Positions 1-64,000 of a stretch of 64,000 nt of DNA are shown here, one piece after another; position 1 is the first letter of the stretch; the number at the start of each line of letters is the position of its first letter. The stretch covers positions 62,001 through 126,000 of the forward strand of contig CAIMVG010000006.1 in the NCBI GenBank assembly GCA_903844845.1, read 5' to 3'. This DNA is from an uncultured Dehalococcoidia bacterium (GTDB lineage: Bacteria > Chloroflexota > Dehalococcoidia > Dehalococcoidales > UBA1222). Both the position numbers and the translations under genes were made by a program. The notes below the pieces were generated by a model. The model did no database searches, had not been told where the DNA came from, and was given only the letters and a program-made list of their open reading frames with translations.

Positions 1-1555
1 GCCGGGCAACGTCCAGATTGGATATGATACCGACCAGTTTTCCGTGACTCACGACGGGAGCGGCGTCGATATTTTCTGCGGCCATCAGGGCCACGAAATC
101 GCTGATGAACATATCAGGGGTGACGGTGGCCGGATTTTTAACCATTGCCTCGCGTAGCACTATCTTGTCCATGAGGGGAGTGGAGTACTCTGTGCGGTGG
201 GCCGGTGAATCGGCCCGCGAGGCTACCTGGGCCTCGTAGATGAAGTTATCGCCGGTGAGAAAATAGGCGATCACGACCGCTACCATGCTCGGTACCAGCA
301 GATTGTAGTTGCCTGTCATCTCACTTACCATGATGATGATTGCCAGGGGGGCCTTGGCGATACCCCCGAAAAGCGTCATCATGCCCAAAACGACATAGGG
401 GGCGGGGTTGGAGGGCACGAACGCCGTGAGACCGTGCAGCGCCCACCAGGTGATGCCGCCCAGCATGCCGCCGATGACCAGCCCAGGCGCAAACTCGCCG
501 CCGCTGCCCCCGGAACCTATAGAAAAACAGGTGGCGGCCAACTTCCCGAAAAGAACGGCTACCATGATGCCGATGGGCAGCGCCGCGGTGTTGCCGTTTA
601 TGGCGAATTGGAGCCAACCGTACCCGATGCCTAACACCTGAGGCAGGAACAGGCCTATGATTCCAACGGCCAACCCGCCGACGGCCGGTTTTACATATCC
701 GGGGATTTTCCAGCGGGCAAAGAGGATGCGTACACCGTGAAAAGAGCGTCCATAGGCTATCCCGGCGACGCCGCAGAGAATGCCCAGCACTGCATAGCCC
801 AGCAACTCGGCAGGACGGGTGAAGGTAAAAGTGCCGGTAAAGCTGAAGATGGGCGACCAGCCGTTCCATGAAGCAAAGATGCTGTACCCGACTATCGAAG
901 CGATGAAGGCCGGCCAGAGGACTTCAAACTCGAAATCGCGGCGGTAGAGGATTTCGGCACCCAGGATGGCTCCGCCAAGCGGTGCTTTGAAGATAGCGCC
1001 CATCCCCGCCCCGACCCCGACAGCCAACGCTATCCGCCTGTCCCGGGTATCGAGCCTTAACAGGTCTGCCAGCGTTGATCCGAAACCACCGCCGATCAAA
1101 GCCGCCGGGCCCTCTCTCCCGGCGCTGCCGCCGGAACCTATAGTTATGGCAGAGGCCAGCATCTTGAAAAAAGGCACGCGTCGGCGGATAAGGCCGTCCT
1201 TGTTGTGGAAACTGTCGATGGCGGCGTCCGTGCCCGGGCCCATGGCCTCCGGGGTCAGCTTATACAAGACCAGCCCGCTTAATAAGCCCCCGAGGGTGCA
1301 GACAACCGGGATCATCCAGCGTCGTGTGATGGCGGAAACGACCGTCTGCCCTTCGCCGCCGGGGACGGGCGGCGTGTATCCGGCCAATTTGCCGAGCATC
1401 AGCGAGGTGGCGCCGTTGACCGCCCAGTAAAAGACGATGGCGCCCAACCCCGATGCCGCACCGATGAGCAAAGCGAGGACCAGCCATTTTTTGATGTAGC
1501 CGGTATCGATTATGCCGATCGTTTTAGAGAGCAGCGGTTTGATGCGTATAGACAT
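1..1555 (-). CDS. ClC-family chloride channel/transporter with CBS domain (C-terminus cut off)
   Basis: I translated this from the complementary strand; about 518 residues are present and the 3' end lies beyond base 1. ClC proteins move chloride (or exchange Cl-/H+) through the cytoplasmic membrane. The family selectivity motifs are visible: GREGP within a glycine-rich GSGGSAGREGP stretch, and GEFAP (the GxFxP motif) within GSGGSGGEFAPG. The first motif, usually GSGxP, reads MGPGTDA. Around ten hydrophobic segments span the protein, and the last 70 or so residues look like the start of a CBS domain (TPDMFISDFVALM, then GKLVGIISNLD). The start is the ATG at 1555, with MSIRIKPLL before the first helix. 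The gene is divergent from the flavoprotein operon. Channel versus antiporter cannot be decided here. Confidence 0.88.
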   Translation of the reverse strand, partial: MSIRIKPLLSKTIGIIDTGYIKKWLVLALLIGAASGLGAIVFYWAVNGATSLMLGKLAGYTPPVPGGEGQTVVSAITRRWMIPVVCTLGGLLSGLVLYKLTPEAMGPGTDAAIDSFHNKDGLIRRRVPFFKMLASAITIGSGGSAGREGPAALIGGGFGSTLADLLRLDTRDRRIALAVGVGAGMGAIFKAPLGGAILGAEILYRRDFEFEVLWPAFIASIVGYSIFASWNGWSPIFSFTGTFTFTRPAELLGYAVLGILCGVAGIAYGRSFHGVRILFARWKIPGYVKPAVGGLAVGIIGLFLPQVLGIGYGWLQFAINGNTAALPIGIMVAVLFGKLAATCFSIGSGGSGGEFAPGLVIGGMLGGITWWALHGLTAFVPSNPAPYVVLGMMTLFGGIAKAPLAIIIMVSEMTGNYNLLVPSMVAVVIAYFLTGDNFIYEAQVASRADSPAHRTEYSTPLMDKIVLREAMVKNPATVTPDMFISDFVALMAAENIDAAPVVSHGKLVGIISNLDVAR

Positions 1556-1655
1556 TTCAATCGAAAAGATAGTGTAATGCATTTTGTCCAACAAAGCACT
1601 TTTAATATCGTACACTTCTATTTTGCCGTTCCTGGCCTGCGGCCGACAGGCGCTA

Positions 1656-1684
1656 TTGTGCGTGATTAACTACTCTGGTATAGT
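1656..1684 (+). promoter_or_regulatory. Candidate sigma70-type promoter of the flavoprotein operon
   Basis: TTGTGC (1656-1661) and TATAGT (1679-1684) are separated by 17 bases in the 241-base gap between the divergent channel gene and the flavoprotein. Transcription would begin near 1691, giving a leader of about 105 bases. The assignment is by consensus only. Confidence 0.45.
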
Positions 1685-1796
1685 TACGAAAAATGACCGA
1701 TCACGGCTGATGGCGCCTATACTGACGGTCTTCGAAACCAGGTCTCGCGGATTCGCTCCCATCAGGCGCACCATCCATCGATAAGAGGTTAAAACA

Positions 1797-3803
1797 ATGG
1801 CAGCCTGGCAAGACTTCATCAAAAGAGATGAGCCGCCCCCTGAATGGCCGTACCCGATCAAGTACGGCCATGAAACGAGGCTTGAAACCGATGTGCTGGT
1901 GCTTGGCGGGGGCATCGCAGGGTGCCATGCCGCGATCTCCGCAAGGCGCAGCGGCGCGAGGGTCGCCGTCCTCGAAAAAGGCGCCGCCAAGTGGAGCGGT
2001 TCCGGCGGCGCCGGGGTAGACCACTGGCTGGCCGCCTGTACCAACCCGTTGTCCGGCGTCACTCCCGAAGAATACACCGAAGTCGCCATGGCCAGCAGCG
2101 GCGGTTACGATTGCGGGCCGCTGAGGTACATCACCTGCCGTGAAAGCTGGGACGCCCTTCTCGACTGCGAGAAGATCGGTTTGAAGGCCCGCGACACGGA
2201 AGGCGAATTCGCAGGCGCGGATTTCAGGGACCCCGAGACCGGATTGCTTTTCGCTTACGACTATAAAAACAAGTCTGCCCTGCGCGTTTTCGGCCATAAC
2301 ATGAAACCTTTGCTTTATCGTGAGATGAAGCGTCTGGGCATTGAGATTTACGACAGGACCAGTGTTGCCGGCCTGCTTTCCCAAGACGGAAAACCGGGGG
2401 CCCGTGTCGTCGGCGCGACCGCGGTCAACGTCCGTACGGGTGAATTTTACGTTATCAAGGCAGGAGCGACCATCATCTCCACCGGCTTGCCCGGGCGCAT
2501 CTGGACCTTTTCCACCGAACTGCGCAGCACGTTCCGTGATTTCAACAACACCGGGGACGGGTCTGCCGCCGCCTGGAAAGCCGGGGCGGCTTTTACCAAG
2601 ATGGAATCTTCCTACGGCGACAGCGGGGCCTTCGGCTACATCTCGTATGCCATGGGCAACGCTCACAATACCTGGTACGGCTGCCCCATCGTCGACGCGA
2701 ACGGCAAGGAAGTGCCCTGGTTTGACAGGGACGGAACCCGGCTGGAGACCGCCGCGGAGCGCTTTCAGCCCGCACCCGGGCAAAAAGTAATCATCGGCCT
2801 GGGGGAAAGGGTGCCCTCGAATTACGTGAACCAGGTCAGCGGTCTCGCCGCGGACCTGGCCGAACTCATCCGCAAGGGTGAATATAAGCTGCCCCTGTAT
2901 GCCGACCTCACCCGCCTTCCTGAACAGGAAAGGCGCGCTATCTTCGGGCTTATGGTCGGCAACGAAGGCAAGACGCGCGTCGCCGTATACGACACCCTGA
3001 CCAAAGCGGGTTTCGACCCGGACAAAGATATGCTGCAGGCCCCCATCATGCCCCCCGAAGCCTTCCGGAGCCCTAATTTCTGGGCCGGCGTGGACGTGCC
3101 GCAATGGAGGATATTCGGGTCAGGCGGGCTGGTGGTTGACTGGGACCTGAAAACCAGCCTGGACGGGCTTTATGCCGCGGGCGGCGCCATCTTCGGTACC
3201 GGGGCGCATTCAAGCGCCGCGGCCAGCGGGCGTTATGCCGGCAGGAAGGCGGCCGCCGCTGCGAAAGCCGGTCCTGAACGACCGTTGCCGGAACCCCAGG
3301 TAGAAGCCGAGAAAGCCAGGGTTTATGCCCCGCTCTGGCAGCACCGGCATAAGATCGGCTGGAAGGAACTCAACGCCGGCATCTGCCGCATCATGCAGGA
3401 TTACTGCGGCGAGTACCGGAGCGAGGAAACCCTCAACGCCGGTATAAGACTGCTCGGGGAATTGCGCTGCTCGGAGGCTGCCCGGGCATACGCGTCGAAT
3501 CCGCACGAACTGGGGCGGGTCCTCGAATGCGAGAGCATCATGACCGTCGGCGAGATGGCGCTGCAGGCTTCGCTGGCCAGGAAGGCCAGCAGTTCAGTGT
3601 TGAACCTGCAAAGGCTCGATTATCCCGAGGTCGACCCTCCCGCCTGGGCGAAAAACATAGTATTGAAAAAGGCTGGAGACGGCGTTGAAGCCGGCGAACT
3701 TCCCCTTGACTATCACCTGGCGGCGCCGTTCAAACCGTCGTATGCGGAGAACTACCGCCTGCACAGCGGCCTGACGCCGGAAAACGACAAGGCAAAGCCA
3801 TGA
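1797..3803 (+). CDS. FAD-dependent fumarate reductase/AprA-like flavoprotein
   Basis: This 668-residue protein belongs to the succinate dehydrogenase/fumarate reductase/adenylylsulfate reductase flavoprotein superfamily. The N-terminal Rossmann motif GGGIAG is at residues 37-42, an acidic residue ending the second strand is near 60, and a glycine-rich GSGGAG stretch follows at 68-73. A second FAD-contact region near the C-terminal third reads GLYAAGGAIFGTG. Length and partner resemble AprA, and the next gene encodes an AprB-like ferredoxin with a 4-base overlap, so a cytoplasmic flavoprotein/Fe-S heterodimer is likely. No sat, qmo or sdhB/C genes are nearby, so adenylylsulfate reductase activity is not implied; the substrate is unknown. 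There is no Tat signal. The start is set by AGAGG 8 bases before the ATG. Confidence 0.8.
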   Translation: MAAWQDFIKRDEPPPEWPYPIKYGHETRLETDVLVLGGGIAGCHAAISARRSGARVAVLEKGAAKWSGSGGAGVDHWLAACTNPLSGVTPEEYTEVAMASSGGYDCGPLRYITCRESWDALLDCEKIGLKARDTEGEFAGADFRDPETGLLFAYDYKNKSALRVFGHNMKPLLYREMKRLGIEIYDRTSVAGLLSQDGKPGARVVGATAVNVRTGEFYVIKAGATIISTGLPGRIWTFSTELRSTFRDFNNTGDGSAAAWKAGAAFTKMESSYGDSGAFGYISYAMGNAHNTWYGCPIVDANGKEVPWFDRDGTRLETAAERFQPAPGQKVIIGLGERVPSNYVNQVSGLAADLAELIRKGEYKLPLYADLTRLPEQERRAIFGLMVGNEGKTRVAVYDTLTKAGFDPDKDMLQAPIMPPEAFRSPNFWAGVDVPQWRIFGSGGLVVDWDLKTSLDGLYAAGGAIFGTGAHSSAAASGRYAGRKAAAAAKAGPERPLPEPQVEAEKARVYAPLWQHRHKIGWKELNAGICRIMQDYCGEYRSEETLNAGIRLLGELRCSEAARAYASNPHELGRVLECESIMTVGEMALQASLARKASSSVLNLQRLDYPEVDPPAWAKNIVLKKAGDGVEAGELPLDYHLAAPFKPSYAENYRLHSGLTPENDKAKP

Positions 3804-4144
3804 AACAAAAAGTATATATGACGCCCAACCCCGCCGTTCCCAACGACCCAGTGGAGTTCGACGAAAAGATATGCAACGGGTGCAACCAGTGCGTCGAGGC
3901 GTGCCGCAACGACGTTTTGATGCCGAACCCGGAAAAGGGCAAGCCCCCGATAGTGCTCTACTCCGACGAATGCTGGTACTGCGGCTGCTGTGTGCAGGAG
4001 TGCAACAGGCAGGGCGCCATCAGCATGGTCCATCCCCTGAACCAGAGCCTGCCCGTGTCCTGGAAAAGGGCGGCAACCGGGGAGATTTTCAGGTTGGGTA
4101 TGCTTTCGCCCCCGCCGCCGAACACCAGGCCGCCTTCCGGTTGA
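3800..4144 (+). CDS. AprB-like 2x[4Fe-4S] ferredoxin subunit
   Basis: This 114-residue protein has two cluster-binding motifs: C25, C28, C31 and C35 (CNGCNQCVEAC), and C58, C61, C64 and C68 (CWYCGCCVQEC, with an extra Cys at 63). The second motif followed by QGAIS and a Pro-rich tail resembles AprB rather than a simple bacterial ferredoxin. It overlaps the flavoprotein stop by ATGA, so the two are translationally coupled and are probably subunits of one enzyme. It would pass electrons between the flavoprotein and an unknown carrier, possibly through the membrane protein encoded next. The redox role is inferred; the cluster motifs are seen directly. Confidence 0.8.
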   Translation: MKQKVYMTPNPAVPNDPVEFDEKICNGCNQCVEACRNDVLMPNPEKGKPPIVLYSDECWYCGCCVQECNRQGAISMVHPLNQSLPVSWKRAATGEIFRLGMLSPPPPNTRPPSG

Positions 4145-4148
4145 GGCG

Positions 4149-4592
4149 ATGATGTTGAAGACTGCCAACCTGGTCGGTGCAATCACGGCAGTTGCCTATA
4201 TGCTGCTCATCATCATGATGTTCATCGCCCGCATCATGGGGTGGCCGCAAGCCGGAAGATGGATAGGGATATCGTCATCTGCCGTTCTGATACCCCTGGT
4301 TTACTTGTTTGTCATGGGGCTTAACGCAAACCGAAGCCCGATCTATTTCGTATGGATTATCCTGATGGTCCTGTTCGCCCTTTTCGAATTGATATTCGAT
4401 GACATCCTCAAAGTTGATCTGCGCAGCACGCGAGGGGCAGTGATACCCTATGTGATGTTTTTCTTTGCCGCGACCGGGGGGATGATAGGCATAGCAACCC
4501 AGGCAGGCAAGGGATGGTCTGTCACGGCTTTCGTTATCTTTTGGATAATGGCTATCCTGGCATTTATCCAGCGGGGAGTGACCGGCCTGTAG
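4149..4592 (+). CDS. Small integral membrane protein, possible anchor of the flavoenzyme
   Basis: This 147-residue protein is mostly hydrophobic, with four or five probable transmembrane segments (residues about 8-28, 38-58, 66-84, 96-113 and 122-140). I do not recognise the family. It starts 4 bases after the ferredoxin stop, with GAGG close before the ATG, so it is the third gene of the operon. No haem-ligand His pair or Cys motif is apparent, which argues against a typical SdhC-like cytochrome b. A membrane tether for the flavoprotein/ferredoxin pair is an inference from position alone. Confidence 0.6.
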   Translation: MMLKTANLVGAITAVAYMLLIIMMFIARIMGWPQAGRWIGISSSAVLIPLVYLFVMGLNANRSPIYFVWIILMVLFALFELIFDDILKVDLRSTRGAVIPYVMFFFAATGGMIGIATQAGKGWSVTAFVIFWIMAILAFIQRGVTGL

Positions 4593-4643
4593 ATAAATCA
4601 GCCCGGTGATACCCAATCCTGGTAAGATTAACCGCGCGGCCGC

Positions 4644-5366
4644 TTATCTCTTAAACCCGTACGACAGCACCCGGTTGGGGCATGCGTCCACGCACTGCCC
4701 GCACAGGATGCAGTCCAGCGATTTCACAAACCCCGCCTTGGCTTGTGCGTTGACGGGCACCCCCATGGGGCACTTGCCGTCGCAGGTCTTGCAGTCGGAG
4801 CATTTGGCCGGTTCCGACTTGATCCTTAACTGCGGCAGGCGCACAAGCCTTCCCGTGAGGTATCCGCCCACCATGAAGGGCGACATCCAGCAGATGCCGT
4901 GGCAGGCCCCTCTTTTGCCCAGCCAGAGGTTCAGGGCGAAGAATGTGAACAGGACCAGATAATAAGTGATGAATTTCATCGGTTCGTCAACCGAGACGAA
5001 ATTCTCGGTGAGGTGCAGGGGGTTGAAGCCCTTGAGCCCGCCCGCCAGGATAAAACAGGTTAGCAGTATACCGAACCAGACCGCGAAAATAATATAGCGC
5101 ACGATAGTAAGGCGGCGCACGTTGGCCGGTTTCTTGTTTATCTGGGCGCCGATCTCCGCCATGCCAGCCATAGGGCACAGCCATCCGCACCAGGCCCGCC
5201 CCAGGAACAGCCCGGAGACGAACATCCCTGCGAAAACCAGCACGCTGCCCGAGACCAGCCCGGTCATGGCCGCGTCGATCGAGACGTAGGGCGAAAAGAA
5301 GTTAAGGGTCACGGGGAACAGCAGCAGCGCCAGGTATACCAGTGCCAGACGGATCTTCTGTCTCAT
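4644..5366 (-). CDS. NapH/CcoG-like membrane polyferredoxin
   Basis: This 240-residue protein combines transmembrane helices with Fe-S motifs. The first membrane motif is CGWLCP (C60, C64). A second, GACHGICWMSPF, has lost the usual CP ending of NapH proteins. The C-terminal cytoplasmic part carries two ferredoxin motifs, CSDCKTCDGKCP and CILCGQCVDACP. Proteins of this class pass electrons between quinones and soluble or periplasmic partners. It is co-transcribed with the PadR regulator upstream (4-base overlap, 5363-5366), so its expression is probably controlled by that repressor. It converges with the flavoprotein operon, and a functional link between the two is possible but unproven. Confidence 0.75.
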   Translation of the reverse strand: MRQKIRLALVYLALLLFPVTLNFFSPYVSIDAAMTGLVSGSVLVFAGMFVSGLFLGRAWCGWLCPMAGMAEIGAQINKKPANVRRLTIVRYIIFAVWFGILLTCFILAGGLKGFNPLHLTENFVSVDEPMKFITYYLVLFTFFALNLWLGKRGACHGICWMSPFMVGGYLTGRLVRLPQLRIKSEPAKCSDCKTCDGKCPMGVPVNAQAKAGFVKSLDCILCGQCVDACPNRVLSYGFKR

Positions 5367-5908
5367 TTATTGCCCCTGCTTTCGAGAAATTTTAAGGCCT
5401 CACGGCTCCATTTAAGATAGGCTTCGTTGACCTTCAACCCGCAATCCACCACCTGAAGGATGTAAGGGTGGTTTGGGTCGTCGTTTACGATAGACCGCAA
5501 TTCTTTGTCGGCCATCCTGAGCATCGCCAGGTCTTGCTCGTGCTTTTCCTGAAACAACCGCACTTGTCCGGCCATGACCTCTGCTTCGGTGAGGTGAGAG
5601 AAATAAAGTTTCATCAGGATCTCAAGCCGTACCGACTCGCGCTCCACCGGCCGGGCGAGCCACCCCTGCAGCGCCGCCAGCCCTTCCTGTTTGATTTTAT
5701 AGGTCCTCTGGGCATGGCTGCGCTTGGTATCGGCACCCGTTTCTTCGATGAGCCCTGCGGCATGGAGAGATCTAAGGGCGGGGTAGAGCTGCCCGAAGCT
5801 CTCGCTCCAGAAGAAGCGGAAGCGCAGGTCGACGATCCGCTTGATCTGGTAGCCGGTCATGGGGCGTTCGCTCAGCAGCCCCAGGATAACGTAATCGGTC
5901 TGTCTCAT
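5363..5908 (-). CDS. PadR-family transcriptional regulator
   Basis: This 181-residue protein has an N-terminal winged helix (residues about 5-80, including TGYQIKRIVD and LYPALRSLHAAGLIEE) typical of PadR, followed by a C-terminal helical dimerisation region (the Vir_AT type). PadR proteins are usually repressors that sense small molecules and regulate neighbouring genes. Here the gene leads a two-gene operon with the polyferredoxin. A perfect 8-3-8 palindrome lies 13 bases upstream of the start codon, consistent with autoregulation and possibly with control of the divergent ferredoxin gene at 6070. The inducer is unknown. Confidence 0.88.
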   Translation of the reverse strand: MRQTDYVILGLLSERPMTGYQIKRIVDLRFRFFWSESFGQLYPALRSLHAAGLIEETGADTKRSHAQRTYKIKQEGLAALQGWLARPVERESVRLEILMKLYFSHLTEAEVMAGQVRLFQEKHEQDLAMLRMADKELRSIVNDDPNHPYILQVVDCGLKVNEAYLKWSREALKFLESRGNK

Positions 5909-5920
5909 GTTGTTACAATA

Positions 5921-5939
5921 ATATATCTAAAAGATATAT
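5921..5939. promoter_or_regulatory. Candidate PadR operator palindrome
   Basis: ATATATCT and AGATATAT form a perfect inverted repeat around AAA. It sits between the divergent padR-like gene (start 5908) and the ferredoxin-like gene (start 6070), where a PadR operator is expected. A dimeric repressor site is inferred. Confidence 0.6.
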
Positions 5940-6069
5940 ATGTCAAGGTGCTGTTCTGCAATTACCACCCCCGATTTTGAATGCAGGAGTGATTTTTGTT
6001 ACAGTGTGCCCGTGCATCCGCCTGTATAGTTTTACGTGGATATGCTGATTTACTGATAAGGAAGATCTG

Positions 6070-6813
6070 ATGGCGAAGATATATCGGAAGATAGTTATCA
6101 TCGACGAAGAGAAATGCAACGGTTGCGGCTGGTGCATCGATGCCTGCGTGGAAGGGGCTTTGGCCATCGTTGGCGGCAAAGCCAAACTATTAAGCGAAAC
6201 CCATTGCGACGGCCTGGGGGCTTGCCTGGGAGGGTGCCCTCAAGACGCGATAACCGTCGAGGAGCGTGAAGCCGCTTCTTTCGAGGGAGAGGCCTCCAAA
6301 CACGAGGCACCGCGTGCCGCTCCCGCTCATTTTGCCGGCTGCCCCTCGGCGAGGGTGCTCGAATTTGATAAGGAAGGATTTTCAGAGAGTGCCGATGCCC
6401 CGGCACATTCCGCACTGCGTAACTGGCCGGTCCAGCTGGCTCTGATCCCCCCGACAGCGCCTTTTCTCAAGGATGCTGATCTTTTGCTCGCCGCTGATTG
6501 CGTGCCTTTCTCGATGGCCTCGTTTCACAGGCGCTTTCTGAGCGGCCGCATGCTGGCCGTGGCCTGTCCCAAGCTGGACGACACAGACGCCCACCTGGCA
6601 AAACTTACCGCCATCCTGAGCGCCGCCGGGGTGAAGAGCCTGCTTGTTGTGACAATGGAAGTGCCCTGCTGCAGCGGCCTGCTTTATATGGCAAAAGAAG
6701 CGCTTGAGGCGAGCGGGAGCAAAATACCGCTGGAACACGTGGTGGTCAGTATGCGCGGAGAGGTTATTTCTGGGCAGAAGCCCGAAGCAAATTGCTCGCA
6801 TCCCGTGTCGTGA
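6070..6813 (+). CDS. Ferredoxin-like 4Fe-4S protein with C-terminal domain of unknown function
   Basis: This 247-residue protein has an N-terminal dicluster ferredoxin domain: C16, C19, C22 and C26 (CNGCGWCIDAC), then C46, C52 and C56 in HCDGLGACLGGCPQDA. A linker rich in Ala, Pro and Glu follows. The C-terminal 150 residues contain conserved-looking Cys (DCVPF, ACPKLDD and PCCSGL) and resemble a known anaerobe-type 4Fe-4S binding protein of undefined function. The start is fixed by AAGGAAG before the ATG. The gene is divergent from padR across the palindromic operator, so it may belong to the same regulon as the polyferredoxin. Electron transfer is likely; partners are not known. Confidence 0.75.
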   Translation: MAKIYRKIVIIDEEKCNGCGWCIDACVEGALAIVGGKAKLLSETHCDGLGACLGGCPQDAITVEEREAASFEGEASKHEAPRAAPAHFAGCPSARVLEFDKEGFSESADAPAHSALRNWPVQLALIPPTAPFLKDADLLLAADCVPFSMASFHRRFLSGRMLAVACPKLDDTDAHLAKLTAILSAAGVKSLLVVTMEVPCCSGLLYMAKEALEASGSKIPLEHVVVSMRGEVISGQKPEANCSHPVS

Positions 6814-6855
6814 CGGGCAATCCCCGCTTTATTCTGGATATTTCCTTCGTTGTCA

Positions 6856-6998
6856 TTGCCGGGCGTCGACCTCGGGCTGTTCCCCGGGGTTCTTGTACTC
6901 GAGGCTCGAGTGGACCCGGCAATCCATTGGTGATTCGCCATTCCCCCCCTCCCCCCCAATAAAATGGATCCCGGCTCGTGGGCCGGGATGACAGTGTG
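6856..6998. repeat. REP-like palindromic repeat unit, upstream copy
   Basis: The unit begins with an imperfect palindrome (CATTGCCGGG pairing with CCCGGCAATCC), containing CTCGAGGCTCGAG. It continues through CCATTGGTGATTCGCC and ends in a second palindrome, GGATCCCGGC paired with GCCGGGATGAC. The same order and spacing recur at 7545-7680. No coding capacity is evident. Confidence 0.8.
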
Positions 6999-7034
6999 GA
7001 GTAGGGGATTTCTATTAAGGATTTATTCTCATGG

Positions 7035-7140
7035 TTGTTATTGCCGGACTTGCTCCGGCAATCTATTGGTGATCTCCTCAAAAATAATGCAGATCTCCAT
7101 CCACTGTTGCATTGTCGGGCTTGACCCGACAATCCATTCA
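7035..7140. repeat. Two further short REP-like palindromes
   Basis: ATTGCCGGActtgcTCCGGCAAT (about 7038-7060) and ATTGTCGGGcttgaCCCGACAAT (about 7110-7132) are hairpins with 9-base arms. Each is followed by CTATT or CCATT, as in the larger unit. They occupy the space up to the GIY-YIG gene, so bases 6814-7155 hold repeats and no gene that I can see. Confidence 0.75.
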
Positions 7141-7155
7141 GCCTAGCATGCGGGC

Positions 7156-7461
7156 ATGAGCGTAAAGACCGAGAAACACTATTGTGTTTATATCATGGCG
7201 AATAAACGTAAAGGGACGATATATACGGGTGTCAGGAATGACCTGCTGCGCAGAGTCGATGAACACCGAAGAGATGCTTTCCCGGGGTTTACGAAACGTT
7301 ATCAAACTCACATGCTCGTATATTTCGAAGAGACGTGCGACATCGATTCAGCTTTGAACTACGAAAAGCGTATCAAAAAGTGGACCAGAAAGTGGAAGAT
7401 CAAGCTTATCCAGGTAAAGAATTATGAATGGGTAGATCTGTGGGACCAGATTAACGGCTGA
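7156..7461 (+). CDS. GIY-YIG family nuclease-like protein
   Basis: This 101-residue protein is a stand-alone GIY-YIG domain. VYI is at residues 11-13, YTG at 23-25 in place of YIG, the catalytic-type Arg and His fall in LLRRVDEHR (about 32-38), and the metal-binding Glu is in LNYEKRIKKW (E70). The length matches the common UPF0213-like single-domain members. Biological roles of these small proteins are poorly defined; related domains cut DNA in repair, restriction and homing enzymes. The gene is embedded in REP-like palindromes on both sides and has no operon partner, which suggests a link with the repeats or co-spread with them. Confidence 0.82.
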   Translation: MSVKTEKHYCVYIMANKRKGTIYTGVRNDLLRRVDEHRRDAFPGFTKRYQTHMLVYFEETCDIDSALNYEKRIKKWTRKWKIKLIQVKNYEWVDLWDQING

Positions 7462-7485
7462 CTGCCACCCCCACTCCGCCGGATT

Positions 7486-7772
7486 AATGGATCCCGGGTC
7501 ACGGCCCGGGATGACACTACACCGCGTTGTTCCGCCCAGGCGGATCGGACTTGCCTCGGGATGTTCCCCGAGGTTCTTGCACTCGAGGCTCGAGTGATCC
7601 GACAATCCATTGGTGATTCGCCCTTCCCGCCCCACCATAAAATGGATCCCGGGTCACGGTCCGGGATGACACTACACCGCGTTGTTCCGCCCAGGCGGAT
7701 CGGACTTGCCTCGGGCTGTTCCCCGGGGTTCTTGTACTCGAGGCTCGAGTGGCCCCGGCAATCCAGATGCAA
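7486..7772. repeat. Tandem pair of REP-like units, 155-base period
   Basis: AATGGATCCCGGGTCACGG starts at 7486 and again at 7641. After each start, the intervening sequence (ACACTACACCGCGTTGTTCC, then CGGATCGGACTTGCCTCGGG, then CTCGAGGCTCGAGTG) is almost identical, differing at a few positions. Bases 7773-7897, up to the kinase stop codon, contain nothing I recognise apart from a weak hairpin near 7877-7898. Confidence 0.88.
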
Positions 7773-7897
7773 TTCGCCCCGCTGGCTTACCAGGAGTGGG
7801 CCCCGACTCGCCGGTCAGTTACGCCTGACGGAGAACAGGGCATCTACCGGCTGAAATGCCTGACTGTAATGTCGGAAAACCGGGTCAAGTTTCCGGT

Positions 7898-9382
7898 TTA
7901 TTTACTAAATAACCACCTGAATAATCGAAATCCTTTCGGTGCCTTGCCCCTTCTTTTATTGAGGGCCAGAGCCGCGGCCGCCGGATCCGGGGTGTTCACA
8001 GGCAGAGATACCGAAAATGAGCTTCCCCTATTTTCCTGGCTCTCAACTTTTATTTTTCCGCCATGGGCGACTGCGATTTGATGCCCTATCGCAAGTCCCA
8101 GGCCGGTGCCGCCATCCTCCCGAGCCCGGCTTTCATCGGCGCGGAAGAACGGCTCGAAGATATGTTCCATCGCCCCTGCGGCAATCCCGATCCCTGTATC
8201 GGCTACTTCAACCACTGCGGTTTTATCCTGCACGGACAGTGAGACTGTGATCGTGCCCTTGGGCGGCGTATACCTTATCGCATTTTCCAGGATGTTCAGA
8301 AATAGCTGGCGCAATCGGATTTCGTCCCCCAGAATTATTGGATTTTCGATCCTCTTCAACTCAAGTTTTTGTTTTTTACGCCGGGCAAGTACGGAAACAT
8401 CCATGGTAAGGTCTTTTATAAAATCCCCCAGAGCCAGCGGTTCCATCACGAAATTTACTTTTCCGGCCTCGCTGCGCGCTAAAAACAACAGATCGTTGAT
8501 TATGGATGACATGTGGGTCGTCTCTTGAGCGATCAGGCTGAGTGCTTTTTTGTAATCGTTCTTGGAACGGGTTTTTTCCAGTGTGAGCGTCGCCTCGGCT
8601 TCGATGATCGAGAGGGGCGTGCGAAGTTCGTGGGAAGCGTCGGAGGTGAAACGACGCTCGCGGATGAAAGCCGATTGCAGCCTGTCAAACATATTATTGA
8701 GCGTCAGCACCACGGCGCCGATCTCGTCGCCGTCAGTTAGCTCAATCCTCCGGCTCAAGTCGCCGTCTCCGATGACTTTGGCGGTTTCCGCGATATACCG
8801 CACGGGTTTCAGTGCGCGGCTTGTGATGAAGTATCCCCCTCCCCCTGCGAGAGCCGTGATCAATATCAAGGCTATGAGGGCCATGCTTTTATACGAGTCC
8901 AGCGTGACCGCGACGCCTCTTGTCTCCCGGCCAACCAATACGGCCCCGATGACGGACGCGTCGTGCAATACTGGAGAAACGAAGATGCGTATCTGATCGC
9001 CGCCTTGCGTTTTCGTTGTTGCGTAGGCGCTCTTCCCACGCAGGGCATCGCCGATCGCGAGTTTGATAAGTGAATCATCAAGATGAAGTCCGAGAGAAAG
9101 CAAAGGGACGGAATCGGTACCAAAAACTTGCGCCGTCTCATCCTGCTGTATCTGAAAATTCAATATCTCGTTGGTATCCAGTGTCAAGGTGCCGGAGGTG
9201 CCTGCTTCTGTAAGTATGGCCGAAAGATGCACAGACCTGAGTTTGATCCCTTCATCAAGCCGCTGGTTCAGGTTACTGGTCAGAAGTATGAAGACCACGA
9301 TGCTGAAAGCCAGCAGCAATGAGGCCAGTACCAGCGTATACCACAAAGTCAGCCTTAGCCGTACGCTTTTTACAAGTTTCAT
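7898..9382 (-). CDS. Sensor histidine kinase (TCS1)
   Basis: This 494-residue, two-TM kinase has helices at about 12-34 and 168-188, enclosing an extracytoplasmic sensor of about 130 residues. It continues with a HAMP domain (to about 245), the HisKA H-box SDASHELRTPL with phospho-acceptor H251, and a HATPase domain with NILENAIRYTP (N-box), DTGIGI (G1) and GGTGLGLA (G2). The 25-residue tail is basic. It overlaps the response regulator stop by ATGA and is therefore co-transcribed. The signal is unknown. The divergent Thr-Pro-repeat protein is the likely target gene of the pair. Confidence 0.92.
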   Translation of the reverse strand: MKLVKSVRLRLTLWYTLVLASLLLAFSIVVFILLTSNLNQRLDEGIKLRSVHLSAILTEAGTSGTLTLDTNEILNFQIQQDETAQVFGTDSVPLLSLGLHLDDSLIKLAIGDALRGKSAYATTKTQGGDQIRIFVSPVLHDASVIGAVLVGRETRGVAVTLDSYKSMALIALILITALAGGGGYFITSRALKPVRYIAETAKVIGDGDLSRRIELTDGDEIGAVVLTLNNMFDRLQSAFIRERRFTSDASHELRTPLSIIEAEATLTLEKTRSKNDYKKALSLIAQETTHMSSIINDLLFLARSEAGKVNFVMEPLALGDFIKDLTMDVSVLARRKKQKLELKRIENPIILGDEIRLRQLFLNILENAIRYTPPKGTITVSLSVQDKTAVVEVADTGIGIAAGAMEHIFEPFFRADESRAREDGGTGLGLAIGHQIAVAHGGKIKVESQENRGSSFSVSLPVNTPDPAAAALALNKRRGKAPKGFRLFRWLFSK

Positions 9383-10050
9383 CTGGATACCATGCGGTAA
9401 CCCGCTCCCCTGGTCGTTTCGATAAGGCTTTCACGCCCCTTGATATCGATCTTGTTGCGTATACGCCGGATATACACATCGATCAGATTCGATTCACCAT
9501 CGAATTCGTAATCCCAGGCATGCTGCTCCAGCATAGTCCGGGTGAGCAGCATGTTGGGGTGCCGCATGAAATACTCGAGCAGAGTGAACTCCTTGCTGGT
9601 TAAGGAGATCACTTTGTCCCCCTGCGTCACCTGTCTGGTTACTGGATCCATGACCAGGGTCCCGACGCTCATTTTGGGGGATTTATCCGTCATATCGCGT
9701 CGTAAAAGGGCGCGGATACGCGCCAACAGTTCGGGAAAGGCAAACGGTTTTGTCAGGTAGTCATCGGCTCCGCAATCCAATCCCTGTACACGATCTCCGA
9801 CCTTGTCCCTGGCGGTCAGGATGATGATGGGAGTGGCGGCTTTTTTTGCGCGCAGTTCCCCGCATACCTGCAATCCGGTTTTTTTCGGCAGTAATATATC
9901 GAGCAGGATGAGGTCGTACGGAGTGGTTTCGGCCATATACTGCCCCTGGTCCCCGTCATAGGCGATGTCGACCGCATATCCCTGCTCACGCAGTCCGCGC
10001 TTGATGATGTCAGCCAGGTGTTTTTCATCTTCAACGACAAGGATCCTCAA
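9379..10050 (-). CDS. OmpR-family response regulator (TCS1)
   Basis: This 223-residue protein has a receiver domain with VVEDEK near the N-terminus, phospho-acceptor D51 (LLDILLP), and the conserved TA and K of TARDKVG and LTKPF. A C-terminal OmpR/PhoB winged helix ends in IRNKIDIKGRESLIETTRGAGYRM. The start codon is TTG at 10050, supported by GAGGTGAA just upstream. The promoter region on this strand carries 11-bp repeats of TTCATT directly before a TATAAT, and related repeats precede the divergent gene, so the protein probably regulates both. Confidence 0.92.
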   Translation of the reverse strand: MRILVVEDEKHLADIIKRGLREQGYAVDIAYDGDQGQYMAETTPYDLILLDILLPKKTGLQVCGELRAKKAATPIIILTARDKVGDRVQGLDCGADDYLTKPFAFPELLARIRALLRRDMTDKSPKMSVGTLVMDPVTRQVTQGDKVISLTSKEFTLLEYFMRHPNMLLTRTMLEQHAWDYEFDGESNLIDVYIRRIRNKIDIKGRESLIETTRGAGYRMVSR

Positions 10051-10080
10051 GGTTCACCTCGAAAGTGCATCCTACTCAAT

Positions 10081-10113
10081 ATTATATTACGCCAAAATGA
10101 ATTTGTAATGAAC
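10081..10113 (-). promoter_or_regulatory. Promoter of TCS1 with 11-bp TTCATT repeats
   Basis: On the minus strand, TTCATTAC (10112-10105) and TTCATTTT (10101-10094) are spaced by 11 bases and followed by TATAAT (10086-10081). This arrangement fits an OmpR-type regulator binding on one face of the helix at its own promoter. Confidence 0.55.
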
Positions 10114-10142
10114 AAGGCTCAATGATGGGCATTCATCCTATG

Positions 10143-10194
10143 TTCATTTTGGGTTAATGGGCGATTCATTTTCGCATGTTAAAGTCAATATTGT
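10143..10194 (+). promoter_or_regulatory. Promoter of the Thr-Pro-repeat protein with 11-bp TTCATT repeats
   Basis: Three 11-bp units start TTCATTTT (10143), TTAATGGG (10154) and TTCATTTT (10165). The last covers the expected -35 position, 17 bases before a TATTGT -10 (10189-10194). The same TTCATT box occurs at the divergent TCS1 promoter. Confidence 0.55.
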
Positions 10195-10258
10195 AGCCAT
10201 AAAAGGTCAATAAGCCCGGCTAATCTTGAAGAATCGTTTGTGAGGAGAAAATATAGTA

Positions 10259-11095
10259 ATGAACAAGCTCAACAAAGTATTAGGGCCCGTGCTCGTAGGA
10301 GCGATCACTTATCTGCTGCTTGTCGCGGTTATTCTCGCCATAGGCCCCATGGGGTACAGCCCGATCAGCCTCCCCGTCGCTGCAGCCCCCATCCGGGCCG
10401 CGCAAGTATCAACCTTTCCAACAGCGACCCCGGGTATTTCGGTGTTCCCTGAGTCGACTTTGATACCCATGCCCACTATGCTTATCCCTGCTACGGTTAC
10501 GGATCCCGTCGCGACTACCGCGCCTATCCCGGTTATAACTTCGCAGATACCTGGGCTGGCATCTGAACCCACTGCGGTTCCTCCTTCGCCTCGGATAACA
10601 CTGACACCTACTCCCGTGGTTACACTCGAGGCTAACCCTGTTCAAGAGGCAACTCCCACTCCAACACCTACACCGGTTCCAACTCCCACTCCTGTGATCC
10701 AACTCAAGCCCACTCCAACTCCCGAGCCTATGATCACGCCTATTCCGACTCCCACGACCACGCCTACAACCACGTCCGCTCCGACTCCCACACCCACCCC
10801 TACGCCTACACCTACTCCCACACCTACGCCCGCTCCTACTCCCACACCCACTCCTACGCCTACGCCCACTCCTACGCCTACGCCCACGCCTACACCGACT
10901 CCTACTCCCACTCCTACCCCTACACCTACTCCCACACCTACGCCCACGCCTACACCGACTCCTACTCCCACTCCTACCCCTACACCTACGCCCACTCCCA
11001 CACCTACGCCGGTTAAACCCCCGATCCCTACGGGCGCCGCTATAAAAACCCATCCCAACACCTACGCGGCCAATACTTGTATCCTCTGTCATTGA
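10259..11095 (+). CDS. Membrane-anchored Thr-Pro-repeat protein with C-terminal CxxCH haem motif
   Basis: This 278-residue protein has an N-terminal hydrophobic segment at about residues 9-30 (signal anchor or signal peptide) and a region rich in Pro, Thr and Val. A long (Thr-Pro)n stretch follows, from about residue 120 to 255, then a short tail, [14 protein letters not shown], ending directly at the stop codon. CILCH is a perfect CxxCH c-type haem-attachment motif, and the His in HPNT could be the other ligand. The Thr-Pro rod would hold this tip away from the membrane across the cell wall. Whether haem is attached is unknown; the motif could also be a remnant of a longer cytochrome. The gene is divergent from TCS1 and is probably its target. 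No close family is recognised. Confidence 0.7.
10640..11010 (+). repeat. Hexanucleotide (Thr-Pro codon) repeat tract with a 60-bp tandem duplication
   Basis: Runs of ACNCCN codons encode alternating Thr and Pro. Within the tract, bases 10878-10929 are repeated exactly at 10938-10989, a 60-base period, showing recent expansion. Copy number is likely to vary between strains. Confidence 0.85.
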
Positions 11096-11111
11096 TAGGT
11101 CAGGATTGGAG

Positions 11112-11156
11112 ATAAACAGGGAGGGCCGGTTCTTGAACCTGGCCCTCCCTGTTTAT
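11112..11156. terminator. Rho-independent terminator after the Thr-Pro-repeat gene
   Basis: ATAAACAGGGAGGGCC pairs with GGCCCTCCCTGTTTAT around a short loop. The strong GC stem is followed by a T-containing end on both strands. Confidence 0.8.
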
Positions 11157-11295
11157 CAACCAGGGGCGCAAGCCGATATAGACCTGGGGAAGCGGGGGGC
11201 TTGAATCGTTGGTATACAGACCTCATCTTTGTAAATGTTGGCGGCTGTGCCGTGGTTGTTCGACTTAATAAAAAGCGAAATATATCTGATACTTG

Positions 11296-11301
11296 TATAA
11301 T
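11296..11301 (+). promoter_or_regulatory. TATAAT -10 box placing transcription start at the helicase ATG
   Basis: TATAAT ends 8 bases before the ATG at 11309, so a normally spaced start site would coincide with the start codon and give a leaderless mRNA. No good -35 hexamer and no Shine-Dalgarno sequence are visible. Confidence 0.4.
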
Positions 11302-11308
11302 TCCCTAA

Positions 11309-12616
11309 ATGAAACAGGAAGCACCCCGCATCGACCTTAATCCCGCCTTCAAACGCGCGCTTGAAGCGATGGAAACCGGTGGGCGGAGCATCTTTATAAC
11401 CGGACGCGCGGGGACCGGAAAATCAACCCTGCTCGAATATTTCCGCGGGCTGACCGGCAAAAAGGTGGCCGTACTCGCACCAACCGGCGTGGCGGCGCTG
11501 AACGTTCACGGGCAAACCATCCACTCGTTCTTCGGCTTCAAGCCCGACGTCACGCTGGACAAGGTCAAGAAACGCCGGCCCTCCGCCGCCCCCAGTGTTT
11601 TTCAGCAGCTGGACGCCGTCATCATCGACGAAGTTTCGATGGTGAGGGCCGACCTGCTCGATTGCGTGGACAAATTCCTGCGCCTGAACGGGCCAAAACC
11701 GGGGGAGCCCTTCGGCGGCATCCAGATGATATTCATCGGGGACCTTTACCAGCTTCCCCCGGTCATCAACAGCACGGAAAGAGGTTCTTACGACGAGCTT
11801 TACCGCACACCGTATTTTTACGGGGCCCGTGTTTTCTCCGAGTTCGATATGGATTTCATCGAGCTGGAGAAGGTCTACCGCCAGCAGGACGAGAAGTTCG
11901 TCCGCCTGCTCAATGCCGTGAGGGACAATTCCGCCGACGAGGAAGACCTGGAATCATTGAACCGCCGCTACAAGCCTGACTTTAAGCCCGCGCCCGGGGA
12001 CTTTTATATCTACCTGACCACCACCAACGCCATGGCGCGGCAGATAAACGACGCCGAACTGGCGAAACTGGATGCGGAGTCATTCGTTTTCGAAGCCGAA
12101 GTCTCGGGCAAGTTCGGCAATGAATATATCCCCAACGCCCCGGAACTCGAGGTCAAAGTTGGGGCTCAGGTGATGCTCCTTAACAACGACTCGCAAGGGC
12201 GTTGGGTGAACGGGAGCATCGGGCGGGTGACGGCCATCATCCACAGGGCGAACGAGACGGTGATACAGGCCGAACTGGACGAGGGGCGGCTGGTAGAGAT
12301 AAAACCCTTCACCTGGAACATCTACCGCTTTTTCGTGGACGGGGGCGGGCTTCAATCCGAGGTCATGGGGAGCTTCAAGCAGTACCCGCTGATGCCCGCC
12401 TGGGCGGTCACTATCCATAAGAGCCAGGGCAAGACCTTCGATAAAGTCATCATCGACATGGGGCGCGGCGCTTTCGCCTGCGGGCAAACTTACGTGGCGC
12501 TGAGCCGGTGCACGACACTTGAGGGCATCGTCCTCAAAACGCCTATCCTGAAAAGGCATATCCTCATGGACGAAACTATCGAAGACTACATGGGGCCGCT
12601 GACCCGAAAAAAGTGA
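11309..12616 (+). CDS. Pif1-like superfamily 1 DNA helicase
   Basis: This 435-residue protein carries helicase motifs in order. Walker A is GRAGTGKST (residues 32-40), motif Ia is LAPTGVAALN, and Walker B is VIIDEVSMV. QLPPV matches motif III. Near the C-terminus are WAVTIHKSQGKTFDKV (motif V) and YVALSRCT (motif VI). This set is characteristic of the Pif1/RecD-like branch that unwinds DNA 5' to 3', including G-quadruplex and replication or recombination intermediates. It is a compact single-domain form without the extra C-terminal domains seen in larger members. It appears monocistronic, with a -10 box placed for a leaderless transcript. Confidence 0.88.
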   Translation: MKQEAPRIDLNPAFKRALEAMETGGRSIFITGRAGTGKSTLLEYFRGLTGKKVAVLAPTGVAALNVHGQTIHSFFGFKPDVTLDKVKKRRPSAAPSVFQQLDAVIIDEVSMVRADLLDCVDKFLRLNGPKPGEPFGGIQMIFIGDLYQLPPVINSTERGSYDELYRTPYFYGARVFSEFDMDFIELEKVYRQQDEKFVRLLNAVRDNSADEEDLESLNRRYKPDFKPAPGDFYIYLTTTNAMARQINDAELAKLDAESFVFEAEVSGKFGNEYIPNAPELEVKVGAQVMLLNNDSQGRWVNGSIGRVTAIIHRANETVIQAELDEGRLVEIKPFTWNIYRFFVDGGGLQSEVMGSFKQYPLMPAWAVTIHKSQGKTFDKVIIDMGRGAFACGQTYVALSRCTTLEGIVLKTPILKRHILMDETIEDYMGPLTRKK

Positions 12617-12802
12617 TGAACCCGTCAGCCTGTTATATCCCTAAAATCATTATGTAAAGTTTAGCCCCGCCCCCTTTTTATAGTGTCGGAATGATATGGG
12701 GCGATGTCGCCCGGTTGTTGAAAAGGACGGTATTATTTAACCGGGACGTCGCGTTTGTTATCAATTAATATTTCCCGTGATTTTATAAAACAGCCTGTAT
12801 TT

Positions 12803-12831
12803 TTGACAACATATCGGAATCAAGTTATTGT
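12803..12831 (+). promoter_or_regulatory. Promoter of the BcrA-type ABC transporter
   Basis: TTGACA (12803-12808) and TATTGT (12826-12831) are 17 bases apart, placing the start near 12838 and leaving a leader of about 32 bases with AAAGGAGAAGG before the ATG at 12870. Confidence 0.6.
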
Positions 12832-12869
12832 GGTAAATGGCATGTCGATAGAAACATGAAAGGAGAAGG

Positions 12870-13832
12870 ATGACTGACACTGCAAGCGTAATGACAAAAT
12901 CGCCGCCTTCCGCCGCCGCCAGAGAGGTGGTGCTGAAGTTAACCGGGCTAAGCAAGAGGTTTGGCACACTTGACGTGGTCAAGGGTGTCAATCTCGAACT
13001 AAGGCGCGGAGAAGTCTTCGGGTTCCTGGGGCCTAACGGCGCGGGCAAGAGCACGACCGTGGGCATGATCCTCGGCCTTATCGCGCCGACCGCCGGAAGC
13101 GTCGAGCTTTTCGGAGCGAAACAAAACGGGAACCGCTGGGCCGCCCTGCGGCGCATCGGCGCCATCATCGAAGAACCGGCTTTCTACCCTTACCTTTCCG
13201 GATGTGCGAACCTGGAGGTCCTGAGCCGCTCCATCGGGGGGATCGAAAAGAAAAAGATCAACGAAGTGCTCGACAGGGTCAACCTGCTGGACCGCGCGGA
13301 CGACCAGTACGGGCATTATTCGATGGGCATGAAACAGCGCCTCGGCATCGCATCGACGCTGCTGCGCGACCCCGAACTGATCATCCTCGACGAGCCCACC
13401 AACGGGCTCGACCCGGCGGGGACCAAAGAGATCCGCGACCTGATCCCCACCCTGGCGCATGAGAGCAGGGCCATCTTCCTGTGCAGCCATCTTTTACACG
13501 AGGTGGAGCTGGTTTGCGACCGCGTAGCCATAATCAAAAAAGGGACGGTCATCGCCGACGCGCCCGTAAAAGAGCTTTTAACCCGGGCCAATCAGATACA
13601 GATACGCGTCGACCGGCCGGGCCTGGCGATGTCTGTGCTGTCTGAACTCACCTGGGCCAAGGCCGCCATCAAGGATGACGGCTACATCGCCGTCGATGTC
13701 CCTGCCGGCAGTGAAGCCCGCGTCAACCAGGCCCTAGCCGAGAAAGGGCTATATGCATCCGAAATCACCAACCGCACGACCAGCCTCGAAGAAGTATTCC
13801 TGCAGTTGACCGGAGGTGCCAGCGGTGATTAG
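12870..13832 (+). CDS. ABC transporter ATP-binding protein (BcrA/CcmA type)
   Basis: This 320-residue ATPase has Walker A GPNGAGKST (54-62), a signature region of YSMGMKQRLGIAS (the usual variant of the BcrA class), Walker B LIILDEPTNGLDP and the switch His in FLCSHLLHEVE. The C-terminal 90 residues form the typical extra domain ending in TSLEEVFLQLTGG. It energises the permease encoded immediately downstream (8-base overlap using the preferred GTG start). Members export peptides, antibiotics or unknown solutes, or mediate resistance; the substrate cannot be deduced. The first 20 residues are extra compared with most homologues. Confidence 0.9.
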   Translation: MTDTASVMTKSPPSAAAREVVLKLTGLSKRFGTLDVVKGVNLELRRGEVFGFLGPNGAGKSTTVGMILGLIAPTAGSVELFGAKQNGNRWAALRRIGAIIEEPAFYPYLSGCANLEVLSRSIGGIEKKKINEVLDRVNLLDRADDQYGHYSMGMKQRLGIASTLLRDPELIILDEPTNGLDPAGTKEIRDLIPTLAHESRAIFLCSHLLHEVELVCDRVAIIKKGTVIADAPVKELLTRANQIQIRVDRPGLAMSVLSELTWAKAAIKDDGYIAVDVPAGSEARVNQALAEKGLYASEITNRTTSLEEVFLQLTGGASGD

Positions 13833-14703
13833 ACTCATAGGTTCCGAACTTTTCAAACTGCGCAAACGGTTGATGACCCGTGTACTCTTATTCGTGCTCA
13901 TGGGCATCCTTATCCTTATCCCATTCCTGCTGCTGGCGATTTCTAACGCAGTTGGTGCCTCCGGGATCGGCGGGAGCGGAGACGGTGCGAGGATAAACGC
14001 CCTGCTTGGCCTGTCCTCGGCCCTGCCTTTCTCGTTTTCCCTGATGGCGTCATTCGGCAGCGTGCTGGCCATCATCCTGGCGGCAAGCTCTATCGGTAAC
14101 GAATACAACTGGAAAACGATACGCACGGCGCTGATTTCCAGCGAGAGCCGATTCAAATTCCTTACCGCCAAACTTATATCCCTCGCGATACTGGTTTTCA
14201 TCGGTTTGCTGGCGGGGGTCGTGGTCAGTTTCCTGACAAGCCTGGTCACCAACGCCCTCGGCCATTACGCCTTTGATTTCAGTTTCGCGACGGGTTCGTA
14301 CGTCTGGGCACAATTCCTGCAGTTCTGGCGCACGTTCTTCATCATCGTGCCCTTCTCCCTGCTGGGTTTCATGATGGCTATCGTGGGCCGCTCCGCCATG
14401 CCGGGCATCGCGACGGGCATCGGCGTGTATTTCCTGGAGGGTATCATCACTACCTTCATGACGCTGGCCGGCGGCTGGATAGCCAAGGTGCCGTTCTACC
14501 TGATGACAGCCAACGCCAACGCTATCACCGCGCTCAACAACCTGCCCCAGGGATTCAGGGGGGGAGGGGGCAGCGGGACCGGGACCAGTGCGCTGGAAAA
14601 CCTCCCGACCGCCGGGCACGCATTCCTGATCCTGAGCATATATGCCGTGATATTCATGTTCCTCGCATACTACCTGTTCAAAAAGAGGGACGTAACCGGA
14701 TAA
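13825..14703 (+). CDS. ABC-2 type transporter permease
   Basis: The protein is about 292 residues with six probable transmembrane segments (first at about 15-40, last near the C-terminus before LFKKRDVTG). It matches the ABC-2 permeases that pair with BcrA-type ATPases: N-terminal IRLIGSELFKLRKR, then a large loop, then IILAASSIGNEYNWKTIRT. I place the start at GTG 13825 because GGAGG (13812-13816) lies 8 bases upstream; a second in-frame GTG at 13816 overlaps that ribosome-binding site. A Gly-rich loop (GGGGSGTGTS) precedes the last helix. It is the second and last gene of the operon, followed by a terminator. Confidence 0.85.
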   Translation: MIRLIGSELFKLRKRLMTRVLLFVLMGILILIPFLLLAISNAVGASGIGGSGDGARINALLGLSSALPFSFSLMASFGSVLAIILAASSIGNEYNWKTIRTALISSESRFKFLTAKLISLAILVFIGLLAGVVVSFLTSLVTNALGHYAFDFSFATGSYVWAQFLQFWRTFFIIVPFSLLGFMMAIVGRSAMPGIATGIGVYFLEGIITTFMTLAGGWIAKVPFYLMTANANAITALNNLPQGFRGGGGSGTGTSALENLPTAGHAFLILSIYAVIFMFLAYYLFKKRDVTG

Positions 14704-14752
14704 CTGCCCGGTGATTTGTTGTCCTTCGGGTGTCCGCCCGACAAAATAAATA

Positions 14753-14787
14753 AAAAGGAGCCCGGTTACTAAGCCGGGCTCCTTTTT
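14753..14787. terminator. Bidirectional terminator between the ABC permease and tpiA
   Basis: AAAAAGGAGCCCGG pairs with CCGGGCTCCTTTTT, giving a T-run on either strand. It separates two convergent operons. Confidence 0.9.
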
Positions 14788-14815
14788 ATCAGTTTAAAAA
14801 ACGTCTAAGGTTATT

Positions 14816-15574
14816 TCAGACGATCAATTCCGCCGTTTGTTTCACGATGCTGACGAATTCGGCAGGCTTCAAACTTGCCCCGCCGATCAGTGCGCCGTCT
14901 ATCTCCGGCTGTGCCATGAATTCACCTGCGTTAGCGCCTGTGACGCTGCCCCCGTAGAGGATGCGCGTCAGGCCGGCGGTCTGGCCTCCGATTATAGCTG
15001 CCAGGACATCCCGTATCATTTTAATAGTCGTATTTGCCTGAACTGCCGTAGCGGCACGCCCTGTTCCGATGGCCCAGACGGGTTCATAGGCGACGACAAG
15101 CCCGACCGCATCCTGGATGCTATCGAGCGACTCCCTGAGTTGAGCCCCGACAATGTCATCAGTCTTACCGGCTTCGTTATCAGCCAGGCTCTCGCCGACG
15201 CATAGTATAGGTTTCAGCCCCGCCTTCAACGCCGCTTTTACTTTTTTATTCACAACCTGGCTGGTTTCTCCGAAAAGACTTCGGCGTTCAGAATGGCCGA
15301 GTATAACGTAACTGCAGATGCCTTTGAGCATCACGGGAGATATTTCTCCTGTGAACGCCCCCTTCTCTTCAAAGTGGCAATTCTGCGCCCCCAGCATCAC
15401 CTGAGTTCCCTGCAGGGCGGCGGAGACGGGCACCAGTGAAATAAACGGCGGGCATACCAGGGTTTCAACGCCGGCGATGCCGGAAAGCCCCGGCAGCATG
15501 CCTTTGACCAATTCCACAGCCTCGGCCGGGACGGTGTTCATCTTCCAATTGGCGGCTATAAGCGGTGTGCGCAT
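14816..15574 (-). CDS. tpiA: Triose-phosphate isomerase
   Basis: This 252-residue enzyme interconverts dihydroxyacetone phosphate and glyceraldehyde 3-phosphate. Diagnostic motifs are AANWKMN (catalytic Lys near 11), LGHSERR (catalytic His near 95), YEPVWAIGTG (catalytic Glu near 166) and the phosphate-binding LYGGSVTGANAGE near 210. The length is standard. It starts 2 bases after the apgM stop, with GGAG placed 7 bases before the ATG, and is the last gene of the dxs-pgk-apgM-tpiA operon. Confidence 0.96.
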   Translation of the reverse strand: MRTPLIAANWKMNTVPAEAVELVKGMLPGLSGIAGVETLVCPPFISLVPVSAALQGTQVMLGAQNCHFEEKGAFTGEISPVMLKGICSYVILGHSERRSLFGETSQVVNKKVKAALKAGLKPILCVGESLADNEAGKTDDIVGAQLRESLDSIQDAVGLVVAYEPVWAIGTGRAATAVQANTTIKMIRDVLAAIIGGQTAGLTRILYGGSVTGANAGEFMAQPEIDGALIGGASLKPAEFVSIVKQTAELIV

Positions 15575-15576
15575 AA

Positions 15577-16785
15577 CTACGCTCCGAATTTCGTTAATTT
15601 AAAAGCGTGAGCCATCGCCAGAGGCATGAGGGAACTCGCGGGCATCTGGCCGAGGGAACCGGTGCGGCACTGGGATTCGCCGAATTTGGAGATCCCGTCC
15701 GGCCGGCAATATTTGGAGTAGAGCAGGCAGGGAACGGGGTGCCAGCTATGGGCCGACATGGCTGCGGGGGTAGAGTGGTCCCCGGTGATAATAAGCACAT
15801 CCGGTTTCAAACCCAGTATGCGCGGCAACGCCCTGTCGACTTCTTCGATGACCGACACTTTGCGTTTGAAATCTCCGTCCTCACCCGCGGCGTCCGCCCC
15901 CTTAACGTGCAGGAAGAAATAGTCGAATCTCGAATAATTCTGTTCGAGGGTAGCCAGTTCGTCGGAAAGATGCGGGCCGGTTTTCAGAACGTCCATGCCG
16001 ACGACCTTCGCCAGGCCCCGGTACATCGGATAGCTGGCGATAGCTGCTGATTTTAATTTGTAGACATCTTCAAAACCGGGGAAGTCAGGCCGTTTTGAAA
16101 AACCGCGCAGGAGGACCATATTGGCGGGATGGTGAGACGACAGGCGTTCGCGCACCTGGGCGAGGAACTGGTTGACTATCCTCGCCGTATGGGCAGCCTT
16201 CGGGTCGAGAGGTGCAACCGCCTTCGGCGGTACGCCAAGAAGCTGGGGGTCGGAATCAGCCAGTTCGTCGTCAAGCCCGGCGCCGCGGAATACGGCGACC
16301 AGCCTGTGCTCTTTGACCGGCTGAACGATGACTTTTATGCCGTCGATCTCCATCCCGTCCAGCAGGCTGCAGAGTTTTTTCCCTTCCTCCGTCGAAATCC
16401 TGCCGGCCCGGCGGTCGCTTATCAGCCCCTGAGCGTCGAGTGAACAGAAATTCCCGCGTGCGGCGATGTCTCCCGGTTTAAGGTCGAAATCCATGCCGAG
16501 CGCTTCGAGCACGCCCCTGCCGATGACGAAGGAAAGCGGATCGTAGCCGAAAAGGCCGAGATGCCCCGGCGCGCTCCCGGGCGTAATGCCGATGCCTACG
16601 GTTTGCAGCAACCCGCAATTGCCGTCGAAAGCCAGGCGGTCCATGTTGGGGGTATTTGCGGTTTCGAGTTCTGTTTTTCGCGAATCATCGACAGGCAGGC
16701 CCCCGAGGCCGTCAACGACAAGAAGGACGATTTTCGTGGAGGATTGGATGGAGAGATCTTTCATCAGGTTCAATCCGTTTTGCAA
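15577..16785 (-). CDS. apgM: Archaeal-type cofactor-independent phosphoglycerate mutase
   Basis: This 402-residue protein of the ApgM family (alkaline phosphatase superfamily) interconverts 3- and 2-phosphoglycerate. Seen: VVDGLGGLP near the N-terminus (metal-binding Asp), APGHLGLFGYDP (family pattern with the nucleophile region), FFLHVKGADAAGEDGDF (metal-ligand region) and ITGDHSTPAAMSAHSWHPVP near the C-terminus. It is shorter and distinct from the 510-residue bacterial GpmI. The start is TTG at 16785, because GAGGAG lies 6 bases upstream, whereas an ATG 21 bases further in has no such site. It lies between pgk and tpiA, so it contributes to lower glycolysis or gluconeogenesis. Confidence 0.92.
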   Translation of the reverse strand: MQNGLNLMKDLSIQSSTKIVLLVVDGLGGLPVDDSRKTELETANTPNMDRLAFDGNCGLLQTVGIGITPGSAPGHLGLFGYDPLSFVIGRGVLEALGMDFDLKPGDIAARGNFCSLDAQGLISDRRAGRISTEEGKKLCSLLDGMEIDGIKVIVQPVKEHRLVAVFRGAGLDDELADSDPQLLGVPPKAVAPLDPKAAHTARIVNQFLAQVRERLSSHHPANMVLLRGFSKRPDFPGFEDVYKLKSAAIASYPMYRGLAKVVGMDVLKTGPHLSDELATLEQNYSRFDYFFLHVKGADAAGEDGDFKRKVSVIEEVDRALPRILGLKPDVLIITGDHSTPAAMSAHSWHPVPCLLYSKYCRPDGISKFGESQCRTGSLGQMPASSLMPLAMAHAFKLTKFGA

Positions 16786-16806
16786 GATATTCTCCTCGGT
16801 TATTAT

Positions 16807-17991
16807 TTAATTCTTGTCCAACAGGACTTCCACTCCCGCCAGGGTTTCCCCGCTCAGGAATTTCAGCGCCGCGCCGCCCCCGGTTGAGACGAATGTCATC
16901 CGCCCGTTGAGGTTCATGGCGGTGACGATCTCCGCCGTCGATCCCCCGCCGATGATTGTGGTCGCGTTGATGCTGGAGATGATCCTGGCCATCGCCCGAG
17001 TGCCCTCGGCGAACTGAGAGATTTCGTAAATGCCCATAGGCCCGTTCCAGAAAACCGTTTTGCAGCGTTCAAGGATGCGGGTGAAACGGCTGATGGTCAG
17101 AGCCCCGATATCCATGATGCGCTTGTCGGCGGCGATGTTCTTTACGGAGACTGTTTCCCAATTGGCATCGGAGCCGATACCCGCCACAACCAGATCTTCG
17201 GGAAGGTAAATCTTAACGTTGTGCTTCTCGGCTTTTTCGATGAGGTAAGAGGCGATCTCGATATTGGGGTCCAGGAGGGACAACCCGACTTCATGCCCTT
17301 TTGCTTTCAGAAAGGTGGCGGCCATGCCGCCGCCGATGATGATGAAGTCTACCCTGGGAAGTATGTTCTCGATGAGAGCGACTTTATCGCTGACTTTCGC
17401 CCCTCCCAACAGCAGACCGAACGGGCGAACCGGATCGAGGAGGACTTTGCCGAGAGAATTGATTTCCTTTTCTAGAAGCAGGCCCGCGACCGACGGCAGG
17501 TATTTGGCGACGCCGACGATGGAGGCATGGGAACGGTGTGCCGTACCGAAAGCGTCATCCACGTAGATCTCGCCGAGTTCCGCAAGCGCGCGGGCGAAGG
17601 CCGGGTCATTTTTCTCTTCTTCGGGATGAAAGCGCAGGTTCTCCAGTACCAGGACATCCGCGTTCTTCATCCGGTCGACCATGTCTTTCACTTCCGGACC
17701 GATGCAATCCGGAGCGAAATCGACCGGCTGCCTCAATATGCGGGCCAGCCTTTCGGCGACCATTTTGAGGCTCAAACCGGGGACGATATGGCCTTTAGGC
17801 CTGCCCATGTGCGAACAAAGTACGAGTTTGGCGTCATGGTCGAGGAGATAATCGATGGTCGGGACAGCAGCCTTGATGCGGCTGTCATCCGTGATGTTTC
17901 CGCTTTTTTCGTCCAGCGGAACGTTGAAATCCACACGTATCAGTACCCTTTTTCCCGAGACGTCTATATCACGAATGGTTTTCTTATCCAT
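16807..17991 (-). CDS. pgk: Phosphoglycerate kinase
   Basis: The protein is about 394 residues. Hallmarks are RVDFNVPLD (substrate-binding N-domain), SHMGRPKG, ENLRFHPEEE, GGAKVSDK (nucleotide side) and the C-terminal GGGSTAEI plus FVSTGGGAALKFLSG. It catalyses transfer between 1,3-bisphosphoglycerate and ADP. I choose ATG 17991 (MDKKTIRD), preceded by AGGA at a workable distance, over an in-frame TTG nine bases upstream that overlaps it. The gene sits between dxs and apgM. No gapdh is present beside it in this window. Confidence 0.95.
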   Translation of the reverse strand: MDKKTIRDIDVSGKRVLIRVDFNVPLDEKSGNITDDSRIKAAVPTIDYLLDHDAKLVLCSHMGRPKGHIVPGLSLKMVAERLARILRQPVDFAPDCIGPEVKDMVDRMKNADVLVLENLRFHPEEEKNDPAFARALAELGEIYVDDAFGTAHRSHASIVGVAKYLPSVAGLLLEKEINSLGKVLLDPVRPFGLLLGGAKVSDKVALIENILPRVDFIIIGGGMAATFLKAKGHEVGLSLLDPNIEIASYLIEKAEKHNVKIYLPEDLVVAGIGSDANWETVSVKNIAADKRIMDIGALTISRFTRILERCKTVFWNGPMGIYEISQFAEGTRAMARIISSINATTIIGGGSTAEIVTAMNLNGRMTFVSTGGGAALKFLSGETLAGVEVLLDKN

Positions 17992-18024
17992 TTTTTCCAA
18001 TCCTGATTTTTAATCTTTGGTGTA

Positions 18025-19914
18025 TCAAGGGCGAAGGGTGGGCAGTTTACGGCCGGAAAGTTCCGGAAAAACCTCGAGGACCTGTTTCACTATACCGGAC
18101 GGGTCCAATCCGTATTTCTCACGGAGTATGGCCTGTGTTCCCTGTTCGACAAATCGATCGGGTATCCCGACGCAATGGGAACGGAAGCCGCTTATGCCTG
18201 ATTCTTCAAGCAAAGTCACCACCGAACTTCCAAAACCGCCGATGAGGGTATTTTCCTCGATGGTAACGATCCTTTTGATGTGCCGGGCGACATCCGTGAT
18301 CAGTGCACTGTCCAGGGGCTTGGCGAATCGGGCGTTGATGACCGTTGTCTCGATGCCGGTCCCGGCCAGCAAGTTGGCTGCATCCATGGCCGAGTGCACC
18401 CCGATCCCGATCCCGATCATAGCCAGGTCGCCGCCTTCGCGAAGGATTTCGCCTTCTCCGATGGGTAAAAGGCTGAACTTCTCGTCCATCGGGACACCAA
18501 GCCCTGTCCCCCTGGGGTACCTTACGGCCATCGGCCGGCCTGAATTGATGGCGGTGTATAAAAGGTTCTGCAGCTCATTCTCATCTTTGGGAGCGGCCAG
18601 CACCATGTTGGGTACGAGTTGGAGATACGAAAGGTCGAGGGTGCCCTGGTGGGTTTTGCCGTCGTCACCGACGATCCCGCCGCGGTCGACGGCGAAGGTA
18701 ACGGGCAGGTTCTGCAGGCAGACGTCGTGGATGATCTGGTCGAAGGACCTTTGAAGGAAGGTCGAGTATATGGCCACTACGGGTTTTAAACCCTGGGTGG
18801 CCAACCCGGCGGCGAAAGTGACAGCATGCTGCTCGCAGATGCCGACATCGAATACCCTTTTCGGGAATTCCTGCTGTATGGGACTGAGGCAGTTCCCTTC
18901 CGGCATGGCGGGGGTGATGACGACCACCTTCGGGTCAGCCCGCATAGTCCGGAGCAGGGTCTGCGCGAAAACTTCGCTGTAGCTTGGGGCGATTTTGATC
19001 TTGCTGCCCTGCGGCGCGACCCCGTGGAAACAGACCGCGTCTTCTTCCGCAGGCCCGTAACCCTTACCTTTGGTGGTGATGATATGCACAAGTACGGCTT
19101 TATGGCGATAATCACGCGCCTGGGACAGGGCGGATTCCAGTTCAGCGATGTTGTGCCCGTCTATCGGCCCCATGTAGGCGAGACCGAGGTCTTCCCAGAG
19201 GGTGTTGGGCATGAGCAGGCTCTTGAGCCCCTGTTTCAAGCGGCTCCCGATCCGGGTGGCCTGTTTCCCCAGCGGCATCGAACCCAATATGCGTTTGCCG
19301 CTCTCGTTGGCTTCGTAATAATGGCGATCGAACCGCACTTTGCTCAGCAGTTTTGAAATGGCGCCCACAGTCGGCGATATCGACATGCCGTTGTCGTTCA
19401 AGATAACGATCAATTTGGTGCCGGAAGACCCGGTATTGTTGAGCGCTTCCAGCGCCATGCCGCCGCCGATGGAGCCGTCTCCGATCACCGCAATAACATT
19501 GTAATCCTGGCCGTTGAGATCGCGGGCAGTCGCCATGCCGAGGGCAGCCGAAATGGAAGTGCTGGCATGGCCGGTACCGAATGGGTCGTAAATGCTCTCG
19601 TCACGTGAAGGGAAGCCCGACAGCCCGCCGTATTGCCTCAGTGTCCGGAAACGGTCGCGGCGGCCGGTAAGCAGTTTGTGGGCATAAGCCTGGTGCCCCA
19701 CGTCCCAGATGATTTTGTCGACAGGGGCGTCAAATACACGGTGCAGGGCAATAGTAAGCTCGACCGCACCAAGGCTGGAAGCCAGATGGCCGCCGGTGAC
19801 GGACACCGTATCGACCATTTCCTGTCTTAGCTCTTGGGCGAGGGTTTCAAGCTCTTTGGGCGAAAGCTGCTTGATATCGGCGGGGCGATTGATGCCGTCC
19901 AGAAGTTTTGCCAT
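18025..19914 (-). CDS. dxs: 1-deoxy-D-xylulose-5-phosphate synthase
   Basis: This 629-residue thiamine-diphosphate enzyme condenses pyruvate and glyceraldehyde 3-phosphate, the first step of the MEP isoprenoid pathway. Seen: GGHLASSLGAVELTIALH, DVGHQAYAHKLLTGR, the ThDP/Mg motif GDGSIGGGMALEALNN, the C-terminal catalytic region EQHAVTFAAGLA and DRGGIVGDDGKTHQG. I use ATG 19914 (MAKLLDGINRP), which matches the normal N-terminus; an upstream in-frame start at 19953 would add 13 unconserved residues and include the putative -10. It is the first gene of an operon that also encodes three triose-phosphate enzymes, which could couple glyceraldehyde 3-phosphate supply to isoprenoid synthesis. Confidence 0.96.
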   Translation of the reverse strand: MAKLLDGINRPADIKQLSPKELETLAQELRQEMVDTVSVTGGHLASSLGAVELTIALHRVFDAPVDKIIWDVGHQAYAHKLLTGRRDRFRTLRQYGGLSGFPSRDESIYDPFGTGHASTSISAALGMATARDLNGQDYNVIAVIGDGSIGGGMALEALNNTGSSGTKLIVILNDNGMSISPTVGAISKLLSKVRFDRHYYEANESGKRILGSMPLGKQATRIGSRLKQGLKSLLMPNTLWEDLGLAYMGPIDGHNIAELESALSQARDYRHKAVLVHIITTKGKGYGPAEEDAVCFHGVAPQGSKIKIAPSYSEVFAQTLLRTMRADPKVVVITPAMPEGNCLSPIQQEFPKRVFDVGICEQHAVTFAAGLATQGLKPVVAIYSTFLQRSFDQIIHDVCLQNLPVTFAVDRGGIVGDDGKTHQGTLDLSYLQLVPNMVLAAPKDENELQNLLYTAINSGRPMAVRYPRGTGLGVPMDEKFSLLPIGEGEILREGGDLAMIGIGIGVHSAMDAANLLAGTGIETTVINARFAKPLDSALITDVARHIKRIVTIEENTLIGGFGSSVVTLLEESGISGFRSHCVGIPDRFVEQGTQAILREKYGLDPSGIVKQVLEVFPELSGRKLPTLRP

Positions 19915-20053
19915 TGTCAGTCGGAATGCATAGATTTGTGTATACTCTAACAATCAACCCAAAGTATTGTCAAGGAATCAGTTTCAATGGTTGGCTTTGA
20001 ATCATAAACTCGACGTTAAATCGGAACAAGCCCCGAATTGGTATCATAATAGT

Positions 20054-20086
20054 GAAGGCCGCTCCATCACGGTGCAAGCGGCCTTC
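20054..20086 (-). terminator. Hairpin downstream of the small coiled-coil gene
   Basis: GAAGGCCGCT and AGCGGCCTTC form a perfect 10-bp stem just past the minus-strand gene that stops at 20123. It lacks a clean T-run on that strand, so it is a weak terminator candidate. Confidence 0.45.
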
Positions 20087-20122
20087 AATCCGGTCTTTAA
20101 ACCTTGGGGAATCGTTTAACTT

Positions 20123-20359
20123 TTAGCTTTTTTCCAGTTCTTCCGTGATGTCCTGGGTCATCTTCAGGAAGAGTTTGCGGATCTTTTTCATCACCTGCTC
20201 TGCGGCCTGCTCACCGGCTTTGCGGGCTTCGGCCGCAGCCTGGCGTGCTTCAGATGCTGCTTTCTCGGCCGTTTCGATGCTGGTCTCTATGTCGTCAAGG
20301 ATTTCGGGTAACGGTTTTTCAAGAATGATATGTTTTTTCTCTTTGCCCTCTGTTGCCAT
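20123..20359 (-). CDS. Small Ala/Glu-rich coiled-coil protein, function unknown
   Basis: This is a 78-residue protein when started at ATG 20359, where GGAGGG lies 6 bases upstream; a longer frame starting at 20434 lacks a site of that quality. After KPLPEILDDIE, residues about 20-55 form a heptad-rich Ala/Glu/Lys segment (AEKAASEARQAAAEARKAGE) that should form a coiled coil. A basic/amphipathic end, KKIRKLFLKMTQDITEELE, follows. It has no transmembrane helix and no enzymatic motif. It resembles in style other small helical proteins of this type but I do not recognise a family. It is monocistronic and divergent from the hydrogenase operon. Confidence 0.65.
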   Translation of the reverse strand: MATEGKEKKHIILEKPLPEILDDIETSIETAEKAASEARQAAAEARKAGEQAAEQVMKKIRKLFLKMTQDITEELEKS

Positions 20360-20474
20360 ATTCTTCCCTCCACTGCGACCTTTTCCAAAAAGTAACTGCC
20401 TATAAATGATATCGTAATCCGGCTTTTCTGTCATTCCACATCGAAAAACCTTCTTGAAATATCGTCTTTATCAG

Positions 20475-20504
20475 TTGACAATTATTTGAGAAAAGTGTTA
20501 CTTT
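20475..20504 (+). promoter_or_regulatory. Promoter of the hydrogenase operon
   Basis: TTGACA (20475-20480) is followed after 18 bases by TACTTT (20499-20504), with an extended -10 TGT immediately before it. Start expected near 20511. This opens a leader of about 220 bases before the small-subunit ATG. Confidence 0.55.
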
Positions 20505-20510
20505 ATTCAT

Positions 20511-20646
20511 GTTTAGAAAACCTATGGCATTCGGTATCATTGTTGTAAGGCCGGCCTATCGAAGGTCAAGTCTTCGTTTGCATGAATCTCATGCGGACGG
20601 AGTCAGCGTTTAATATTTCAGGCACCCGTTAAGCGGGTGCTTTTTT
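20511..20646 (+). promoter_or_regulatory. Structured leader RNA before the hydrogenase genes (family unknown)
   Basis: Between the promoter and the first gene are hairpins CGAAGgtcaagtCTTCG (about 20555-20572) and GCATGAatcTCATGC (about 20580-20594), followed by a strong intrinsic terminator. This is the layout of an attenuator or riboswitch, or of a short separate sRNA. I compared it by eye with common riboswitch cores (cobalamin, TPP, fluoride, NiCo, Moco, c-di-GMP) and found no convincing match. Bases 20360-20732 hold no gene. Confidence 0.45.
20622..20646 (+). terminator. Intrinsic terminator inside the hydrogenase leader
   Basis: GCACCCG pairs with CGGGTGC around TTAAG, followed at once by TTTTTT (20641-20646). 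It lies 87 bases upstream of the small-subunit start, so transcription of the operon must read through it or start after it. Confidence 0.85.
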
Positions 20647-20732
20647 GTTGCTTGCAATTTATTTCACGGCAACAGTTGGTCGTTTCAACGCCAATTTTTG
20701 AATCAGGAAAAATTTTTGAAGGAGGAGAAAAC

Positions 20733-21686
20733 ATGCAGCCAATCAACGTAATCTGGTTGCAAGGGCAGGGTTGCACAGGTGATACGGTAGCGCTCATCAG
20801 TGCCGAGAACCCTTCGCTGGTAGATGTTATCACCGGCGTTTTGCCCGAAGTCAGCGGGATCAACATCGCTTTTCATCCCACCATCATGGCGCCCTGGGGA
20901 GAGAAAGCTTTGGGACCGCTTGAGGCAGCCAAGGAAGGCAAACTGGATCCATTCGTAGTGGTCCTCGAAGGCGCCGTCCCCGACGAGAAGATCGCCCAGA
21001 AAACCGGCGGTTATTTCTGCGGAATCGGCGACATGCACGGCAAGATTGTTACTGTCACTGAAGTTCTGAACGACCTTAAGGGCAAAGCCGCAGCAATGGT
21101 AGCCATCGGCACCTGTGCTGCCTACGGCGGCATCGCCGCCGGCAAACCCAATCCCACCGGCGCTATGGGACTCGGTGCATTCCTCGGCAAAGATTATAAG
21201 AGCACGCTGGGCCTCCCCGTAATAAACGTTCCGGGATGCCCCACCCCCGGCGACAGCACCCTGAAAGCACTGGCATACCTGGTGCTGGTGGCACGTGGGG
21301 CGGCTGCGGTTCCTGCGATGGACGAATTTAACCGGCCGAAGTTCCTTTATGGGGAACTGGCTCACCATATCTGCCCGAGGGCCGGCTATCTGGCTGAAGG
21401 CAAATTCTCGCATCACTTCGGCGAGCCTTACTGCATGGGACTCCTGGGCTGCAAAGGTCCTATCGCCTATTGCCGCGTTCCCAAGTACGGCTTCTCCGGA
21501 GGTTTCGGCGGCTGCCCATCCACCGGCTCACCCTGCATCGGCTGCACCGAACCCGGTTTCCCCGACGCCCCATTCTCTCCCTTCCTCAAGAAATCCCCTG
21601 TCAAGTCCTGGGTCGTCGAAGGGATCCTGGACAACATCGGCAAGGTAAAAGCTACCGCCTCCAGATTCCACAAGAGGAGTATCTAA
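20733..21686 (+). CDS. [NiFe] hydrogenase small subunit, Tat-less, Asp in the proximal cluster motif
   Basis: This 317-residue Fe-S subunit begins at ATG 20733 with GGAGGAG upstream; an earlier in-frame start overlaps the terminator and is not used. MQPINVIWLQGQGCTGDT shows the proximal [4Fe-4S] site, with C14 and, where the usual CxxC has Cys, D17. Further cluster residues are in GTCAAYGG and NVPGCPTPGD, and a Cys-rich C-terminal third (HHICPR, PYCMGLLGCKGPI, GGCPSTGSPCIGC) would bind the medial and distal clusters. There is no twin-arginine signal and no C-terminal membrane anchor, so the enzyme should be cytoplasmic or membrane-associated on the inside. The Asp is reminiscent of the oxygen-tolerant actinobacterial-type group 1h enzymes; group 2 is an alternative. 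Confidence 0.9.
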   Translation: MQPINVIWLQGQGCTGDTVALISAENPSLVDVITGVLPEVSGINIAFHPTIMAPWGEKALGPLEAAKEGKLDPFVVVLEGAVPDEKIAQKTGGYFCGIGDMHGKIVTVTEVLNDLKGKAAAMVAIGTCAAYGGIAAGKPNPTGAMGLGAFLGKDYKSTLGLPVINVPGCPTPGDSTLKALAYLVLVARGAAAVPAMDEFNRPKFLYGELAHHICPRAGYLAEGKFSHHFGEPYCMGLLGCKGPIAYCRVPKYGFSGGFGGCPSTGSPCIGCTEPGFPDAPFSPFLKKSPVKSWVVEGILDNIGKVKATASRFHKRSI

Positions 21687-21687
21687 C

Positions 21688-23520
21688 ATGGCTAAGTCGA
21701 CTGAATTAAACATCGAACCATTGACGCGAATCGAAGGCCATATGGGCGTTAACGCCAAGGCCGACCTCGACGCGAAGAAGTACACTGACGCCCATGTGTA
21801 TGCCACAATGTTCCGCGGCCTGGAAGACATACTTATCGGCCACGAACCCGCCGACGCTATCTGGCTTGGCCAGCGCAGCTGCGGCGTATGCCCGACTCCC
21901 CATGCCATCGCCTCCGTCGAGGCTGTCGACATGTGCTACGGCGCTCCCCCTCCCCCCCTAGGCATCGGACTGCGCAACCTGGCCATCATGGCTGAAGAAG
22001 TTTATGACGGCGCGCTAGGCTGCGGTATCCTGGAAGGCCCCGACTATTCCGAAGCGATCTGCGCGAAGTCCAATCCCGAGATACTGGCCAAGGCCAATGT
22101 GACTCCCGCTCCCCGCGCAGCCGCTCACGGCTATACAACCATCGGCGACATCATGCGCGGTCTGAACCCCATCTCTGGAAGCCTGTGGCTCAAGTGTTTG
22201 GGAGCTTCCAAGACCGGGTTGGATATGGCCAGTTCACTTTGCGCTAAGCACCCGCATCAGAACAACTTTGTCCCTGGCGGCATAGCCCGCACCATCAGTA
22301 TCCCCGACCTCGAAGCCCTCTATGTTATGATTGGCAAAGAAGTCGCTTTCACCAAAGAACTGGTCCCCGCTTTCGATGACCTCGTTGATTTTCTCGGCGC
22401 CAACGGCCTGGATAAGGTAGGCGAGTTCCCCTTCAACTTCCTCTCCTATGGCGTTTATGAAGATCCCATGGCCTACAATGCTAAATATGCCGATATGAGC
22501 AAATGGGCTGAGAAGCGCTGGGTCACCCCAGGCGTAGTCATCAACGGCAAACTCATCACCAACGACCTGGTCGAGATCAACGTCGGCGTCCAGGAAACTG
22601 TCACCCACTCTTACTATAACGAGACGGTCAAGGCCGATTTCGCCAAAGACCCCAATGGCAACCCGTTGACCAAGGACCATCCCTGGAACGAGTCAACCAA
22701 ACCTGTAGCCGGCAAAGAAAAGGACTTCGAGAACAAATATACCTGGGCCAAGACGCCCCGCTGGCTCGACTGGAAGAACCGTGTGGACGGCAAGACCCAT
22801 GTCATGATGGCCAATCCCCTGGCCAGGATGTGGATCAACTCCGTTTCCAAGAAAACCCCTGAATCCACCGGCAATTCGGTCAAATTCACACTGCCCGCCG
22901 GAGCAGTAGCCGGCAACCGCGTTTCGGGCGAAGTTACCATGGAATGGAAGCAACCCAAGAACAATAACTCCATCGAGCGCGTCCGCTCCCGCGCGTATTA
23001 TCATGCCCTGTCAGCCTCAATGGCTTACCGCATGGTTGCGATCGCCCTTGACCTGCTAAAGAAAGGCGATACCAAGGTATGGAACGAATATAAGAAACCC
23101 AAGAACGGGATCGGTGTAGGTATGGTCGAGGGTATGCGCGGCGCTGTAGCCCACTGGGTAGTCATGCGCAACGGCGTCATCTACCGCTACCAGATCATCA
23201 CTCCCACCGCCTGGAATGTTTCCCCGCGCGACGCGGAAGGCCGTCCCGGAGCCTACGAAGCCGCCATTATCGGTTCTGCCGTTACCGAGCCCATCACCGG
23301 TGAACTGGACGGCATCGACGTAGTGCGCACCATACGTAGCTTTGACCCCTGCCTGGGCTGCACCGTGCAGGTATTCAACCCCCAGGAAGGCCTGCTGGCC
23401 GAGTGCGATATGGACCACCTGCATGCCGAAGAAATGGTCTCACAGTGGGAGAAATCTCACACCGTCGGCCATTCTCACGAGCATACCCACGACGGGCATA
23501 CCCATTCGCACGCTGTGTAA
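21688..23520 (+). CDS. [NiFe] hydrogenase large subunit with His-rich C-terminal tail
   Basis: This 610-residue catalytic subunit oxidises or produces H2 at a Ni-Fe(CN)2CO site. The N-terminal L1/L2 motifs are EPLTRIEGHMG and QRSCGVCPTPHA (two Ni-binding Cys; Ser where Ile or Val is more usual). The C-terminal L5 motif is DPCLGCTVQ (from residue 553), with both Cys present but Gln where the cleavage-site His or Arg normally stands. About 49 residues follow, ending in HSHEHTHDGHTHSH, a metal-binding-type tail. The maturation protease is encoded 18 bases downstream. The start is 2 bases after the small-subunit stop. Unless the protease accepts Gln, the tail may remain on the mature protein. Confidence 0.93.
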   Translation: MAKSTELNIEPLTRIEGHMGVNAKADLDAKKYTDAHVYATMFRGLEDILIGHEPADAIWLGQRSCGVCPTPHAIASVEAVDMCYGAPPPPLGIGLRNLAIMAEEVYDGALGCGILEGPDYSEAICAKSNPEILAKANVTPAPRAAAHGYTTIGDIMRGLNPISGSLWLKCLGASKTGLDMASSLCAKHPHQNNFVPGGIARTISIPDLEALYVMIGKEVAFTKELVPAFDDLVDFLGANGLDKVGEFPFNFLSYGVYEDPMAYNAKYADMSKWAEKRWVTPGVVINGKLITNDLVEINVGVQETVTHSYYNETVKADFAKDPNGNPLTKDHPWNESTKPVAGKEKDFENKYTWAKTPRWLDWKNRVDGKTHVMMANPLARMWINSVSKKTPESTGNSVKFTLPAGAVAGNRVSGEVTMEWKQPKNNNSIERVRSRAYYHALSASMAYRMVAIALDLLKKGDTKVWNEYKKPKNGIGVGMVEGMRGAVAHWVVMRNGVIYRYQIITPTAWNVSPRDAEGRPGAYEAAIIGSAVTEPITGELDGIDVVRTIRSFDPCLGCTVQVFNPQEGLLAECDMDHLHAEEMVSQWEKSHTVGHSHEHTHDGHTHSHAV

Positions 23521-23538
23521 CTGAAGAAGGACGCTTTA

Positions 23539-24003
23539 TTGACGAGGACTTTGATATGCGGAGTAGGGAACAAGCTGAAACGGGACGACGGCCTGGGGCC
23601 GTTTGTCATCGAGCAGCTTGAAGACACGCCCATGCCGGAAGGCGTGGATGTGGCGGACTACGGCATATCGGGTTTCAAATGCGCTCTCAAGCTAGAGGGC
23701 TACAATAAAGTTATCTTTGTGGATGCCATAAGCCTGCCCGGCTTCGAGCCGGGCAGGCTTCACCGTTTGAAAATCAATAAAGACAAACTCATGAAGAGCC
23801 CCAGGCTTTCAGATTTCAGCCTGTCCATGCATGAAACCGACCTTGAGCGCATCATGGCAACCGCCGCGGTACTCAACATCTACCCGGATGAAGTAGTAAT
23901 CATTGGCTGCGAACCCTCGGACACCGCGGTCGGCCTCGGACTCACCAAACCTGTCGAAGCCGCCGTCCCCAAAATCATCGAGCTTATACTTAAAGAGCTC
24001 TAA
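23539..24003 (+). CDS. Hydrogenase maturation protease (HyaD/HycI family)
   Basis: This 154-residue endopeptidase removes the C-terminal extension of the large subunit after nickel insertion. The family pattern is clear: TLICGVGNKLKRDDGLGPFVIEQL (N-terminal GxGN, then the metal-binding Asp of the DDG motif), a second acidic residue in VADYGISG, FVDA, and the His of SMHETDL. The start is TTG at 23539, the only frame-compatible start that leaves a standard N-terminus, with GAAGAAGG upstream. It lies between the large subunit and hypF. Its substrate has an atypical cleavage motif, which makes the specificity of this protease interesting. Confidence 0.92.
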   Translation: MTRTLICGVGNKLKRDDGLGPFVIEQLEDTPMPEGVDVADYGISGFKCALKLEGYNKVIFVDAISLPGFEPGRLHRLKINKDKLMKSPRLSDFSLSMHETDLERIMATAAVLNIYPDEVVIIGCEPSDTAVGLGLTKPVEAAVPKIIELILKEL

Positions 24004-24043
24004 AATCCCCCTGCCGCAAAATGCGGCTGCGAACCTTATTTTA

Positions 24044-26350
24044 ATGAAAGATATTTCCGCTATCCATCATTACAACATCAGGGCCTACGGCGTAGTACAG
24101 GGCGTTGGTTTCCGTCCTTTTATCTACCAGTTGGCCCTTCAACATAGCCTCCGCGGGGCTGTTTGCAACACATCGGGTTATGTCGAAATAGATGTCGAAG
24201 GGCCTCGAACAAAGCTGGAATACTTCCTGGCTGACATCACCGCCAAAGCGCCTCCGGCGGCCATAATAGAGCGATTGGTAACCCTTGAACAGCCGGTAGG
24301 GGGTTACTCACAATTTCTAATCCTTGATAGCAGGCCAAATCCCGGAGAATACCAGTTGATTTCGCCTGATCTGGCAACCTGCACCGAGTGTGCCGCTGAG
24401 ATAATGGACCCTAAAAACCGGCGTTTCGGATACGCGTTCACTAACTGCACCAACTGCGGCCCCCGCTTCACTATTATTAAAGATATCCCCTACGACCGCG
24501 TAGCTACCACCATGGATAAATTTACAATGTGCCTACAGTGCCAGGCAGAATATGACGACCCGGGTAATCGCAGGTTTCACGCACAGCCTAACGCTTGCCC
24601 CGTGTGCGGCCCAAAGCTTCAGCTGGTCGGGAAAAACGGATATGTCATCCCCACCGGCGCTCCGATTTCCAGGTCGGCCGAGTTCCTGCTCGATGGCAAG
24701 ATCATGGGGATAAAGGGGCTGGGAGGGTTTTTACTGGCTTGCGACGCAACTAATGACGCTGCCGTCGGAGCGCTGAGGGCCCGGAAAAAACGCCCTTCCA
24801 AACCATTCGCAGTGATGGTTTCAAGCATCGAGGAGGCGAATAGATATTGTTTTGTTTCAGAATCCGAGGCTGAATCGCTACGCTCCAGCCGGAGCCCGAT
24901 AGTCTTATTGAAAATGCGTGAAGGCGCGTCGCTGTCCGGAGGCATCGCTCCTGGTTTGAAATACCTGGGATTGGTGTTGCCGTATACGCCGCTGCACCAC
25001 CTGCTTATGAAACAAGCCGGAGTCCCGCTGGTGATGACCAGCGGAAATCTGAGTGAAGAACCCATCGCGCAAAAGAACAGCGAAGCGTTGATGCGATTGG
25101 GCGGGGTTGCGGACTATTTCCTGTGGCACAACCGCGACATTTATGTGACTTACGACGACAGTGTCGTCTTGCAGGCGGCGGGGGAAACAACGGTGATCCG
25201 GCGCGCAAGGGGTTATGCTCCCTACCCCATTCAGCCAGGACGGGAGCTGGGACAGGTCCTTGCCTGCGGTGCTGAAATGAAAGGCTCCTTTTGCCTGACG
25301 CGCGATAACCATGCGTTCGTGAGCCAGCATATCGGGGACCTGGAGAACGTTGAAACCCTTGAACATTTTGAAAGCACGATCGGGATATACGAAAAATTAT
25401 TCCGCATAAAACCCGCCATAATCGCCCATGACCTGCACCCGGACTACCTGAGCACTCATTACGCACGGGACAGAGCCGAAGCCGATACATCTTTAAAATT
25501 ATTCCCCGTACAGCATCATCATGCGCATATAGCATCCTGTATGGCCGAGAACGGGACCCGGGGCCCTGTCATCGGGGTCGCTCTCGACGGAACCGGCTAC
25601 GGAACCGACGGCAATATCTGGGGCGGGGAGATTTTGCTGGCAGATTACAAAGGTTTTGAACGGCTCGCCCACCTTGAATATGTCCCGTTGCCCGGGGGAG
25701 ACGCAGCCACTAAAAAACCCATCAGGATAGCGGCTGCTTACCTTTACCACCTGCTCGGGGAGGGCGGGCTGCAAAGGTCCGGCCTGATGACGAGGATCGA
25801 ACCCGAAGAATTGTCTTTGTTAAAACAGCAGATGGATAAAAGAATAAACTCACCCTACACTTCGAGCTGCGGAAGGCTTTTTGACGCAGTGGCATCGCTG
25901 TTAGGGATAAAGGACAGCATCAATTATGAGGCCCAGGCGGCCATCGAACTGGAGATGTGCGCGACCGGTGTTGAAGGGAACGCAAAGTTGAGATATCCCT
26001 TTGAAATTGGCGAGAAACCCGGGTTGAAAACCATTCGTCTGGGGGCCCTCTTTGATGCTATACTAAACGATATAAACAACGGCCGAAGCCGCCCTGAAAT
26101 CGCCTATAGTTTCCACGATTCACTCGCCGCAAGCATCGCGGGATTGTGCGAAAACCTGTCGGGAAAAAGCGGGATAAGATCTGTCGCGTTAAGCGGCGGT
26201 GTATTTCAGAACCGGTTGCTGTTTCGCCTGCTTTTCAAAGCTTTGCAGGAAAAAGGTTTAGACGTTCTCACTCATAAACAAGTGCCGTCCAATGACGGCG
26301 GCATAGCGCTGGGACAGGCGATGATCGCCGGTTCCGCGCACGAAAACTAA
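24044..26350 (+). CDS. hypF: Carbamoyltransferase HypF
   Basis: The protein is about 768 residues. It makes the carbamoyl group that HypE converts to the cyanide ligands of the Ni-Fe site. Domains in order: acylphosphatase-like (VQGVGFRPF, residues about 15-95), two zinc fingers (CTECAAEIMDP with NCTNCGPRF; CLQCQAEYDDP with NACPVCGP, about 110-190), a YrdC-like domain (ISRSAEFLLDGKIMGIKGLGG to TSGNLSEEPI) and a Kae1/TobZ-like carbamoyltransferase domain (VQHHHAHIASCMAENG, then ALDGTGYGTDGNIWGGE and SGGVFQNRLL). The start at 24044 gives the usual N-terminus; the open frame extends 47 codons further into the protease gene without conservation. Confidence 0.96.
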   Translation: MKDISAIHHYNIRAYGVVQGVGFRPFIYQLALQHSLRGAVCNTSGYVEIDVEGPRTKLEYFLADITAKAPPAAIIERLVTLEQPVGGYSQFLILDSRPNPGEYQLISPDLATCTECAAEIMDPKNRRFGYAFTNCTNCGPRFTIIKDIPYDRVATTMDKFTMCLQCQAEYDDPGNRRFHAQPNACPVCGPKLQLVGKNGYVIPTGAPISRSAEFLLDGKIMGIKGLGGFLLACDATNDAAVGALRARKKRPSKPFAVMVSSIEEANRYCFVSESEAESLRSSRSPIVLLKMREGASLSGGIAPGLKYLGLVLPYTPLHHLLMKQAGVPLVMTSGNLSEEPIAQKNSEALMRLGGVADYFLWHNRDIYVTYDDSVVLQAAGETTVIRRARGYAPYPIQPGRELGQVLACGAEMKGSFCLTRDNHAFVSQHIGDLENVETLEHFESTIGIYEKLFRIKPAIIAHDLHPDYLSTHYARDRAEADTSLKLFPVQHHHAHIASCMAENGTRGPVIGVALDGTGYGTDGNIWGGEILLADYKGFERLAHLEYVPLPGGDAATKKPIRIAAAYLYHLLGEGGLQRSGLMTRIEPEELSLLKQQMDKRINSPYTSSCGRLFDAVASLLGIKDSINYEAQAAIELEMCATGVEGNAKLRYPFEIGEKPGLKTIRLGALFDAILNDINNGRSRPEIAYSFHDSLAASIAGLCENLSGKSGIRSVALSGGVFQNRLLFRLLFKALQEKGLDVLTHKQVPSNDGGIALGQAMIAGSAHEN

Positions 26351-26362
26351 CGGAGGTATTCG

Positions 26363-26581
26363 ATGTGTGTTGCAGTCCCTGCTCTTATCGTGAATCTTAA
26401 CGGTACCGACGCGGAAGTCGATATCGAGGGTGTGCGCAGAAAAACCAGCATTTACCTGACACCCGAAGCAAAACTAGGCGATTACGTGCTGATGCACGCG
26501 GGTTTCGCCATCAGGGTGATAGACCTGCAGGAAGCTAAAGAGACGATTGCCTTGTTGAAGGAAATCAATGCAACCGGTTAA
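26363..26581 (+). CDS. hypC: Hydrogenase assembly chaperone HypC
   Basis: This 72-residue chaperone begins MCVAVPALI, with the essential Cys at position 2 used to carry the Fe(CN)2CO unit together with HypD. The YVLMHAGFAIRVID segment is the typical central OB-fold signature. It begins 12 bases after hypF with GGAGG upstream, and overlaps the hypD start by 14 bases, so the pair is translationally coupled. Confidence 0.96.
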   Translation: MCVAVPALIVNLNGTDAEVDIEGVRRKTSIYLTPEAKLGDYVLMHAGFAIRVIDLQEAKETIALLKEINATG

Positions 26582-27662
26582 CGATTTTCGTGATTCGGAA
26601 CTGGCGCTTGCGCTGGTTGAAAAAATAAAACGGCGGGCGCAAGGCCCGGCCCGATTGATGGAGTTTTGCGGGAGCCACACCGCAGCAATCCTCAAGTTCG
26701 GTTTAAGGCAGCTTCTGCCGCCGGGGGTGGAGATGCTTTCGGGCCCGGGCTGCCCGGTATGCGTTACCGACCAGGCCGATATCGACCGGGCCATCGAACT
26801 GGCGAGAGTGCCCGGTTTAGTACTTTGTACCTTCGGGGACATGTTGAAAGTCCCCGGGACATACTCCAGCTTGCAACAGGCGAGGGCCGAGGGCTGCGAC
26901 GTGCGGATGGTGTATTCGACCCTCGACGCCGTGGAAATCGCGGTTGCCAATCCAGAAAAGCCTGTAGTATTCCTAGGCGTCGGATTTGAAACTACCGCCC
27001 CGACTATCGCAGCCTCCATTGCACAGGCGAGCAGCCGTAAAATCAAAAATTACTCGGTTTTTTCTCTTGCGAAATTGTGCCCTCCTGTCATGAAAGCCCT
27101 GCTGGACGGCGGGGAAATTAAAATCGAGGGCATTATCTGCCCCGGCCATGTCAGTGCCATCATCGGCTCGAAACCCTATGAATTTATCCCCCGCGATTAC
27201 AATATAGGCTGTGTTGTGGCAGGGTTCGAACCGGTCGATATCCTTATGGCTGTTGACCGTTTGCTGGCGCAGATAGAAAGCCGGGCCCCGGCGGTGGAGA
27301 TCGCCTACGGAAGGACGGTTTCCCCTGAAGGCAATTTAATCGCGCAGCAGTTGCTGTATGAGATATTCGAGCCTCAACCCGCCCGTTGGAGGGGCGTGGG
27401 TGAAGTGGGCGGAAGCGGGTATAAGATCCGTGAGAAATACCGTGAATTTGATGCGGAGCGTCTTTTTGTCATAAATCCCGGACCGGCGAAAGAACCCGCA
27501 GGATGCCGTTGCGGCGACGTTTTGCGTGGATTAATACGTCCGACCGGTTGTCCGCTTTTCGGCCGCGCCTGCACCCCTGAGCGCCCGGTGGGCCCGTGCA
27601 TGGTCTCGGGCGAAGGCGCATGCGCCAGCTACTACCTCTTCGGAGAAGGCGATGGAAGATAA
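26568..27662 (+). CDS. hypD: Hydrogenase formation protein HypD
   Basis: This 364-residue Fe-S scaffold joins HypC to assemble Fe(CN)2CO. The invariant segments are FCGSHTAAI (catalytic-type Cys), SGPGCPVCVT (redox Cys pair), VGFETTAP, CPGHVSAIIG and a C-terminal set of Cys around CRCGDVLRGL, CPLFGRACTPERPVGPCMVS and EGACASYY that bind the [4Fe-4S] cluster. Length is standard. It overlaps hypC (14 bases) and hypE (11 bases). Confidence 0.96.
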   Translation: MQPVNDFRDSELALALVEKIKRRAQGPARLMEFCGSHTAAILKFGLRQLLPPGVEMLSGPGCPVCVTDQADIDRAIELARVPGLVLCTFGDMLKVPGTYSSLQQARAEGCDVRMVYSTLDAVEIAVANPEKPVVFLGVGFETTAPTIAASIAQASSRKIKNYSVFSLAKLCPPVMKALLDGGEIKIEGIICPGHVSAIIGSKPYEFIPRDYNIGCVVAGFEPVDILMAVDRLLAQIESRAPAVEIAYGRTVSPEGNLIAQQLLYEIFEPQPARWRGVGEVGGSGYKIREKYREFDAERLFVINPGPAKEPAGCRCGDVLRGLIRPTGCPLFGRACTPERPVGPCMVSGEGACASYYLFGEGDGR

Positions 27663-28656
27663 AGTCCTTATGGCCCACGGGAGCGGAGGGAAGCTGACCC
27701 ACGAACTCATAAACCGGTGTTTCGTGGGAAAACTCAGCAATCCATGGCTGGCCCGTATGGATGATTCAGCCATCCTTGAATCAGAAGGCCGGATGGCTTT
27801 CACAACCGACAGTTATGTTGTAACCCCGTTATTTTTCCCGGGCGGCGACATCGGCAAACTGGCGGTTTGCGGTACCGTTAATGACCTTGCGGTGAGCGGG
27901 GCGAAGCCCAGGTTCCTGAGCCTGGCTTTTATCATAGAAGAGGGGTTGGAAATATCCGACCTGGAAAAAGTCGTAGATTCGATCAGCAAAACCGCGCAGG
28001 CTGCGGGGGTTGAAGTCGTCACCGGGGACACCAAGGTAGTGCAGAGAGGAAAAGCCGACAGGCTGTTCGTAAATACCGCCGGAATAGGATATATCCCTGC
28101 CGGAATCAATGTTTCGGGGTCCAATGTCAAAGCGGGAGACGTGATCATTTTAAGCGGTACGATAGGCGACCACGGGATGACCATCATGGCCCAGAGGGAA
28201 GGGCTGCGCTTTTCCGGTGACCTGGCGAGCGATTGCGCCCCCTTGAATGGGTTGATAACTGAAATGCTGCAGGCATGCCCCGATATCCGCTGTATGCGTG
28301 ACCCTACGCGGGGAGGCGTCGCCACCACCTTGAACGAAATCGCTGCACAATCTAAAGTGGGGATGCGCATCGAGGATGGTTCCATCCCTGTCCGGCCCCC
28401 TGTTTCCGCCATGTGCGAATTACTCGGGCTGGACCCTCTTTATATAGCCAACGAAGGTAAAATACTGGCTTTCGTGCCTGAGGCGGTTGCCGGGGGAGTG
28501 CTCGAAATAATGCGGCGGCACCAGTACGGCAAGGATGCAGCGATAATCGGGAGTGTCACGGGGGAACACCCGGGCAGAGTAACATTGAAGACCCGGCTGG
28601 GAACATCCAGGATACTCGCAATGCTGTCCGGAGACATCCTGCCTCGCATCTGTTGA
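27652..28656 (+). CDS. hypE: Hydrogenase expression/formation protein HypE
   Basis: This 334-residue PurM-like ATPase dehydrates a carbamoyl group on its C-terminal Cys to thiocyanate. It begins with LMAHGSGGKLTHELI, contains MDDSAILES (ATP-binding Asp), FTTDSYVVTPLFFPGGDIG and DPTRGGVATTLNEIA, and ends with the required terminal Cys (LPRIC). It is the last gene of the hydrogenase operon and is followed by a strong terminator. hypA and hypB, which deliver nickel, are not in this window. Confidence 0.97.
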   Translation: MEDKVLMAHGSGGKLTHELINRCFVGKLSNPWLARMDDSAILESEGRMAFTTDSYVVTPLFFPGGDIGKLAVCGTVNDLAVSGAKPRFLSLAFIIEEGLEISDLEKVVDSISKTAQAAGVEVVTGDTKVVQRGKADRLFVNTAGIGYIPAGINVSGSNVKAGDVIILSGTIGDHGMTIMAQREGLRFSGDLASDCAPLNGLITEMLQACPDIRCMRDPTRGGVATTLNEIAAQSKVGMRIEDGSIPVRPPVSAMCELLGLDPLYIANEGKILAFVPEAVAGGVLEIMRRHQYGKDAAIIGSVTGEHPGRVTLKTRLGTSRILAMLSGDILPRIC

Positions 28657-28680
28657 TGCCCGATATACGATAGTAAAATG

Positions 28681-28711
28681 AAAGAGTCCGCCACAAGCGG
28701 ACTCTTTCATT
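28681..28711. terminator. Bidirectional terminator after hypE
   Basis: GAAAGAGTCCGC and GCGGACTCTTTC form a long stem around CACAA, with T-rich or A-rich flanks on both strands. It serves hypE and the convergent small gene that stops at 28732. Confidence 0.9.
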
Positions 28712-28731
28712 TTCTGATTTACGGGACAGCT

Positions 28732-28941
28732 TTATAGTTCTGAATCGAATTCCAGGTCGCTAGAATCGAGGCCGGCTTCGTCGAGTTTGGCTTTAGCCAG
28801 GTTCAACTTCAAACGGGCTTCGTTCAACCGCATCTGTAACGCTTCTCTTTCTAATTCAGCGGCCGTAAGCTTGGTGCGGACGGCGTCGGTAAAAAGGTTG
28901 ATGAGCGAATCCAGTTCAGATGTTTCAAAGGCATCTGTCAT
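28732..28941 (-). CDS. Small acidic coiled-coil protein, function unknown
   Basis: This 69-residue protein starts at ATG 28941, chosen because GGAGGGG lies 6 bases upstream; the open frame extends to 29118 without such a site. Residues about 18-60 (TDAVRTKLTAAELEREAL, QMRLNEARLKLNLAKAKLDE) form an amphipathic helix with heptads, and the end (SSDLEFDSEL) is acidic. I do not recognise a family. It is the second short helical protein flanking the hydrogenase operon (the other stops at 20123), but the two sequences are not obviously related. Confidence 0.6.
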   Translation of the reverse strand: MTDAFETSELDSLINLFTDAVRTKLTAAELEREALQMRLNEARLKLNLAKAKLDEAGLDSSDLEFDSEL

Positions 28942-29154
28942 TATTTTCCCCTCCGGCAGAATAAATTCAACATTACGATTAGACATTATAACATTAGCCC
29001 ATCCAGTTGGCACATCATTGAAAGGCATGGCTTTGACCGGGTAAATACCATCTGGCATAATGCTGGGTATCGCCGCCGTACCCGCGAATTGCCGATTATA
29101 CAAATGTGTGGAAAACATGGACCATAGGCGTTATCACGCCTGAAATCGAGATAA

Positions 29155-30777
29155 ATGGATACAACAGCTCCGAAAATCGGATTACGTTCTTTACCTAAAC
29201 GCCAGATCATCCTGACCATGGCAGGCGTCTTACTGGCCATGTTCATGAGTTCGCTGGACCAGACTATCGTGGATACCGCCATGCCCCGTATAATCGTCGA
29301 CCTGAACGGTTTTGCGCATTATACCTGGGTCATAACCGTTTATATCATCACTTCAGCCATCACCATCCCGATAATAGGCAAGCTGACCGATATCTACGGG
29401 CGGAAACGTTTCTATATTGCCGGCATTGCGATTTTCACCGGTGCTTCGGTGTTGTCCGGGCTAAGCCACAGTATGCTCCAATTGATCATTTTCCGCGGTT
29501 TGCAAGGTGTCGGCGCCGGCTCAATGGTCGCAAATGCCTTTACCGTGATTGCAGATATCTTCCCGCCGGCCGAACGAGGTAAATATCAGGGGATCATCAG
29601 CGCCGTTTTCGGTATGTCTGCAATCATCGGTCCTTCGCTTGGAGGTTTTATCACCGACAGGCTTTCCTGGCATTGGATATTTTTCGTAAACCTTCCCATC
29701 GGGATCGTAAATATTATCCTCTTTTTGTTCTTTTTCCCTAACTTCCGGACCGACCCCGGGCACCGCCACTCAGTGGACTACCAGGGGATGATCGCTCTTT
29801 CGGTCGGAGTCGCGTCTTTGCTTCTCGCACTTTCGTGGGGCGGCGGAGAATACCCCTGGATCTCATTCCCGGTGCTGGGCCTCCTATTGGTTTTCGGCGT
29901 CATGCTGGCAGCATTCTTATTTATCGAAAGCCGGAGCAGGGAACCTCTGATACCACTTTCGCTGTTCAGAAATCACATCGTCGCGATATCGGAAACAGCT
30001 GTTTTCCTCACGGCATTCGGCATGTACGGCGCCATAACATTCGTGCCCCTGTTTTTTCAGGGAGTTTTAAGTGCCACGGCCACAGCGAGCGGCGGTTACC
30101 TGACCCCTATGATACTGGGCCAGGTCAGCGGAAGTTTTCTTTCCGGGCAACTCCTTTCCAGAGCGGGGGGGCACTACCGCCTTCAGGGCGTGGTCGGGCT
30201 GGGCCTCATGGGCGCGGGGATTTTTCTTCTCTCGAGAATGGGGATCGGCACCAGCTACGGCGTGGCGGTTGTGAATATCGTAATCACCGGTTTTGGCCTG
30301 GGGATTACGATGCCCCTGTATACCATCGCAGTGCAAAACGCCGTTCCCTATAATCTGCTCGGCATAGCTACATCCACCGTGCCGTTTATCCGCTCTATCG
30401 GCGCATCAGTCGGCCTGGCGATTTTCGGTTCGACGATGACCAGCCGTTTTGCTTCGGGTTTCAATTCACTTCTCTCCCCTGAACTGCGGGCCGTGTTGCC
30501 TGCTTCTCAGATCGACTCCCTTTCTCATAACCCTCAGGTGCTGGTCAGCGCAGAATCGCAGGCCCAATTGAAACAGTTTTTGACACAAGCAAGCCCTCAG
30601 GGGAGCCAGCTGTTTGTTCAGCTCCAGGACGCACTCAAGCGGGCACTTAGTTCGGCGCTTCATGAGGTGTTCATCATCAGCCTCGTGGCCGCGGGTGTGT
30701 CGCTTGCGATCCATCTCCTGATAAAGGAGATCCCGCTACGCAAAGAGCACAGTACCGCTCCCCCGACCGTGGAGTAG
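29155..30777 (+). CDS. MFS transporter, DHA2 (EmrB/QacA) drug:H+ antiporter type
   Basis: This 540-residue membrane protein has about 14 transmembrane segments. Family motifs are MSSLDQTIVDTAMPRI in helix 1 (motif D1), GKLTDIYGRKRFYIAG between helices 2 and 3 (motif A), LIIFRGLQGVGAGSM (motif B) and GPSLGGFITDRLSWHWIFF (motif C, typical of exporters). These indicate proton-driven efflux of drugs or other small molecules; the substrate is unknown. The last helix follows a C-terminal loop of about 90 residues with many Ser and Gln. It has a weak ribosome-binding site (GAGA) and looks monocistronic. Confidence 0.9.
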   Translation: MDTTAPKIGLRSLPKRQIILTMAGVLLAMFMSSLDQTIVDTAMPRIIVDLNGFAHYTWVITVYIITSAITIPIIGKLTDIYGRKRFYIAGIAIFTGASVLSGLSHSMLQLIIFRGLQGVGAGSMVANAFTVIADIFPPAERGKYQGIISAVFGMSAIIGPSLGGFITDRLSWHWIFFVNLPIGIVNIILFLFFFPNFRTDPGHRHSVDYQGMIALSVGVASLLLALSWGGGEYPWISFPVLGLLLVFGVMLAAFLFIESRSREPLIPLSLFRNHIVAISETAVFLTAFGMYGAITFVPLFFQGVLSATATASGGYLTPMILGQVSGSFLSGQLLSRAGGHYRLQGVVGLGLMGAGIFLLSRMGIGTSYGVAVVNIVITGFGLGITMPLYTIAVQNAVPYNLLGIATSTVPFIRSIGASVGLAIFGSTMTSRFASGFNSLLSPELRAVLPASQIDSLSHNPQVLVSAESQAQLKQFLTQASPQGSQLFVQLQDALKRALSSALHEVFIISLVAAGVSLAIHLLIKEIPLRKEHSTAPPTVE

Positions 30778-30811
30778 TTTAAAAATAACCTCCGGAAACC
30801 AACGAAACCTA

Positions 30812-30840
30812 TGGCAAAAGCACGCTAAGATGTGTATAAT
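30812..30840 (+). promoter_or_regulatory. Candidate promoter of hppA
   Basis: TATAAT at 30835-30840 with a poor -35 (TGGCAA, 30812-30817) 17 bases upstream. The leader would be about 40 bases, containing AAAGGAGA before the ATG at 30888. Confidence 0.45.
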
Positions 30841-30887
30841 GTAGCCCACCTGTTTTTGCAATCGAAAAAATGAAAGGAGAATAACGT

Positions 30888-33050
30888 ATGCCTGGTTTGT
30901 TCTGGATCGTACCCATAGCCGGCGTGCTCACCATGCTGTTCGTTCTCTGGCTGGCCAGAGATGTATTAAAGCGCGACAGCGGCACACCCAAGATGCGTGA
31001 AATCGGCGACATGATTTTCCAGGGTGCCTGGGCTTTCATGAAGCGCCAGTACAGCACTATCGCGATGTTCGCGGTAGTTGTGGCTGTGGTCATCGGGGTC
31101 CTGGTCGGTGTACTGGGCCACAATCAGCCCGGATATTCCGGTTTTGACATCGCATGGCGCACATCGGTCGCTTTCCTTGTAGGCGCCATTTGCTCCGGTT
31201 TTGCCGGGTTCGCCGGGATGTATATCGCAGTCAAATCCAACGTACGATGCGCCTCTGCGTCACAGAGAAGCTTGAGGGAAGCCGTTACCGTGGCTTTACG
31301 CGGCGGAGGCGTTGCCGGGTTCCTTATCACGGCGATGAGCCTTATCGGCGTTACAGCCATCTTTTTCGCTTTCGGCGGCTACGATAAGCCTGACATCGCG
31401 CCCAACCTGATAGTAGGTTTTGGTTTCGGCGCCAGTTTTGTTGCACTTTTCGCACAACTTGGCGGCGGTATCTATACCAAGGCCGCTGATGTGGGTGCCG
31501 ACCTTGTCGGCAAAGTCGAATCCGGCATCCCGGAAGACGATCCGCGCAACCCGGCTGTCATCGCCGACCTCGTAGGGGATAATGTCGGCGACTGCGCGGG
31601 ACGCGGTGCCGACCTTTTTGAATCTACAGCAGCAGAGAACATCGGCGCCATGATCCTGGGCATCGCGGTATACGTGGTGACGAAAAACGTTGTCTGGATA
31701 CTTTTCCCCCTGGTTGTACGCGGTTTCGGGATGATCGCCAGCATGGTAGGTCTGATCTCGGTGAAGGCAAACGAAAAAGAAAATCCTATGAATGCCCTAA
31801 ACCGTGGATATTACGTAGCTTTAGTCCTTTCTGTAGTGGGATTGTTCGTCAGTGTCCATTACATGCTTAATAAAGACCTCGGCGGCAAAGAATACTGGCT
31901 TTTTGGGGCCGGGCTTGTCGGTATCGCCGCCAGCATAATCGTGGTCTATATAACGAGGTATTACACCGAGTTCCGCTATCGTCCCGTAAAGGAAATAGCG
32001 GAAGCATCCAAGACCGGGCCTGCCACCAACATCATCGCGGGCCTTTCGGTTGGGTTCGAAACGACTTTCGCCACTGCCATGATCATCGGCGTATCCCTGA
32101 TGCTAGCTTACTGGTTTGGTACACAGAGCGGCATCGCCGGCGCCGGTGCCTTCGGGACGGCAGTCGCGACGATGGGCATGTTGATGACCTGCCCCTATAT
32201 CCTTACCATGGACGCTTTTGGCCCCATCACCGATAATGCGAACGGTATAAATGAGATGGCCGGAGCGGGTCCAGAGATACGTAAAGTGACTGATCGGCTG
32301 GATGCGGTCGGCAACACCACCAAAGCTCTAACCAAGGGCTATGCCCTGGTTTCCGCAGGCCTCGCAGCTTTCCTTCTATTCCAGGCCTACCTTGACCGGG
32401 TGTCCATCATAAAATTCGGTACTCCGGGCGAATACACGGTCGTTGATATCGCACGCGTGGAAGTGTTCGTTGGAGCTTTACTTGCTGCGATGGTAGTGTA
32501 TTTATTCAGCGGCATGGCGATAAAAGCTGTCGGTAAAACAGCAGGAAAAATCATCGAAGAGGTCCGCCGGCAATTCCGGGCTGATCCCGAGATACTCAAT
32601 CCCAAAGATTCTAAAAATCCCCACAAGCCTGATTATGCCAAGGCCGTGGATATCACAGCCCGTGCGGCCCTCCGCGAAATGGTCGCCCCCGGGTTGCTTC
32701 CTGTCCTGGCGCCGGTAATCGTCGGGCTGGTTTTCAAATGGATGAATTACGACGCCCCCATGGTCGTCGCCGGTTTCCTGATGGTTGGAACCATCGGCGG
32801 TATCATGATGGCTTCGTTCATGAACAATGGCGGCGGCGCCTGGGACAATGCCAAGAAAATGATTGAAGACGGACAACTTAAAGATGAGAAGGGCAATGTC
32901 TTAGGTAAGAAAACCCCTGCCCATGCGGCCGCGGTGGTTGGCGATACCATCGGCGATCCGCTTAAAGACACAGCCGGTCCTTCGCTGCATGTTTTGATCA
33001 AACTGCTCGCCACCGTCACACTGGTGCTGGTACCCCTGTTCATCAAGTAA
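30888..33050 (+). CDS. hppA: Membrane-bound ion-pumping pyrophosphatase, K+-independent type
   Basis: This 720-residue protein has about 16 transmembrane helices. It couples hydrolysis of pyrophosphate to H+ (or Na+) export. Signatures are GGGIYTKAADVGADLVGKVE (pyrophosphate-binding loop), DDPRNPAVIADLVGDNVGDC, TDNANGINEMAG and the C-terminal GDTIGDPLKDTAGPSLH. Residue 479 is Lys in GNTTKALTKG; K+-dependent enzymes usually have Ala there, so this one is predicted to be K+-independent and therefore probably a proton pump. It is preceded by AAGGAGA and followed by a strong terminator. It would save energy in a metabolism that produces much pyrophosphate, for example through acyl-CoA synthetases. 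Confidence 0.95.
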   Translation: MPGLFWIVPIAGVLTMLFVLWLARDVLKRDSGTPKMREIGDMIFQGAWAFMKRQYSTIAMFAVVVAVVIGVLVGVLGHNQPGYSGFDIAWRTSVAFLVGAICSGFAGFAGMYIAVKSNVRCASASQRSLREAVTVALRGGGVAGFLITAMSLIGVTAIFFAFGGYDKPDIAPNLIVGFGFGASFVALFAQLGGGIYTKAADVGADLVGKVESGIPEDDPRNPAVIADLVGDNVGDCAGRGADLFESTAAENIGAMILGIAVYVVTKNVVWILFPLVVRGFGMIASMVGLISVKANEKENPMNALNRGYYVALVLSVVGLFVSVHYMLNKDLGGKEYWLFGAGLVGIAASIIVVYITRYYTEFRYRPVKEIAEASKTGPATNIIAGLSVGFETTFATAMIIGVSLMLAYWFGTQSGIAGAGAFGTAVATMGMLMTCPYILTMDAFGPITDNANGINEMAGAGPEIRKVTDRLDAVGNTTKALTKGYALVSAGLAAFLLFQAYLDRVSIIKFGTPGEYTVVDIARVEVFVGALLAAMVVYLFSGMAIKAVGKTAGKIIEEVRRQFRADPEILNPKDSKNPHKPDYAKAVDITARAALREMVAPGLLPVLAPVIVGLVFKWMNYDAPMVVAGFLMVGTIGGIMMASFMNNGGGAWDNAKKMIEDGQLKDEKGNVLGKKTPAHAAAVVGDTIGDPLKDTAGPSLHVLIKLLATVTLVLVPLFIK

Positions 33051-33080
33051 ACCAAGAAAATACCCGATACAGCAGTGTAC

Positions 33081-33116
33081 AAGGGGAGGCCGACAGGCCT
33101 CCCCTTCTTTATTATT
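33081..33116. terminator. Rho-independent terminator after hppA
   Basis: AAGGGGAGGCC and GGCCTCCCCTT form an 11-bp stem around GACA, followed by CTTTATTATTT. Confidence 0.92.
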
Positions 33117-33256
33117 TGCCGAAAGGCCGTCGTATATACGACCGAATAATCAGCACCCGGGCGACATTCGCCAATATCATTCCGACACTATAAAAAAGGC
33201 CCAACCAATATATTATAACTATTTATATAGATTAAAATAAGTTATGTCTAGTAAAC

Positions 33257-33289
33257 CTTTACATTCTCTTTACGCTGGCCTGATATAAT
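33257..33289 (+). promoter_or_regulatory. TCS2 promoter with CTTTAC-N5-CTTTAC direct repeat
   Basis: CTTTAC occurs at 33257 and 33268 (11-base period) in place of a -35, and TATAAT follows at 33284-33289, ten bases after the second copy. The same layout recurs before the ABC transporter at 35231. Confidence 0.65.
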
Positions 33290-33305
33290 ATCGATTGTTG
33301 TAGAT

Positions 33306-33971
33306 ATGCGAATATTAGTGGTTGAGGACGAAAAAGATCTCGCTGAAGCACTTGGACGGGGGTTGACCCGGCAGGGGTATCCGGTCGACCTGGCATTTGA
33401 CGGAGAATCGGCCCTCGATATGGCCGAGATAAATAACTACGACCTCATCGTTTTGGACCTGAACCTGCCGAAGGTTGATGGTATAGAAGTATGCCGAAGG
33501 ATCCGGGCTTCCGGTTCTGCTGTCGGGATATTGATGTTGACGGCACGCTCAGGGCTCGACGACCGTGTTTCCGGATTGGACACGGGAGCCGATGATTACC
33601 TGATCAAGCCGTTCCATTTCCCTGAGCTCCTGGCGCGCGTGCGGGCAATACTGCGCAGGGACGGGGAACAGCGCTCCTCAATCCTGCGTGCTGGAGACAT
33701 GGTGCTTGATCCGAATGCCATGAAGTTATTCGTGGGGGACGTTGAAATAGCACTCACATCCAAAGAATTCGGCATTTTAGAGTACCTTATGAGATGTGCG
33801 GGGCGAGTTGTCAGCCAGGAGGAGTTGCTCGAACACGTTTGGAACGACGACGCCAACATGTTTACGCAGACCATAAAGGTGCATATCAACAATATCCGAA
33901 AAAAGCTGGCTGATGCGGGCGGCCCGGACAGGATATCCACAATAAAAGGCCGAGGATATCTGGTAAGTTGA
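33306..33971 (+). CDS. OmpR-family response regulator (TCS2)
   Basis: This 221-residue protein has a receiver domain with VVEDEKD, phospho-acceptor D51 (LDLNLPK), the conserved Thr/Ser position in MLTARSG and Lys in IKPFHFP. The C-terminal winged helix includes LTSKEFGILEYLMR and ends INNIRKKLADAGGPDRISTIKGRGYLVS. The start ATG lies 16 bases after the -10 box, with no clear Shine-Dalgarno site. It is co-transcribed with the kinase that follows. Direct repeats CTTTAC-N5-CTTTAC in its own promoter and in the promoter of the ABC/HtrA operon suggest that it activates both. Confidence 0.93.
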   Translation: MRILVVEDEKDLAEALGRGLTRQGYPVDLAFDGESALDMAEINNYDLIVLDLNLPKVDGIEVCRRIRASGSAVGILMLTARSGLDDRVSGLDTGADDYLIKPFHFPELLARVRAILRRDGEQRSSILRAGDMVLDPNAMKLFVGDVEIALTSKEFGILEYLMRCAGRVVSQEELLEHVWNDDANMFTQTIKVHINNIRKKLADAGGPDRISTIKGRGYLVS

Positions 33972-34022
33972 GCGCTCAAATAAAAAGCCCGCGCCATTCA
34001 AAACAATTGTAAGGAAACGCCT

Positions 34023-35147
34023 ATGAAATCCCCCTTATTTTTAAAAACAATCAGGTTCCGTTTGACGCTGTGGTATTCCATGTTTCTTGTACTTATCCTG
34101 GCGATTCTCGTCATCGGCATCAATGTCGCGTTGGTCGCCACCCGACCTGACATCCCCACCGGGATACCCTTTCCGGGAGACAGTCAGACTTTCCGGCGGA
34201 TCATTACGGACGAAAGAACCAGAAACATGGAGGACTTGCGTAATTATTCACTGGTAGGAGTAGGTGCCGTTCTTATCCTCGGTGCAGTCGGAGGGTATTT
34301 TCTTTCAGGATTTATGCTTGACCCGGTTGATAAGGTATCTTCAATCGCGTCCCGAATCTCTCATACCAACCTTAAAGAACGGATTAAATACAAAGGGCCC
34401 GATGATGAAGTAAAACGTCTGGCGGACACATTTGATGAAATGCTTGAGCGCCTGGAAGGCGCCTTCGAATCGCAGAAACGCTTCGTTCAGGATGCTTCGC
34501 ATGAGCTAAGGACCCCGATAGCTATCGCCCAAACCAACATCGAAGTTCTGGAGATGGAGCAGAACACAAGTAAAGATGATTATAAGGGGCTTGTGGATAT
34601 TCTTAAATCGAGCCTGGAACGTATGAATGACGTCAACGATAGTCTTTTATTGCTTTCTGAAGATCCCCGTTCAAGAGCCAGATGGATGGCGGTGGATGTA
34701 AATTCAATGCTCGGAGAAGTTTATGACGAAACCCGGGCAGAGGCCGTGTCGGCCGGGTTGAAAATCATTTGGGAACCGATCGACCCGGGTGCGGTCGTGT
34801 CAGGGGACGCCGTACGCCTCAAAGGCGCAATCATTAACTTGATAGACAACGCTGTCAAATACAATCAACCGGGCGGCTTGATCGAAATTTCGGCGACGAC
34901 CGGGAACGATGCAGTGGATATCAGGATAAAAGATACGGGTATCGGTATTTCTGCGGGTGATCTCCCCCACATCTTCGAGCGTTTTTTCCGGGCGGATAAA
35001 TCCAGATCACGCGAGAAAGGCGGCAGCGGTCTGGGGCTCGCCATCGTGAAGAAAATCGTCGAAGACCACGGCGGAACTGTAGCAGTAGAGAGCATCAAAG
35101 GCCAGGGCAGTACTTTTGATATCAAACTGCCTTCATCCGGGGTTTGA
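34023..35147 (+). CDS. Sensor histidine kinase (TCS2)
   Basis: This 374-residue kinase has transmembrane segments at about 13-40 and 77-98, enclosing only about 35 extracytoplasmic residues, too few for a folded ligand domain. It therefore probably senses the membrane or a protein partner. HAMP follows, then the H-box VQDASHELRTPI with H160, an N-box in LKGAIINLIDNAVKYNQ, G1 DTGIGI and G2 GGSGLGLAI. Small-sensor kinases next to MacB-like ABC transporters often respond to cell-envelope damage or antimicrobial peptides; the position here fits, but the signal is not known. Confidence 0.92.
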   Translation: MKSPLFLKTIRFRLTLWYSMFLVLILAILVIGINVALVATRPDIPTGIPFPGDSQTFRRIITDERTRNMEDLRNYSLVGVGAVLILGAVGGYFLSGFMLDPVDKVSSIASRISHTNLKERIKYKGPDDEVKRLADTFDEMLERLEGAFESQKRFVQDASHELRTPIAIAQTNIEVLEMEQNTSKDDYKGLVDILKSSLERMNDVNDSLLLLSEDPRSRARWMAVDVNSMLGEVYDETRAEAVSAGLKIIWEPIDPGAVVSGDAVRLKGAIINLIDNAVKYNQPGGLIEISATTGNDAVDIRIKDTGIGISAGDLPHIFERFFRADKSRSREKGGSGLGLAIVKKIVEDHGGTVAVESIKGQGSTFDIKLPSSGV

Positions 35148-35230
35148 TTTCCAGCTGTATTTCACCGAACAGGTTCTTATCCAAAGTGCCGGGTCTTTCC
35201 GGTTGGTAACAATACGGATATCCACCCCAA

Positions 35231-35264
35231 CTTTACCTCCTCTTTACGATTCCGATGCTAGATT
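35231..35264 (+). promoter_or_regulatory. ABC/HtrA operon promoter with CTTTAC-N5-CTTTAC direct repeat
   Basis: CTTTAC occurs at 35231 and 35242 (11-base period), followed 11 bases later by a TAGATT -10 (35259-35264). The box, the following G and the spacing to the -10 match the TCS2 promoter, indicating a shared activator. Confidence 0.65.
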
Positions 35265-35317
35265 GAGCTATCGGGAAGACACTCCTGAATAATTATTCTG
35301 AGGAGGGTAAAACTAGC

Positions 35318-36634
35318 GTGGGTCTATTAAAGCGTTCTTTTTTAAATCTTATTCGGAGCCCGGGAAGGACCGGAGCATTCGTAGCGATACTGGCGGTGAG
35401 TCTTGGTCTGGCTCTGACAATGTACGAAGTGCATGGTGCGACCGCCGGGCAGTTGGGTAATATCGGTGCCCAGATCGGTACCGATATCACTGTCCGTCCT
35501 GCCGGGTCTTTCGGGACGGCAAGCAGCGGTTCGACGTTACTTCAAACGGATGTCAATAAGCTTAAAACCCTGGAACACGTAATATCCGTGGAGTCAAGCA
35601 CTACAACGAATTACGCCGGCACCGTACTCACTGCTGCCGTGCCCACGAGCCTTCCCGGGGGAATAAACGCCCAACCCGCACCTGTTGGAACGACGGTTCC
35701 GACGCGCGCCTTTACTTTTCGAATGGGCATACAGGTATCCGGCCTCGACCCGGCTGACGCGACACCGACGCTGATGGGCGGCGGCACTATTTCAATGGTA
35801 AGCGGCACTTATTTCACGCCGGACCAGTCAGACGCGGACGTTATGGTCATTGGACAGTCGCTCGCGAAAGCCAATAACCTCCAGGTTGGTTCAAAGGTCG
35901 ACATCGAAGGCACGCAAGTTGAAGTCATCGGTGTATACAGCTCGGGTCAGATGTTCGGCGACAACATGTTGATCATGCCCATTTCAACGGTTCAACGGCT
36001 TTACAATCTTGACGGAGTTACGACGGCAGTAGTCTCCGCGGACGACGTGAGTAATGTTGACGCTGTTGCAACCGAGATCAGGACTGTTTTCGACGCGAAT
36101 ACCGCCGACGTGGTGACCGCGACCGATGAGTACAACAGGATAGGTTCATCGGTAACCAACGCGGCAAGTTCCAGCCAGACGGGCATGATAGTTTCTTTCA
36201 TCGTGGCTGCCGCCGTTGTCCTGCTTGCAGTCCTGCTGGTAGTGCGTCAGCGAGTGCGCGAGATAGGGATATTCAAGGCCATCGGGGCCTCTAACTGGCG
36301 CATAGGGCTGCAATTCGGCATTGAGACTCTCCTGATCAGCCTTGTGGCGGCCGTTGTCGGCACCGGAATCACATTTATTTTTGCGCAGAAAGTTGCCGAC
36401 ATGTTCACGTCTAACAACTCCACACAAACGGGCAGGTTCCCGGGTGGTGGGTCCGGGTTCGGGGGGGGCATGCAAGTAATAAGCGGAAATATAGGAGGGA
36501 TACATGTGGTCGTTTCACCCGTGGTTCTCCTGATAGCTCTGGGTGCGGGAGTTGGGCTGGCGCTTATAGCCAGCATCGTTCCTGTCTGGTACATCGCCCG
36601 GGTTCGCCCGGCGGAGGTATTGCGCAATGAGTAA
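35318..36634 (+). CDS. FtsX/MacB-type ABC transporter permease
   Basis: This 438-residue protein starts at GTG 35318, preceded by GAGGAGGG. Layout: a transmembrane helix at about 18-38, a large extracytoplasmic MacB periplasmic-core-like domain (to about 280), then three C-terminal helices (about 285-310, 335-360 and 400-425) ending VPVWYIARVRPAEVLRNE, the typical FtsX signature end. The loop before the last helix is Gly-rich (GGGSGFGGG). Proteins of this kind act as mechanotransmission exporters or lipoprotein extractors rather than classical importers. It overlaps the ATPase start by 8 bases. Confidence 0.88.
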   Translation: MGLLKRSFLNLIRSPGRTGAFVAILAVSLGLALTMYEVHGATAGQLGNIGAQIGTDITVRPAGSFGTASSGSTLLQTDVNKLKTLEHVISVESSTTTNYAGTVLTAAVPTSLPGGINAQPAPVGTTVPTRAFTFRMGIQVSGLDPADATPTLMGGGTISMVSGTYFTPDQSDADVMVIGQSLAKANNLQVGSKVDIEGTQVEVIGVYSSGQMFGDNMLIMPISTVQRLYNLDGVTTAVVSADDVSNVDAVATEIRTVFDANTADVVTATDEYNRIGSSVTNAASSSQTGMIVSFIVAAAVVLLAVLLVVRQRVREIGIFKAIGASNWRIGLQFGIETLLISLVAAVVGTGITFIFAQKVADMFTSNNSTQTGRFPGGGSGFGGGMQVISGNIGGIHVVVSPVVLLIALGAGVGLALIASIVPVWYIARVRPAEVLRNE

Positions 36635-37349
36635 TTCAATCGTTCAAGCTGCGACAGATAATGCCCCTATCGTAACCGCTGAAAAACTGTGCCGCTACTA
36701 TCAGTCTGCAGACACGACAGTGAAGGCGCTTGACGGGGTGAGCCTGAGTTTTCCCCGCGGACGGATGATCGCCATAAAAGGTTCAAGCGGGAGCGGCAAA
36801 ACCACATTGCTCAATCTCATCGGCGCGTTTGATAAACCGAGTTCAGGCAGCATCACGGTCGATGGAGTCGATGTCGCACACATGCACGGGGGCAGCGAAG
36901 TAAAATACCGGCTGAACAAAGTGGGATTCGTATTCCAGTCGTATTACCTTATCCCCAACATGACCGCCCTCGAGAATGTCATGCTTCCCATGGAACTGTC
37001 GGGGTTGGGAGCTAAAAAACGCGAAGCCAGGGCGAGGGAACTTCTCGAAAAAGTCGGTATCGATAAAACCCGCGAAGCCCGCAAGCCAGCCAAATTGTCG
37101 GGCGGCGAACAACAGAGAGTGGCTATCGCCAGGGCGCTAGCGAACGACCCGCCGATCCTGCTGGCAGACGAACCGACCGGGAACCTGGATTCGAAGACCG
37201 GCAGGCGCATAGTAGATCTTCTTGGCACCCTGACCCGTGAGGGAAAAACGGTCATCATCGCCACTCATAGCACGGAAGTCGCCGCCGCAGCGGATATAAC
37301 GGTGGACATGCTCGACGGGGGAATCCAGGGACAATCCCAAAATAATTGA
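36627..37349 (+). CDS. ABC transporter ATP-binding protein (MacB/LolD type)
   Basis: This 240-residue ATPase has Walker A GSSGSGKTT, a Q-loop in FVFQSYYLIPNMTALENV, signature LSGGEQQRVAIARAL, Walker B ILLADEPTGNLDSKTG and switch His in IIATHSTEVA. The LIPNMTALENVMLP segment is characteristic of the MacB/LolD/FtsE subclass. It pairs with the permease encoded just upstream. The first 16 residues are unconserved. Confidence 0.93.
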   Translation: MSNSIVQAATDNAPIVTAEKLCRYYQSADTTVKALDGVSLSFPRGRMIAIKGSSGSGKTTLLNLIGAFDKPSSGSITVDGVDVAHMHGGSEVKYRLNKVGFVFQSYYLIPNMTALENVMLPMELSGLGAKKREARARELLEKVGIDKTREARKPAKLSGGEQQRVAIARALANDPPILLADEPTGNLDSKTGRRIVDLLGTLTREGKTVIIATHSTEVAAAADITVDMLDGGIQGQSQNN

Positions 37350-37393
37350 AAGACATAGGTGTTGACCGGCGTGAAGGGGAGTGTAAAAGACCG

Positions 37394-38467
37394 ATGGACC
37401 GAATATCACAAAGGTTGAAAAGATTTTTAATCTCGGCTGTAATAGTATGCGTCGCCATGATAAGCGGATGCGCTTCAGCGGCGGGAAACGGTACGACTGT
37501 GATACAGACAGTCACCCAGACACAGGCGGCGATTCCAGCCATGACACTAACCAATTTTACCGATGTGATCGCTGCTGTTCGCCCGTGTGTTGTGGCTATC
37601 ACTACGGAAGTTACCGGGTACAGTGTTTTCGGCGCGTACACTCAGGAAGGAGCAGGTTCCGGATGGATAATTGACTCCTCGGGCCTGATCGTCACCAATA
37701 ACCATGTAGTCGAAGGTGCGAGCAGCGTCACCGTTACCCTCGAAGACGGGCGCACTTTCCCGGCCAAAGCGGTTTACAGCGATTCTTTTTCCGACCTGGC
37801 GGTTGTAAAGATCGACGCCCAAAATCTGCCCGCCGCTAAACTGGGTGATTCTGCGGCGCTTCGGATGGGAGATTGGGTGGTAGCTATCGGCAATTCCCTG
37901 GGCCTGGGCATCAGCGCCACGAAAGGCATCGTCAGCGCTACGGGCGTTTCCGTCACAGAATCCGGAGGGAATACGCTTTATAACCTTATTCAGACCGATG
38001 CGGCCATCAATGCGGGCAACTCGGGCGGCCCCCTCGTTAACCTGGCAGGCGAAGTCATCGGAATCAACAGCGTCAAAATTTCTAATGTCGGAGTCGAAGG
38101 CATGGGATACGCCATCAGCATCGAGGAGGCGGAGCCCCTGCTTCAGCAGTTGATCGCAAACGGGCATATTTCCAGGCCCGACATGGAGGCCAGTTTTTAC
38201 AGCGTCGACCAGGCGGTGGCAAGCAGATACGGATTGGCGGTAAACCGGGGCGTACTTGTCACCCAGGTGACGCACGGAGGCCCCGCCGATACTGCCGGCA
38301 TCAAACCGGGAGACGTGATCACTGCTATCAACGACACAGCCGTGACCACGGCAGACGGGCTCCAGCTACTATTGCAGACCTTCAAGGTGGGACAGCAAGT
38401 AAGCGTAACTATTTACAGAGGGAACGGCAAGCAAACACTATCCGTGACCCTGGTTGAAGCGTTATAA
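37394..38467 (+). CDS. HtrA/DegP-like serine protease, lipoprotein-anchored, with PDZ domain
   Basis: This protein is about 357 residues from ATG 37394. An N-terminal signal ends in the lipobox MISGC, so the mature enzyme would be lipid-anchored outside the membrane. The trypsin-like domain shows the triad: His in VTNNHVVEGA, Asp in SDLAVVKID and Ser in NAGNSGGPLVN. A single C-terminal PDZ domain follows (GVLVTQVTHGGPADTAGIKPGDVITAI). HtrA proteins degrade or refold damaged envelope proteins. It is the third gene after the TCS2-controlled promoter, 44 bases from the ATPase stop. An alternative TTG start at 37346 overlaps that stop but would precede the signal peptide with 16 charged residues. 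Confidence 0.92.
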   Translation: MDRISQRLKRFLISAVIVCVAMISGCASAAGNGTTVIQTVTQTQAAIPAMTLTNFTDVIAAVRPCVVAITTEVTGYSVFGAYTQEGAGSGWIIDSSGLIVTNNHVVEGASSVTVTLEDGRTFPAKAVYSDSFSDLAVVKIDAQNLPAAKLGDSAALRMGDWVVAIGNSLGLGISATKGIVSATGVSVTESGGNTLYNLIQTDAAINAGNSGGPLVNLAGEVIGINSVKISNVGVEGMGYAISIEEAEPLLQQLIANGHISRPDMEASFYSVDQAVASRYGLAVNRGVLVTQVTHGGPADTAGIKPGDVITAINDTAVTTADGLQLLLQTFKVGQQVSVTIYRGNGKQTLSVTLVEAL

Positions 38468-38517
38468 AGGTTAAGATAAACAAAAATATTCCTTACAAGC
38501 ATTGGAGGCAAAATAAG

Positions 38518-38778
38518 ATGAGGACAAAGAATTACCCTGGAGCCAGGATAAAACCCGAACCCGGCCTTTCAACAGGGAATGAAAGCAACTGTATCGCCCC
38601 TATGGTCCTCCCAGGCGATCCTAAGGACGGGGACCGGTGGCGGCTGGGCGGATGTCCGCGCTGCAAAGGAGACGTGTTCCTCGATTCCGAGGATGGGCAG
38701 GTGCTGGGGCATTGCCTTCAATGCGGTTACGTGGGCGCAAGGATAAACCCGCCGATCCCAATCGAAGATTTCCGGTAA
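38518..38778 (+). CDS. Small zinc-ribbon protein
   Basis: This 86-residue protein has a zinc ribbon, CPRCKGDVFLD (two Cys), followed about 15 residues later by HCLQCGY (two Cys). It is preceded by a low-complexity basic N-terminus and followed by a short Pro-rich tail. The ribbon is strikingly like that of the minus-strand protein at 54361-54588, so the two are paralogues. Function is unknown: RNA, DNA or protein binding are all possible. GGAGG lies about 11 bases upstream. It may be the last gene of the TCS2-regulated operon (50-base gap), before a terminator. Confidence 0.72.
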   Translation: MRTKNYPGARIKPEPGLSTGNESNCIAPMVLPGDPKDGDRWRLGGCPRCKGDVFLDSEDGQVLGHCLQCGYVGARINPPIPIEDFR

Positions 38779-38796
38779 ACGCCTCCCGACATTCGA

Positions 38797-38834
38797 ACAG
38801 GGCAGACCTTGAGGCTGCCCTGTTATTTTATTAA
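38797..38834 (+). terminator. Rho-independent terminator after the zinc-ribbon gene
   Basis: AACAGGGCAG pairs with CTGCCCTGTT around CCTTGAGG or a nearby loop, followed by ATTTTATT. Confidence 0.85.
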
Positions 38835-38933
38835 GGGTATTCCATCCGCACATTAACATCGAAATCGTAATTATTCCTGCAACGTATAGGCGGCCTCGGC
38901 GGGGGCAGCCCTTTTCATGTAAAATATACCGGT

Positions 38934-41285
38934 ATGGACACAAAAGACCTGGCACTTCTCGAATTTCCGCATATAAGGGAAATCATTGGGGGTTACTGCT
39001 CGTTTTCCCTGAGCCGAGATAGGGCCCTCTCACTTTTACCCTCATGCGATTTCGAGGAAGTAAAATCGGGACTCGAAGATTCTGCGGAAGCCGGGAAGCT
39101 GCTTGAAGACGAACCCTCCGTCAGCATCTCGGGAATCGAAGATATCACTTCCGCGGTAAAGGCCGCCGAAAGGGGGAAGATCCTAGATACCGGAACGTTG
39201 AATGCAGTACGAGTCACCCTGGAAGTGACTCGCCTTCTGCATGATAAGATAATCCAGCATGCCGATCACTTGCCGCGACTCGCGGCCGTGGCAAGCTGCA
39301 TGTTGCCTCACCTAAGTCTCGAAAGGGCCATCTCCAACGCGATATCACCTGACGGCGAACTGCTCCCCAATGCCTCGGCCAAACTGGCATCCATCCGTCA
39401 CAAACAACGTTCATGCCGCGCTGAACTGGTGGACAAGCTCCAATCCTATATCAGTTCCGATGCAGGACGGCGATATGTCCAGGAACCTATCGTTACCGAG
39501 CGGGAGGGGCGCTTCGTGATCGCGGTCAAAAGTGAATTCCGCAATGAGGTCAAAGGCATCGTCCACGACGTCTCCAACAGCGGGGCCAGCCTGTTCGTGG
39601 AGCCATGGCAGACGCTCGACCTCGGAAACGCGGTCAAAGAACTACAGATAGAAGAAGCGCGCGAGATAGAACGGATCCTGACCGAATTGAGCGAAGCAGT
39701 TGGCACAGCGGCGGCAAACATCTGCGAAGGGACCAGAGCGGCTGCCGAAATAGATTTTTCAATCGCCAAGGCCCGTTTCGCAAGGCACTTCAGGGCCACT
39801 GAGGCCCAAATCTACCGCCCTTCCATGTCGGAACCGCCATTCGTACATCTCGAAGCCGCAAGGCATCCCCTTTTAGGGGAAGCGGCTGTTCCTATCGACA
39901 TAGATATAGGGAAAGAATATGCCATTTTGGTCATCACCGGCCCAAATACCGGCGGTAAAACCGTATGCCTCAAGACTATCGGCCTCTTGTGCACAATGAC
40001 CCAGGCAGGATTGCCTATCCCGGCCTCAGCCAAAAGCCGTGTGCCGGTATTCGACGGCATTTATGCAGATATCGGAGACGAGCAGAGTATAGCGCAGACC
40101 CTGTCCACATTCGGATGGCACATGAGCAATATCAGCCGTATCCTGGCGTCCGCCGAGGGGTACAGCCTGGTCGTCCTGGACGAACTTGGTGCGAGTACCG
40201 ACCCGCAGGAAGGGTCGGCGCTCGCCCGCGCGCTTTTGATATACCTAAAGGAGAACCGGTTCCTGGCAGCGGTAACTACACACTACACAGAACTTAAAGT
40301 CTTCGCCCATGTCACAGATGGCCTTGAAAATGCTTCTTTCGATTTCGATCCACGGACCCTCACCCCGACCTATCATATGACCCTGGGAGTCCCGGGTGGG
40401 TCGAATGCCATCGCGACCGCATCCCATTTCGGTATTCCCGAGGCAGTTATTTCTCTCGCCAGGGCTTCGCTTAGCCAGGAGAACCAGGAACTGGAGCCGT
40501 TGCTGTTAAGCCTTCAGGAAGAGAAACAGCAACTGGAGAGTTTCAACAAGGAGTTGGGGCGCGAAAAGGAAACTTTCCAGAAGCAGAACGAGGCCCTTTC
40601 GGCTCAACTCAAGAAATTACGCGACGAACGGCAGGCGATGATCCGCTCATCACGGGACGAGATCGTGGCTGAGATTGCCGTTTTGCAAAAAGAGATAAAT
40701 ACGGCCTCGTCCGACTTGAAGAGAGAAACTTCGAAAGCGGCTTTGAGCAGTGCGCGGGAGACCTCCCACAGGGTGCGGGAAAGGATCAACCAGGGGATCT
40801 TCAATAAAACTGACGAAGTTATGTCAAACGAAACCGATTCGATCGCTGTCGGCGACAGGGTCTGGCTTCGTGATTACGACGTTAAAGGCAAGGTCACCGC
40901 TATCAATACTGAAAGCGACCAGATAGAGGTTACGGCCGGGGCGCTGCGTTTCAGGGTCAGGCTGGATGAGGTAGCAAAAACGCAGACCGGGCCGATTCTT
41001 GAACCTGTCCGGGAGGTGCGCCTGCATGCTTCCGCAAAAGAAGTGCCGCCGGAGCTGGACCTGAGGGGCAAGCGTGCCGAAGAAGTTGAACCCTTACTGG
41101 ACAGCTATTTGAGCGATGCGGCCGTTGCCAAACGGCCATGGGTGAGGATCATACATGGATTCGGGACAGGTGCGGTACGTTCCATAGTCCGCGATATAGC
41201 TTCGAGACATCCGCTGGCGAAATCTTACAAGGGAGCGGAGCAGAACGAGGGCGGGGACGGGGCGACGATTATCACACTGAGGTAG
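38934..41285 (+). CDS. mutS2: Endonuclease MutS2
   Basis: This 783-residue protein has the MutS core without the mismatch-recognition domain: a helical lever/clamp region, an ATPase with GPNTGGKT (Walker A, about residues 338-345) and VVLDELGASTDPQEG (Walker B), then a long coiled coil (about 515-600). A KOW-like segment follows, and finally a C-terminal Smr nuclease domain (LDLRGKRAEEVEPLLD, then RIIHGFGTGAVRSIV). MutS2 limits homologous recombination and, in some bacteria, rescues collided ribosomes. The ATG lies 8 bases after a TAAAAT sequence that could be a -10, with no ribosome-binding site, so this mRNA too may be leaderless. Confidence 0.95.
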   Translation: MDTKDLALLEFPHIREIIGGYCSFSLSRDRALSLLPSCDFEEVKSGLEDSAEAGKLLEDEPSVSISGIEDITSAVKAAERGKILDTGTLNAVRVTLEVTRLLHDKIIQHADHLPRLAAVASCMLPHLSLERAISNAISPDGELLPNASAKLASIRHKQRSCRAELVDKLQSYISSDAGRRYVQEPIVTEREGRFVIAVKSEFRNEVKGIVHDVSNSGASLFVEPWQTLDLGNAVKELQIEEAREIERILTELSEAVGTAAANICEGTRAAAEIDFSIAKARFARHFRATEAQIYRPSMSEPPFVHLEAARHPLLGEAAVPIDIDIGKEYAILVITGPNTGGKTVCLKTIGLLCTMTQAGLPIPASAKSRVPVFDGIYADIGDEQSIAQTLSTFGWHMSNISRILASAEGYSLVVLDELGASTDPQEGSALARALLIYLKENRFLAAVTTHYTELKVFAHVTDGLENASFDFDPRTLTPTYHMTLGVPGGSNAIATASHFGIPEAVISLARASLSQENQELEPLLLSLQEEKQQLESFNKELGREKETFQKQNEALSAQLKKLRDERQAMIRSSRDEIVAEIAVLQKEINTASSDLKRETSKAALSSARETSHRVRERINQGIFNKTDEVMSNETDSIAVGDRVWLRDYDVKGKVTAINTESDQIEVTAGALRFRVRLDEVAKTQTGPILEPVREVRLHASAKEVPPELDLRGKRAEEVEPLLDSYLSDAAVAKRPWVRIIHGFGTGAVRSIVRDIASRHPLAKSYKGAEQNEGGDGATIITLR

Positions 41286-41368
41286 GCAACGCGAGTTAAA
41301 TTCATCAAGCTCATTTGACACGTGTGTTGCCAAAAATAAATAATTGACCCGGCAGGAGAATCAAGGAT

Positions 41369-42109
41369 ATGTCCAATCCTTATAGAATACTAGGTTTGGT
41401 GCTTTGTCTTGCCGGGGCTGTGTTAACTCCATTGTTTTACTTCCTGGTGGGTTCTCAACCTCTTACGGCTGTGAGCATCTCATCAATAATGCTGGGCTTT
41501 ACATCGCTTGCGATATCGAATGCACGGCCTTATATTTCACCGGAAGCCTGCCAGATGCTGCTTGCGACAGGTACGGAAAATATTGCTGCACTGCTCGAAG
41601 AACTCGGGCTCCGAAACCGGGCAGTTTACCTGCCTTCTTCTATGCAAAACGGCTTCATGAGGGCCATCATACCCTTTGTGGAAGGCGATATCCCATTCGA
41701 TTCCCAGCATAAGCTGCCGCGAAGGCTGATCGTGCGTTACGGCAAGAATTCAGACTCCGTGGCTATCGCCGTGACCACTCCTGGCAACGTTTGCGTGAAG
41801 ATGCTGGATACAATACCCGGTCCCACTGCAAGCGATATCGAGTCCGCTTTGACTTATATCCTGACCGGGATGCTTGATATTGCCGATTCCGTATCTATGA
41901 AAGAAGCCGGATCAAATATCGAGGTAGAGGTCCGAGGAGTCAAGATGCACGAGTCTAATGCGTGGTTCTACCAATGCATCGGCAGTCCGGTCGCATCGAT
42001 CGCCGCGGCGATAACCAGCGAAGCCTTGGGGAAACCCGTCCAAATTAAAGAAGAGAAATCTTCCAAAGGAGATACACGGCAAAGGATAGTGCTTGAGGTT
42101 AAAGATTGA
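41369..42109 (+). CDS. Membrane-anchored protein of unknown function, first gene of MoxR cluster
   Basis: This 246-residue protein has two N-terminal transmembrane helices (about 7-27 and 34-52) followed by a soluble domain of about 190 residues. The soluble part contains LPRRLIVRYGKNSDSVAIAV and VEVRGVKMHESNAWFYQCIGSPVAS, which suggest an alpha/beta fold. No catalytic motif or known family is apparent. It has AGGAG upstream and its stop overlaps the TTG start of the next gene, so it belongs with the MoxR/DUF58 cluster that extends to 47882. Confidence 0.65.
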   Translation: MSNPYRILGLVLCLAGAVLTPLFYFLVGSQPLTAVSISSIMLGFTSLAISNARPYISPEACQMLLATGTENIAALLEELGLRNRAVYLPSSMQNGFMRAIIPFVEGDIPFDSQHKLPRRLIVRYGKNSDSVAIAVTTPGNVCVKMLDTIPGPTASDIESALTYILTGMLDIADSVSMKEAGSNIEVEVRGVKMHESNAWFYQCIGSPVASIAAAITSEALGKPVQIKEEKSSKGDTRQRIVLEVKD

Positions 42110-42360
42110 GAATATACAATAGGCTGATAATCTATCTGGCGCTGGCATTTTCGGTTGTTAACTCAGTCCTGGCATTTGCCGGACAAAGGGATGTCCAGGT
42201 TTACTTTATACTGGACCTGATGGCATATCTCATAATTACATTACTTTATGTATATCTTAATCCCAGGGCCAGAGGGGCCTTGACTGCAGTTAATGCTGTT
42301 TTTTTCACTGGTTTCGGCGTAATAGTTGTCCTTAAAATCATCAACATTATCAAACCGTAA
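42106..42360 (+). CDS. Small three-helix membrane protein
   Basis: The protein is 84 residues. The start is TTG at 42106, overlapping the preceding stop codon (TTGA), and the next gene begins 12 bases after its own stop. Hydrophobic segments lie at about 7-26, 32-50 and 58-80. It has no recognisable motif. Tight spacing on both sides makes it a genuine operon member despite the non-ATG start. Confidence 0.6.
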   Translation: MRIYNRLIIYLALAFSVVNSVLAFAGQRDVQVYFILDLMAYLIITLLYVYLNPRARGALTAVNAVFFTGFGVIVVLKIINIIKP

Positions 42361-42372
42361 AACTTTGATTGT

Positions 42373-44514
42373 ATGAAAATAAACACAACCCTAATCGCTT
42401 TGGTCCTGACGATTTGGTTCGTATTGTTACCGTCAGCTGTTTCGGCGGTCGAAGAGCATGTCGACCCCAGCGATGTTGCCGAGTTATACAGCGGCGTTTC
42501 GCTGTTGCACTATTATTCGGCTTCGCTTGACCTGGTGATACAAAAAAATCCGGACGCGACTCTGGATTTCCTTTCAGTTATGCCTTTCGCGCACGTTCAA
42601 CCGGCCATTACTCCTCATTCGCAAGAGTTTGCACACTCGGCGATTTCCATCGCGCAAGTGCTCCCGGAGCTTGATAAACTGCTGGTCAAGAGAGACGGGT
42701 TTATCGCTGATGCGCGGATGACCGAAGCCGCCGAAACATCATTTCAGATCTCAGCGGACATCAAAACTGCTCTTGAGCACGTCGATTCTCTTCAAGCGGC
42801 TGCAGTCCTGACCGGCAACGTCCTCAATGTCAATGCGGCACCTGTCGAAGGTGACCTCGTAATTACCTATTATGATGTCCTGAGAAAAATAGCCAGCATC
42901 AGGGCCATGCTGATCCTTGTTCAGAACATGGTTTTAGACCAAAATTCCAACATCGCCGACTCCGTTGGGACGGTGACCCTCACAGTCGGTTCGGGCATCG
43001 TAACCGGAACAGGGACCATGTTCACCGCTGCGATGGTTGGAGGAGGTCTGTATGTTGGCTCTGCTACATACAGCATAACCGGATTCACCGATGCCACCCA
43101 TCTGACGATTAACCCGGTTGCTGCAACCGCAGCAACCTCATCTGTCTTTACCATATTGTTGCCCACCAGTCTTACATTGTCGATAACACCAGAAAGCGCC
43201 TTTGTCGGCGATACGATCCGTTTTGAGGCCATGCTCACACATAATGGAATTCCCCTGCCCGGGAAAAAGGTGACGCTCTTCCTGGACGGGACCCTCTTCG
43301 TGACTGCAGTCACGGGCGCCGACGGCCAATGTTCGGGGGAATTGACTCTGCCTTACTGGTATATCTCTCAAGTCGAAGCGAGGGCGCTCTATACGCCCCA
43401 GGGTGGCGACGTAGGGGTTTTTCTAGCTTCGCTGAGCCCGGCTACGACTATTAATCTGTCTTTTTATAATCTCTCCTTGACCGGAAGCGCGGAGGAAGGG
43501 CACCCCGGGCTTTCAACCACCATAAAGGCCACTCTCGATTATGGAACGTCACCGCCTTTGAAAAACAGGCGATTCAGTCTTTACCTAGATAACTCCCTGA
43601 TTAGAGAAATGACCTCTGAAACCGATTTTTCCGAGATGTTTGTAATCGCCGCTGATACCACAATCGGCCCGCATCTCATCACCATATCATCGCCTTCCGA
43701 CCAGCGTTATGCGCCCGCCATGACCAGTTTTTCCATAAACATCAATAAGGTCCCCATCACGCTTGAACTAGATAAACCCGCGGTTGTTTTCATACCTGGC
43801 TCAATCAAGTTGTCCGGCAACGCGTCTACGGAACTCGGGCCGTTGAATGGGGCCAAGATTACTATAACATCCGGTAGCGCCAAAACGACCGTAACAACGG
43901 CTTCCGACGGCAGTTTCAAGGTGACAATGAAAACGACCCCGGGGTTTTATCTGATCGCCTCCCAACCAATTTCGATTCAAGTAACCCCATCCGAACCGTG
44001 GAACGCGCCGTTGTCGGAAATACAGAATCTATTCGCGGTTTATTATCTGAACTGTATCCTGATAGCGGTTACCATTGCGTTTTTCGGGGTCTACCTGCCC
44101 AGGAGACTGGGGGCACGTGACCGATCCCCCGGGAGAACGGCTGAACAAATCCCTGGAGATATTAGGGTAGCTCTCCCACTTACAGAGTCCGTTACATCCC
44201 ATGATGAACAGCCTCTCCAAATCACACCACGAAAACCGGCCCAGGAACAAATATTATACTGGTATGCGAAGGTGTTGAAATTTATACAAAAACTCGCAGG
44301 ACTGGCTCCCCGCCCTGAGCAAACGATGCGTGAATTTGCCGAACAAACCCGTACCGTTTCACTTTTGGGCCCTGTGTCGAGATATTTCAACGAAATGACC
44401 CTGCTTACAGAACGGTTTATTTACAGCCCGAATAAACCCACCGAGTCCGACGTTGAAAAAAGCCGGGAACTGGCGCAATCGATAAATACCGAAGTTGAAA
44501 ATGAAACTATCTAG
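42373..44514 (+). CDS. Extracytoplasmic Ig-like protein with TM helix and DUF4129-like tail
   Basis: This 713-residue protein has a signal peptide or N-terminal anchor (residues 5-25), a helical N-domain and several beta-sandwich, Ig-like regions (for example PESAFVGDTIRFEAMLTHNG and then PGKKVTLFLDG). A transmembrane helix follows at about 555-577 (LIAVTIAFFGVYLPR). The cytoplasmic tail, about 135 residues long, resembles the DUF4129 domain (PEQTMREFAEQTR, then YFNEMTLLTERFIYS). Such tails usually occur at the end of transglutaminase-like membrane proteins next to MoxR/DUF58 genes; here the transglutaminase core is absent and replaced by Ig-like domains. Role unknown, probably in envelope assembly. 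Assignment of the tail is by pattern, not by search. Confidence 0.7.
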   Translation: MKINTTLIALVLTIWFVLLPSAVSAVEEHVDPSDVAELYSGVSLLHYYSASLDLVIQKNPDATLDFLSVMPFAHVQPAITPHSQEFAHSAISIAQVLPELDKLLVKRDGFIADARMTEAAETSFQISADIKTALEHVDSLQAAAVLTGNVLNVNAAPVEGDLVITYYDVLRKIASIRAMLILVQNMVLDQNSNIADSVGTVTLTVGSGIVTGTGTMFTAAMVGGGLYVGSATYSITGFTDATHLTINPVAATAATSSVFTILLPTSLTLSITPESAFVGDTIRFEAMLTHNGIPLPGKKVTLFLDGTLFVTAVTGADGQCSGELTLPYWYISQVEARALYTPQGGDVGVFLASLSPATTINLSFYNLSLTGSAEEGHPGLSTTIKATLDYGTSPPLKNRRFSLYLDNSLIREMTSETDFSEMFVIAADTTIGPHLITISSPSDQRYAPAMTSFSININKVPITLELDKPAVVFIPGSIKLSGNASTELGPLNGAKITITSGSAKTTVTTASDGSFKVTMKTTPGFYLIASQPISIQVTPSEPWNAPLSEIQNLFAVYYLNCILIAVTIAFFGVYLPRRLGARDRSPGRTAEQIPGDIRVALPLTESVTSHDEQPLQITPRKPAQEQILYWYAKVLKFIQKLAGLAPRPEQTMREFAEQTRTVSLLGPVSRYFNEMTLLTERFIYSPNKPTESDVEKSRELAQSINTEVENETI

Positions 44515-45397
44515 AATATTTTCCATCGTGATTGTTCTCGTTGTGGTCATCTCGGTGATCGTGATATGGTTCCAGTCATCCGTCCAGGACTTCATGGATA
44601 CCAATACAACATGGAATGGAATCAAGGATTTCATGGTGACTTTCAACGCAAGTTCCATGGATTCGATGGCCGCGCTTGAAACCGTTCCTTCAAAAAGTAC
44701 TCTGATCGTGATACCATCACTCAAATTCAGCGACGGCGATACTCTCCGCCTGGAGCAGTTTGTACAGGGCGGCGGCACTCTGATTTTGATGGACGACTTT
44801 GGTTACGGAAACGCAATCCTTGAAAAACTGAATATAAGCGCGCGTTTCGCCCCGGGGATCCTCCTAGATCCGCTATTCTGTTATAAAAACCCGGAAATGC
44901 CCAAAATCGTTACTTTTTCGCCCGCTATCACGGCGGCGTCTGTCGAAGCTATTACTCTCAATCGCGCCACCAGCCTCGAAAACATCGGCAATGGGGAGGT
45001 TCTGGCATCTTCATCGGACACAAGCTTCATGGATTTGAACGGTAACGGGTCCCCAGATCAAAACGAACCGAAGGGGCCATTCGCAATGGCTGTTAAATAC
45101 CCGATGAGCGCCGGAATTGTAGAAGTGGTCGCTGACCCCAGCGTCTTAATAAATACGATGCTGCCAATGGATGAAAACACTCAATTTATGGGATATCTCC
45201 TCGGGGCGGGGGCGGAAGAAAACGATGTTTACATCGATAAATCGCACCTCCCCTCGTCTCCCCTTGATATAGCGAAAACCAAGCTGATTGCGGCCAGAAG
45301 AATCGTTTCAAACCCTTTCGCTCTTGTTGGAGCCCTAGCGCTAGTGTTTATATTCGTGTCGCTCAATGCGACCGGGGAGGACTATAAAATTGATTGA
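44501..45397 (+). CDS. DUF4350-like membrane protein of the MoxR cluster
   Basis: The protein is about 298 residues from ATG 44501, overlapping the previous gene by 14 bases. An N-terminal helix (about 5-25) is followed by a Rossmann-like domain (TLIVIPSLKFSDGDTLRLEQ, then QGGGTLILMDDFGYGN), as in DUF4350/GATase-like domains that lack catalytic residues. A C-terminal helix (about 272-292) ends LNATGEDYKID. The domain would lie outside the cytoplasm. An aspartate-rich loop, DLNGNGSPDQNEP, looks like a calcium-binding EF-hand or dockerin-type loop. Next to MoxR and DUF58 this is a known arrangement, function undefined. Confidence 0.7.
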   Translation: MKLSRIFSIVIVLVVVISVIVIWFQSSVQDFMDTNTTWNGIKDFMVTFNASSMDSMAALETVPSKSTLIVIPSLKFSDGDTLRLEQFVQGGGTLILMDDFGYGNAILEKLNISARFAPGILLDPLFCYKNPEMPKIVTFSPAITAASVEAITLNRATSLENIGNGEVLASSSDTSFMDLNGNGSPDQNEPKGPFAMAVKYPMSAGIVEVVADPSVLINTMLPMDENTQFMGYLLGAGAEENDVYIDKSHLPSSPLDIAKTKLIAARRIVSNPFALVGALALVFIFVSLNATGEDYKID

Positions 45398-46334
45398 TAT
45401 CAAAAAGGTAGCCGACCTACGACAAAAGATCATGATAGAAGTATCGAAGGTGATCGTCGGCAAAGAAGACGTCAAGCAGGCATTGATGATTGCACTCCTT
45501 GCCGGAGGCCATGTTCTGATCGAGGGTGTCCCCGGTACCGCCAAAACCCAGTTGGCCAAGACCTTCGCCAGAGCCATCGGCGGGACTTTTAAACGGATCC
45601 AATTCACGCCGGACATGTTACCGGCCGACGTAACCGGGTTCTATCTGTACTCTCCAACCGGCCCATCCAACTTTATTGAGGGTCCCATCTTTGCCAATGT
45701 TATCCTTGCGGACGAATTGAACCGAACGACACCAAGAACACAATCAGCACTCCTTGAAGCCATGCAGGAACGCCAGGTCACGATAGAAAAACGCACGTAT
45801 GCTTTGCAGTCTCCGTTCATGGTTATCGCGACACAGGTCAACGCCGGAGGCGAGGGTACCTACCCTCTGACGGATGTCCAGGCGGACCGATTCATATTGC
45901 GTATCAACAGCCGTTATCCTTCGGTTGAAGAAGAAGTGCTGGTAATAAGCGGGATAGACCGCATCGAAGATACCAACACTGTCGAAGTAACGACTTCTCA
46001 AGAAATCATGCAGGCTCGCGAGATTGCGAAACAGGTGTACGTATCGCCGGAAATATCGAGATACATCGTCACGATTATCGACGCTCTGCGGGCCGACCCT
46101 GATGCCCTCTCCGGACCAAGCACCCGAGCCAGCATTTCCCTCTTTAAATGTTCCCGTGTATTGGCTCTTTTCGAAGGGCGTGATTACGTAATTCCCGACG
46201 ATATCAAAAAGCTGGCTTTCCCAACCATAGAACACCGAATCAGGGTCAAACCGGAAGCTGAAATGGACGAAATCACACCCGCGATAATACTTCAACGCAC
46301 GCTTGATAACGTGGCAGTTCCGAAACCGGGCTAG
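45390..46334 (+). CDS. MoxR-family AAA+ ATPase
   Basis: This 314-residue ATPase starts at TTG 45390: GGGGAGG ends 9 bases before it, and the frame overlaps the preceding stop by 8 bases. An ATG 24 bases upstream lies before that site. Seen: VIVGKEDVKQALMIALLAGGHVLIEG, Walker A GVPGTAKT, Walker B VILADELNRTTP, the sensor region VIATQVNAGGEG and a lid domain with SGPSTRASISLFK. MoxR proteins act as chaperones that mature or insert metal centres in partner complexes, commonly with the DUF58 protein encoded just downstream. Confidence 0.92.
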   Translation: MIDIKKVADLRQKIMIEVSKVIVGKEDVKQALMIALLAGGHVLIEGVPGTAKTQLAKTFARAIGGTFKRIQFTPDMLPADVTGFYLYSPTGPSNFIEGPIFANVILADELNRTTPRTQSALLEAMQERQVTIEKRTYALQSPFMVIATQVNAGGEGTYPLTDVQADRFILRINSRYPSVEEEVLVISGIDRIEDTNTVEVTTSQEIMQAREIAKQVYVSPEISRYIVTIIDALRADPDALSGPSTRASISLFKCSRVLALFEGRDYVIPDDIKKLAFPTIEHRIRVKPEAEMDEITPAIILQRTLDNVAVPKPG

Positions 46335-47882
46335 ATGAAACATTACTCTTCTATTCTAAAAATATTCACTGCAGGAGCACTGTTGGGGGCTGTGTTGCTG
46401 TCTCCCCTATCGTTTTCATTCGTTCCTGCAATGCTCCTGATATGGTACCTGATAGAATGGCGCTGGCATTATTCGGCGTTTACCGCCATTTTAACTCAAC
46501 TATTTACGTTTTTCGCAATAGGTGTGTTATACAGCTCTGTGGTTGGGACATGGGCCGGACTGGCTGTTTCGCTGCCTGTGTTACCAATCCTGGATAAGGA
46601 ACTTCAAAATAATTCCAAAATAGTTACGTTTAAAGAAAGCAAGCAGGGGCGCGGATTTACGCATATATCGCTTGCCATTCTGACCCTCGTTTTATCGATT
46701 TTCGCGGTAGCGGCATTCGCCGGCAGCACCGTTCTCATTGCATCCAACACGGCGGTGACTTTGTACCTGACCTTTATCATCGTATATTCCTGGCGGCACT
46801 TTCCAGCAGTACCTGTAAAATATAAGCAAACGTTTTTACGAAGCGTGGCGGGGAAATCTGAACGCCTTCAAATCTGCTTTGAATCGGCGAGTTCGTCAGG
46901 GGGGTCTCTTCGTTTGAGATCGCCTTTTGAATGGGTGCGCCTGTCGCCTTTGCCTATGTTTTTCCGCGATCACAAATGGATCATCAATATTTCTTTAACA
47001 TCCCAACTGAGCGGTCCAGCGCTGTTGCCATTCGAGGGGTCTGCAGTCGATCGTTGGGGCATGATAAAGTGCAGATTCACTATTCAACCACTTTCCCTGC
47101 TGGTAATCCCCCGGGCCAGGTATGCAGATTGGCTTGCCCGACAGTATCTTGCAGGGACCGGCACCGGTACCATTTCCGCGATATCCAATCTCAGAGGAGT
47201 GAAATCGTTGTTCGGCATGCGAAGCGGAGTGGAGTATTATGGCAGTCAGACGTACCAGGCCGGTGACAGTTTGAAAAATATCGACTGGAAACACTCGGTT
47301 AAATTCAATGAGCTTATTAGCAAAGAATTCGTTGAACCTCATGGGAGACCCGCTATACTTCTGGCGAATGTCGTTGCACGGGATGCCAACGAGGCGGATA
47401 AACTTGCCAGCGACTTTATGATTGCCGCCATCTCGTTGGCCCACGAAGGTATTCCGACCTCCCTCGCTGCGTATGATGAGAAAAACGTCTTGTTAACTAC
47501 ACGGCCTCTAAAAGATACTCAACTTGTCGTGCAAGTGATGCAGCTTATAAGACTTATCCGGATTACCGGCAATCCGCAGAGGTATCTCAATCCACCTGAT
47601 ATGCGTCGGCTCAGATCCAACCTTACGCGGTTAAGAAAAATTTCAAAAGGGCCTTCCGCGGTGCTGGCTGAGATACTTGGTATCGAATACGATGGACTGT
47701 GCAACAATGCCAAGTTCCATGTTTGCAGCCTCGCGCTGGCAGAGACGAAGTCCAAGACAAACGAACGTTGTACTGTAGTCTCGATTTCAGGTCGTAACCA
47801 TGACGCAGAGGCGCTTGAATTTAACTCATATATTCTGGAAAAGTCGGGTGAGCCCATCGTGGAAATCAACAGAACCTCATAG
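46335..47882 (+). CDS. DUF58-domain membrane protein
   Basis: This 515-residue protein has four hydrophobic segments in the N-terminal 150 residues, then a beta-rich region. The DUF58 signature follows: SGVEYYGSQTYQAGDSLKNI, continuing to WKHSVKFNELISKEF, near residues 295-335. A von Willebrand A-like fold follows, with a degraded metal site (ILLANVVARDANEAD in place of DxSxS). It begins directly after the MoxR stop. MoxR/DUF58 pairs are widespread and are thought to remodel membrane-associated complexes; the client here is unknown. Confidence 0.85.
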   Translation: MKHYSSILKIFTAGALLGAVLLSPLSFSFVPAMLLIWYLIEWRWHYSAFTAILTQLFTFFAIGVLYSSVVGTWAGLAVSLPVLPILDKELQNNSKIVTFKESKQGRGFTHISLAILTLVLSIFAVAAFAGSTVLIASNTAVTLYLTFIIVYSWRHFPAVPVKYKQTFLRSVAGKSERLQICFESASSSGGSLRLRSPFEWVRLSPLPMFFRDHKWIINISLTSQLSGPALLPFEGSAVDRWGMIKCRFTIQPLSLLVIPRARYADWLARQYLAGTGTGTISAISNLRGVKSLFGMRSGVEYYGSQTYQAGDSLKNIDWKHSVKFNELISKEFVEPHGRPAILLANVVARDANEADKLASDFMIAAISLAHEGIPTSLAAYDEKNVLLTTRPLKDTQLVVQVMQLIRLIRITGNPQRYLNPPDMRRLRSNLTRLRKISKGPSAVLAEILGIEYDGLCNNAKFHVCSLALAETKSKTNERCTVVSISGRNHDAEALEFNSYILEKSGEPIVEINRTS

Positions 47883-47968
47883 CGGACTGACCGCTTTTAC
47901 CCCCCACAGTATTATCCATGCCGAATTCTCTGCAATAACAACGACAGGCGTTCCCCGTTTGAGACTGA

Positions 47969-47997
47969 TTGACATCTGCAGAGTCACCTTATAGAAT
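47969..47997 (+). promoter_or_regulatory. Strong sigma70-type promoter giving leaderless glmM mRNA
   Basis: TTGACA (47969-47974) and TAGAAT (47992-47997) are exactly 17 bases apart. The ATG at 48005 lies 8 bases after the -10, the usual position of the first transcribed base. No Shine-Dalgarno sequence is present. Confidence 0.75.
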
Positions 47998-48004
47998 TAG
48001 CCCC

Positions 48005-49288
48005 ATGCCGCTATTTGGCACTTCTGGCATCCGGGCACTGGCAAACACCTCACTTTTAGAAATTTCGCTTAAAGTAGGTTTAAGTCTGGGCCGGCGTTAC
48101 CCCCGGGTGATTGTTGCATCAGACACCAGAACATCCAGCCCTTCAATAAAGTGCGCCCTGTTCGGCGGCTTGATGGCGGCGGGAGCGCTTCCCAGCGACG
48201 CAGGGATTTTGCCGACGCCGACTCTGGCGATAGCGGCGAAACATTACGATTGCGCAGTAATGGTGACTGCTTCGCACAATCCTCCGCAGTACAACGGCTT
48301 GAAGATGTTGAACCCCGATGGTTCGCCATTTAATTTGGAGCAACAACTCCAGGTTGAGGATTGCATTGGGAGCACCTGTGTTCCGACAGTGTCCTGGGAA
48401 TCCTTTCAACCTCTGGAATATAATCGGACGGCGGTTCAAGACCATATAGCCCACATCCGCAAGAGATTTAAATCCAATTACCCACTGAGTGTGGTAGTTG
48501 ATTGCGGAGGAGGCGCAGCTAGCCCGATCACACCCGAAATGCTTAAAACCCTGGGTTGCCGGGTCCGCGTGATAAACGGTACTCAGACCGGATTTTTCCC
48601 ACGGCCCTCCGAGCCGACGGAGAACAACCTTGATGGTTTAAAACGCGCTGTTGTAGAATCCAATGCTGACCTAGGGCTCGCACATGACGGTGATGCCGAC
48701 CGTGTCATGGCTGTGGACGATCGCGGCAGATTTGTCAGCGGGGATACGTTACTGTCCATTTTCGCCAGAGAAATCGGGGCCATGAAAATAATTACCACGA
48801 TAGACACTTCGATGGCGGTAGACGACCTGGGTATCTCTGTGATACGTACAGGAGTTGGGGACAACAACGTGTCAGAAGTACTTAAGACAGGAGGGGATTT
48901 TGGAGGAGAACCATCGGGAGCGTGGATATTTCCTGAGAGCTCTCTTTGCCCCGACGGCATTTACGCAGCAGCAATGCTCGTCGAAATCGTGAGCCATCGA
49001 AAACTGTCTGATTTTGTCGACGCATCCGCAAAATATCCAATCCGGCGCGGGAGCGTAAAGCGCCGTATCAACCTCGACGGACTTGAAACTACCATGGCCG
49101 CAAAACTTGAACCGATTTCTATTCAACGAATCGATGGAGTTAAGTTCAATCTTAGAGACGGTTGGGTGTTGATTAGGCATTCGGGCACTGAGCCGATAAC
49201 ACGGTTTACCGTCGAAGCCAAAACAGCGCTTCGAATGGATGAGATCTTTAAACAGACCGAAATATTAATCTTGGAGTCGACTGGATAA
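48005..49288 (+). CDS. glmM: Phosphoglucosamine mutase/phosphohexomutase
   Basis: This 427-residue alpha-phosphohexomutase most likely converts glucosamine 6-phosphate to glucosamine 1-phosphate. Seen: FGTSGIRA (substrate loop), the phosphoserine loop TASHNPPQYNGLKM, the metal loop DGDADRVM, a sugar loop GGEPSGAW and the phosphate loop RHSGTEPITRF. The sequence is shorter than E. coli GlmM (445 residues) and looks closer to archaeal forms. It heads an operon with two GlmU-like proteins and glmS (1-base overlap with the next gene), which supports the amino-sugar role over phosphomannomutase. An in-frame TTG at 47969 lies on the -35 box and is rejected as a start. Confidence 0.9.
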   Translation: MPLFGTSGIRALANTSLLEISLKVGLSLGRRYPRVIVASDTRTSSPSIKCALFGGLMAAGALPSDAGILPTPTLAIAAKHYDCAVMVTASHNPPQYNGLKMLNPDGSPFNLEQQLQVEDCIGSTCVPTVSWESFQPLEYNRTAVQDHIAHIRKRFKSNYPLSVVVDCGGGAASPITPEMLKTLGCRVRVINGTQTGFFPRPSEPTENNLDGLKRAVVESNADLGLAHDGDADRVMAVDDRGRFVSGDTLLSIFAREIGAMKIITTIDTSMAVDDLGISVIRTGVGDNNVSEVLKTGGDFGGEPSGAWIFPESSLCPDGIYAAAMLVEIVSHRKLSDFVDASAKYPIRRGSVKRRINLDGLETTMAAKLEPISIQRIDGVKFNLRDGWVLIRHSGTEPITRFTVEAKTALRMDEIFKQTEILILESTG

Positions 49289-50475
49289 TGAAAGCGGTTA
49301 TTCTGGCTGCAGGTGAAGGGAACCGGATGCGCCCGTTAACCCACAGCCGTCCCAAAGTGATGCTGAGGATTGCAAACAAGCCCCTCATCGAACATCTTGT
49401 TATTGCGGGAAAAGCCTCAGGGATATCGGAGTTTGTCTTTATCGTCGGGTATCGCGATGACCAGGTGCGAGAATATTTTGGTGATGGTACCAGGTGGGGT
49501 GTTGGGATTGAGTACCGGCTTCAACGCGATCCCCGCGGGACCGCTGACGCGCTTGGAAAAGTAAAGGACCTTATAAAAGATACGTTCCTGGTTATGAACG
49601 GCGATGTCTTAACCAGCCGTGAGGATCTCGCCCTCCTGGTCAACGGCTCAGGAATGGCAATGGCAGGAAAAGAAATCGAAGATGTGGGGGGGTATGGAGT
49701 GGTGGAAGTCAGTGGCGGCAATGTCATTCGCATCCATGAAAAGTCGAAGTCTCCGCCCACCCGTTTTATTAACGCCGGTTTCTATCGGCTTACTCCAGCC
49801 ATATTTGAAGCGATTTCCGCAACGCCGCTCTCTGTACGGGGTGAATTTGAATTGACTGATTCGCTTCAACAACTGATCGATCACGGTAACTCGATCAACT
49901 ATCAACTACTGGATACCTGGCTGAGTATAACCTATCCATGGGACTTGTTGGATGCCAACAATATTTATATCCCCGTTGAATCCTCTTGCGAAGGCACGAT
50001 AGAAAAAAACGTGTCAATCGAAGGCCCGTGCACGGTGGGCAAAGGCACCAGGATCCGCTCGGGATGTTATATCCAGGGGCCCGTAATAATTGGGAATGAC
50101 TGCGATATCGGCCCGAACTGCTTCATACGCCCATCGACAGCCATCGAAGATGGATGCCACATCGGATCCTCGGTAGAAATAAAGAATTCCATCATCATGA
50201 AGGGCACGAAAATTCCTCACCAGAATTATGTGGGCGACAGCGTTATCGGCGAAAAATGCAACCTGGGAGCCGGGACAAAAATTGCTAACCTGAGGCTCGA
50301 CAAAAAGGATGCAATCGAGCATTTTAGACGGAAAATGGGCGCTATCCTCGGCGATAATGTATCAACGGGTATAAACTCTTGTATAAATGTGGGTACTAAA
50401 ATAGGTGATGATTCCATAGTAGGACCGGGCGCTGTCGCCCGCGGCGATATTGCGCCGAACAGTAGTATTTTTTAG
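49288..50475 (+). CDS. glmU: GlmU-like bifunctional sugar-1-phosphate nucleotidylyltransferase/acetyltransferase (archaeal type)
   Basis: This 395-residue protein has an N-terminal nucleotidyltransferase with AAGEGNRMRPLTHSRPK, the metal-binding D106 in LVMNGDVL and YPWDLL. A left-handed beta-helix follows from about residue 235, with hexapeptide repeats (VGKGTRIRSG, then IGNDCDIGPN). The acetyltransferase-type segment reads HQNYVGDSVIGEKCNLGAGT. This is the arrangement of archaeal Sulfolobus-type GlmU, which makes UDP-GlcNAc from glucosamine 1-phosphate. It overlaps the glmM stop by one base. It is the copy with complete catalytic motifs. Confidence 0.88.
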   Translation: MKAVILAAGEGNRMRPLTHSRPKVMLRIANKPLIEHLVIAGKASGISEFVFIVGYRDDQVREYFGDGTRWGVGIEYRLQRDPRGTADALGKVKDLIKDTFLVMNGDVLTSREDLALLVNGSGMAMAGKEIEDVGGYGVVEVSGGNVIRIHEKSKSPPTRFINAGFYRLTPAIFEAISATPLSVRGEFELTDSLQQLIDHGNSINYQLLDTWLSITYPWDLLDANNIYIPVESSCEGTIEKNVSIEGPCTVGKGTRIRSGCYIQGPVIIGNDCDIGPNCFIRPSTAIEDGCHIGSSVEIKNSIIMKGTKIPHQNYVGDSVIGEKCNLGAGTKIANLRLDKKDAIEHFRRKMGAILGDNVSTGINSCINVGTKIGDDSIVGPGAVARGDIAPNSSIF

Positions 50476-50483
50476 GAGGCCCA

Positions 50484-51683
50484 ATGCCTAAACGAGCGGT
50501 AATATTAGCAGCGGGTGGGGGCAGCAGGGGGAGACCTTTTACCGCCACCAAACCCAAATCGATGATATTCATCGCGGGCAAACCTATGATTCAACACGTC
50601 ATAGAAGCCCTGGAGGAAAACGGCATCCGGGATATTATCATCGTGGTCGGTTATAGAAAAGAACGGCTATGCGATTTTATCGGGTCAGGGGGATCGATGG
50701 GGGTTTCCGTCAATTATGTTGTCCAACCAAGGCAGTTAGGTTCCGCCGATGCTCTGTCTTGCGCTAGCAAAAATCTTGATGACCCTTTTCTCGTCCTGCC
50801 CGGAAATAAATTTCTTCGCGCTGACACCCTGGCACCAATCCTCAACGCAACTTCCCCATCGGTCCTCGTAAAAACCGTTTCGGACCCGCCGCGTAGTTCA
50901 ATCATCACAACAAAGAACAACAGGTTGGAAAGCGGCATTCCTCTGGAACGCAGGACCACGGCGACCTTCAGGGAAAAAGGGAACTTTACAGTCGATACAA
51001 GAGTGTATTCACTCGATAGGAATATTTTTCCGTTCCTTGAAGAAGCCTCGAGTATAATATCCGCTCTTGACTCAATGATGCAAAAAGGCCTTGGGGTTAA
51101 TATCGTCGAAACCAGCGGGGAATGGTCCGATCTCATCTACCCCTGGGACGTTCTGCCCGTCAATGGTGCAGTTCTGAAACATCTCCAGCCAAGGACCGCA
51201 GGGAAAATAGGTTCCGATGTTTACCTTCAGGGCAATGTGAACGTGGGTGACGGCACTGTTATCGCCCCGCATTGTGTTATTTCGGGCCCCGTCATTATCG
51301 GTCCTGGCTGTAAGATCGGGCCTCAAGTCTCACTCAAAGGCCCGCTTAGTATAGGGACTAATACTGTGATCGAAACATTTACCTATATTTCGAACAGCGT
51401 CATTGGAAGCGATGTCCAAATATCGCCCGGTGGAATAATCGAAGATTCGGTAATCGACGATGGTACTTACATCGGGGCCAGATTTACTTCGGTGTCCGGA
51501 GAAGCGGATATCCATGTAGGATCGGAGCACTATCAACAAAAAATAGGGTGTATGATCGGCGAAGGATGCCGGTTAGGATCCGGCATTATCGCTAAGCCTG
51601 GCTCGATTATAGGCAATTTTTGCAGAGCGGAAGATCTAAAAGTCATCTCCGGCGAAATTCCCGACAAGAGCATGGTGGTCTAG
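50484..51683 (+). CDS. GlmU-like paralogue with degenerate nucleotidyltransferase site
   Basis: This 399-residue protein has the same architecture as the preceding gene and clearly arose from it or a related copy. The nucleotidyltransferase loop reads AAGGGSRGRPFTATKPK (Met of the usual RMRP replaced by Gly), and the metal-binding Asp is replaced by N108 in LVLPGNKF. The beta-helix is complete (VGDGTVIAPHC, VIIGPGCKIGPQ, IGEGCRLGSG) but lacks the HxNYVGDS segment of the first copy. It may be inactive as a uridylyltransferase and keep a structural, acetyltransferase or regulatory role, or use another substrate. It lies 8 bases after copy one and 2 bases before glmS. Confidence 0.8.
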   Translation: MPKRAVILAAGGGSRGRPFTATKPKSMIFIAGKPMIQHVIEALEENGIRDIIIVVGYRKERLCDFIGSGGSMGVSVNYVVQPRQLGSADALSCASKNLDDPFLVLPGNKFLRADTLAPILNATSPSVLVKTVSDPPRSSIITTKNNRLESGIPLERRTTATFREKGNFTVDTRVYSLDRNIFPFLEEASSIISALDSMMQKGLGVNIVETSGEWSDLIYPWDVLPVNGAVLKHLQPRTAGKIGSDVYLQGNVNVGDGTVIAPHCVISGPVIIGPGCKIGPQVSLKGPLSIGTNTVIETFTYISNSVIGSDVQISPGGIIEDSVIDDGTYIGARFTSVSGEADIHVGSEHYQQKIGCMIGEGCRLGSGIIAKPGSIIGNFCRAEDLKVISGEIPDKSMVV

Positions 51684-51685
51684 CC

Positions 51686-53473
51686 ATGTGCGGGATCGTG
51701 GCTTATATCGGATTTCAACCGGCTGCCCCGATCATATACAAATGTCTCGGGAAACTTGAATACCGGGGGTATGATTCGTGCGGGATAGCTATTTCAAACA
51801 GGGACAATATCACGGTTGAAAAAGACACGAAGAGGGTGGCCGCACTTCAATTCAATACACTCCCACTCGACGGAAAAATCGGCCTGGGGCATACGAGGTG
51901 GGCGACATGCGGTGAACCTTCGCGGGCAAACGCACATCCACATGTGGATTGTCTTCACAAAATAGCCGTAGTCCACAACGGGAATATCGAAAACTTCGAG
52001 GAGCTTCGCAAAGCCCTTGTTGGAGAAGGCCATATATTTACTTCCGAAACCGACACGGAAGTCCTGCCCCATCTCATCGAGAAATACTACGAAGGCGAAC
52101 TGGGGCAGGCAGTTACAAGAGCGATAAAAGATATACGGGGCTCATTTGCGATTGCCGTCATATGTGCCGGTGAGGAGAAAGTTGTACTGGCTAAACAAAA
52201 AAGCCCGCTGGTTATCGGGTTGATAGACAAAGAATACATAGCTGCTTCTGACATCGCTGCCCTTTTAGATTATACCGATCGAGTGATGTACCTCGAGGAA
52301 GGGGATGTTTGTAATATTACTACTGTCGGCATCGAGTTATACCGGAACGGGGTTTTGACAGAACTGACAGAAGAACGGATTGCCTGGAAACCTGCAGACA
52401 CCCGACTCGGAGGATTCAGCCACTACATGATGAAAGAGATCAATGAACAGCCAAGGGTCATAACGGAAACCCTGGCTGCCTTCGAAGGGGTGTCAGAAAA
52501 ATTAATCGGTTTACTCGACCCGCCGGAAAATAGACGCACGTCTCTTTTAATGGTGGGCTGCGGAACTTCTTACCATTCGGCATTAGTCGGAAAATATATC
52601 TTTGAAGAATTGATTGGGCGCCCTGTTAATGTCGAACTGGCCTCGGAGTTAAATTACAGGGCGAATGTGATTGCAGACAAAGTTGCCCTTGCGATAAGCC
52701 AGTCGGGAGAAACTGCAGACACGTTGCAAGCCGTTCGCAGAATCAAAGCTACGGGATGCAAAATGGTATGTATCACGAATGTAGAGGGTTCCCAGTTATC
52801 AAGACTGGCAGATCTTTCTATTTACACGAAGGCCGGTCCGGAAATAAGCGTGGCTTCCACAAAAACATTCATCGCTCAAGTCGCATTGCTGTATGCCATT
52901 TGCATCTCCCATGCGAATATCGATGAAATATTAAAAAAAGATCTAGAGAGAGGCCTCGGTCAGATACCTATATTGATTCGCCAGTTTCTAAACGAGCAAT
53001 CCAATATCGAGACGCTGGGAAGATATCTCGCTACATTCAATAATGTGCTATTTGTCGCGAGAGGCATCAATTATCCTGTGGCACTCGAAGGCGCCCTGAA
53101 ATTAAAAGAGACCTCATACATCCATGGCGAAGGTTATGCCGCAGGAGAACTGAAGCACGGACCATTCGCATTGCTAGATTCAAATACGCCAGCGATAGCT
53201 ATCGTCGCCCATGACCGGACTTATGAGGCTATGCTCACCAACATCCGTGAAATAAAAACCCGGAAAGCTCCGGTTATAGCTGTAGTAGAAGAAGGGGATA
53301 AAGAGGTGGCCGATCTTGTCGACATAGTTATAGAAGTCCCCCACACTGACCCGTTTTTTTCGCCGATGCTGAATGTGGTCGCACTACAACTACTTGCTTA
53401 TTACACAGCACTGGAAAGGGGATGCCCGATTGATTTTCCGCGCAACCTCGCAAAAACGGTCACGGTGGAGTAA
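51686..53473 (+). CDS. glmS: Glutamine:fructose-6-phosphate aminotransferase (isomerizing)
   Basis: The protein is 595 residues from ATG 51686. MCGIVAYIG puts the catalytic Cys at position 2, as required after Met removal, which decides the start against a longer open frame. The glutaminase domain continues with EYRGYDSCGIA, GHTRWATCG and HNGNIENF. Two SIS domains follow (VGCGTSYHSALVGKYIFEEL, then SQSGETADTLQ and EVPHTDPFFSPMLNVV), ending in NLAKTVTVE. It makes glucosamine 6-phosphate, feeding the glmM and glmU enzymes of the same operon. It is convergent with the CinA-domain gene, with only 3 bases between the stops. Confidence 0.97.
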   Translation: MCGIVAYIGFQPAAPIIYKCLGKLEYRGYDSCGIAISNRDNITVEKDTKRVAALQFNTLPLDGKIGLGHTRWATCGEPSRANAHPHVDCLHKIAVVHNGNIENFEELRKALVGEGHIFTSETDTEVLPHLIEKYYEGELGQAVTRAIKDIRGSFAIAVICAGEEKVVLAKQKSPLVIGLIDKEYIAASDIAALLDYTDRVMYLEEGDVCNITTVGIELYRNGVLTELTEERIAWKPADTRLGGFSHYMMKEINEQPRVITETLAAFEGVSEKLIGLLDPPENRRTSLLMVGCGTSYHSALVGKYIFEELIGRPVNVELASELNYRANVIADKVALAISQSGETADTLQAVRRIKATGCKMVCITNVEGSQLSRLADLSIYTKAGPEISVASTKTFIAQVALLYAICISHANIDEILKKDLERGLGQIPILIRQFLNEQSNIETLGRYLATFNNVLFVARGINYPVALEGALKLKETSYIHGEGYAAGELKHGPFALLDSNTPAIAIVAHDRTYEAMLTNIREIKTRKAPVIAVVEEGDKEVADLVDIVIEVPHTDPFFSPMLNVVALQLLAYYTALERGCPIDFPRNLAKTVTVE

Positions 53474-53476
53474 CGT

Positions 53477-53962
53477 TTAATCCAGACTGAGATTGATTAG
53501 ATGGGATTTCAGCAATTCCAGGGCGGCATATGCTGCCTTTTCCTTGTTTTCCCCCCGATTACCATGAAAAATATGTTCATGACTGTAGGCTGTCAATCCC
53601 TCTGCGAGACCGATATAGAATAACCCGACCGGCTTTCCCGGTGTTGCTCCTCCGGGTCCGGCAATACCGGTATCCGAAATACAAATATCAACCGAAAACA
53701 GCCGACAACCGCCAAGGGCCATCTCTTCAGCCACCTGTGAACTGACCGCCCCGAATTGCGAGAGTGTCTCAACTTTAACTCCAAGGACGTTAGTCTTAAT
53801 CGAGTTGGCATATGCAGTGACCGAACCCTTATACACATCGGAACTCCCCGGTACGTTGGTGATCATGTGAGAGATCAAACCCCCGGTCGCGGATTCAGTT
53901 ATACCGAGAGTTAACCCTCTCTTCCTGAGTAGTTGGACGATGTTTTGTTGGATTTTCAACAT
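53477..53962 (-). CDS. CinA C-terminal domain protein (nicotinamide-nucleotide amidase)
   Basis: This 161-residue protein corresponds to the stand-alone PncC-type CinA C-terminal domain. Seen: LTLGITESATGGLISHMIT (catalytic Ser region), GSVTAYANSIKTNVLGV and ISDTGIAGPGGATPGKPVG. It deamidates nicotinamide mononucleotide to nicotinate mononucleotide in pyridine-nucleotide recycling. I start at ATG 53962 because the longer frame (to 54040) adds 26 residues unlike the family. Confidence 0.9.
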   Translation of the reverse strand: MLKIQQNIVQLLRKRGLTLGITESATGGLISHMITNVPGSSDVYKGSVTAYANSIKTNVLGVKVETLSQFGAVSSQVAEEMALGGCRLFSVDICISDTGIAGPGGATPGKPVGLFYIGLAEGLTAYSHEHIFHGNRGENKEKAAYAALELLKSHLINLSLD

Positions 53963-54081
53963 AGAACCTGAAAATGGATATATTCTCTGTGGACTGCTAC
54001 CCAAGCAACCGCTAAAATTATAGCTCAGCTCAAGACGCAAATAAAGTTGGGGTCAAAAAAGAAGCATTGGGCACGACGAAC

Positions 54082-54357
54082 ATGGAAATCAAGCTGGCAG
54101 TGCGAGTAACTCCGGGCGCAAAACGCAACTCTGTTAGAGGCCTGCTAACAGGAGTTTGGAGTATAAAAATAGCCGCCCCTGCCGTGGAAGGTAAAGCTAA
54201 CGAGGCACTGGTGAATTACCTAAGCCAAGTACTCGGGGTGCGAAAAAACAGCATATCCCTGATGAAAGGGGCAAACAATCGTATTAAACTCCTGTCAATC
54301 ACCGGGATTACCCCGGAGGAAGCCGCCACCAGACTCACCGGCGAAGCCGCGGATTAA
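54082..54357 (+). CDS. DUF167 (YggU) family protein
   Basis: This 91-residue protein has the DUF167 pattern: VRVTPGAKRNSVRG near the N-terminus, then VEGKANEALVNYLSQVLGV and ISLMKGANNRIKLLSI. Function of the family is unknown. The start is ATG 54082 rather than an in-frame TTG 15 bases upstream, since the family begins a few residues before the first strand. It is convergent with the zinc-ribbon gene, with 3 bases between the stops. Confidence 0.88.
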   Translation: MEIKLAVRVTPGAKRNSVRGLLTGVWSIKIAAPAVEGKANEALVNYLSQVLGVRKNSISLMKGANNRIKLLSITGITPEEAATRLTGEAAD

Positions 54358-54360
54358 CGT

Positions 54361-54588
54361 TTACCAGACTTCTTTATGCTCGGGCATTTTCCCGGCATGA
54401 CCGCATTGATGGCATTTGTACCCTTCAGACTCGAATACCATTTCTTCAAGGCATTCAGGGCACACCACACCAGAGCGAGTACGCATATAGCCGCATTGGA
54501 GGCAGTGGTCGAACCAACTGTGTTCGTCTATATCAAGAAAGACGTCACCACCGCAACGCGGGCAACATTTGGCTTTCCATTTCGGCAT
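54361..54588 (-). CDS. Small zinc-ribbon protein, paralogue of the one at 38518
   Basis: This 75-residue protein starts at ATG 54588, preceded by GGAG at 8 bases; a longer frame to 54633 begins with TTG and has no such site. The first ribbon, CCPRCGGDVFLDIDEHSWFD then HCLQCGY, matches the plus-strand protein at 38518 in nearly every key position. A second ribbon follows: CPECLEEMVF, then YKCHQCGH. So this is a two-ribbon version of the same family. Function unknown. Confidence 0.75.
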   Translation of the reverse strand: MPKWKAKCCPRCGGDVFLDIDEHSWFDHCLQCGYMRTRSGVVCPECLEEMVFESEGYKCHQCGHAGKMPEHKEVW

Positions 54589-54726
54589 CCAGGTCACTCC
54601 ACATTCAATATAAAATTTCGATGGGATTATCAAATATAACTACGCAAAATGCCTAAGGGTCAATTTAAATATGCTAACACCAAAGGGAGATCGAAATTTC
54701 ACAAAAAGGGAATTGTAGCGGAATGA

Positions 54727-54930
54727 TCAGGATTCGTCAAGAACGATTTCGAATGGGCAACAAATCGCACTGCTGGTGCAAACAGCTTCGCATAAACCGC
54801 ACCACGTGCACGAATCCCCGCCGACGAAAAATACCAATTCTTCGCGCAGTTCCAACCCATGGGCCTGGCAAACCCCCACACAGAGACCGCAACCACTGCA
54901 TTTTTTTGGGTCAATTTTCGGAATCAGCAC
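54727..54930 (-). CDS. Small 2x[4Fe-4S] ferredoxin
   Basis: This 67-residue protein starts at GTG 54930, with GAGG 7 bases upstream. Two cluster motifs are present: CSGCGLCVGVC (C11, C14, C17, C21), where the Pro that often follows the fourth Cys is Gln, and CTWCGLCEAVC (C41, C44, C47, C51). Two further Cys lie in ICCPFEIV. It is a soluble electron carrier or a subunit of a larger enzyme. It lies just downstream of the Crp/Fnr regulator on the same strand (58-base gap), so may be co-transcribed with it. Confidence 0.82.
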   Translation of the reverse strand: MLIPKIDPKKCSGCGLCVGVCQAHGLELREELVFFVGGDSCTWCGLCEAVCTSSAICCPFEIVLDES

Positions 54931-54988
54931 TTATTTACCTCAATGGAGATAATACTGCTAACTGTCCGGTAATTCTGTAACCTTAGTC

Positions 54989-55660
54989 TCAAAAACTTGG
55001 TTCAACAACCCGCTCCAAACCTTTTTTGTCCCGGATGGCTATTTGATGTCGGCGAATTTCTATCAGTTTCTCGTCCTCAAGGTACCTGAGAGAACGGCTG
55101 ACCACTTCCCGAGCTGTGCCGGCCATCGCCGCCATGTCCCGTTGAGTGAGTTTCGCTCCAGATTGGGAGGGGTCACCTATATTTTCAATCAGGATTTTAG
55201 CAACCCGGCTGACGACGCTGCGGAAAGAAAGATCCTCTACCAGGCTGATCAGATACCGGATACGCCGAGCCAGGATATGAATGATGTTTTGCGAGAGTCC
55301 GGGAAACTGAATGAGCATGTTATCAAGGTCTTCCCGTTGTATCCCGTAGAGGATAACCGGACCGAGTGCCTGTGCATTCGCGGGCGCGGGGCCCATATCA
55401 AACATCGGAACATCGTTGAAGGATTCACCGGGGCGCATGAGGCTTAGGATCTGTTCTTTGCCCTCAGACGAGGTTTTGAAAAGCTTGACCACGCCGGCAA
55501 CAACGAAAAACAAAGTTCGGGCATGAGCCCCTTCGGTCAAGGCCATTTCGCCGCGAGCAAGTTTTTTTTCAAAAACATGCTTGCTTACTATTTCCAGGTT
55601 CTCCAAAGAAAACCCGGAAAAAAAAGGCGAAGCTTTAAGAAACTCCAGTTTTGTCGTCAT
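54989..55660 (-). CDS. Crp/Fnr family transcriptional regulator
   Basis: This 223-residue protein has an N-terminal cyclic-nucleotide-binding-like beta-barrel (residues about 10-120, with FFVVAGVVKLFKTSSEGKEQ and LMRPGESFNDV), a long dimer helix and a C-terminal winged helix with AGTAREVVSRSLRYLEDEK (recognition helix). There is no N-terminal Cys cluster, so it is not an FNR-type [4Fe-4S] oxygen sensor, and the phosphate-binding Arg/Ser pair of true CRP is not evident; the effector is open. It lies between pepA and the ferredoxin gene on the same strand. Confidence 0.9.
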   Translation of the reverse strand: MTTKLEFLKASPFFSGFSLENLEIVSKHVFEKKLARGEMALTEGAHARTLFFVVAGVVKLFKTSSEGKEQILSLMRPGESFNDVPMFDMGPAPANAQALGPVILYGIQREDLDNMLIQFPGLSQNIIHILARRIRYLISLVEDLSFRSVVSRVAKILIENIGDPSQSGAKLTQRDMAAMAGTAREVVSRSLRYLEDEKLIEIRRHQIAIRDKKGLERVVEPSF

Positions 55661-55685
55661 ACGCCCATCAGGTGATGTAAAATGG

Positions 55686-57188
55686 CTACTTCTTAGCCAT
55701 TTCCATGACCAGAGTCACCAGGGTGCGAACAGGTATCCCAGTTGCCCCTTTGATATAATATCCATCTTCTTTTTCTGACATGTCCACTCCGGCAATATCC
55801 ATGTGAACCCATGGAGTGTCCCCGGCAAATTCTCTCAGGAATTGGGCTGCGGTGATGGCTCCGCCGGGCCTGCCGCCGGTATTTTTAAGGTCTGCCACAT
55901 CGCTTTTATTCTGTTCCTTATATTCTTCAAACATGGGCAGTTGCCAGCTCAACTCCCCGCTTAAAATAGAAGCATTCAGCACCCGGTCCGCCAATTCCTG
56001 TGTATTGGTAAAAACGGCGTTGCAAACATGGCCCAGCGCCACCACGCAAGCACCTGTAAGAGTGGCTACATCGATGATGTTATTGGGCTTAATTATTGCA
56101 TTGACATAGCTTAACGCATCAGCAAGTGTGATCCGACCTTCGGCGTCGGTGGTTATTACTTCGATGGTTTTCCCGTTCATGGCCTTCACGATATCGCCAG
56201 GTTTATAGGCATAACCGCTCGGCATGTTCTCGACGGCGGCTATGACTGCGGTCACATTTATATCAGGTTTAAGCTGTGCGATTGCGGACATTGCTCCCAG
56301 AACGGATGCCGCACCAGCCATGTCGCCCTTCATATCGCCCATGTTTTCAGACGGTTTGAGCGAAATGCCTCCAGAATCGAAGGTTACCCCTTTACCGATA
56401 AGCGCAAGGTCGACAAAGCGGTTCTTACGTCCAGTGTAACTCATGATGATGAATTTCGGAGGTTCCGCGCTTCCCTGGCTCACCCCCAACACACCTCCCA
56501 TCCCGAGTTCTACCATCTCGTCTTTCTCAAGGATCTTCAGGGCCAAGCCTGATTTTCTGGCGATTTCGGTTGCACTCGATGCTATATCCGAAGGAGTCAT
56601 AAAGTTTCCCGGTTCATTGACCATGTCACGTGCCAGAATGCCCGCTCCGGCCATGATACGGCCCATCTTGACGCCGCTTTGTACGGCCGGTTCGTCCGAC
56701 GCGGAACAGATTAATGTAATCTCCAGTGGGTCGCCATATTCCGCTTTTTTTGTAATATGTTTTCTGAACGTATAGAGTCCCAGCATAGACCCTTCCACGA
56801 TAACTTGTGCGATATCGGAACTCTTTGCATCCCCGGCGTGTATTCCACGGGTCTGGATAGCTATTGTGGCCACTTTCTTTTGACGCAGGGTCCTGCAAAG
56901 ACCAGCAATTGCCCGGCGCAATTTGTCAGAGGTAAGCGCAGATTTATTACCAAGGCCCATGATTACAACCAGACTGAAACCCTTGTCGATAAGCCTATAG
57001 AACAATTCGCATTCGCCAAGTTTGCCAGTAAGGCGCTTCTGCTTAAACGAATAGGAAATCACCCCTCCGAGGATTTTATCCAACTCAACGATTTCTGTGT
57101 TAAGCTTTTTGTCGTCTTCAAAAAAAGCAATCACTAAAGCTTGCGCCGTACTCTGGTTCAGCCCAGAAGAACTGACTTTGAAATCCAT
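55686..57188 (-). CDS. pepA: Leucyl aminopeptidase (M17 family)
   Basis: This 500-residue cytosol aminopeptidase has the metal and active-site motifs GKGVTFDSGGISLKPSENM, DMKGDMAGAASVLG and TTDAEGRITLADAL (the NTDAEGRL signature with Thr for Asn). It releases N-terminal amino acids from peptides and usually forms hexamers. I choose ATG 57188 (MDFKVSSS) because AAGGAG lies 6 bases before it; the in-frame ATG at 57206 overlaps that site. It appears to begin a minus-strand run with the regulator and ferredoxin genes. Confidence 0.94.
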   Translation of the reverse strand: MDFKVSSSGLNQSTAQALVIAFFEDDKKLNTEIVELDKILGGVISYSFKQKRLTGKLGECELFYRLIDKGFSLVVIMGLGNKSALTSDKLRRAIAGLCRTLRQKKVATIAIQTRGIHAGDAKSSDIAQVIVEGSMLGLYTFRKHITKKAEYGDPLEITLICSASDEPAVQSGVKMGRIMAGAGILARDMVNEPGNFMTPSDIASSATEIARKSGLALKILEKDEMVELGMGGVLGVSQGSAEPPKFIIMSYTGRKNRFVDLALIGKGVTFDSGGISLKPSENMGDMKGDMAGAASVLGAMSAIAQLKPDINVTAVIAAVENMPSGYAYKPGDIVKAMNGKTIEVITTDAEGRITLADALSYVNAIIKPNNIIDVATLTGACVVALGHVCNAVFTNTQELADRVLNASILSGELSWQLPMFEEYKEQNKSDVADLKNTGGRPGGAITAAQFLREFAGDTPWVHMDIAGVDMSEKEDGYYIKGATGIPVRTLVTLVMEMAKK

Positions 57189-57332
57189 CGAATGCTCCTT
57201 AATCACAATTTCTATGCCGCCGGTTTAATCGCCAGCAGTCACACACTAACCTTATTATATGCTAATCGTGCATCGATTTAATATCCAAATTGGTAAAACC
57301 TAAAATAATATATTATTCCTTGTATCCCCGGT

Positions 57333-58856
57333 TCACGTCTTGAAAAGATTTCTTACAAGAACCTTGTCGACAACTCCATCCGGGGTTTTCGGAAGGCTGT
57401 CCAGAAAAATAAAATACTTGGGGACTTTGTAATTCGCGAGGCGCTCAAGACAAAATTTTATCAAGGCATCTTCGCTCGGCCGTACCCCTTTTTTTACAAC
57501 GAGAGCCGCGCCGACGACTTCACCTCTCATCTTGTCGGCAACCCCAACAACCGCCGCATCAGCAATGGATCCGTGCTGGCAAAGGACGTGTTCTACGTCC
57601 GAAGGAAAGATGTTTTGTCCTTTGCAAATCAACATGTCTTTTTGCAAGCCCAATATGTACAGGTACCCGTCTTCGTCGAGTATCCCCGTATCCCCGGTAT
57701 GCAGCCAGCCGCCTTTAATAATTTCTGCGGTAGCCGCGGGGTTGTTGTAATAACCTGACATCATCGGCCCCTGTATTATTACTTCTCCCTGTTGTCCTGA
57801 TCTGCCCCCGGTGAGTCCCGGGACTTCAACTCCTATTTTCCATCCGGAGAGGGCGGGCCCGACGCTTCGCGGACGGGAAGTGCCGTTTACAGGTTCGCAG
57901 GTCACATGTCCAAGGGTCTCGGTCAAGCCATAGAAGTTGATCAACCTGATGTTCAGTAGCTTCAGATAATTTTGGACTGTCTCGATCGGCAGTATATCCC
58001 CTGCACTGGCGCAAATGCGGAGGGATCCCATGGAATGTTTTACTCCTTCTGTTTCAATCTTGCGAAGAACCATAGAATGCATAAAAGGTACTCCAAAGAA
58101 CATCGTCACTTTGTGCCGTTCAATCGCTGCGAGCAGATTGTCGATGGAAACACCATTAAGGATCACCAGTCGGCTGCCGCTGAAAATAGAAGCGAGCATC
58201 ACAACAGTCAGCCCTATCACATGGTGCATCGGGAGCGCGAATTGAATGACGGTGTCGGTCGGCCCTTGTTTAAAGCTCGAAGCTGAAATGCCGATTTCTG
58301 CGACCATGTTACCGTGCGGAGCCAATACCCCTTTTGGAGAAAAACTGGGACCGGATGTGTATGAGATATGAGCAGGGTCCTCATCAGTTAGATTGACTGG
58401 TATGTGTTCGTTGGCGGGGACCGAGATGAAATCGGAAAAATTTAGAGCATCGATCTGAGCATGATGTGCTGCGACATTCACCAGCATTTCTATTCCGAAA
58501 CGCTTCTTTACCTGGAGAATCGTGGATTCCGGATTTTCTATCTCACAAATTGCCGCCCGAGGACGTGAATCTCTGAACAGGGAAATGAGTTCATCGGGTT
58601 TATATTTTGGATCGAGGAGCACGGCTATTGCGCCTGCTTTAACAATCCCGAAATATGCGATGATAAACTCGATGGAATTCACGAGGAGAAGAGCAACCCT
58701 ATCGCCTTTTTTAATACCGCGCCGGTATAGTGCAACTCCGAAGCAAGAGGACATCTCATCGAGCCGGTTGAAAGATATGTCCCGCTCTCCGTGCACGACA
58801 GCGGGCCTGTCGGCGTACTTCGCAGCAGCGGCAGAGAGCATTTCAACAAGATTCAT
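57333..58856 (-). CDS. Acyl-CoA ligase/AMP-forming synthetase-like protein with altered core motifs
   Basis: This 507-residue protein of the ANL (AMP-binding) superfamily shows the fold throughout: NFYGLTETLGHVTCEPVNG, GWLHTGDTGILDEDGYLYI and LQKDMLICKGQNIFPSDVE. Two catalytic motifs are unusual. The P-loop, normally YTSGTTGxPKG, reads YTSGPSFSPKG (166-176). The C-terminal A10 motif, normally PKTxxGK, reads PKTPDGVVDK with V495 in place of the catalytic Lys. It may be a thioester-forming or binding variant without efficient adenylation, or a decaying gene. The frame is intact, so it is retained as a CDS. Confidence 0.85.
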   Translation of the reverse strand: MNLVEMLSAAAAKYADRPAVVHGERDISFNRLDEMSSCFGVALYRRGIKKGDRVALLLVNSIEFIIAYFGIVKAGAIAVLLDPKYKPDELISLFRDSRPRAAICEIENPESTILQVKKRFGIEMLVNVAAHHAQIDALNFSDFISVPANEHIPVNLTDEDPAHISYTSGPSFSPKGVLAPHGNMVAEIGISASSFKQGPTDTVIQFALPMHHVIGLTVVMLASIFSGSRLVILNGVSIDNLLAAIERHKVTMFFGVPFMHSMVLRKIETEGVKHSMGSLRICASAGDILPIETVQNYLKLLNIRLINFYGLTETLGHVTCEPVNGTSRPRSVGPALSGWKIGVEVPGLTGGRSGQQGEVIIQGPMMSGYYNNPAATAEIIKGGWLHTGDTGILDEDGYLYILGLQKDMLICKGQNIFPSDVEHVLCQHGSIADAAVVGVADKMRGEVVGAALVVKKGVRPSEDALIKFCLERLANYKVPKYFIFLDSLPKTPDGVVDKVLVRNLFKT

Positions 58857-58926
58857 ATCATTTTGCAGTACGAACGGAATATTTAATTACACAACAAACA
58901 ATTGGCAGCATGTGCAGGTTCAAAGG

Positions 58927-60222
58927 TCAACAGCCTGGAGTTGTGACGCCGAGTTGCTCGGAAATAATCTGCATTGCGCAAAATTGGCCGCACATGCTGC
59001 AGGCCTTCCCTGAAGTTTTATGCCGCGAATGCCCCTCCATTACCCTGGAGGGGTCCAGCGCCAACAGGGATTGTTCCTCCCAATCGAGGCGCTTTCTTGC
59101 AAGCGACATTCGACGGTCACGTTCTGCAGCACCTGGAACCCCTTTGACAATGTCAGCGGCATGGGCTGCGATTCTGGAAGCCATAACGCCCTGACGTACG
59201 TCCTCCGGATCAGGCAAAGAGAGATGTTCTGCGGGAGTGACGTAGCAAAGGAAATCAGCGCCTGCAGCGCCTGCAATCGCTCCCCCTATGGCCCCGGTTA
59301 TGTGGTCGTATCCCGCGCCGATATCTGTTACCAATGGGCCCAGTACATAAAAGGGCGCATCCTGGCAAAGCCTTTTTTGTAAAAGTACGTTAGCCTCGAT
59401 CTGGTTTAACGGCATATGCCCCGGCCCTTCCACCATGACCTGGACGCCAGCTTCCCGCGAGCGCTGGACCAGTTCACCCAGAGTCACAAGTTCTTCGACT
59501 TGCGCACGGTCTGTGGCATCGGCGAGAGCACCCGGCCTCAACCCGTCTCCAAGGCTAAGCGTAACATCGAATTCCCTTGCAATATCGAGCAGGCGATCGA
59601 AATGTTCATAAAGCGGATTCTCCAAATCATTATGGAGCATCCAGCCCATCAGGAAAGCCCCGCCCCGTGAGACAACATCCGCCACGCGGCCCTGCTGTTT
59701 AAGAAGAGATATTACCCTCTGTGTTACGCCGCAATGCACAGTGACAAAATCGACGCCATCCTTGCAATGGTCGGAGATGCTGTCAAATAATTCATCGACG
59801 GTCATTTTTACGACGGCGTCATGTCGCAAGAGCGCATTTACGCCGGCCTGGTAGATTGGAACCGTACCGATGGGGACGCTGCTTCTCGCTAAAATGGCCT
59901 TACGTATGGCAGGGAGGTCACCCCCGGTGCTGAGGTCCATTACAGCGTCGGCTCCGGCTTTTATAGCGATATCGAGTTTGTCCAGTTCAATGGCGAAACT
60001 GATAAAATCGGAGGATGTTCCGATATTGGCATTGACCTTCGTACTCAGGCCCTTACCGATGCCTCGGGCCTCTGCTTTATCATGGTTGATGTTGCATGGA
60101 ATCACAATGACGCCCGAAGCGACGCCTTCACGGATAATCTCGGCGTCCAACATTTCGCGGCGCGCTACTTCTGCCATGCGGGTCGATATTGTGCCCCGTT
60201 TTGCCAGTTCAAGTTGTGTCAC
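58927..60222 (-). CDS. thiC: Phosphomethylpyrimidine synthase ThiC
   Basis: This 431-residue radical-SAM enzyme turns aminoimidazole ribotide into hydroxymethylpyrimidine phosphate for thiamine. Seen: [67 protein letters not shown] and the C-terminal non-canonical cluster motif [10 protein letters not shown] (CxxCxxxxC). It is the short form without the N-terminal domain of E. coli ThiC. The start is GTG 60222 with AAGGGGG 5 bases upstream. A TPP riboswitch and attenuator precede it. Confidence 0.96.
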
Positions 60223-60237
60223 GTATTCCCCCTTAAA

Positions 60238-60278
60238 ATATTAAAACCAAGGCTGGCGGGAATGGCGCTGGCCCTGGT
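60238..60278 (-). terminator. Attenuator hairpin of the thiC leader
   Basis: On the minus strand ACCAGGGC pairs with GCCTTGGT (one G-T pair), followed directly by TTTTAATATTTT. It lies between the riboswitch core and the thiC start, as an expression platform should. Confidence 0.7.
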
Positions 60279-60282
60279 CGAT

Positions 60283-60365
60283 TGCTCTTTCCGCATACTG
60301 CTTATGTCCAGCAGTTCCAGGGGCTTTCATCGTGATTTTCAACTATGGCACCCCGGCCGGAATCA
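60283..60365 (-). promoter_or_regulatory. TPP riboswitch upstream of thiC
   Basis: Read on the minus strand, the segment contains GGCCGGGGTGCC, then TTGAAA in the place of CUGAGA, CCCCTGGAACTG, a GCTGG hairpin with GGACATAAGCAG, and TGCGGAAAG. These are the order and spacing of the THI-box. Several normally invariant bases differ (TTGAAA; GGACATAAGC for GGATAATGCC). Position before thiC and the downstream terminator support the call. Confidence 0.65.
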
Positions 60366-60433
60366 ACTTGTTTTCAATATAACACAGGCATCAGGGTAAT
60401 GCAAAGATGTATAATGGGTGATTGGATATCAAA

Positions 60434-61150
60434 ATGGAAACACTGATACGCGGGGCTACCGAACTGGGGCTAGAACTTACTCCGGGAATGGTCGACCTGT
60501 TTCGAAAATATTATGACGCTCTCATTGACTGGAACACCCGCATCAACCTCACCGGAATAACCGGGCCTGAAGAAGTTCAAGAAAAACATTTCCTGGATTC
60601 GCTGACGGTTTGCCTTGCCCTGCCACAGCTGATGCCTGAAGGTTTCCGGCTTATTGACGTGGGCAGCGGAGCTGGTTTCCCCGGCATACCTTTGAAGATT
60701 GTGTTCCCCCAAATCGAACTCGTGCTCCTCGAATCTACCGGTAAAAAGGCCAATTTCATAAATCATTTAGTAGAAATATTGTCGTTGCAAAAAGTTCAGA
60801 TCGTCAACGCCAGGGCTGAAGATCTGGCCCAATCTGGTGGTTATCGCGAAAGTTTTGACGTTGCAACAGCGCGCGCTCTTGCTGAAATGGCTGTGCTTTC
60901 CGAACTTACACTGCCTTTTTGCCGCATCGGAGGTTGCCTGATTGCTCAAAAAAAAGGCGAAATTACGGAAGAAATCGCCAATTCGGTCAAACCCATATCT
61001 ATGCTTGGAGGAGGGCATCCGGAATTGAAGAAGTTGCATTTATCTTATTTTACAGATGACCGTTGTTTGGTTGTCGTCAATAAGATATCTGCCACGCCTT
61101 CCCGGTTTCCAAGGCGTTCAGGGATGCCTTCCAAACATCCCTTGAGTTGA
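60434..61150 (+). CDS. rsmG: 16S rRNA (guanine527-N7)-methyltransferase RsmG
   Basis: This 238-residue SAM-dependent methyltransferase modifies G527 of 16S rRNA. Seen: NLTGITGPEEVQEKHFLDSL near the N-terminus, the SAM-binding motif DVGSGAGFPGIPLKI, LLESTGKKANFINHLV and TARALAEMAVLSELTLP with IAQKKGE. I use ATG 60434; a TTG at 60422 is in frame and sits 7 bases after a TATAAT (60410-60415), so either a very short leader or a leaderless start is possible. It is divergent from thiC. Confidence 0.94.
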   Translation: METLIRGATELGLELTPGMVDLFRKYYDALIDWNTRINLTGITGPEEVQEKHFLDSLTVCLALPQLMPEGFRLIDVGSGAGFPGIPLKIVFPQIELVLLESTGKKANFINHLVEILSLQKVQIVNARAEDLAQSGGYRESFDVATARALAEMAVLSELTLPFCRIGGCLIAQKKGEITEEIANSVKPISMLGGGHPELKKLHLSYFTDDRCLVVVNKISATPSRFPRRSGMPSKHPLS

Positions 61151-61221
61151 CGCTGCGAACGGAAAACCATTTGCCAAAGGCGTGCGCAGCGCGATAAAAT
61201 ATTAAGAGGATAGCTATCGAA

Positions 61222-62808
61222 ATGCCCAGAGCGATAAAAGACGAAATCGGCGAACAAAGCATCAAACAAACGAACCCTGAACTGGATGCACTTCTTGAAA
61301 AGCTGCCGGAGAGCGTGCGTGTTCCTTTGCTGGCGCAAGAGGGGCTGGATAGCCTCCTGGAGATAATTATAGATTTAGGCCGGCCGCCAGAAGCCAGGTT
61401 CCCTGACAGGGATTCTATCCTCGACAGCCGCGAGATCACCCAGGAACAAATCGATTATGTAACGTCCCGAATTAGCGGTTTCGGAGACGATAACCGTGCC
61501 GGGATAGCCCGGACACTCCACCGCATTTCTGCCATCCGCAATCGGGAGGGGCGTATAGTTGGGCTGACCTGCCGCGTGGGGCGCGCTGTGCAGGGAACTG
61601 TCAAAATTATCGAAGATTTGATCCAATCCGGTAAAAGTGTTCTTCTGCTGGGACGTCCGGGCATTGGCAAGACTACTATGCTAAGAGAGGCAGCCCGGGT
61701 ACTGGCTGACGATTTGAAAAAACGGGTGGTCATAGTAGATACTTCCAACGAAATCGCAGGAGACGGCGATATCCCCCACTCTTCCATCGGGCACGCCCGC
61801 CGCATGCAGGTCGCGAGGACCAATATGCAGCATTCCGTCATGATAGAGGCGGTGGAGAACCACATGCCCGAAGTTATTATCATCGACGAAATCGGCACGG
61901 AACTGGAAGCCCAGGCCGCCCGCACGATTGCGGAACGAGGGGTACAGCTTATAGGTACTGCTCACGGCAATACGCTTGAAAACCTGATGATAAATCCCAC
62001 GCTTTCCGATCTTATCGGCGGTATCCAGGCCGTCACCCTCGGAGATGAAGAGGCCAAGCGCAGGGGTACTCAGAAAACTATTCTTGAGAGGAAATCACCG
62101 CCTACGTTTGGCGTCGTGGTGGAGATCCAGGACCGCTACAGGGTGGCGGTCCATGCGGACACCGCTGAGGCGGTTGATGAAAGTCTGCGAGGGCAACCCG
62201 CAACAACCGAGATACGCTGGCTCGAAAATGGTGAAGTTCGTATCGAGAAGCAGGAGCCGGTAAAACACGGCAAGGAGATGATAGCCGAAAGACCAAAGGA
62301 AAATTCGAAGGAATCTCCCCGCATGTATCTTTTCGGCATCAACCGTCAGCAACTAGAAGACCAGGCGCGAGATATGGGCCTTACACTCAGCCTCACGGAG
62401 GATTTAAGGACAGCGGGCCTGATGGTTACATCCAAGAGTTACTTTAGACGAAAACCCCAAAAGATCCGCGACGCGGAAGCGCACGGCATTCCCATATACG
62501 TTTTAAGGACACACACTCCCGTGCAGCTCAGGAAGATGCTGGTTACCATGCATCCCGGGGCTCTTCAGAACGCTCGTATGACCGACGTATCGGAAGGTCG
62601 ACAAGGAGCCATTGATTCGGCACTCCACGAAGCTGAGGAAGCTGCCTCGGATGTGTTGCAAGAAGGCGATGAATCCGTCGAGCTCAATCCCCAGGGAGCA
62701 TATATCAGAAGACTGCAGCACTTGATCGCCGAAAGAAACTTGCTCTCTTCAAAAAGCGTAGGCCGCGAACCCAACCGGCACGTTATGATTTTCAGGGATA
62801 ACCATTGA
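61222..62808 (+). CDS. AAA ATPase with R3H domain (SpoIIIAA/Ycf45-like)
   Basis: This 528-residue protein has an N-terminal region of about 120 residues, then a RecA/secretion-type ATPase with Walker [10 protein letters not shown] (residues 144-152), [17 protein letters not shown], a Walker B-like [16 protein letters not shown] and sensor [12 protein letters not shown] linker with many charges and a domain beginning [15 protein letters not shown] follow. The C-terminal R3H single-strand nucleic-acid-binding motif is [11 protein letters not shown] (Arg-x3-His). Such proteins occur widely, often near ribosome-related genes, without defined function; they may act on RNA. It lies between rsmG and tmk and overlaps the latter by one base. 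Confidence 0.88.
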
Positions 62809-63425
62809 TGCCCCCGTTTATCACCTTTGAAGGAGGTGAGGGCTGCGGCAAGAGCTACCAGGCACGGGCCCTTCACCGGCGGTTAACCAAACAATCGATC
62901 CCCGCCGTGCTTACTCATGAACCTGGCGGCACGACCCTCGGGGAAAACATCACCCGGTGGCTGAAATGGCGCGGTGACGTACCTATCTCAGCTGTGGGTG
63001 AATTGCTTCTTTTCAGCGCCTCGCGCAACCAGCTCATGGAAGAATTTATTATTCCGAAATTGAATGAAGGGAATGTTGTCATTTGCGACAGGTTCTACGA
63101 TTCAACCCTGGCATACCAGGGTTACGGCCGCGGTCTCGATCTCGACCTGATAAAAACACTTAACACTCTGTCGACAGGGGGCTTGAAGCCTTCGTTTACC
63201 GTTTTGCTTGATATCCCGGCGTCCGACGGGCTGGCACGGAAGAACAAGAAACGCATCGATCGGTTCGAAAAAGAAGCGGTCGTTTTTCATGAACAAGTAC
63301 GCCAGGGATACCTTCAGCTCGCGCGTAACGAACCAAGGCGATTCCTGATAATTGATGCCCTATTGCCGAAAAATGCGGTTGCGGACATCATTCAGGAACG
63401 AGTTCGGCGTCTGATTAATCTATAA
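62808..63425 (+). CDS. tmk: Thymidylate kinase
   Basis: This 205-residue kinase phosphorylates dTMP to dTDP. Seen: FITFEGGEGCGKS (P-loop), LTHEPGGTTLGENI, VICDRFYDSTLAYQGYGRGLD (DRY/H-type motif) and LLDIPASDGLARK. The start ATG 62808 overlaps the stop of the preceding ATPase by one base. EGGEGCGKS has Cys in the loop where Ala or Ser is more common. Confidence 0.94.
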   Translation: MPPFITFEGGEGCGKSYQARALHRRLTKQSIPAVLTHEPGGTTLGENITRWLKWRGDVPISAVGELLLFSASRNQLMEEFIIPKLNEGNVVICDRFYDSTLAYQGYGRGLDLDLIKTLNTLSTGGLKPSFTVLLDIPASDGLARKNKKRIDRFEKEAVVFHEQVRQGYLQLARNEPRRFLIIDALLPKNAVADIIQERVRRLINL

Positions 63426-63524
63426 AGATACCAACTGGCATATCCACACGGGAGAGAAGGGGAGAGGTGGCTGAAATTCAAAGTATTGGACACGCAGCGA
63501 TTAGTCTACAGCGAAGCCGGTGAT

Positions 63525-64000
63525 ATGAAACCCAACCTCACGAAACTGAAGCCGTCGTTCCGTGAAGAACGGAAGTTCATCGCAGAAGGATATATCCTCA
63601 CAGCCGGAGTAGACGAGGTCGGGCGAGGTTGTCTGGCGGGCCCTGTTGCCGCTTGTGCCGTAATTCTTCCCTGTAATATTCGTAAACCGTGGTTGAAAGA
63701 AGTGCGGGACAGCAAGATCCTTACTCAAAAGAAACGCGAATACCTTTTTAGCTTTATTGAGGAAGCTGCCATAGGGATAGGCACCGGAGTCATCCAAAAT
63801 GACGTTATCGATTTGATTGGAATCGGGAACGCCAGCAAGCTGGCAATGAAAAACGCCATAGAACAATTGAACCCCCAGGCGGACAGTCTATTGATAGATT
63901 TCTTCAAACTCCCCGACGTTAGACTTCCGCAAAAAGGGATAGCATACGGCGACGCCTTGTGTTATTCGATAGCCTGCGCATCGATCATAGCGAAAGTCAC
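63525..64000 (+). CDS. rnhB: Ribonuclease HII (C-terminus beyond window)
   Basis: About 158 residues are present. The protein removes ribonucleotides from RNA/DNA hybrids. GVDEVGRGCLAGPVAACAVI holds the first two catalytic acids (DEVGRG for the usual DEAGRG), SKILTQKKRE follows, and GIGNASKLAMKNAIEQL and DSLLIDFFKL match the central domain. The start is ATG 63525, but it has no ribosome-binding site. A GAAGGGGAGAGG sequence at 63455-63467 precedes instead an 18-codon frame (GTG 63467 to TGA 63521-63523) that ends one base before this ATG, suggesting translational coupling; a CTG at 63471 in the rnhB frame is another possible start. Confidence 0.85.
   Translation, partial: MKPNLTKLKPSFREERKFIAEGYILTAGVDEVGRGCLAGPVAACAVILPCNIRKPWLKEVRDSKILTQKKREYLFSFIEEAAIGIGTGVIQNDVIDLIGIGNASKLAMKNAIEQLNPQADSLLIDFFKLPDVRLPQKGIAYGDALCYSIACASIIAKV

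Follow-up and report, generated by a model that had tools for sequence, protein, structure and literature searches.

The actinobacterial-type group 1h [NiFe] hydrogenases, represented by the R. eutropha structure 5AA5, carry a hallmark Asp in the proximal-cluster motif of the small subunit (SSU). In crystallised enzymes, the terminal His of the large subunit (LSU) is a ligand of an Mg site. A Chloroflexota clade, possibly group 1l or 1m and here called clade X (L075-L079), groups with 1h. According to PMC11018855, the Sulfolobales SUL clades stand closest to 1l and 1h. We compare with these systems a hydrogenase locus in the window, the whole stretch of 64,000 nucleotides of uncultured Dehalococcoidia DNA that was analysed. 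The locus probably encodes a [NiFe] hydrogenase of uptake type, with two subunits and a cytoplasmic location, that belongs to a deep lineage and into which nickel would be inserted without recognisable HypA/HypB.

Hydrogenase genes and predicted cofactor ligands

The SSU and LSU genes are followed by a protease gene and hypFCDE (Table 1), and the hyp order is kept in a second family locus (L034). The SSU starts at the ATG at 20733, preceded by a strong ribosome-binding site (AGGAGGAG, at 20720). A twin-arginine motif is absent from the SSU and from the longer upstream frame starting at 20637. Because the cell has a Tat system (TatC is encoded in the window genome), the absence of a Tat signal from the hydrogenase is informative and suggests a cytoplasmic enzyme. 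Pfam domains at the locus are NiFe_hyd_SSU_C, Oxidored_q6 and NiFeSe_Hases, plus the adjoining HycI-family protease. A small divergent ORF without Pfam match lies on the reverse strand at 20123-20434 and is kept at 85% identity in L035.

Table 1. Features of the hydrogenase locus, with positions in the window
Feature	Position	Strand	Evidence
SSU, [NiFe]-hydrogenase, 317 aa, without Tat signal	20733..21686	+	Pfam PF14720, PF01058; best PDB match 5AA5_A, E 5.6e-72
Proximal-cluster motif C14-T-G-D17	20772..20783	+	invariant in 7/7 family loci; aligns to CDGD (group 1h), CDGC (clade X)
LSU precursor, [NiFe]-hydrogenase, 610 aa	21688..23520	+	PF00374 E 1.1e-69; 5AA5_C E 1.9e-113; fold TMt 0.93
Q561, residue preceding the expected protease cut	23368..23370	+	7 Q vs 81 H among 88 LSUs with complete tails
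C-terminal tail, 49 aa, removal expected; HxH 577-579; His-rich run 595-608 (nt 23470-23511)	23371..23517	+	tail comparison
Maturation protease for hydrogenase (HycI/HyaD family), TTG start	23539..24003	+	PF01750 E 4.3e-20; TIGR00072 over cut-off
HypF	24044..26350	+	TIGR00143, 805 bits
HypC	26363..26581	+	TIGR00074 over cut-off
HypD	26568..27662	+	TIGR00075, 449 bits
HypE, C-terminal end PRIC	27652..28656	+	TIGR02124, 480 bits; sequence

The LSU contains the motifs RSCGVC and DPC555LGC558TVQ561, and its four Ni/Fe Cys ligands (RxCGxC, DPCxxC: C65, C68, C555 and C558) are invariant, the ligand set of [NiFe] groups 1 and 2. By alignment, the remaining proximal ligands (C128, C169), the distal-cluster ligands (H211, C214, C234, C240) and the medial ligands (C247, where the group 1a alignment is slightly shifted, C261, C268 and C271) are intact. 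A [4Fe-4S] medial cluster is expected, since C261 is a Cys where many enzymes have Pro; that of 5AA5 was likewise inferred from its sequence.

In the proposed enzyme, for which we infer metal ligation, cut site, catalytic direction and cellular location, H2 would be split in the LSU at a NiFe(CN)2CO site held by the four Cys. Electrons would then pass from a proximal cluster (three Cys plus D17) through the four-Cys medial cluster to a His/Cys distal cluster and end on a putative soluble or membrane acceptor, this acceptor and the catalytic direction being guesses.

Distribution of the family

Among 156 genomes of the order, LSU relatives at 68-86% identity occur in the window genome (97.9% complete) and in six others (drafts, 77-91% complete), all within the window's own family. 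The subunits of these hydrogenase loci, each with an SSU-LSU pair, share 66-87% identity with those of the window, and a protease gene lies directly behind the LSU gene in five of the other loci. CTGDT and DPCLGCTVQ are both present in 7/7 distinct loci; motifs common to seven loci rule out sequencing error or chance at D17 and Q561. The initial annotation, which had described a CTGDT small subunit (C14, D17) without twin-arginine signal and an LSU ending in DPCLGCTVQ with an unusual Gln, is thus confirmed on both points, with its coordinates correct. In one draft, the LSU match contains a single internal TAG (L041, G504:C54).

Relatives outside the family reach ≤45% identity among 400 genomes sampled from the phylum and 393 from the class. 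A scan of genome contigs recovered four relatives, named termite-gut Dehalococcoidia MAGs to which four of the family genomes correspond; their sample codes correspond to Labiotermes labralis, Neocapritermes taracua and Termes hospes (PMC7024585). Relatives were absent from the viral contigs scanned.

Terminal Gln, nickel insertion and the removable tail

All seven LSUs with Gln before the expected cut are members of the family, the other 81 of 88 distinct LSUs with complete tails having His at this position. The companion Glu of the Mg site is kept (E46 aligns to E57 of E. coli Hyd-1), so that Q561 may serve at this site.

That part of the standard Hyp set made up of HypC, HypD, HypE, HypF and the endopeptidase is present at the window locus: HypCDEF would assemble the Fe(CN)2CO moiety, and the adjacent protease would cleave the LSU after Q561. 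In the seven genomes with the hydrogenase (one 97.9% complete, six at 77-91%), neither HypA (PF01155) nor HypB (TIGR00073) had a match above cut-off, and both were clearly detected in 5/5 controls from the order and phylum. A weak HypB match in G504 was rejected as a candidate, its ORF looking like one for a MobB-like P-loop protein. Nickel would then enter the LSU without recognisable HypA/HypB, an anomaly that the initial annotation had missed. If these proteins are truly missing, there is another route for nickel insertion, which in [NiFe]-hydrogenases is thought to need HypA/HypB unless nickel is high. The literature consulted, mostly titles and abstracts, described no [NiFe]-hydrogenase system as plainly lacking HypA/HypB.

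The family tails differ from those of other LSUs. HxH occurs behind the Gln in 7/7 family tails vs 0/81 in other LSUs, and tail length is 29-52 aa in the family vs 15-40 aa (mostly 15-24) elsewhere. Five of the seven family tails are strongly His-rich, with repeated HxH.

Two explanations for the missing nickel proteins were weighed. The chances are about even that nickel is delivered by another metallochaperone (SlyD-, UreE/UreG- or CooC-like), by unrecognised HypA/HypB or by high cytoplasmic nickel, with the His-rich tail incidental. Rescue of hypB mutants by Ni supplementation (PMC12134894) is consistent with this, as is a cation-efflux (CDF) gene located downstream of the protease gene in a sister locus (L035:7705-8586); however, the targeted genome stretches read contain none of such chaperones, and the family-specific HxH tail is left unexplained.

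Loading in cis, in which the His-rich removable LSU tail would bind Ni, pass it to the active site and make HypA/HypB dispensable, is unlikely. HypA/HypB would on this account have been replaced by a metal-binding peptide within the LSU precursor, placed behind Gln instead of His and removed after nickel has arrived. The joint occurrence of undetected HypA/HypB and long HxH tails across the family argues for it, and a local Ni concentrator is made plausible by the bypass of the HypAB system at high nickel and by the His-rich nickel stores of some HypB proteins (PMC12134894). Yet the two most divergent members, in which HypA/HypB are also undetected, have short tails that lack a His-rich run and contain HxH once; judged by sequence, the tail is equally likely to bind Zn or Co; and the tail of the R. 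eutropha MBH is dispensable for cofactor insertion (PMC7294309).

Host physiology

The window genome contains neither a second PF00374 gene over cut-off nor a PF02906 ([FeFe] hydrogenase) gene. A candidate second hydrogenase on contig C9 was rejected because it is a Nuo-like fusion of C and D that sits in a complex I-like cluster; this cluster (L166:4859-11505 and on) encodes a fused NuoC/NuoD-like subunit, with no NADH module in the stretch read. Genes for COX2 with a cytochrome c domain, COX1 (E 9.1e-142) and a UbiA-type (heme O synthase-like) protein (C8:97389-98711; L164:8000-12400) share a contig with a reductive-dehalogenase homologue. Two such homologues (PF13486, ~465 aa, Tat-like N-termini) are encoded on contigs C8 and C9 (L165:6610-8001 and L166:14582-15985).

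The oxidase genes reject a strict anaerobe and make O2 use by the host possible. The earlier description of the organism as an apparent anaerobe is therefore doubtful for the window genome, although in G497, G498, G499 and G504, four of the seven hydrogenase-bearing genomes, neither COX nor cytochrome bd was detected.

By way of the encoded oxidase, electrons from H2 might be passed to O2, which would serve to scavenge O2 where the gut is micro-oxic. The COX1, COX2 and UbiA-type genes, the cytochrome bd of the sister genus g228 and the description of termite-gut symbionts that oxidise H2 and reduce O2 (PMC12887300) all favour such a route, but the four hydrogenase-bearing genomes without either oxidase detected and the failure to find a linking electron carrier leave it somewhat doubtful. 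The role of termite-gut Dehalococcoidia has been called unclear (PMC7024585); they now gain a likely H2-consuming function.

Phylogenetic position and the proximal Asp

By sequence and predicted fold, the best match of both subunits is 5AA5 (35-38% identity), with a TMt of 0.93 for the LSU, whose model has low confidence over most of residues 573-610, and of 0.72 for the SSU, whose model is poor past residue 206; the structure models drew on alignments of window and genome loci. The LSU tree places the family (100/100) outside a grouping of clade X and group 1h (98/90) and unites all three at 100/99. The SSU tree has the same topology, with clade X and 1h joined without the family at 100/99, and the joined SSU+LSU tree, built with the ligand (Asp) column removed, again recovers X + 1h without the family (SH-aLRT 98). 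The AU test against family + 1h without X gave p 0.0152 for a grouping chosen after the trees were seen. Group 1h forms a separate 100/100 clade, and clade X, with CDGC and without Asp, lies nearer to it than the family does.

The SSU, LSU and joined trees together with the AU test reject membership of group 1h. Membership of group 2 (2a/2b) was also rejected, the group 2-like rows forming their own 100/100 clade, and so was identity with the Dehalococcoides Hup enzyme, which falls in a separate clade. The family is probably, as part of the overall reading, a deep branch sister to group 1h + clade X, undescribed among reachable sequences and papers, in trees whose references were mostly from Chloroflexota and plasmids and came without labelled groups 1l, 1m and Sulfolobales SUL1/SUL2; a nearer described group could exist because those labelled references are absent. 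The new branch is placed beside hydrogenases that consume atmospheric H2.

These results bear unevenly on the initial annotation. Its "group 1h-like" finds partial support at the level of the superclade (family + clade X + 1h) and in the match to 5AA5, and fails for the 1h clade itself. The classification of both subunits that it had called for yields a branch separate from 1h and from group 2, within the same set of references; a group carrying both CTGD and CTVQ exists only as this new family. D17 does align to the Asp of the 1h motif CDGD.

O2 tolerance, which had been read from that Asp, is unsupported by descent. With four Cys in clade X (CDGC), at least two changes of the Asp are required, and two gains or one gain plus one loss are equal at two steps. 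Because the family branches outside 1h + clade X, the Asp is homoplastic and gives no proof of inherited O2 tolerance. Asp or Asn recurs at the proximal position in several groups (CSGNT, CAGNT, CGGDT). Four other Chloroflexota SSUs (L139, L146, L120, L153) have CGGDT, CGGDS or CTGDT, a recurrence of Asp outside 1h. The hallmark Asp of 1h, having arisen or been lost more than once, cannot alone mark O2 tolerance. A literature search for group 1h and proximal Asp found nothing.

An ordinary divergent group 1h enzyme that kept the ancestral Asp and O2 tolerance, with clade X reverted to Cys, would agree with the 5AA5 match, the 100/99 union, the equal step count and the heme-copper oxidase encoded in the genome, but it is improbable given the position of the family outside 1h + X in all three trees (AU p=0.015 against family + 1h), the 36-38% identity to 1h LSUs, and a locus without DPCLPCGVH or the gene neighbours seen in L067-L069.

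Comparison with known systems

The [NiFeSe] hydrogenases, the next-best PDB match of the SSU, share the four-Cys medial site with the deep-branching enzyme; in contrast, their motif is CTGC, and the window proteins fall far short of the NCBIfam thresholds (204 vs 470 and 182 vs 780 bits). The group 1a-like and Hup enzymes of Dehalococcoidales come from the same bacterial order, but are about 30-35% identical and have CxGC, His before the cut and HypA/HypB.

Clade X belongs to the same superclade, with 40-42% LSU identity and the RxCGVC site. It differs in its CDGC motif with four Cys, in DPCMPCTTH, in SSU and LSU genes that lie apart and in the presence of HypA/HypB (G126). LSUs of 41-43% identity in three more Dehalococcoidia genomes (L158, L159, L160) are probably clade X.

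Next to the window hydrogenase genes, at this locus, NifU, DUF5947 and DUF6084 are absent; these neighbour the 1h genes in L067 and L068, and also in L069, where a 'hypothetical protein' stands in for NifU. HypA/HypB were found in a 1h genome (G124) and not in the family. Group 1h (5AA5) resembles the family most closely, as a Tat-less, two-subunit enzyme with the proximal-motif Asp, the four-Cys medial site and the best sequence and fold match, and differs in that its LSU ends in DPCLPCGVH where the family, on a deep branch of its own, has DPCLGCTVQ and a long HxH tail.
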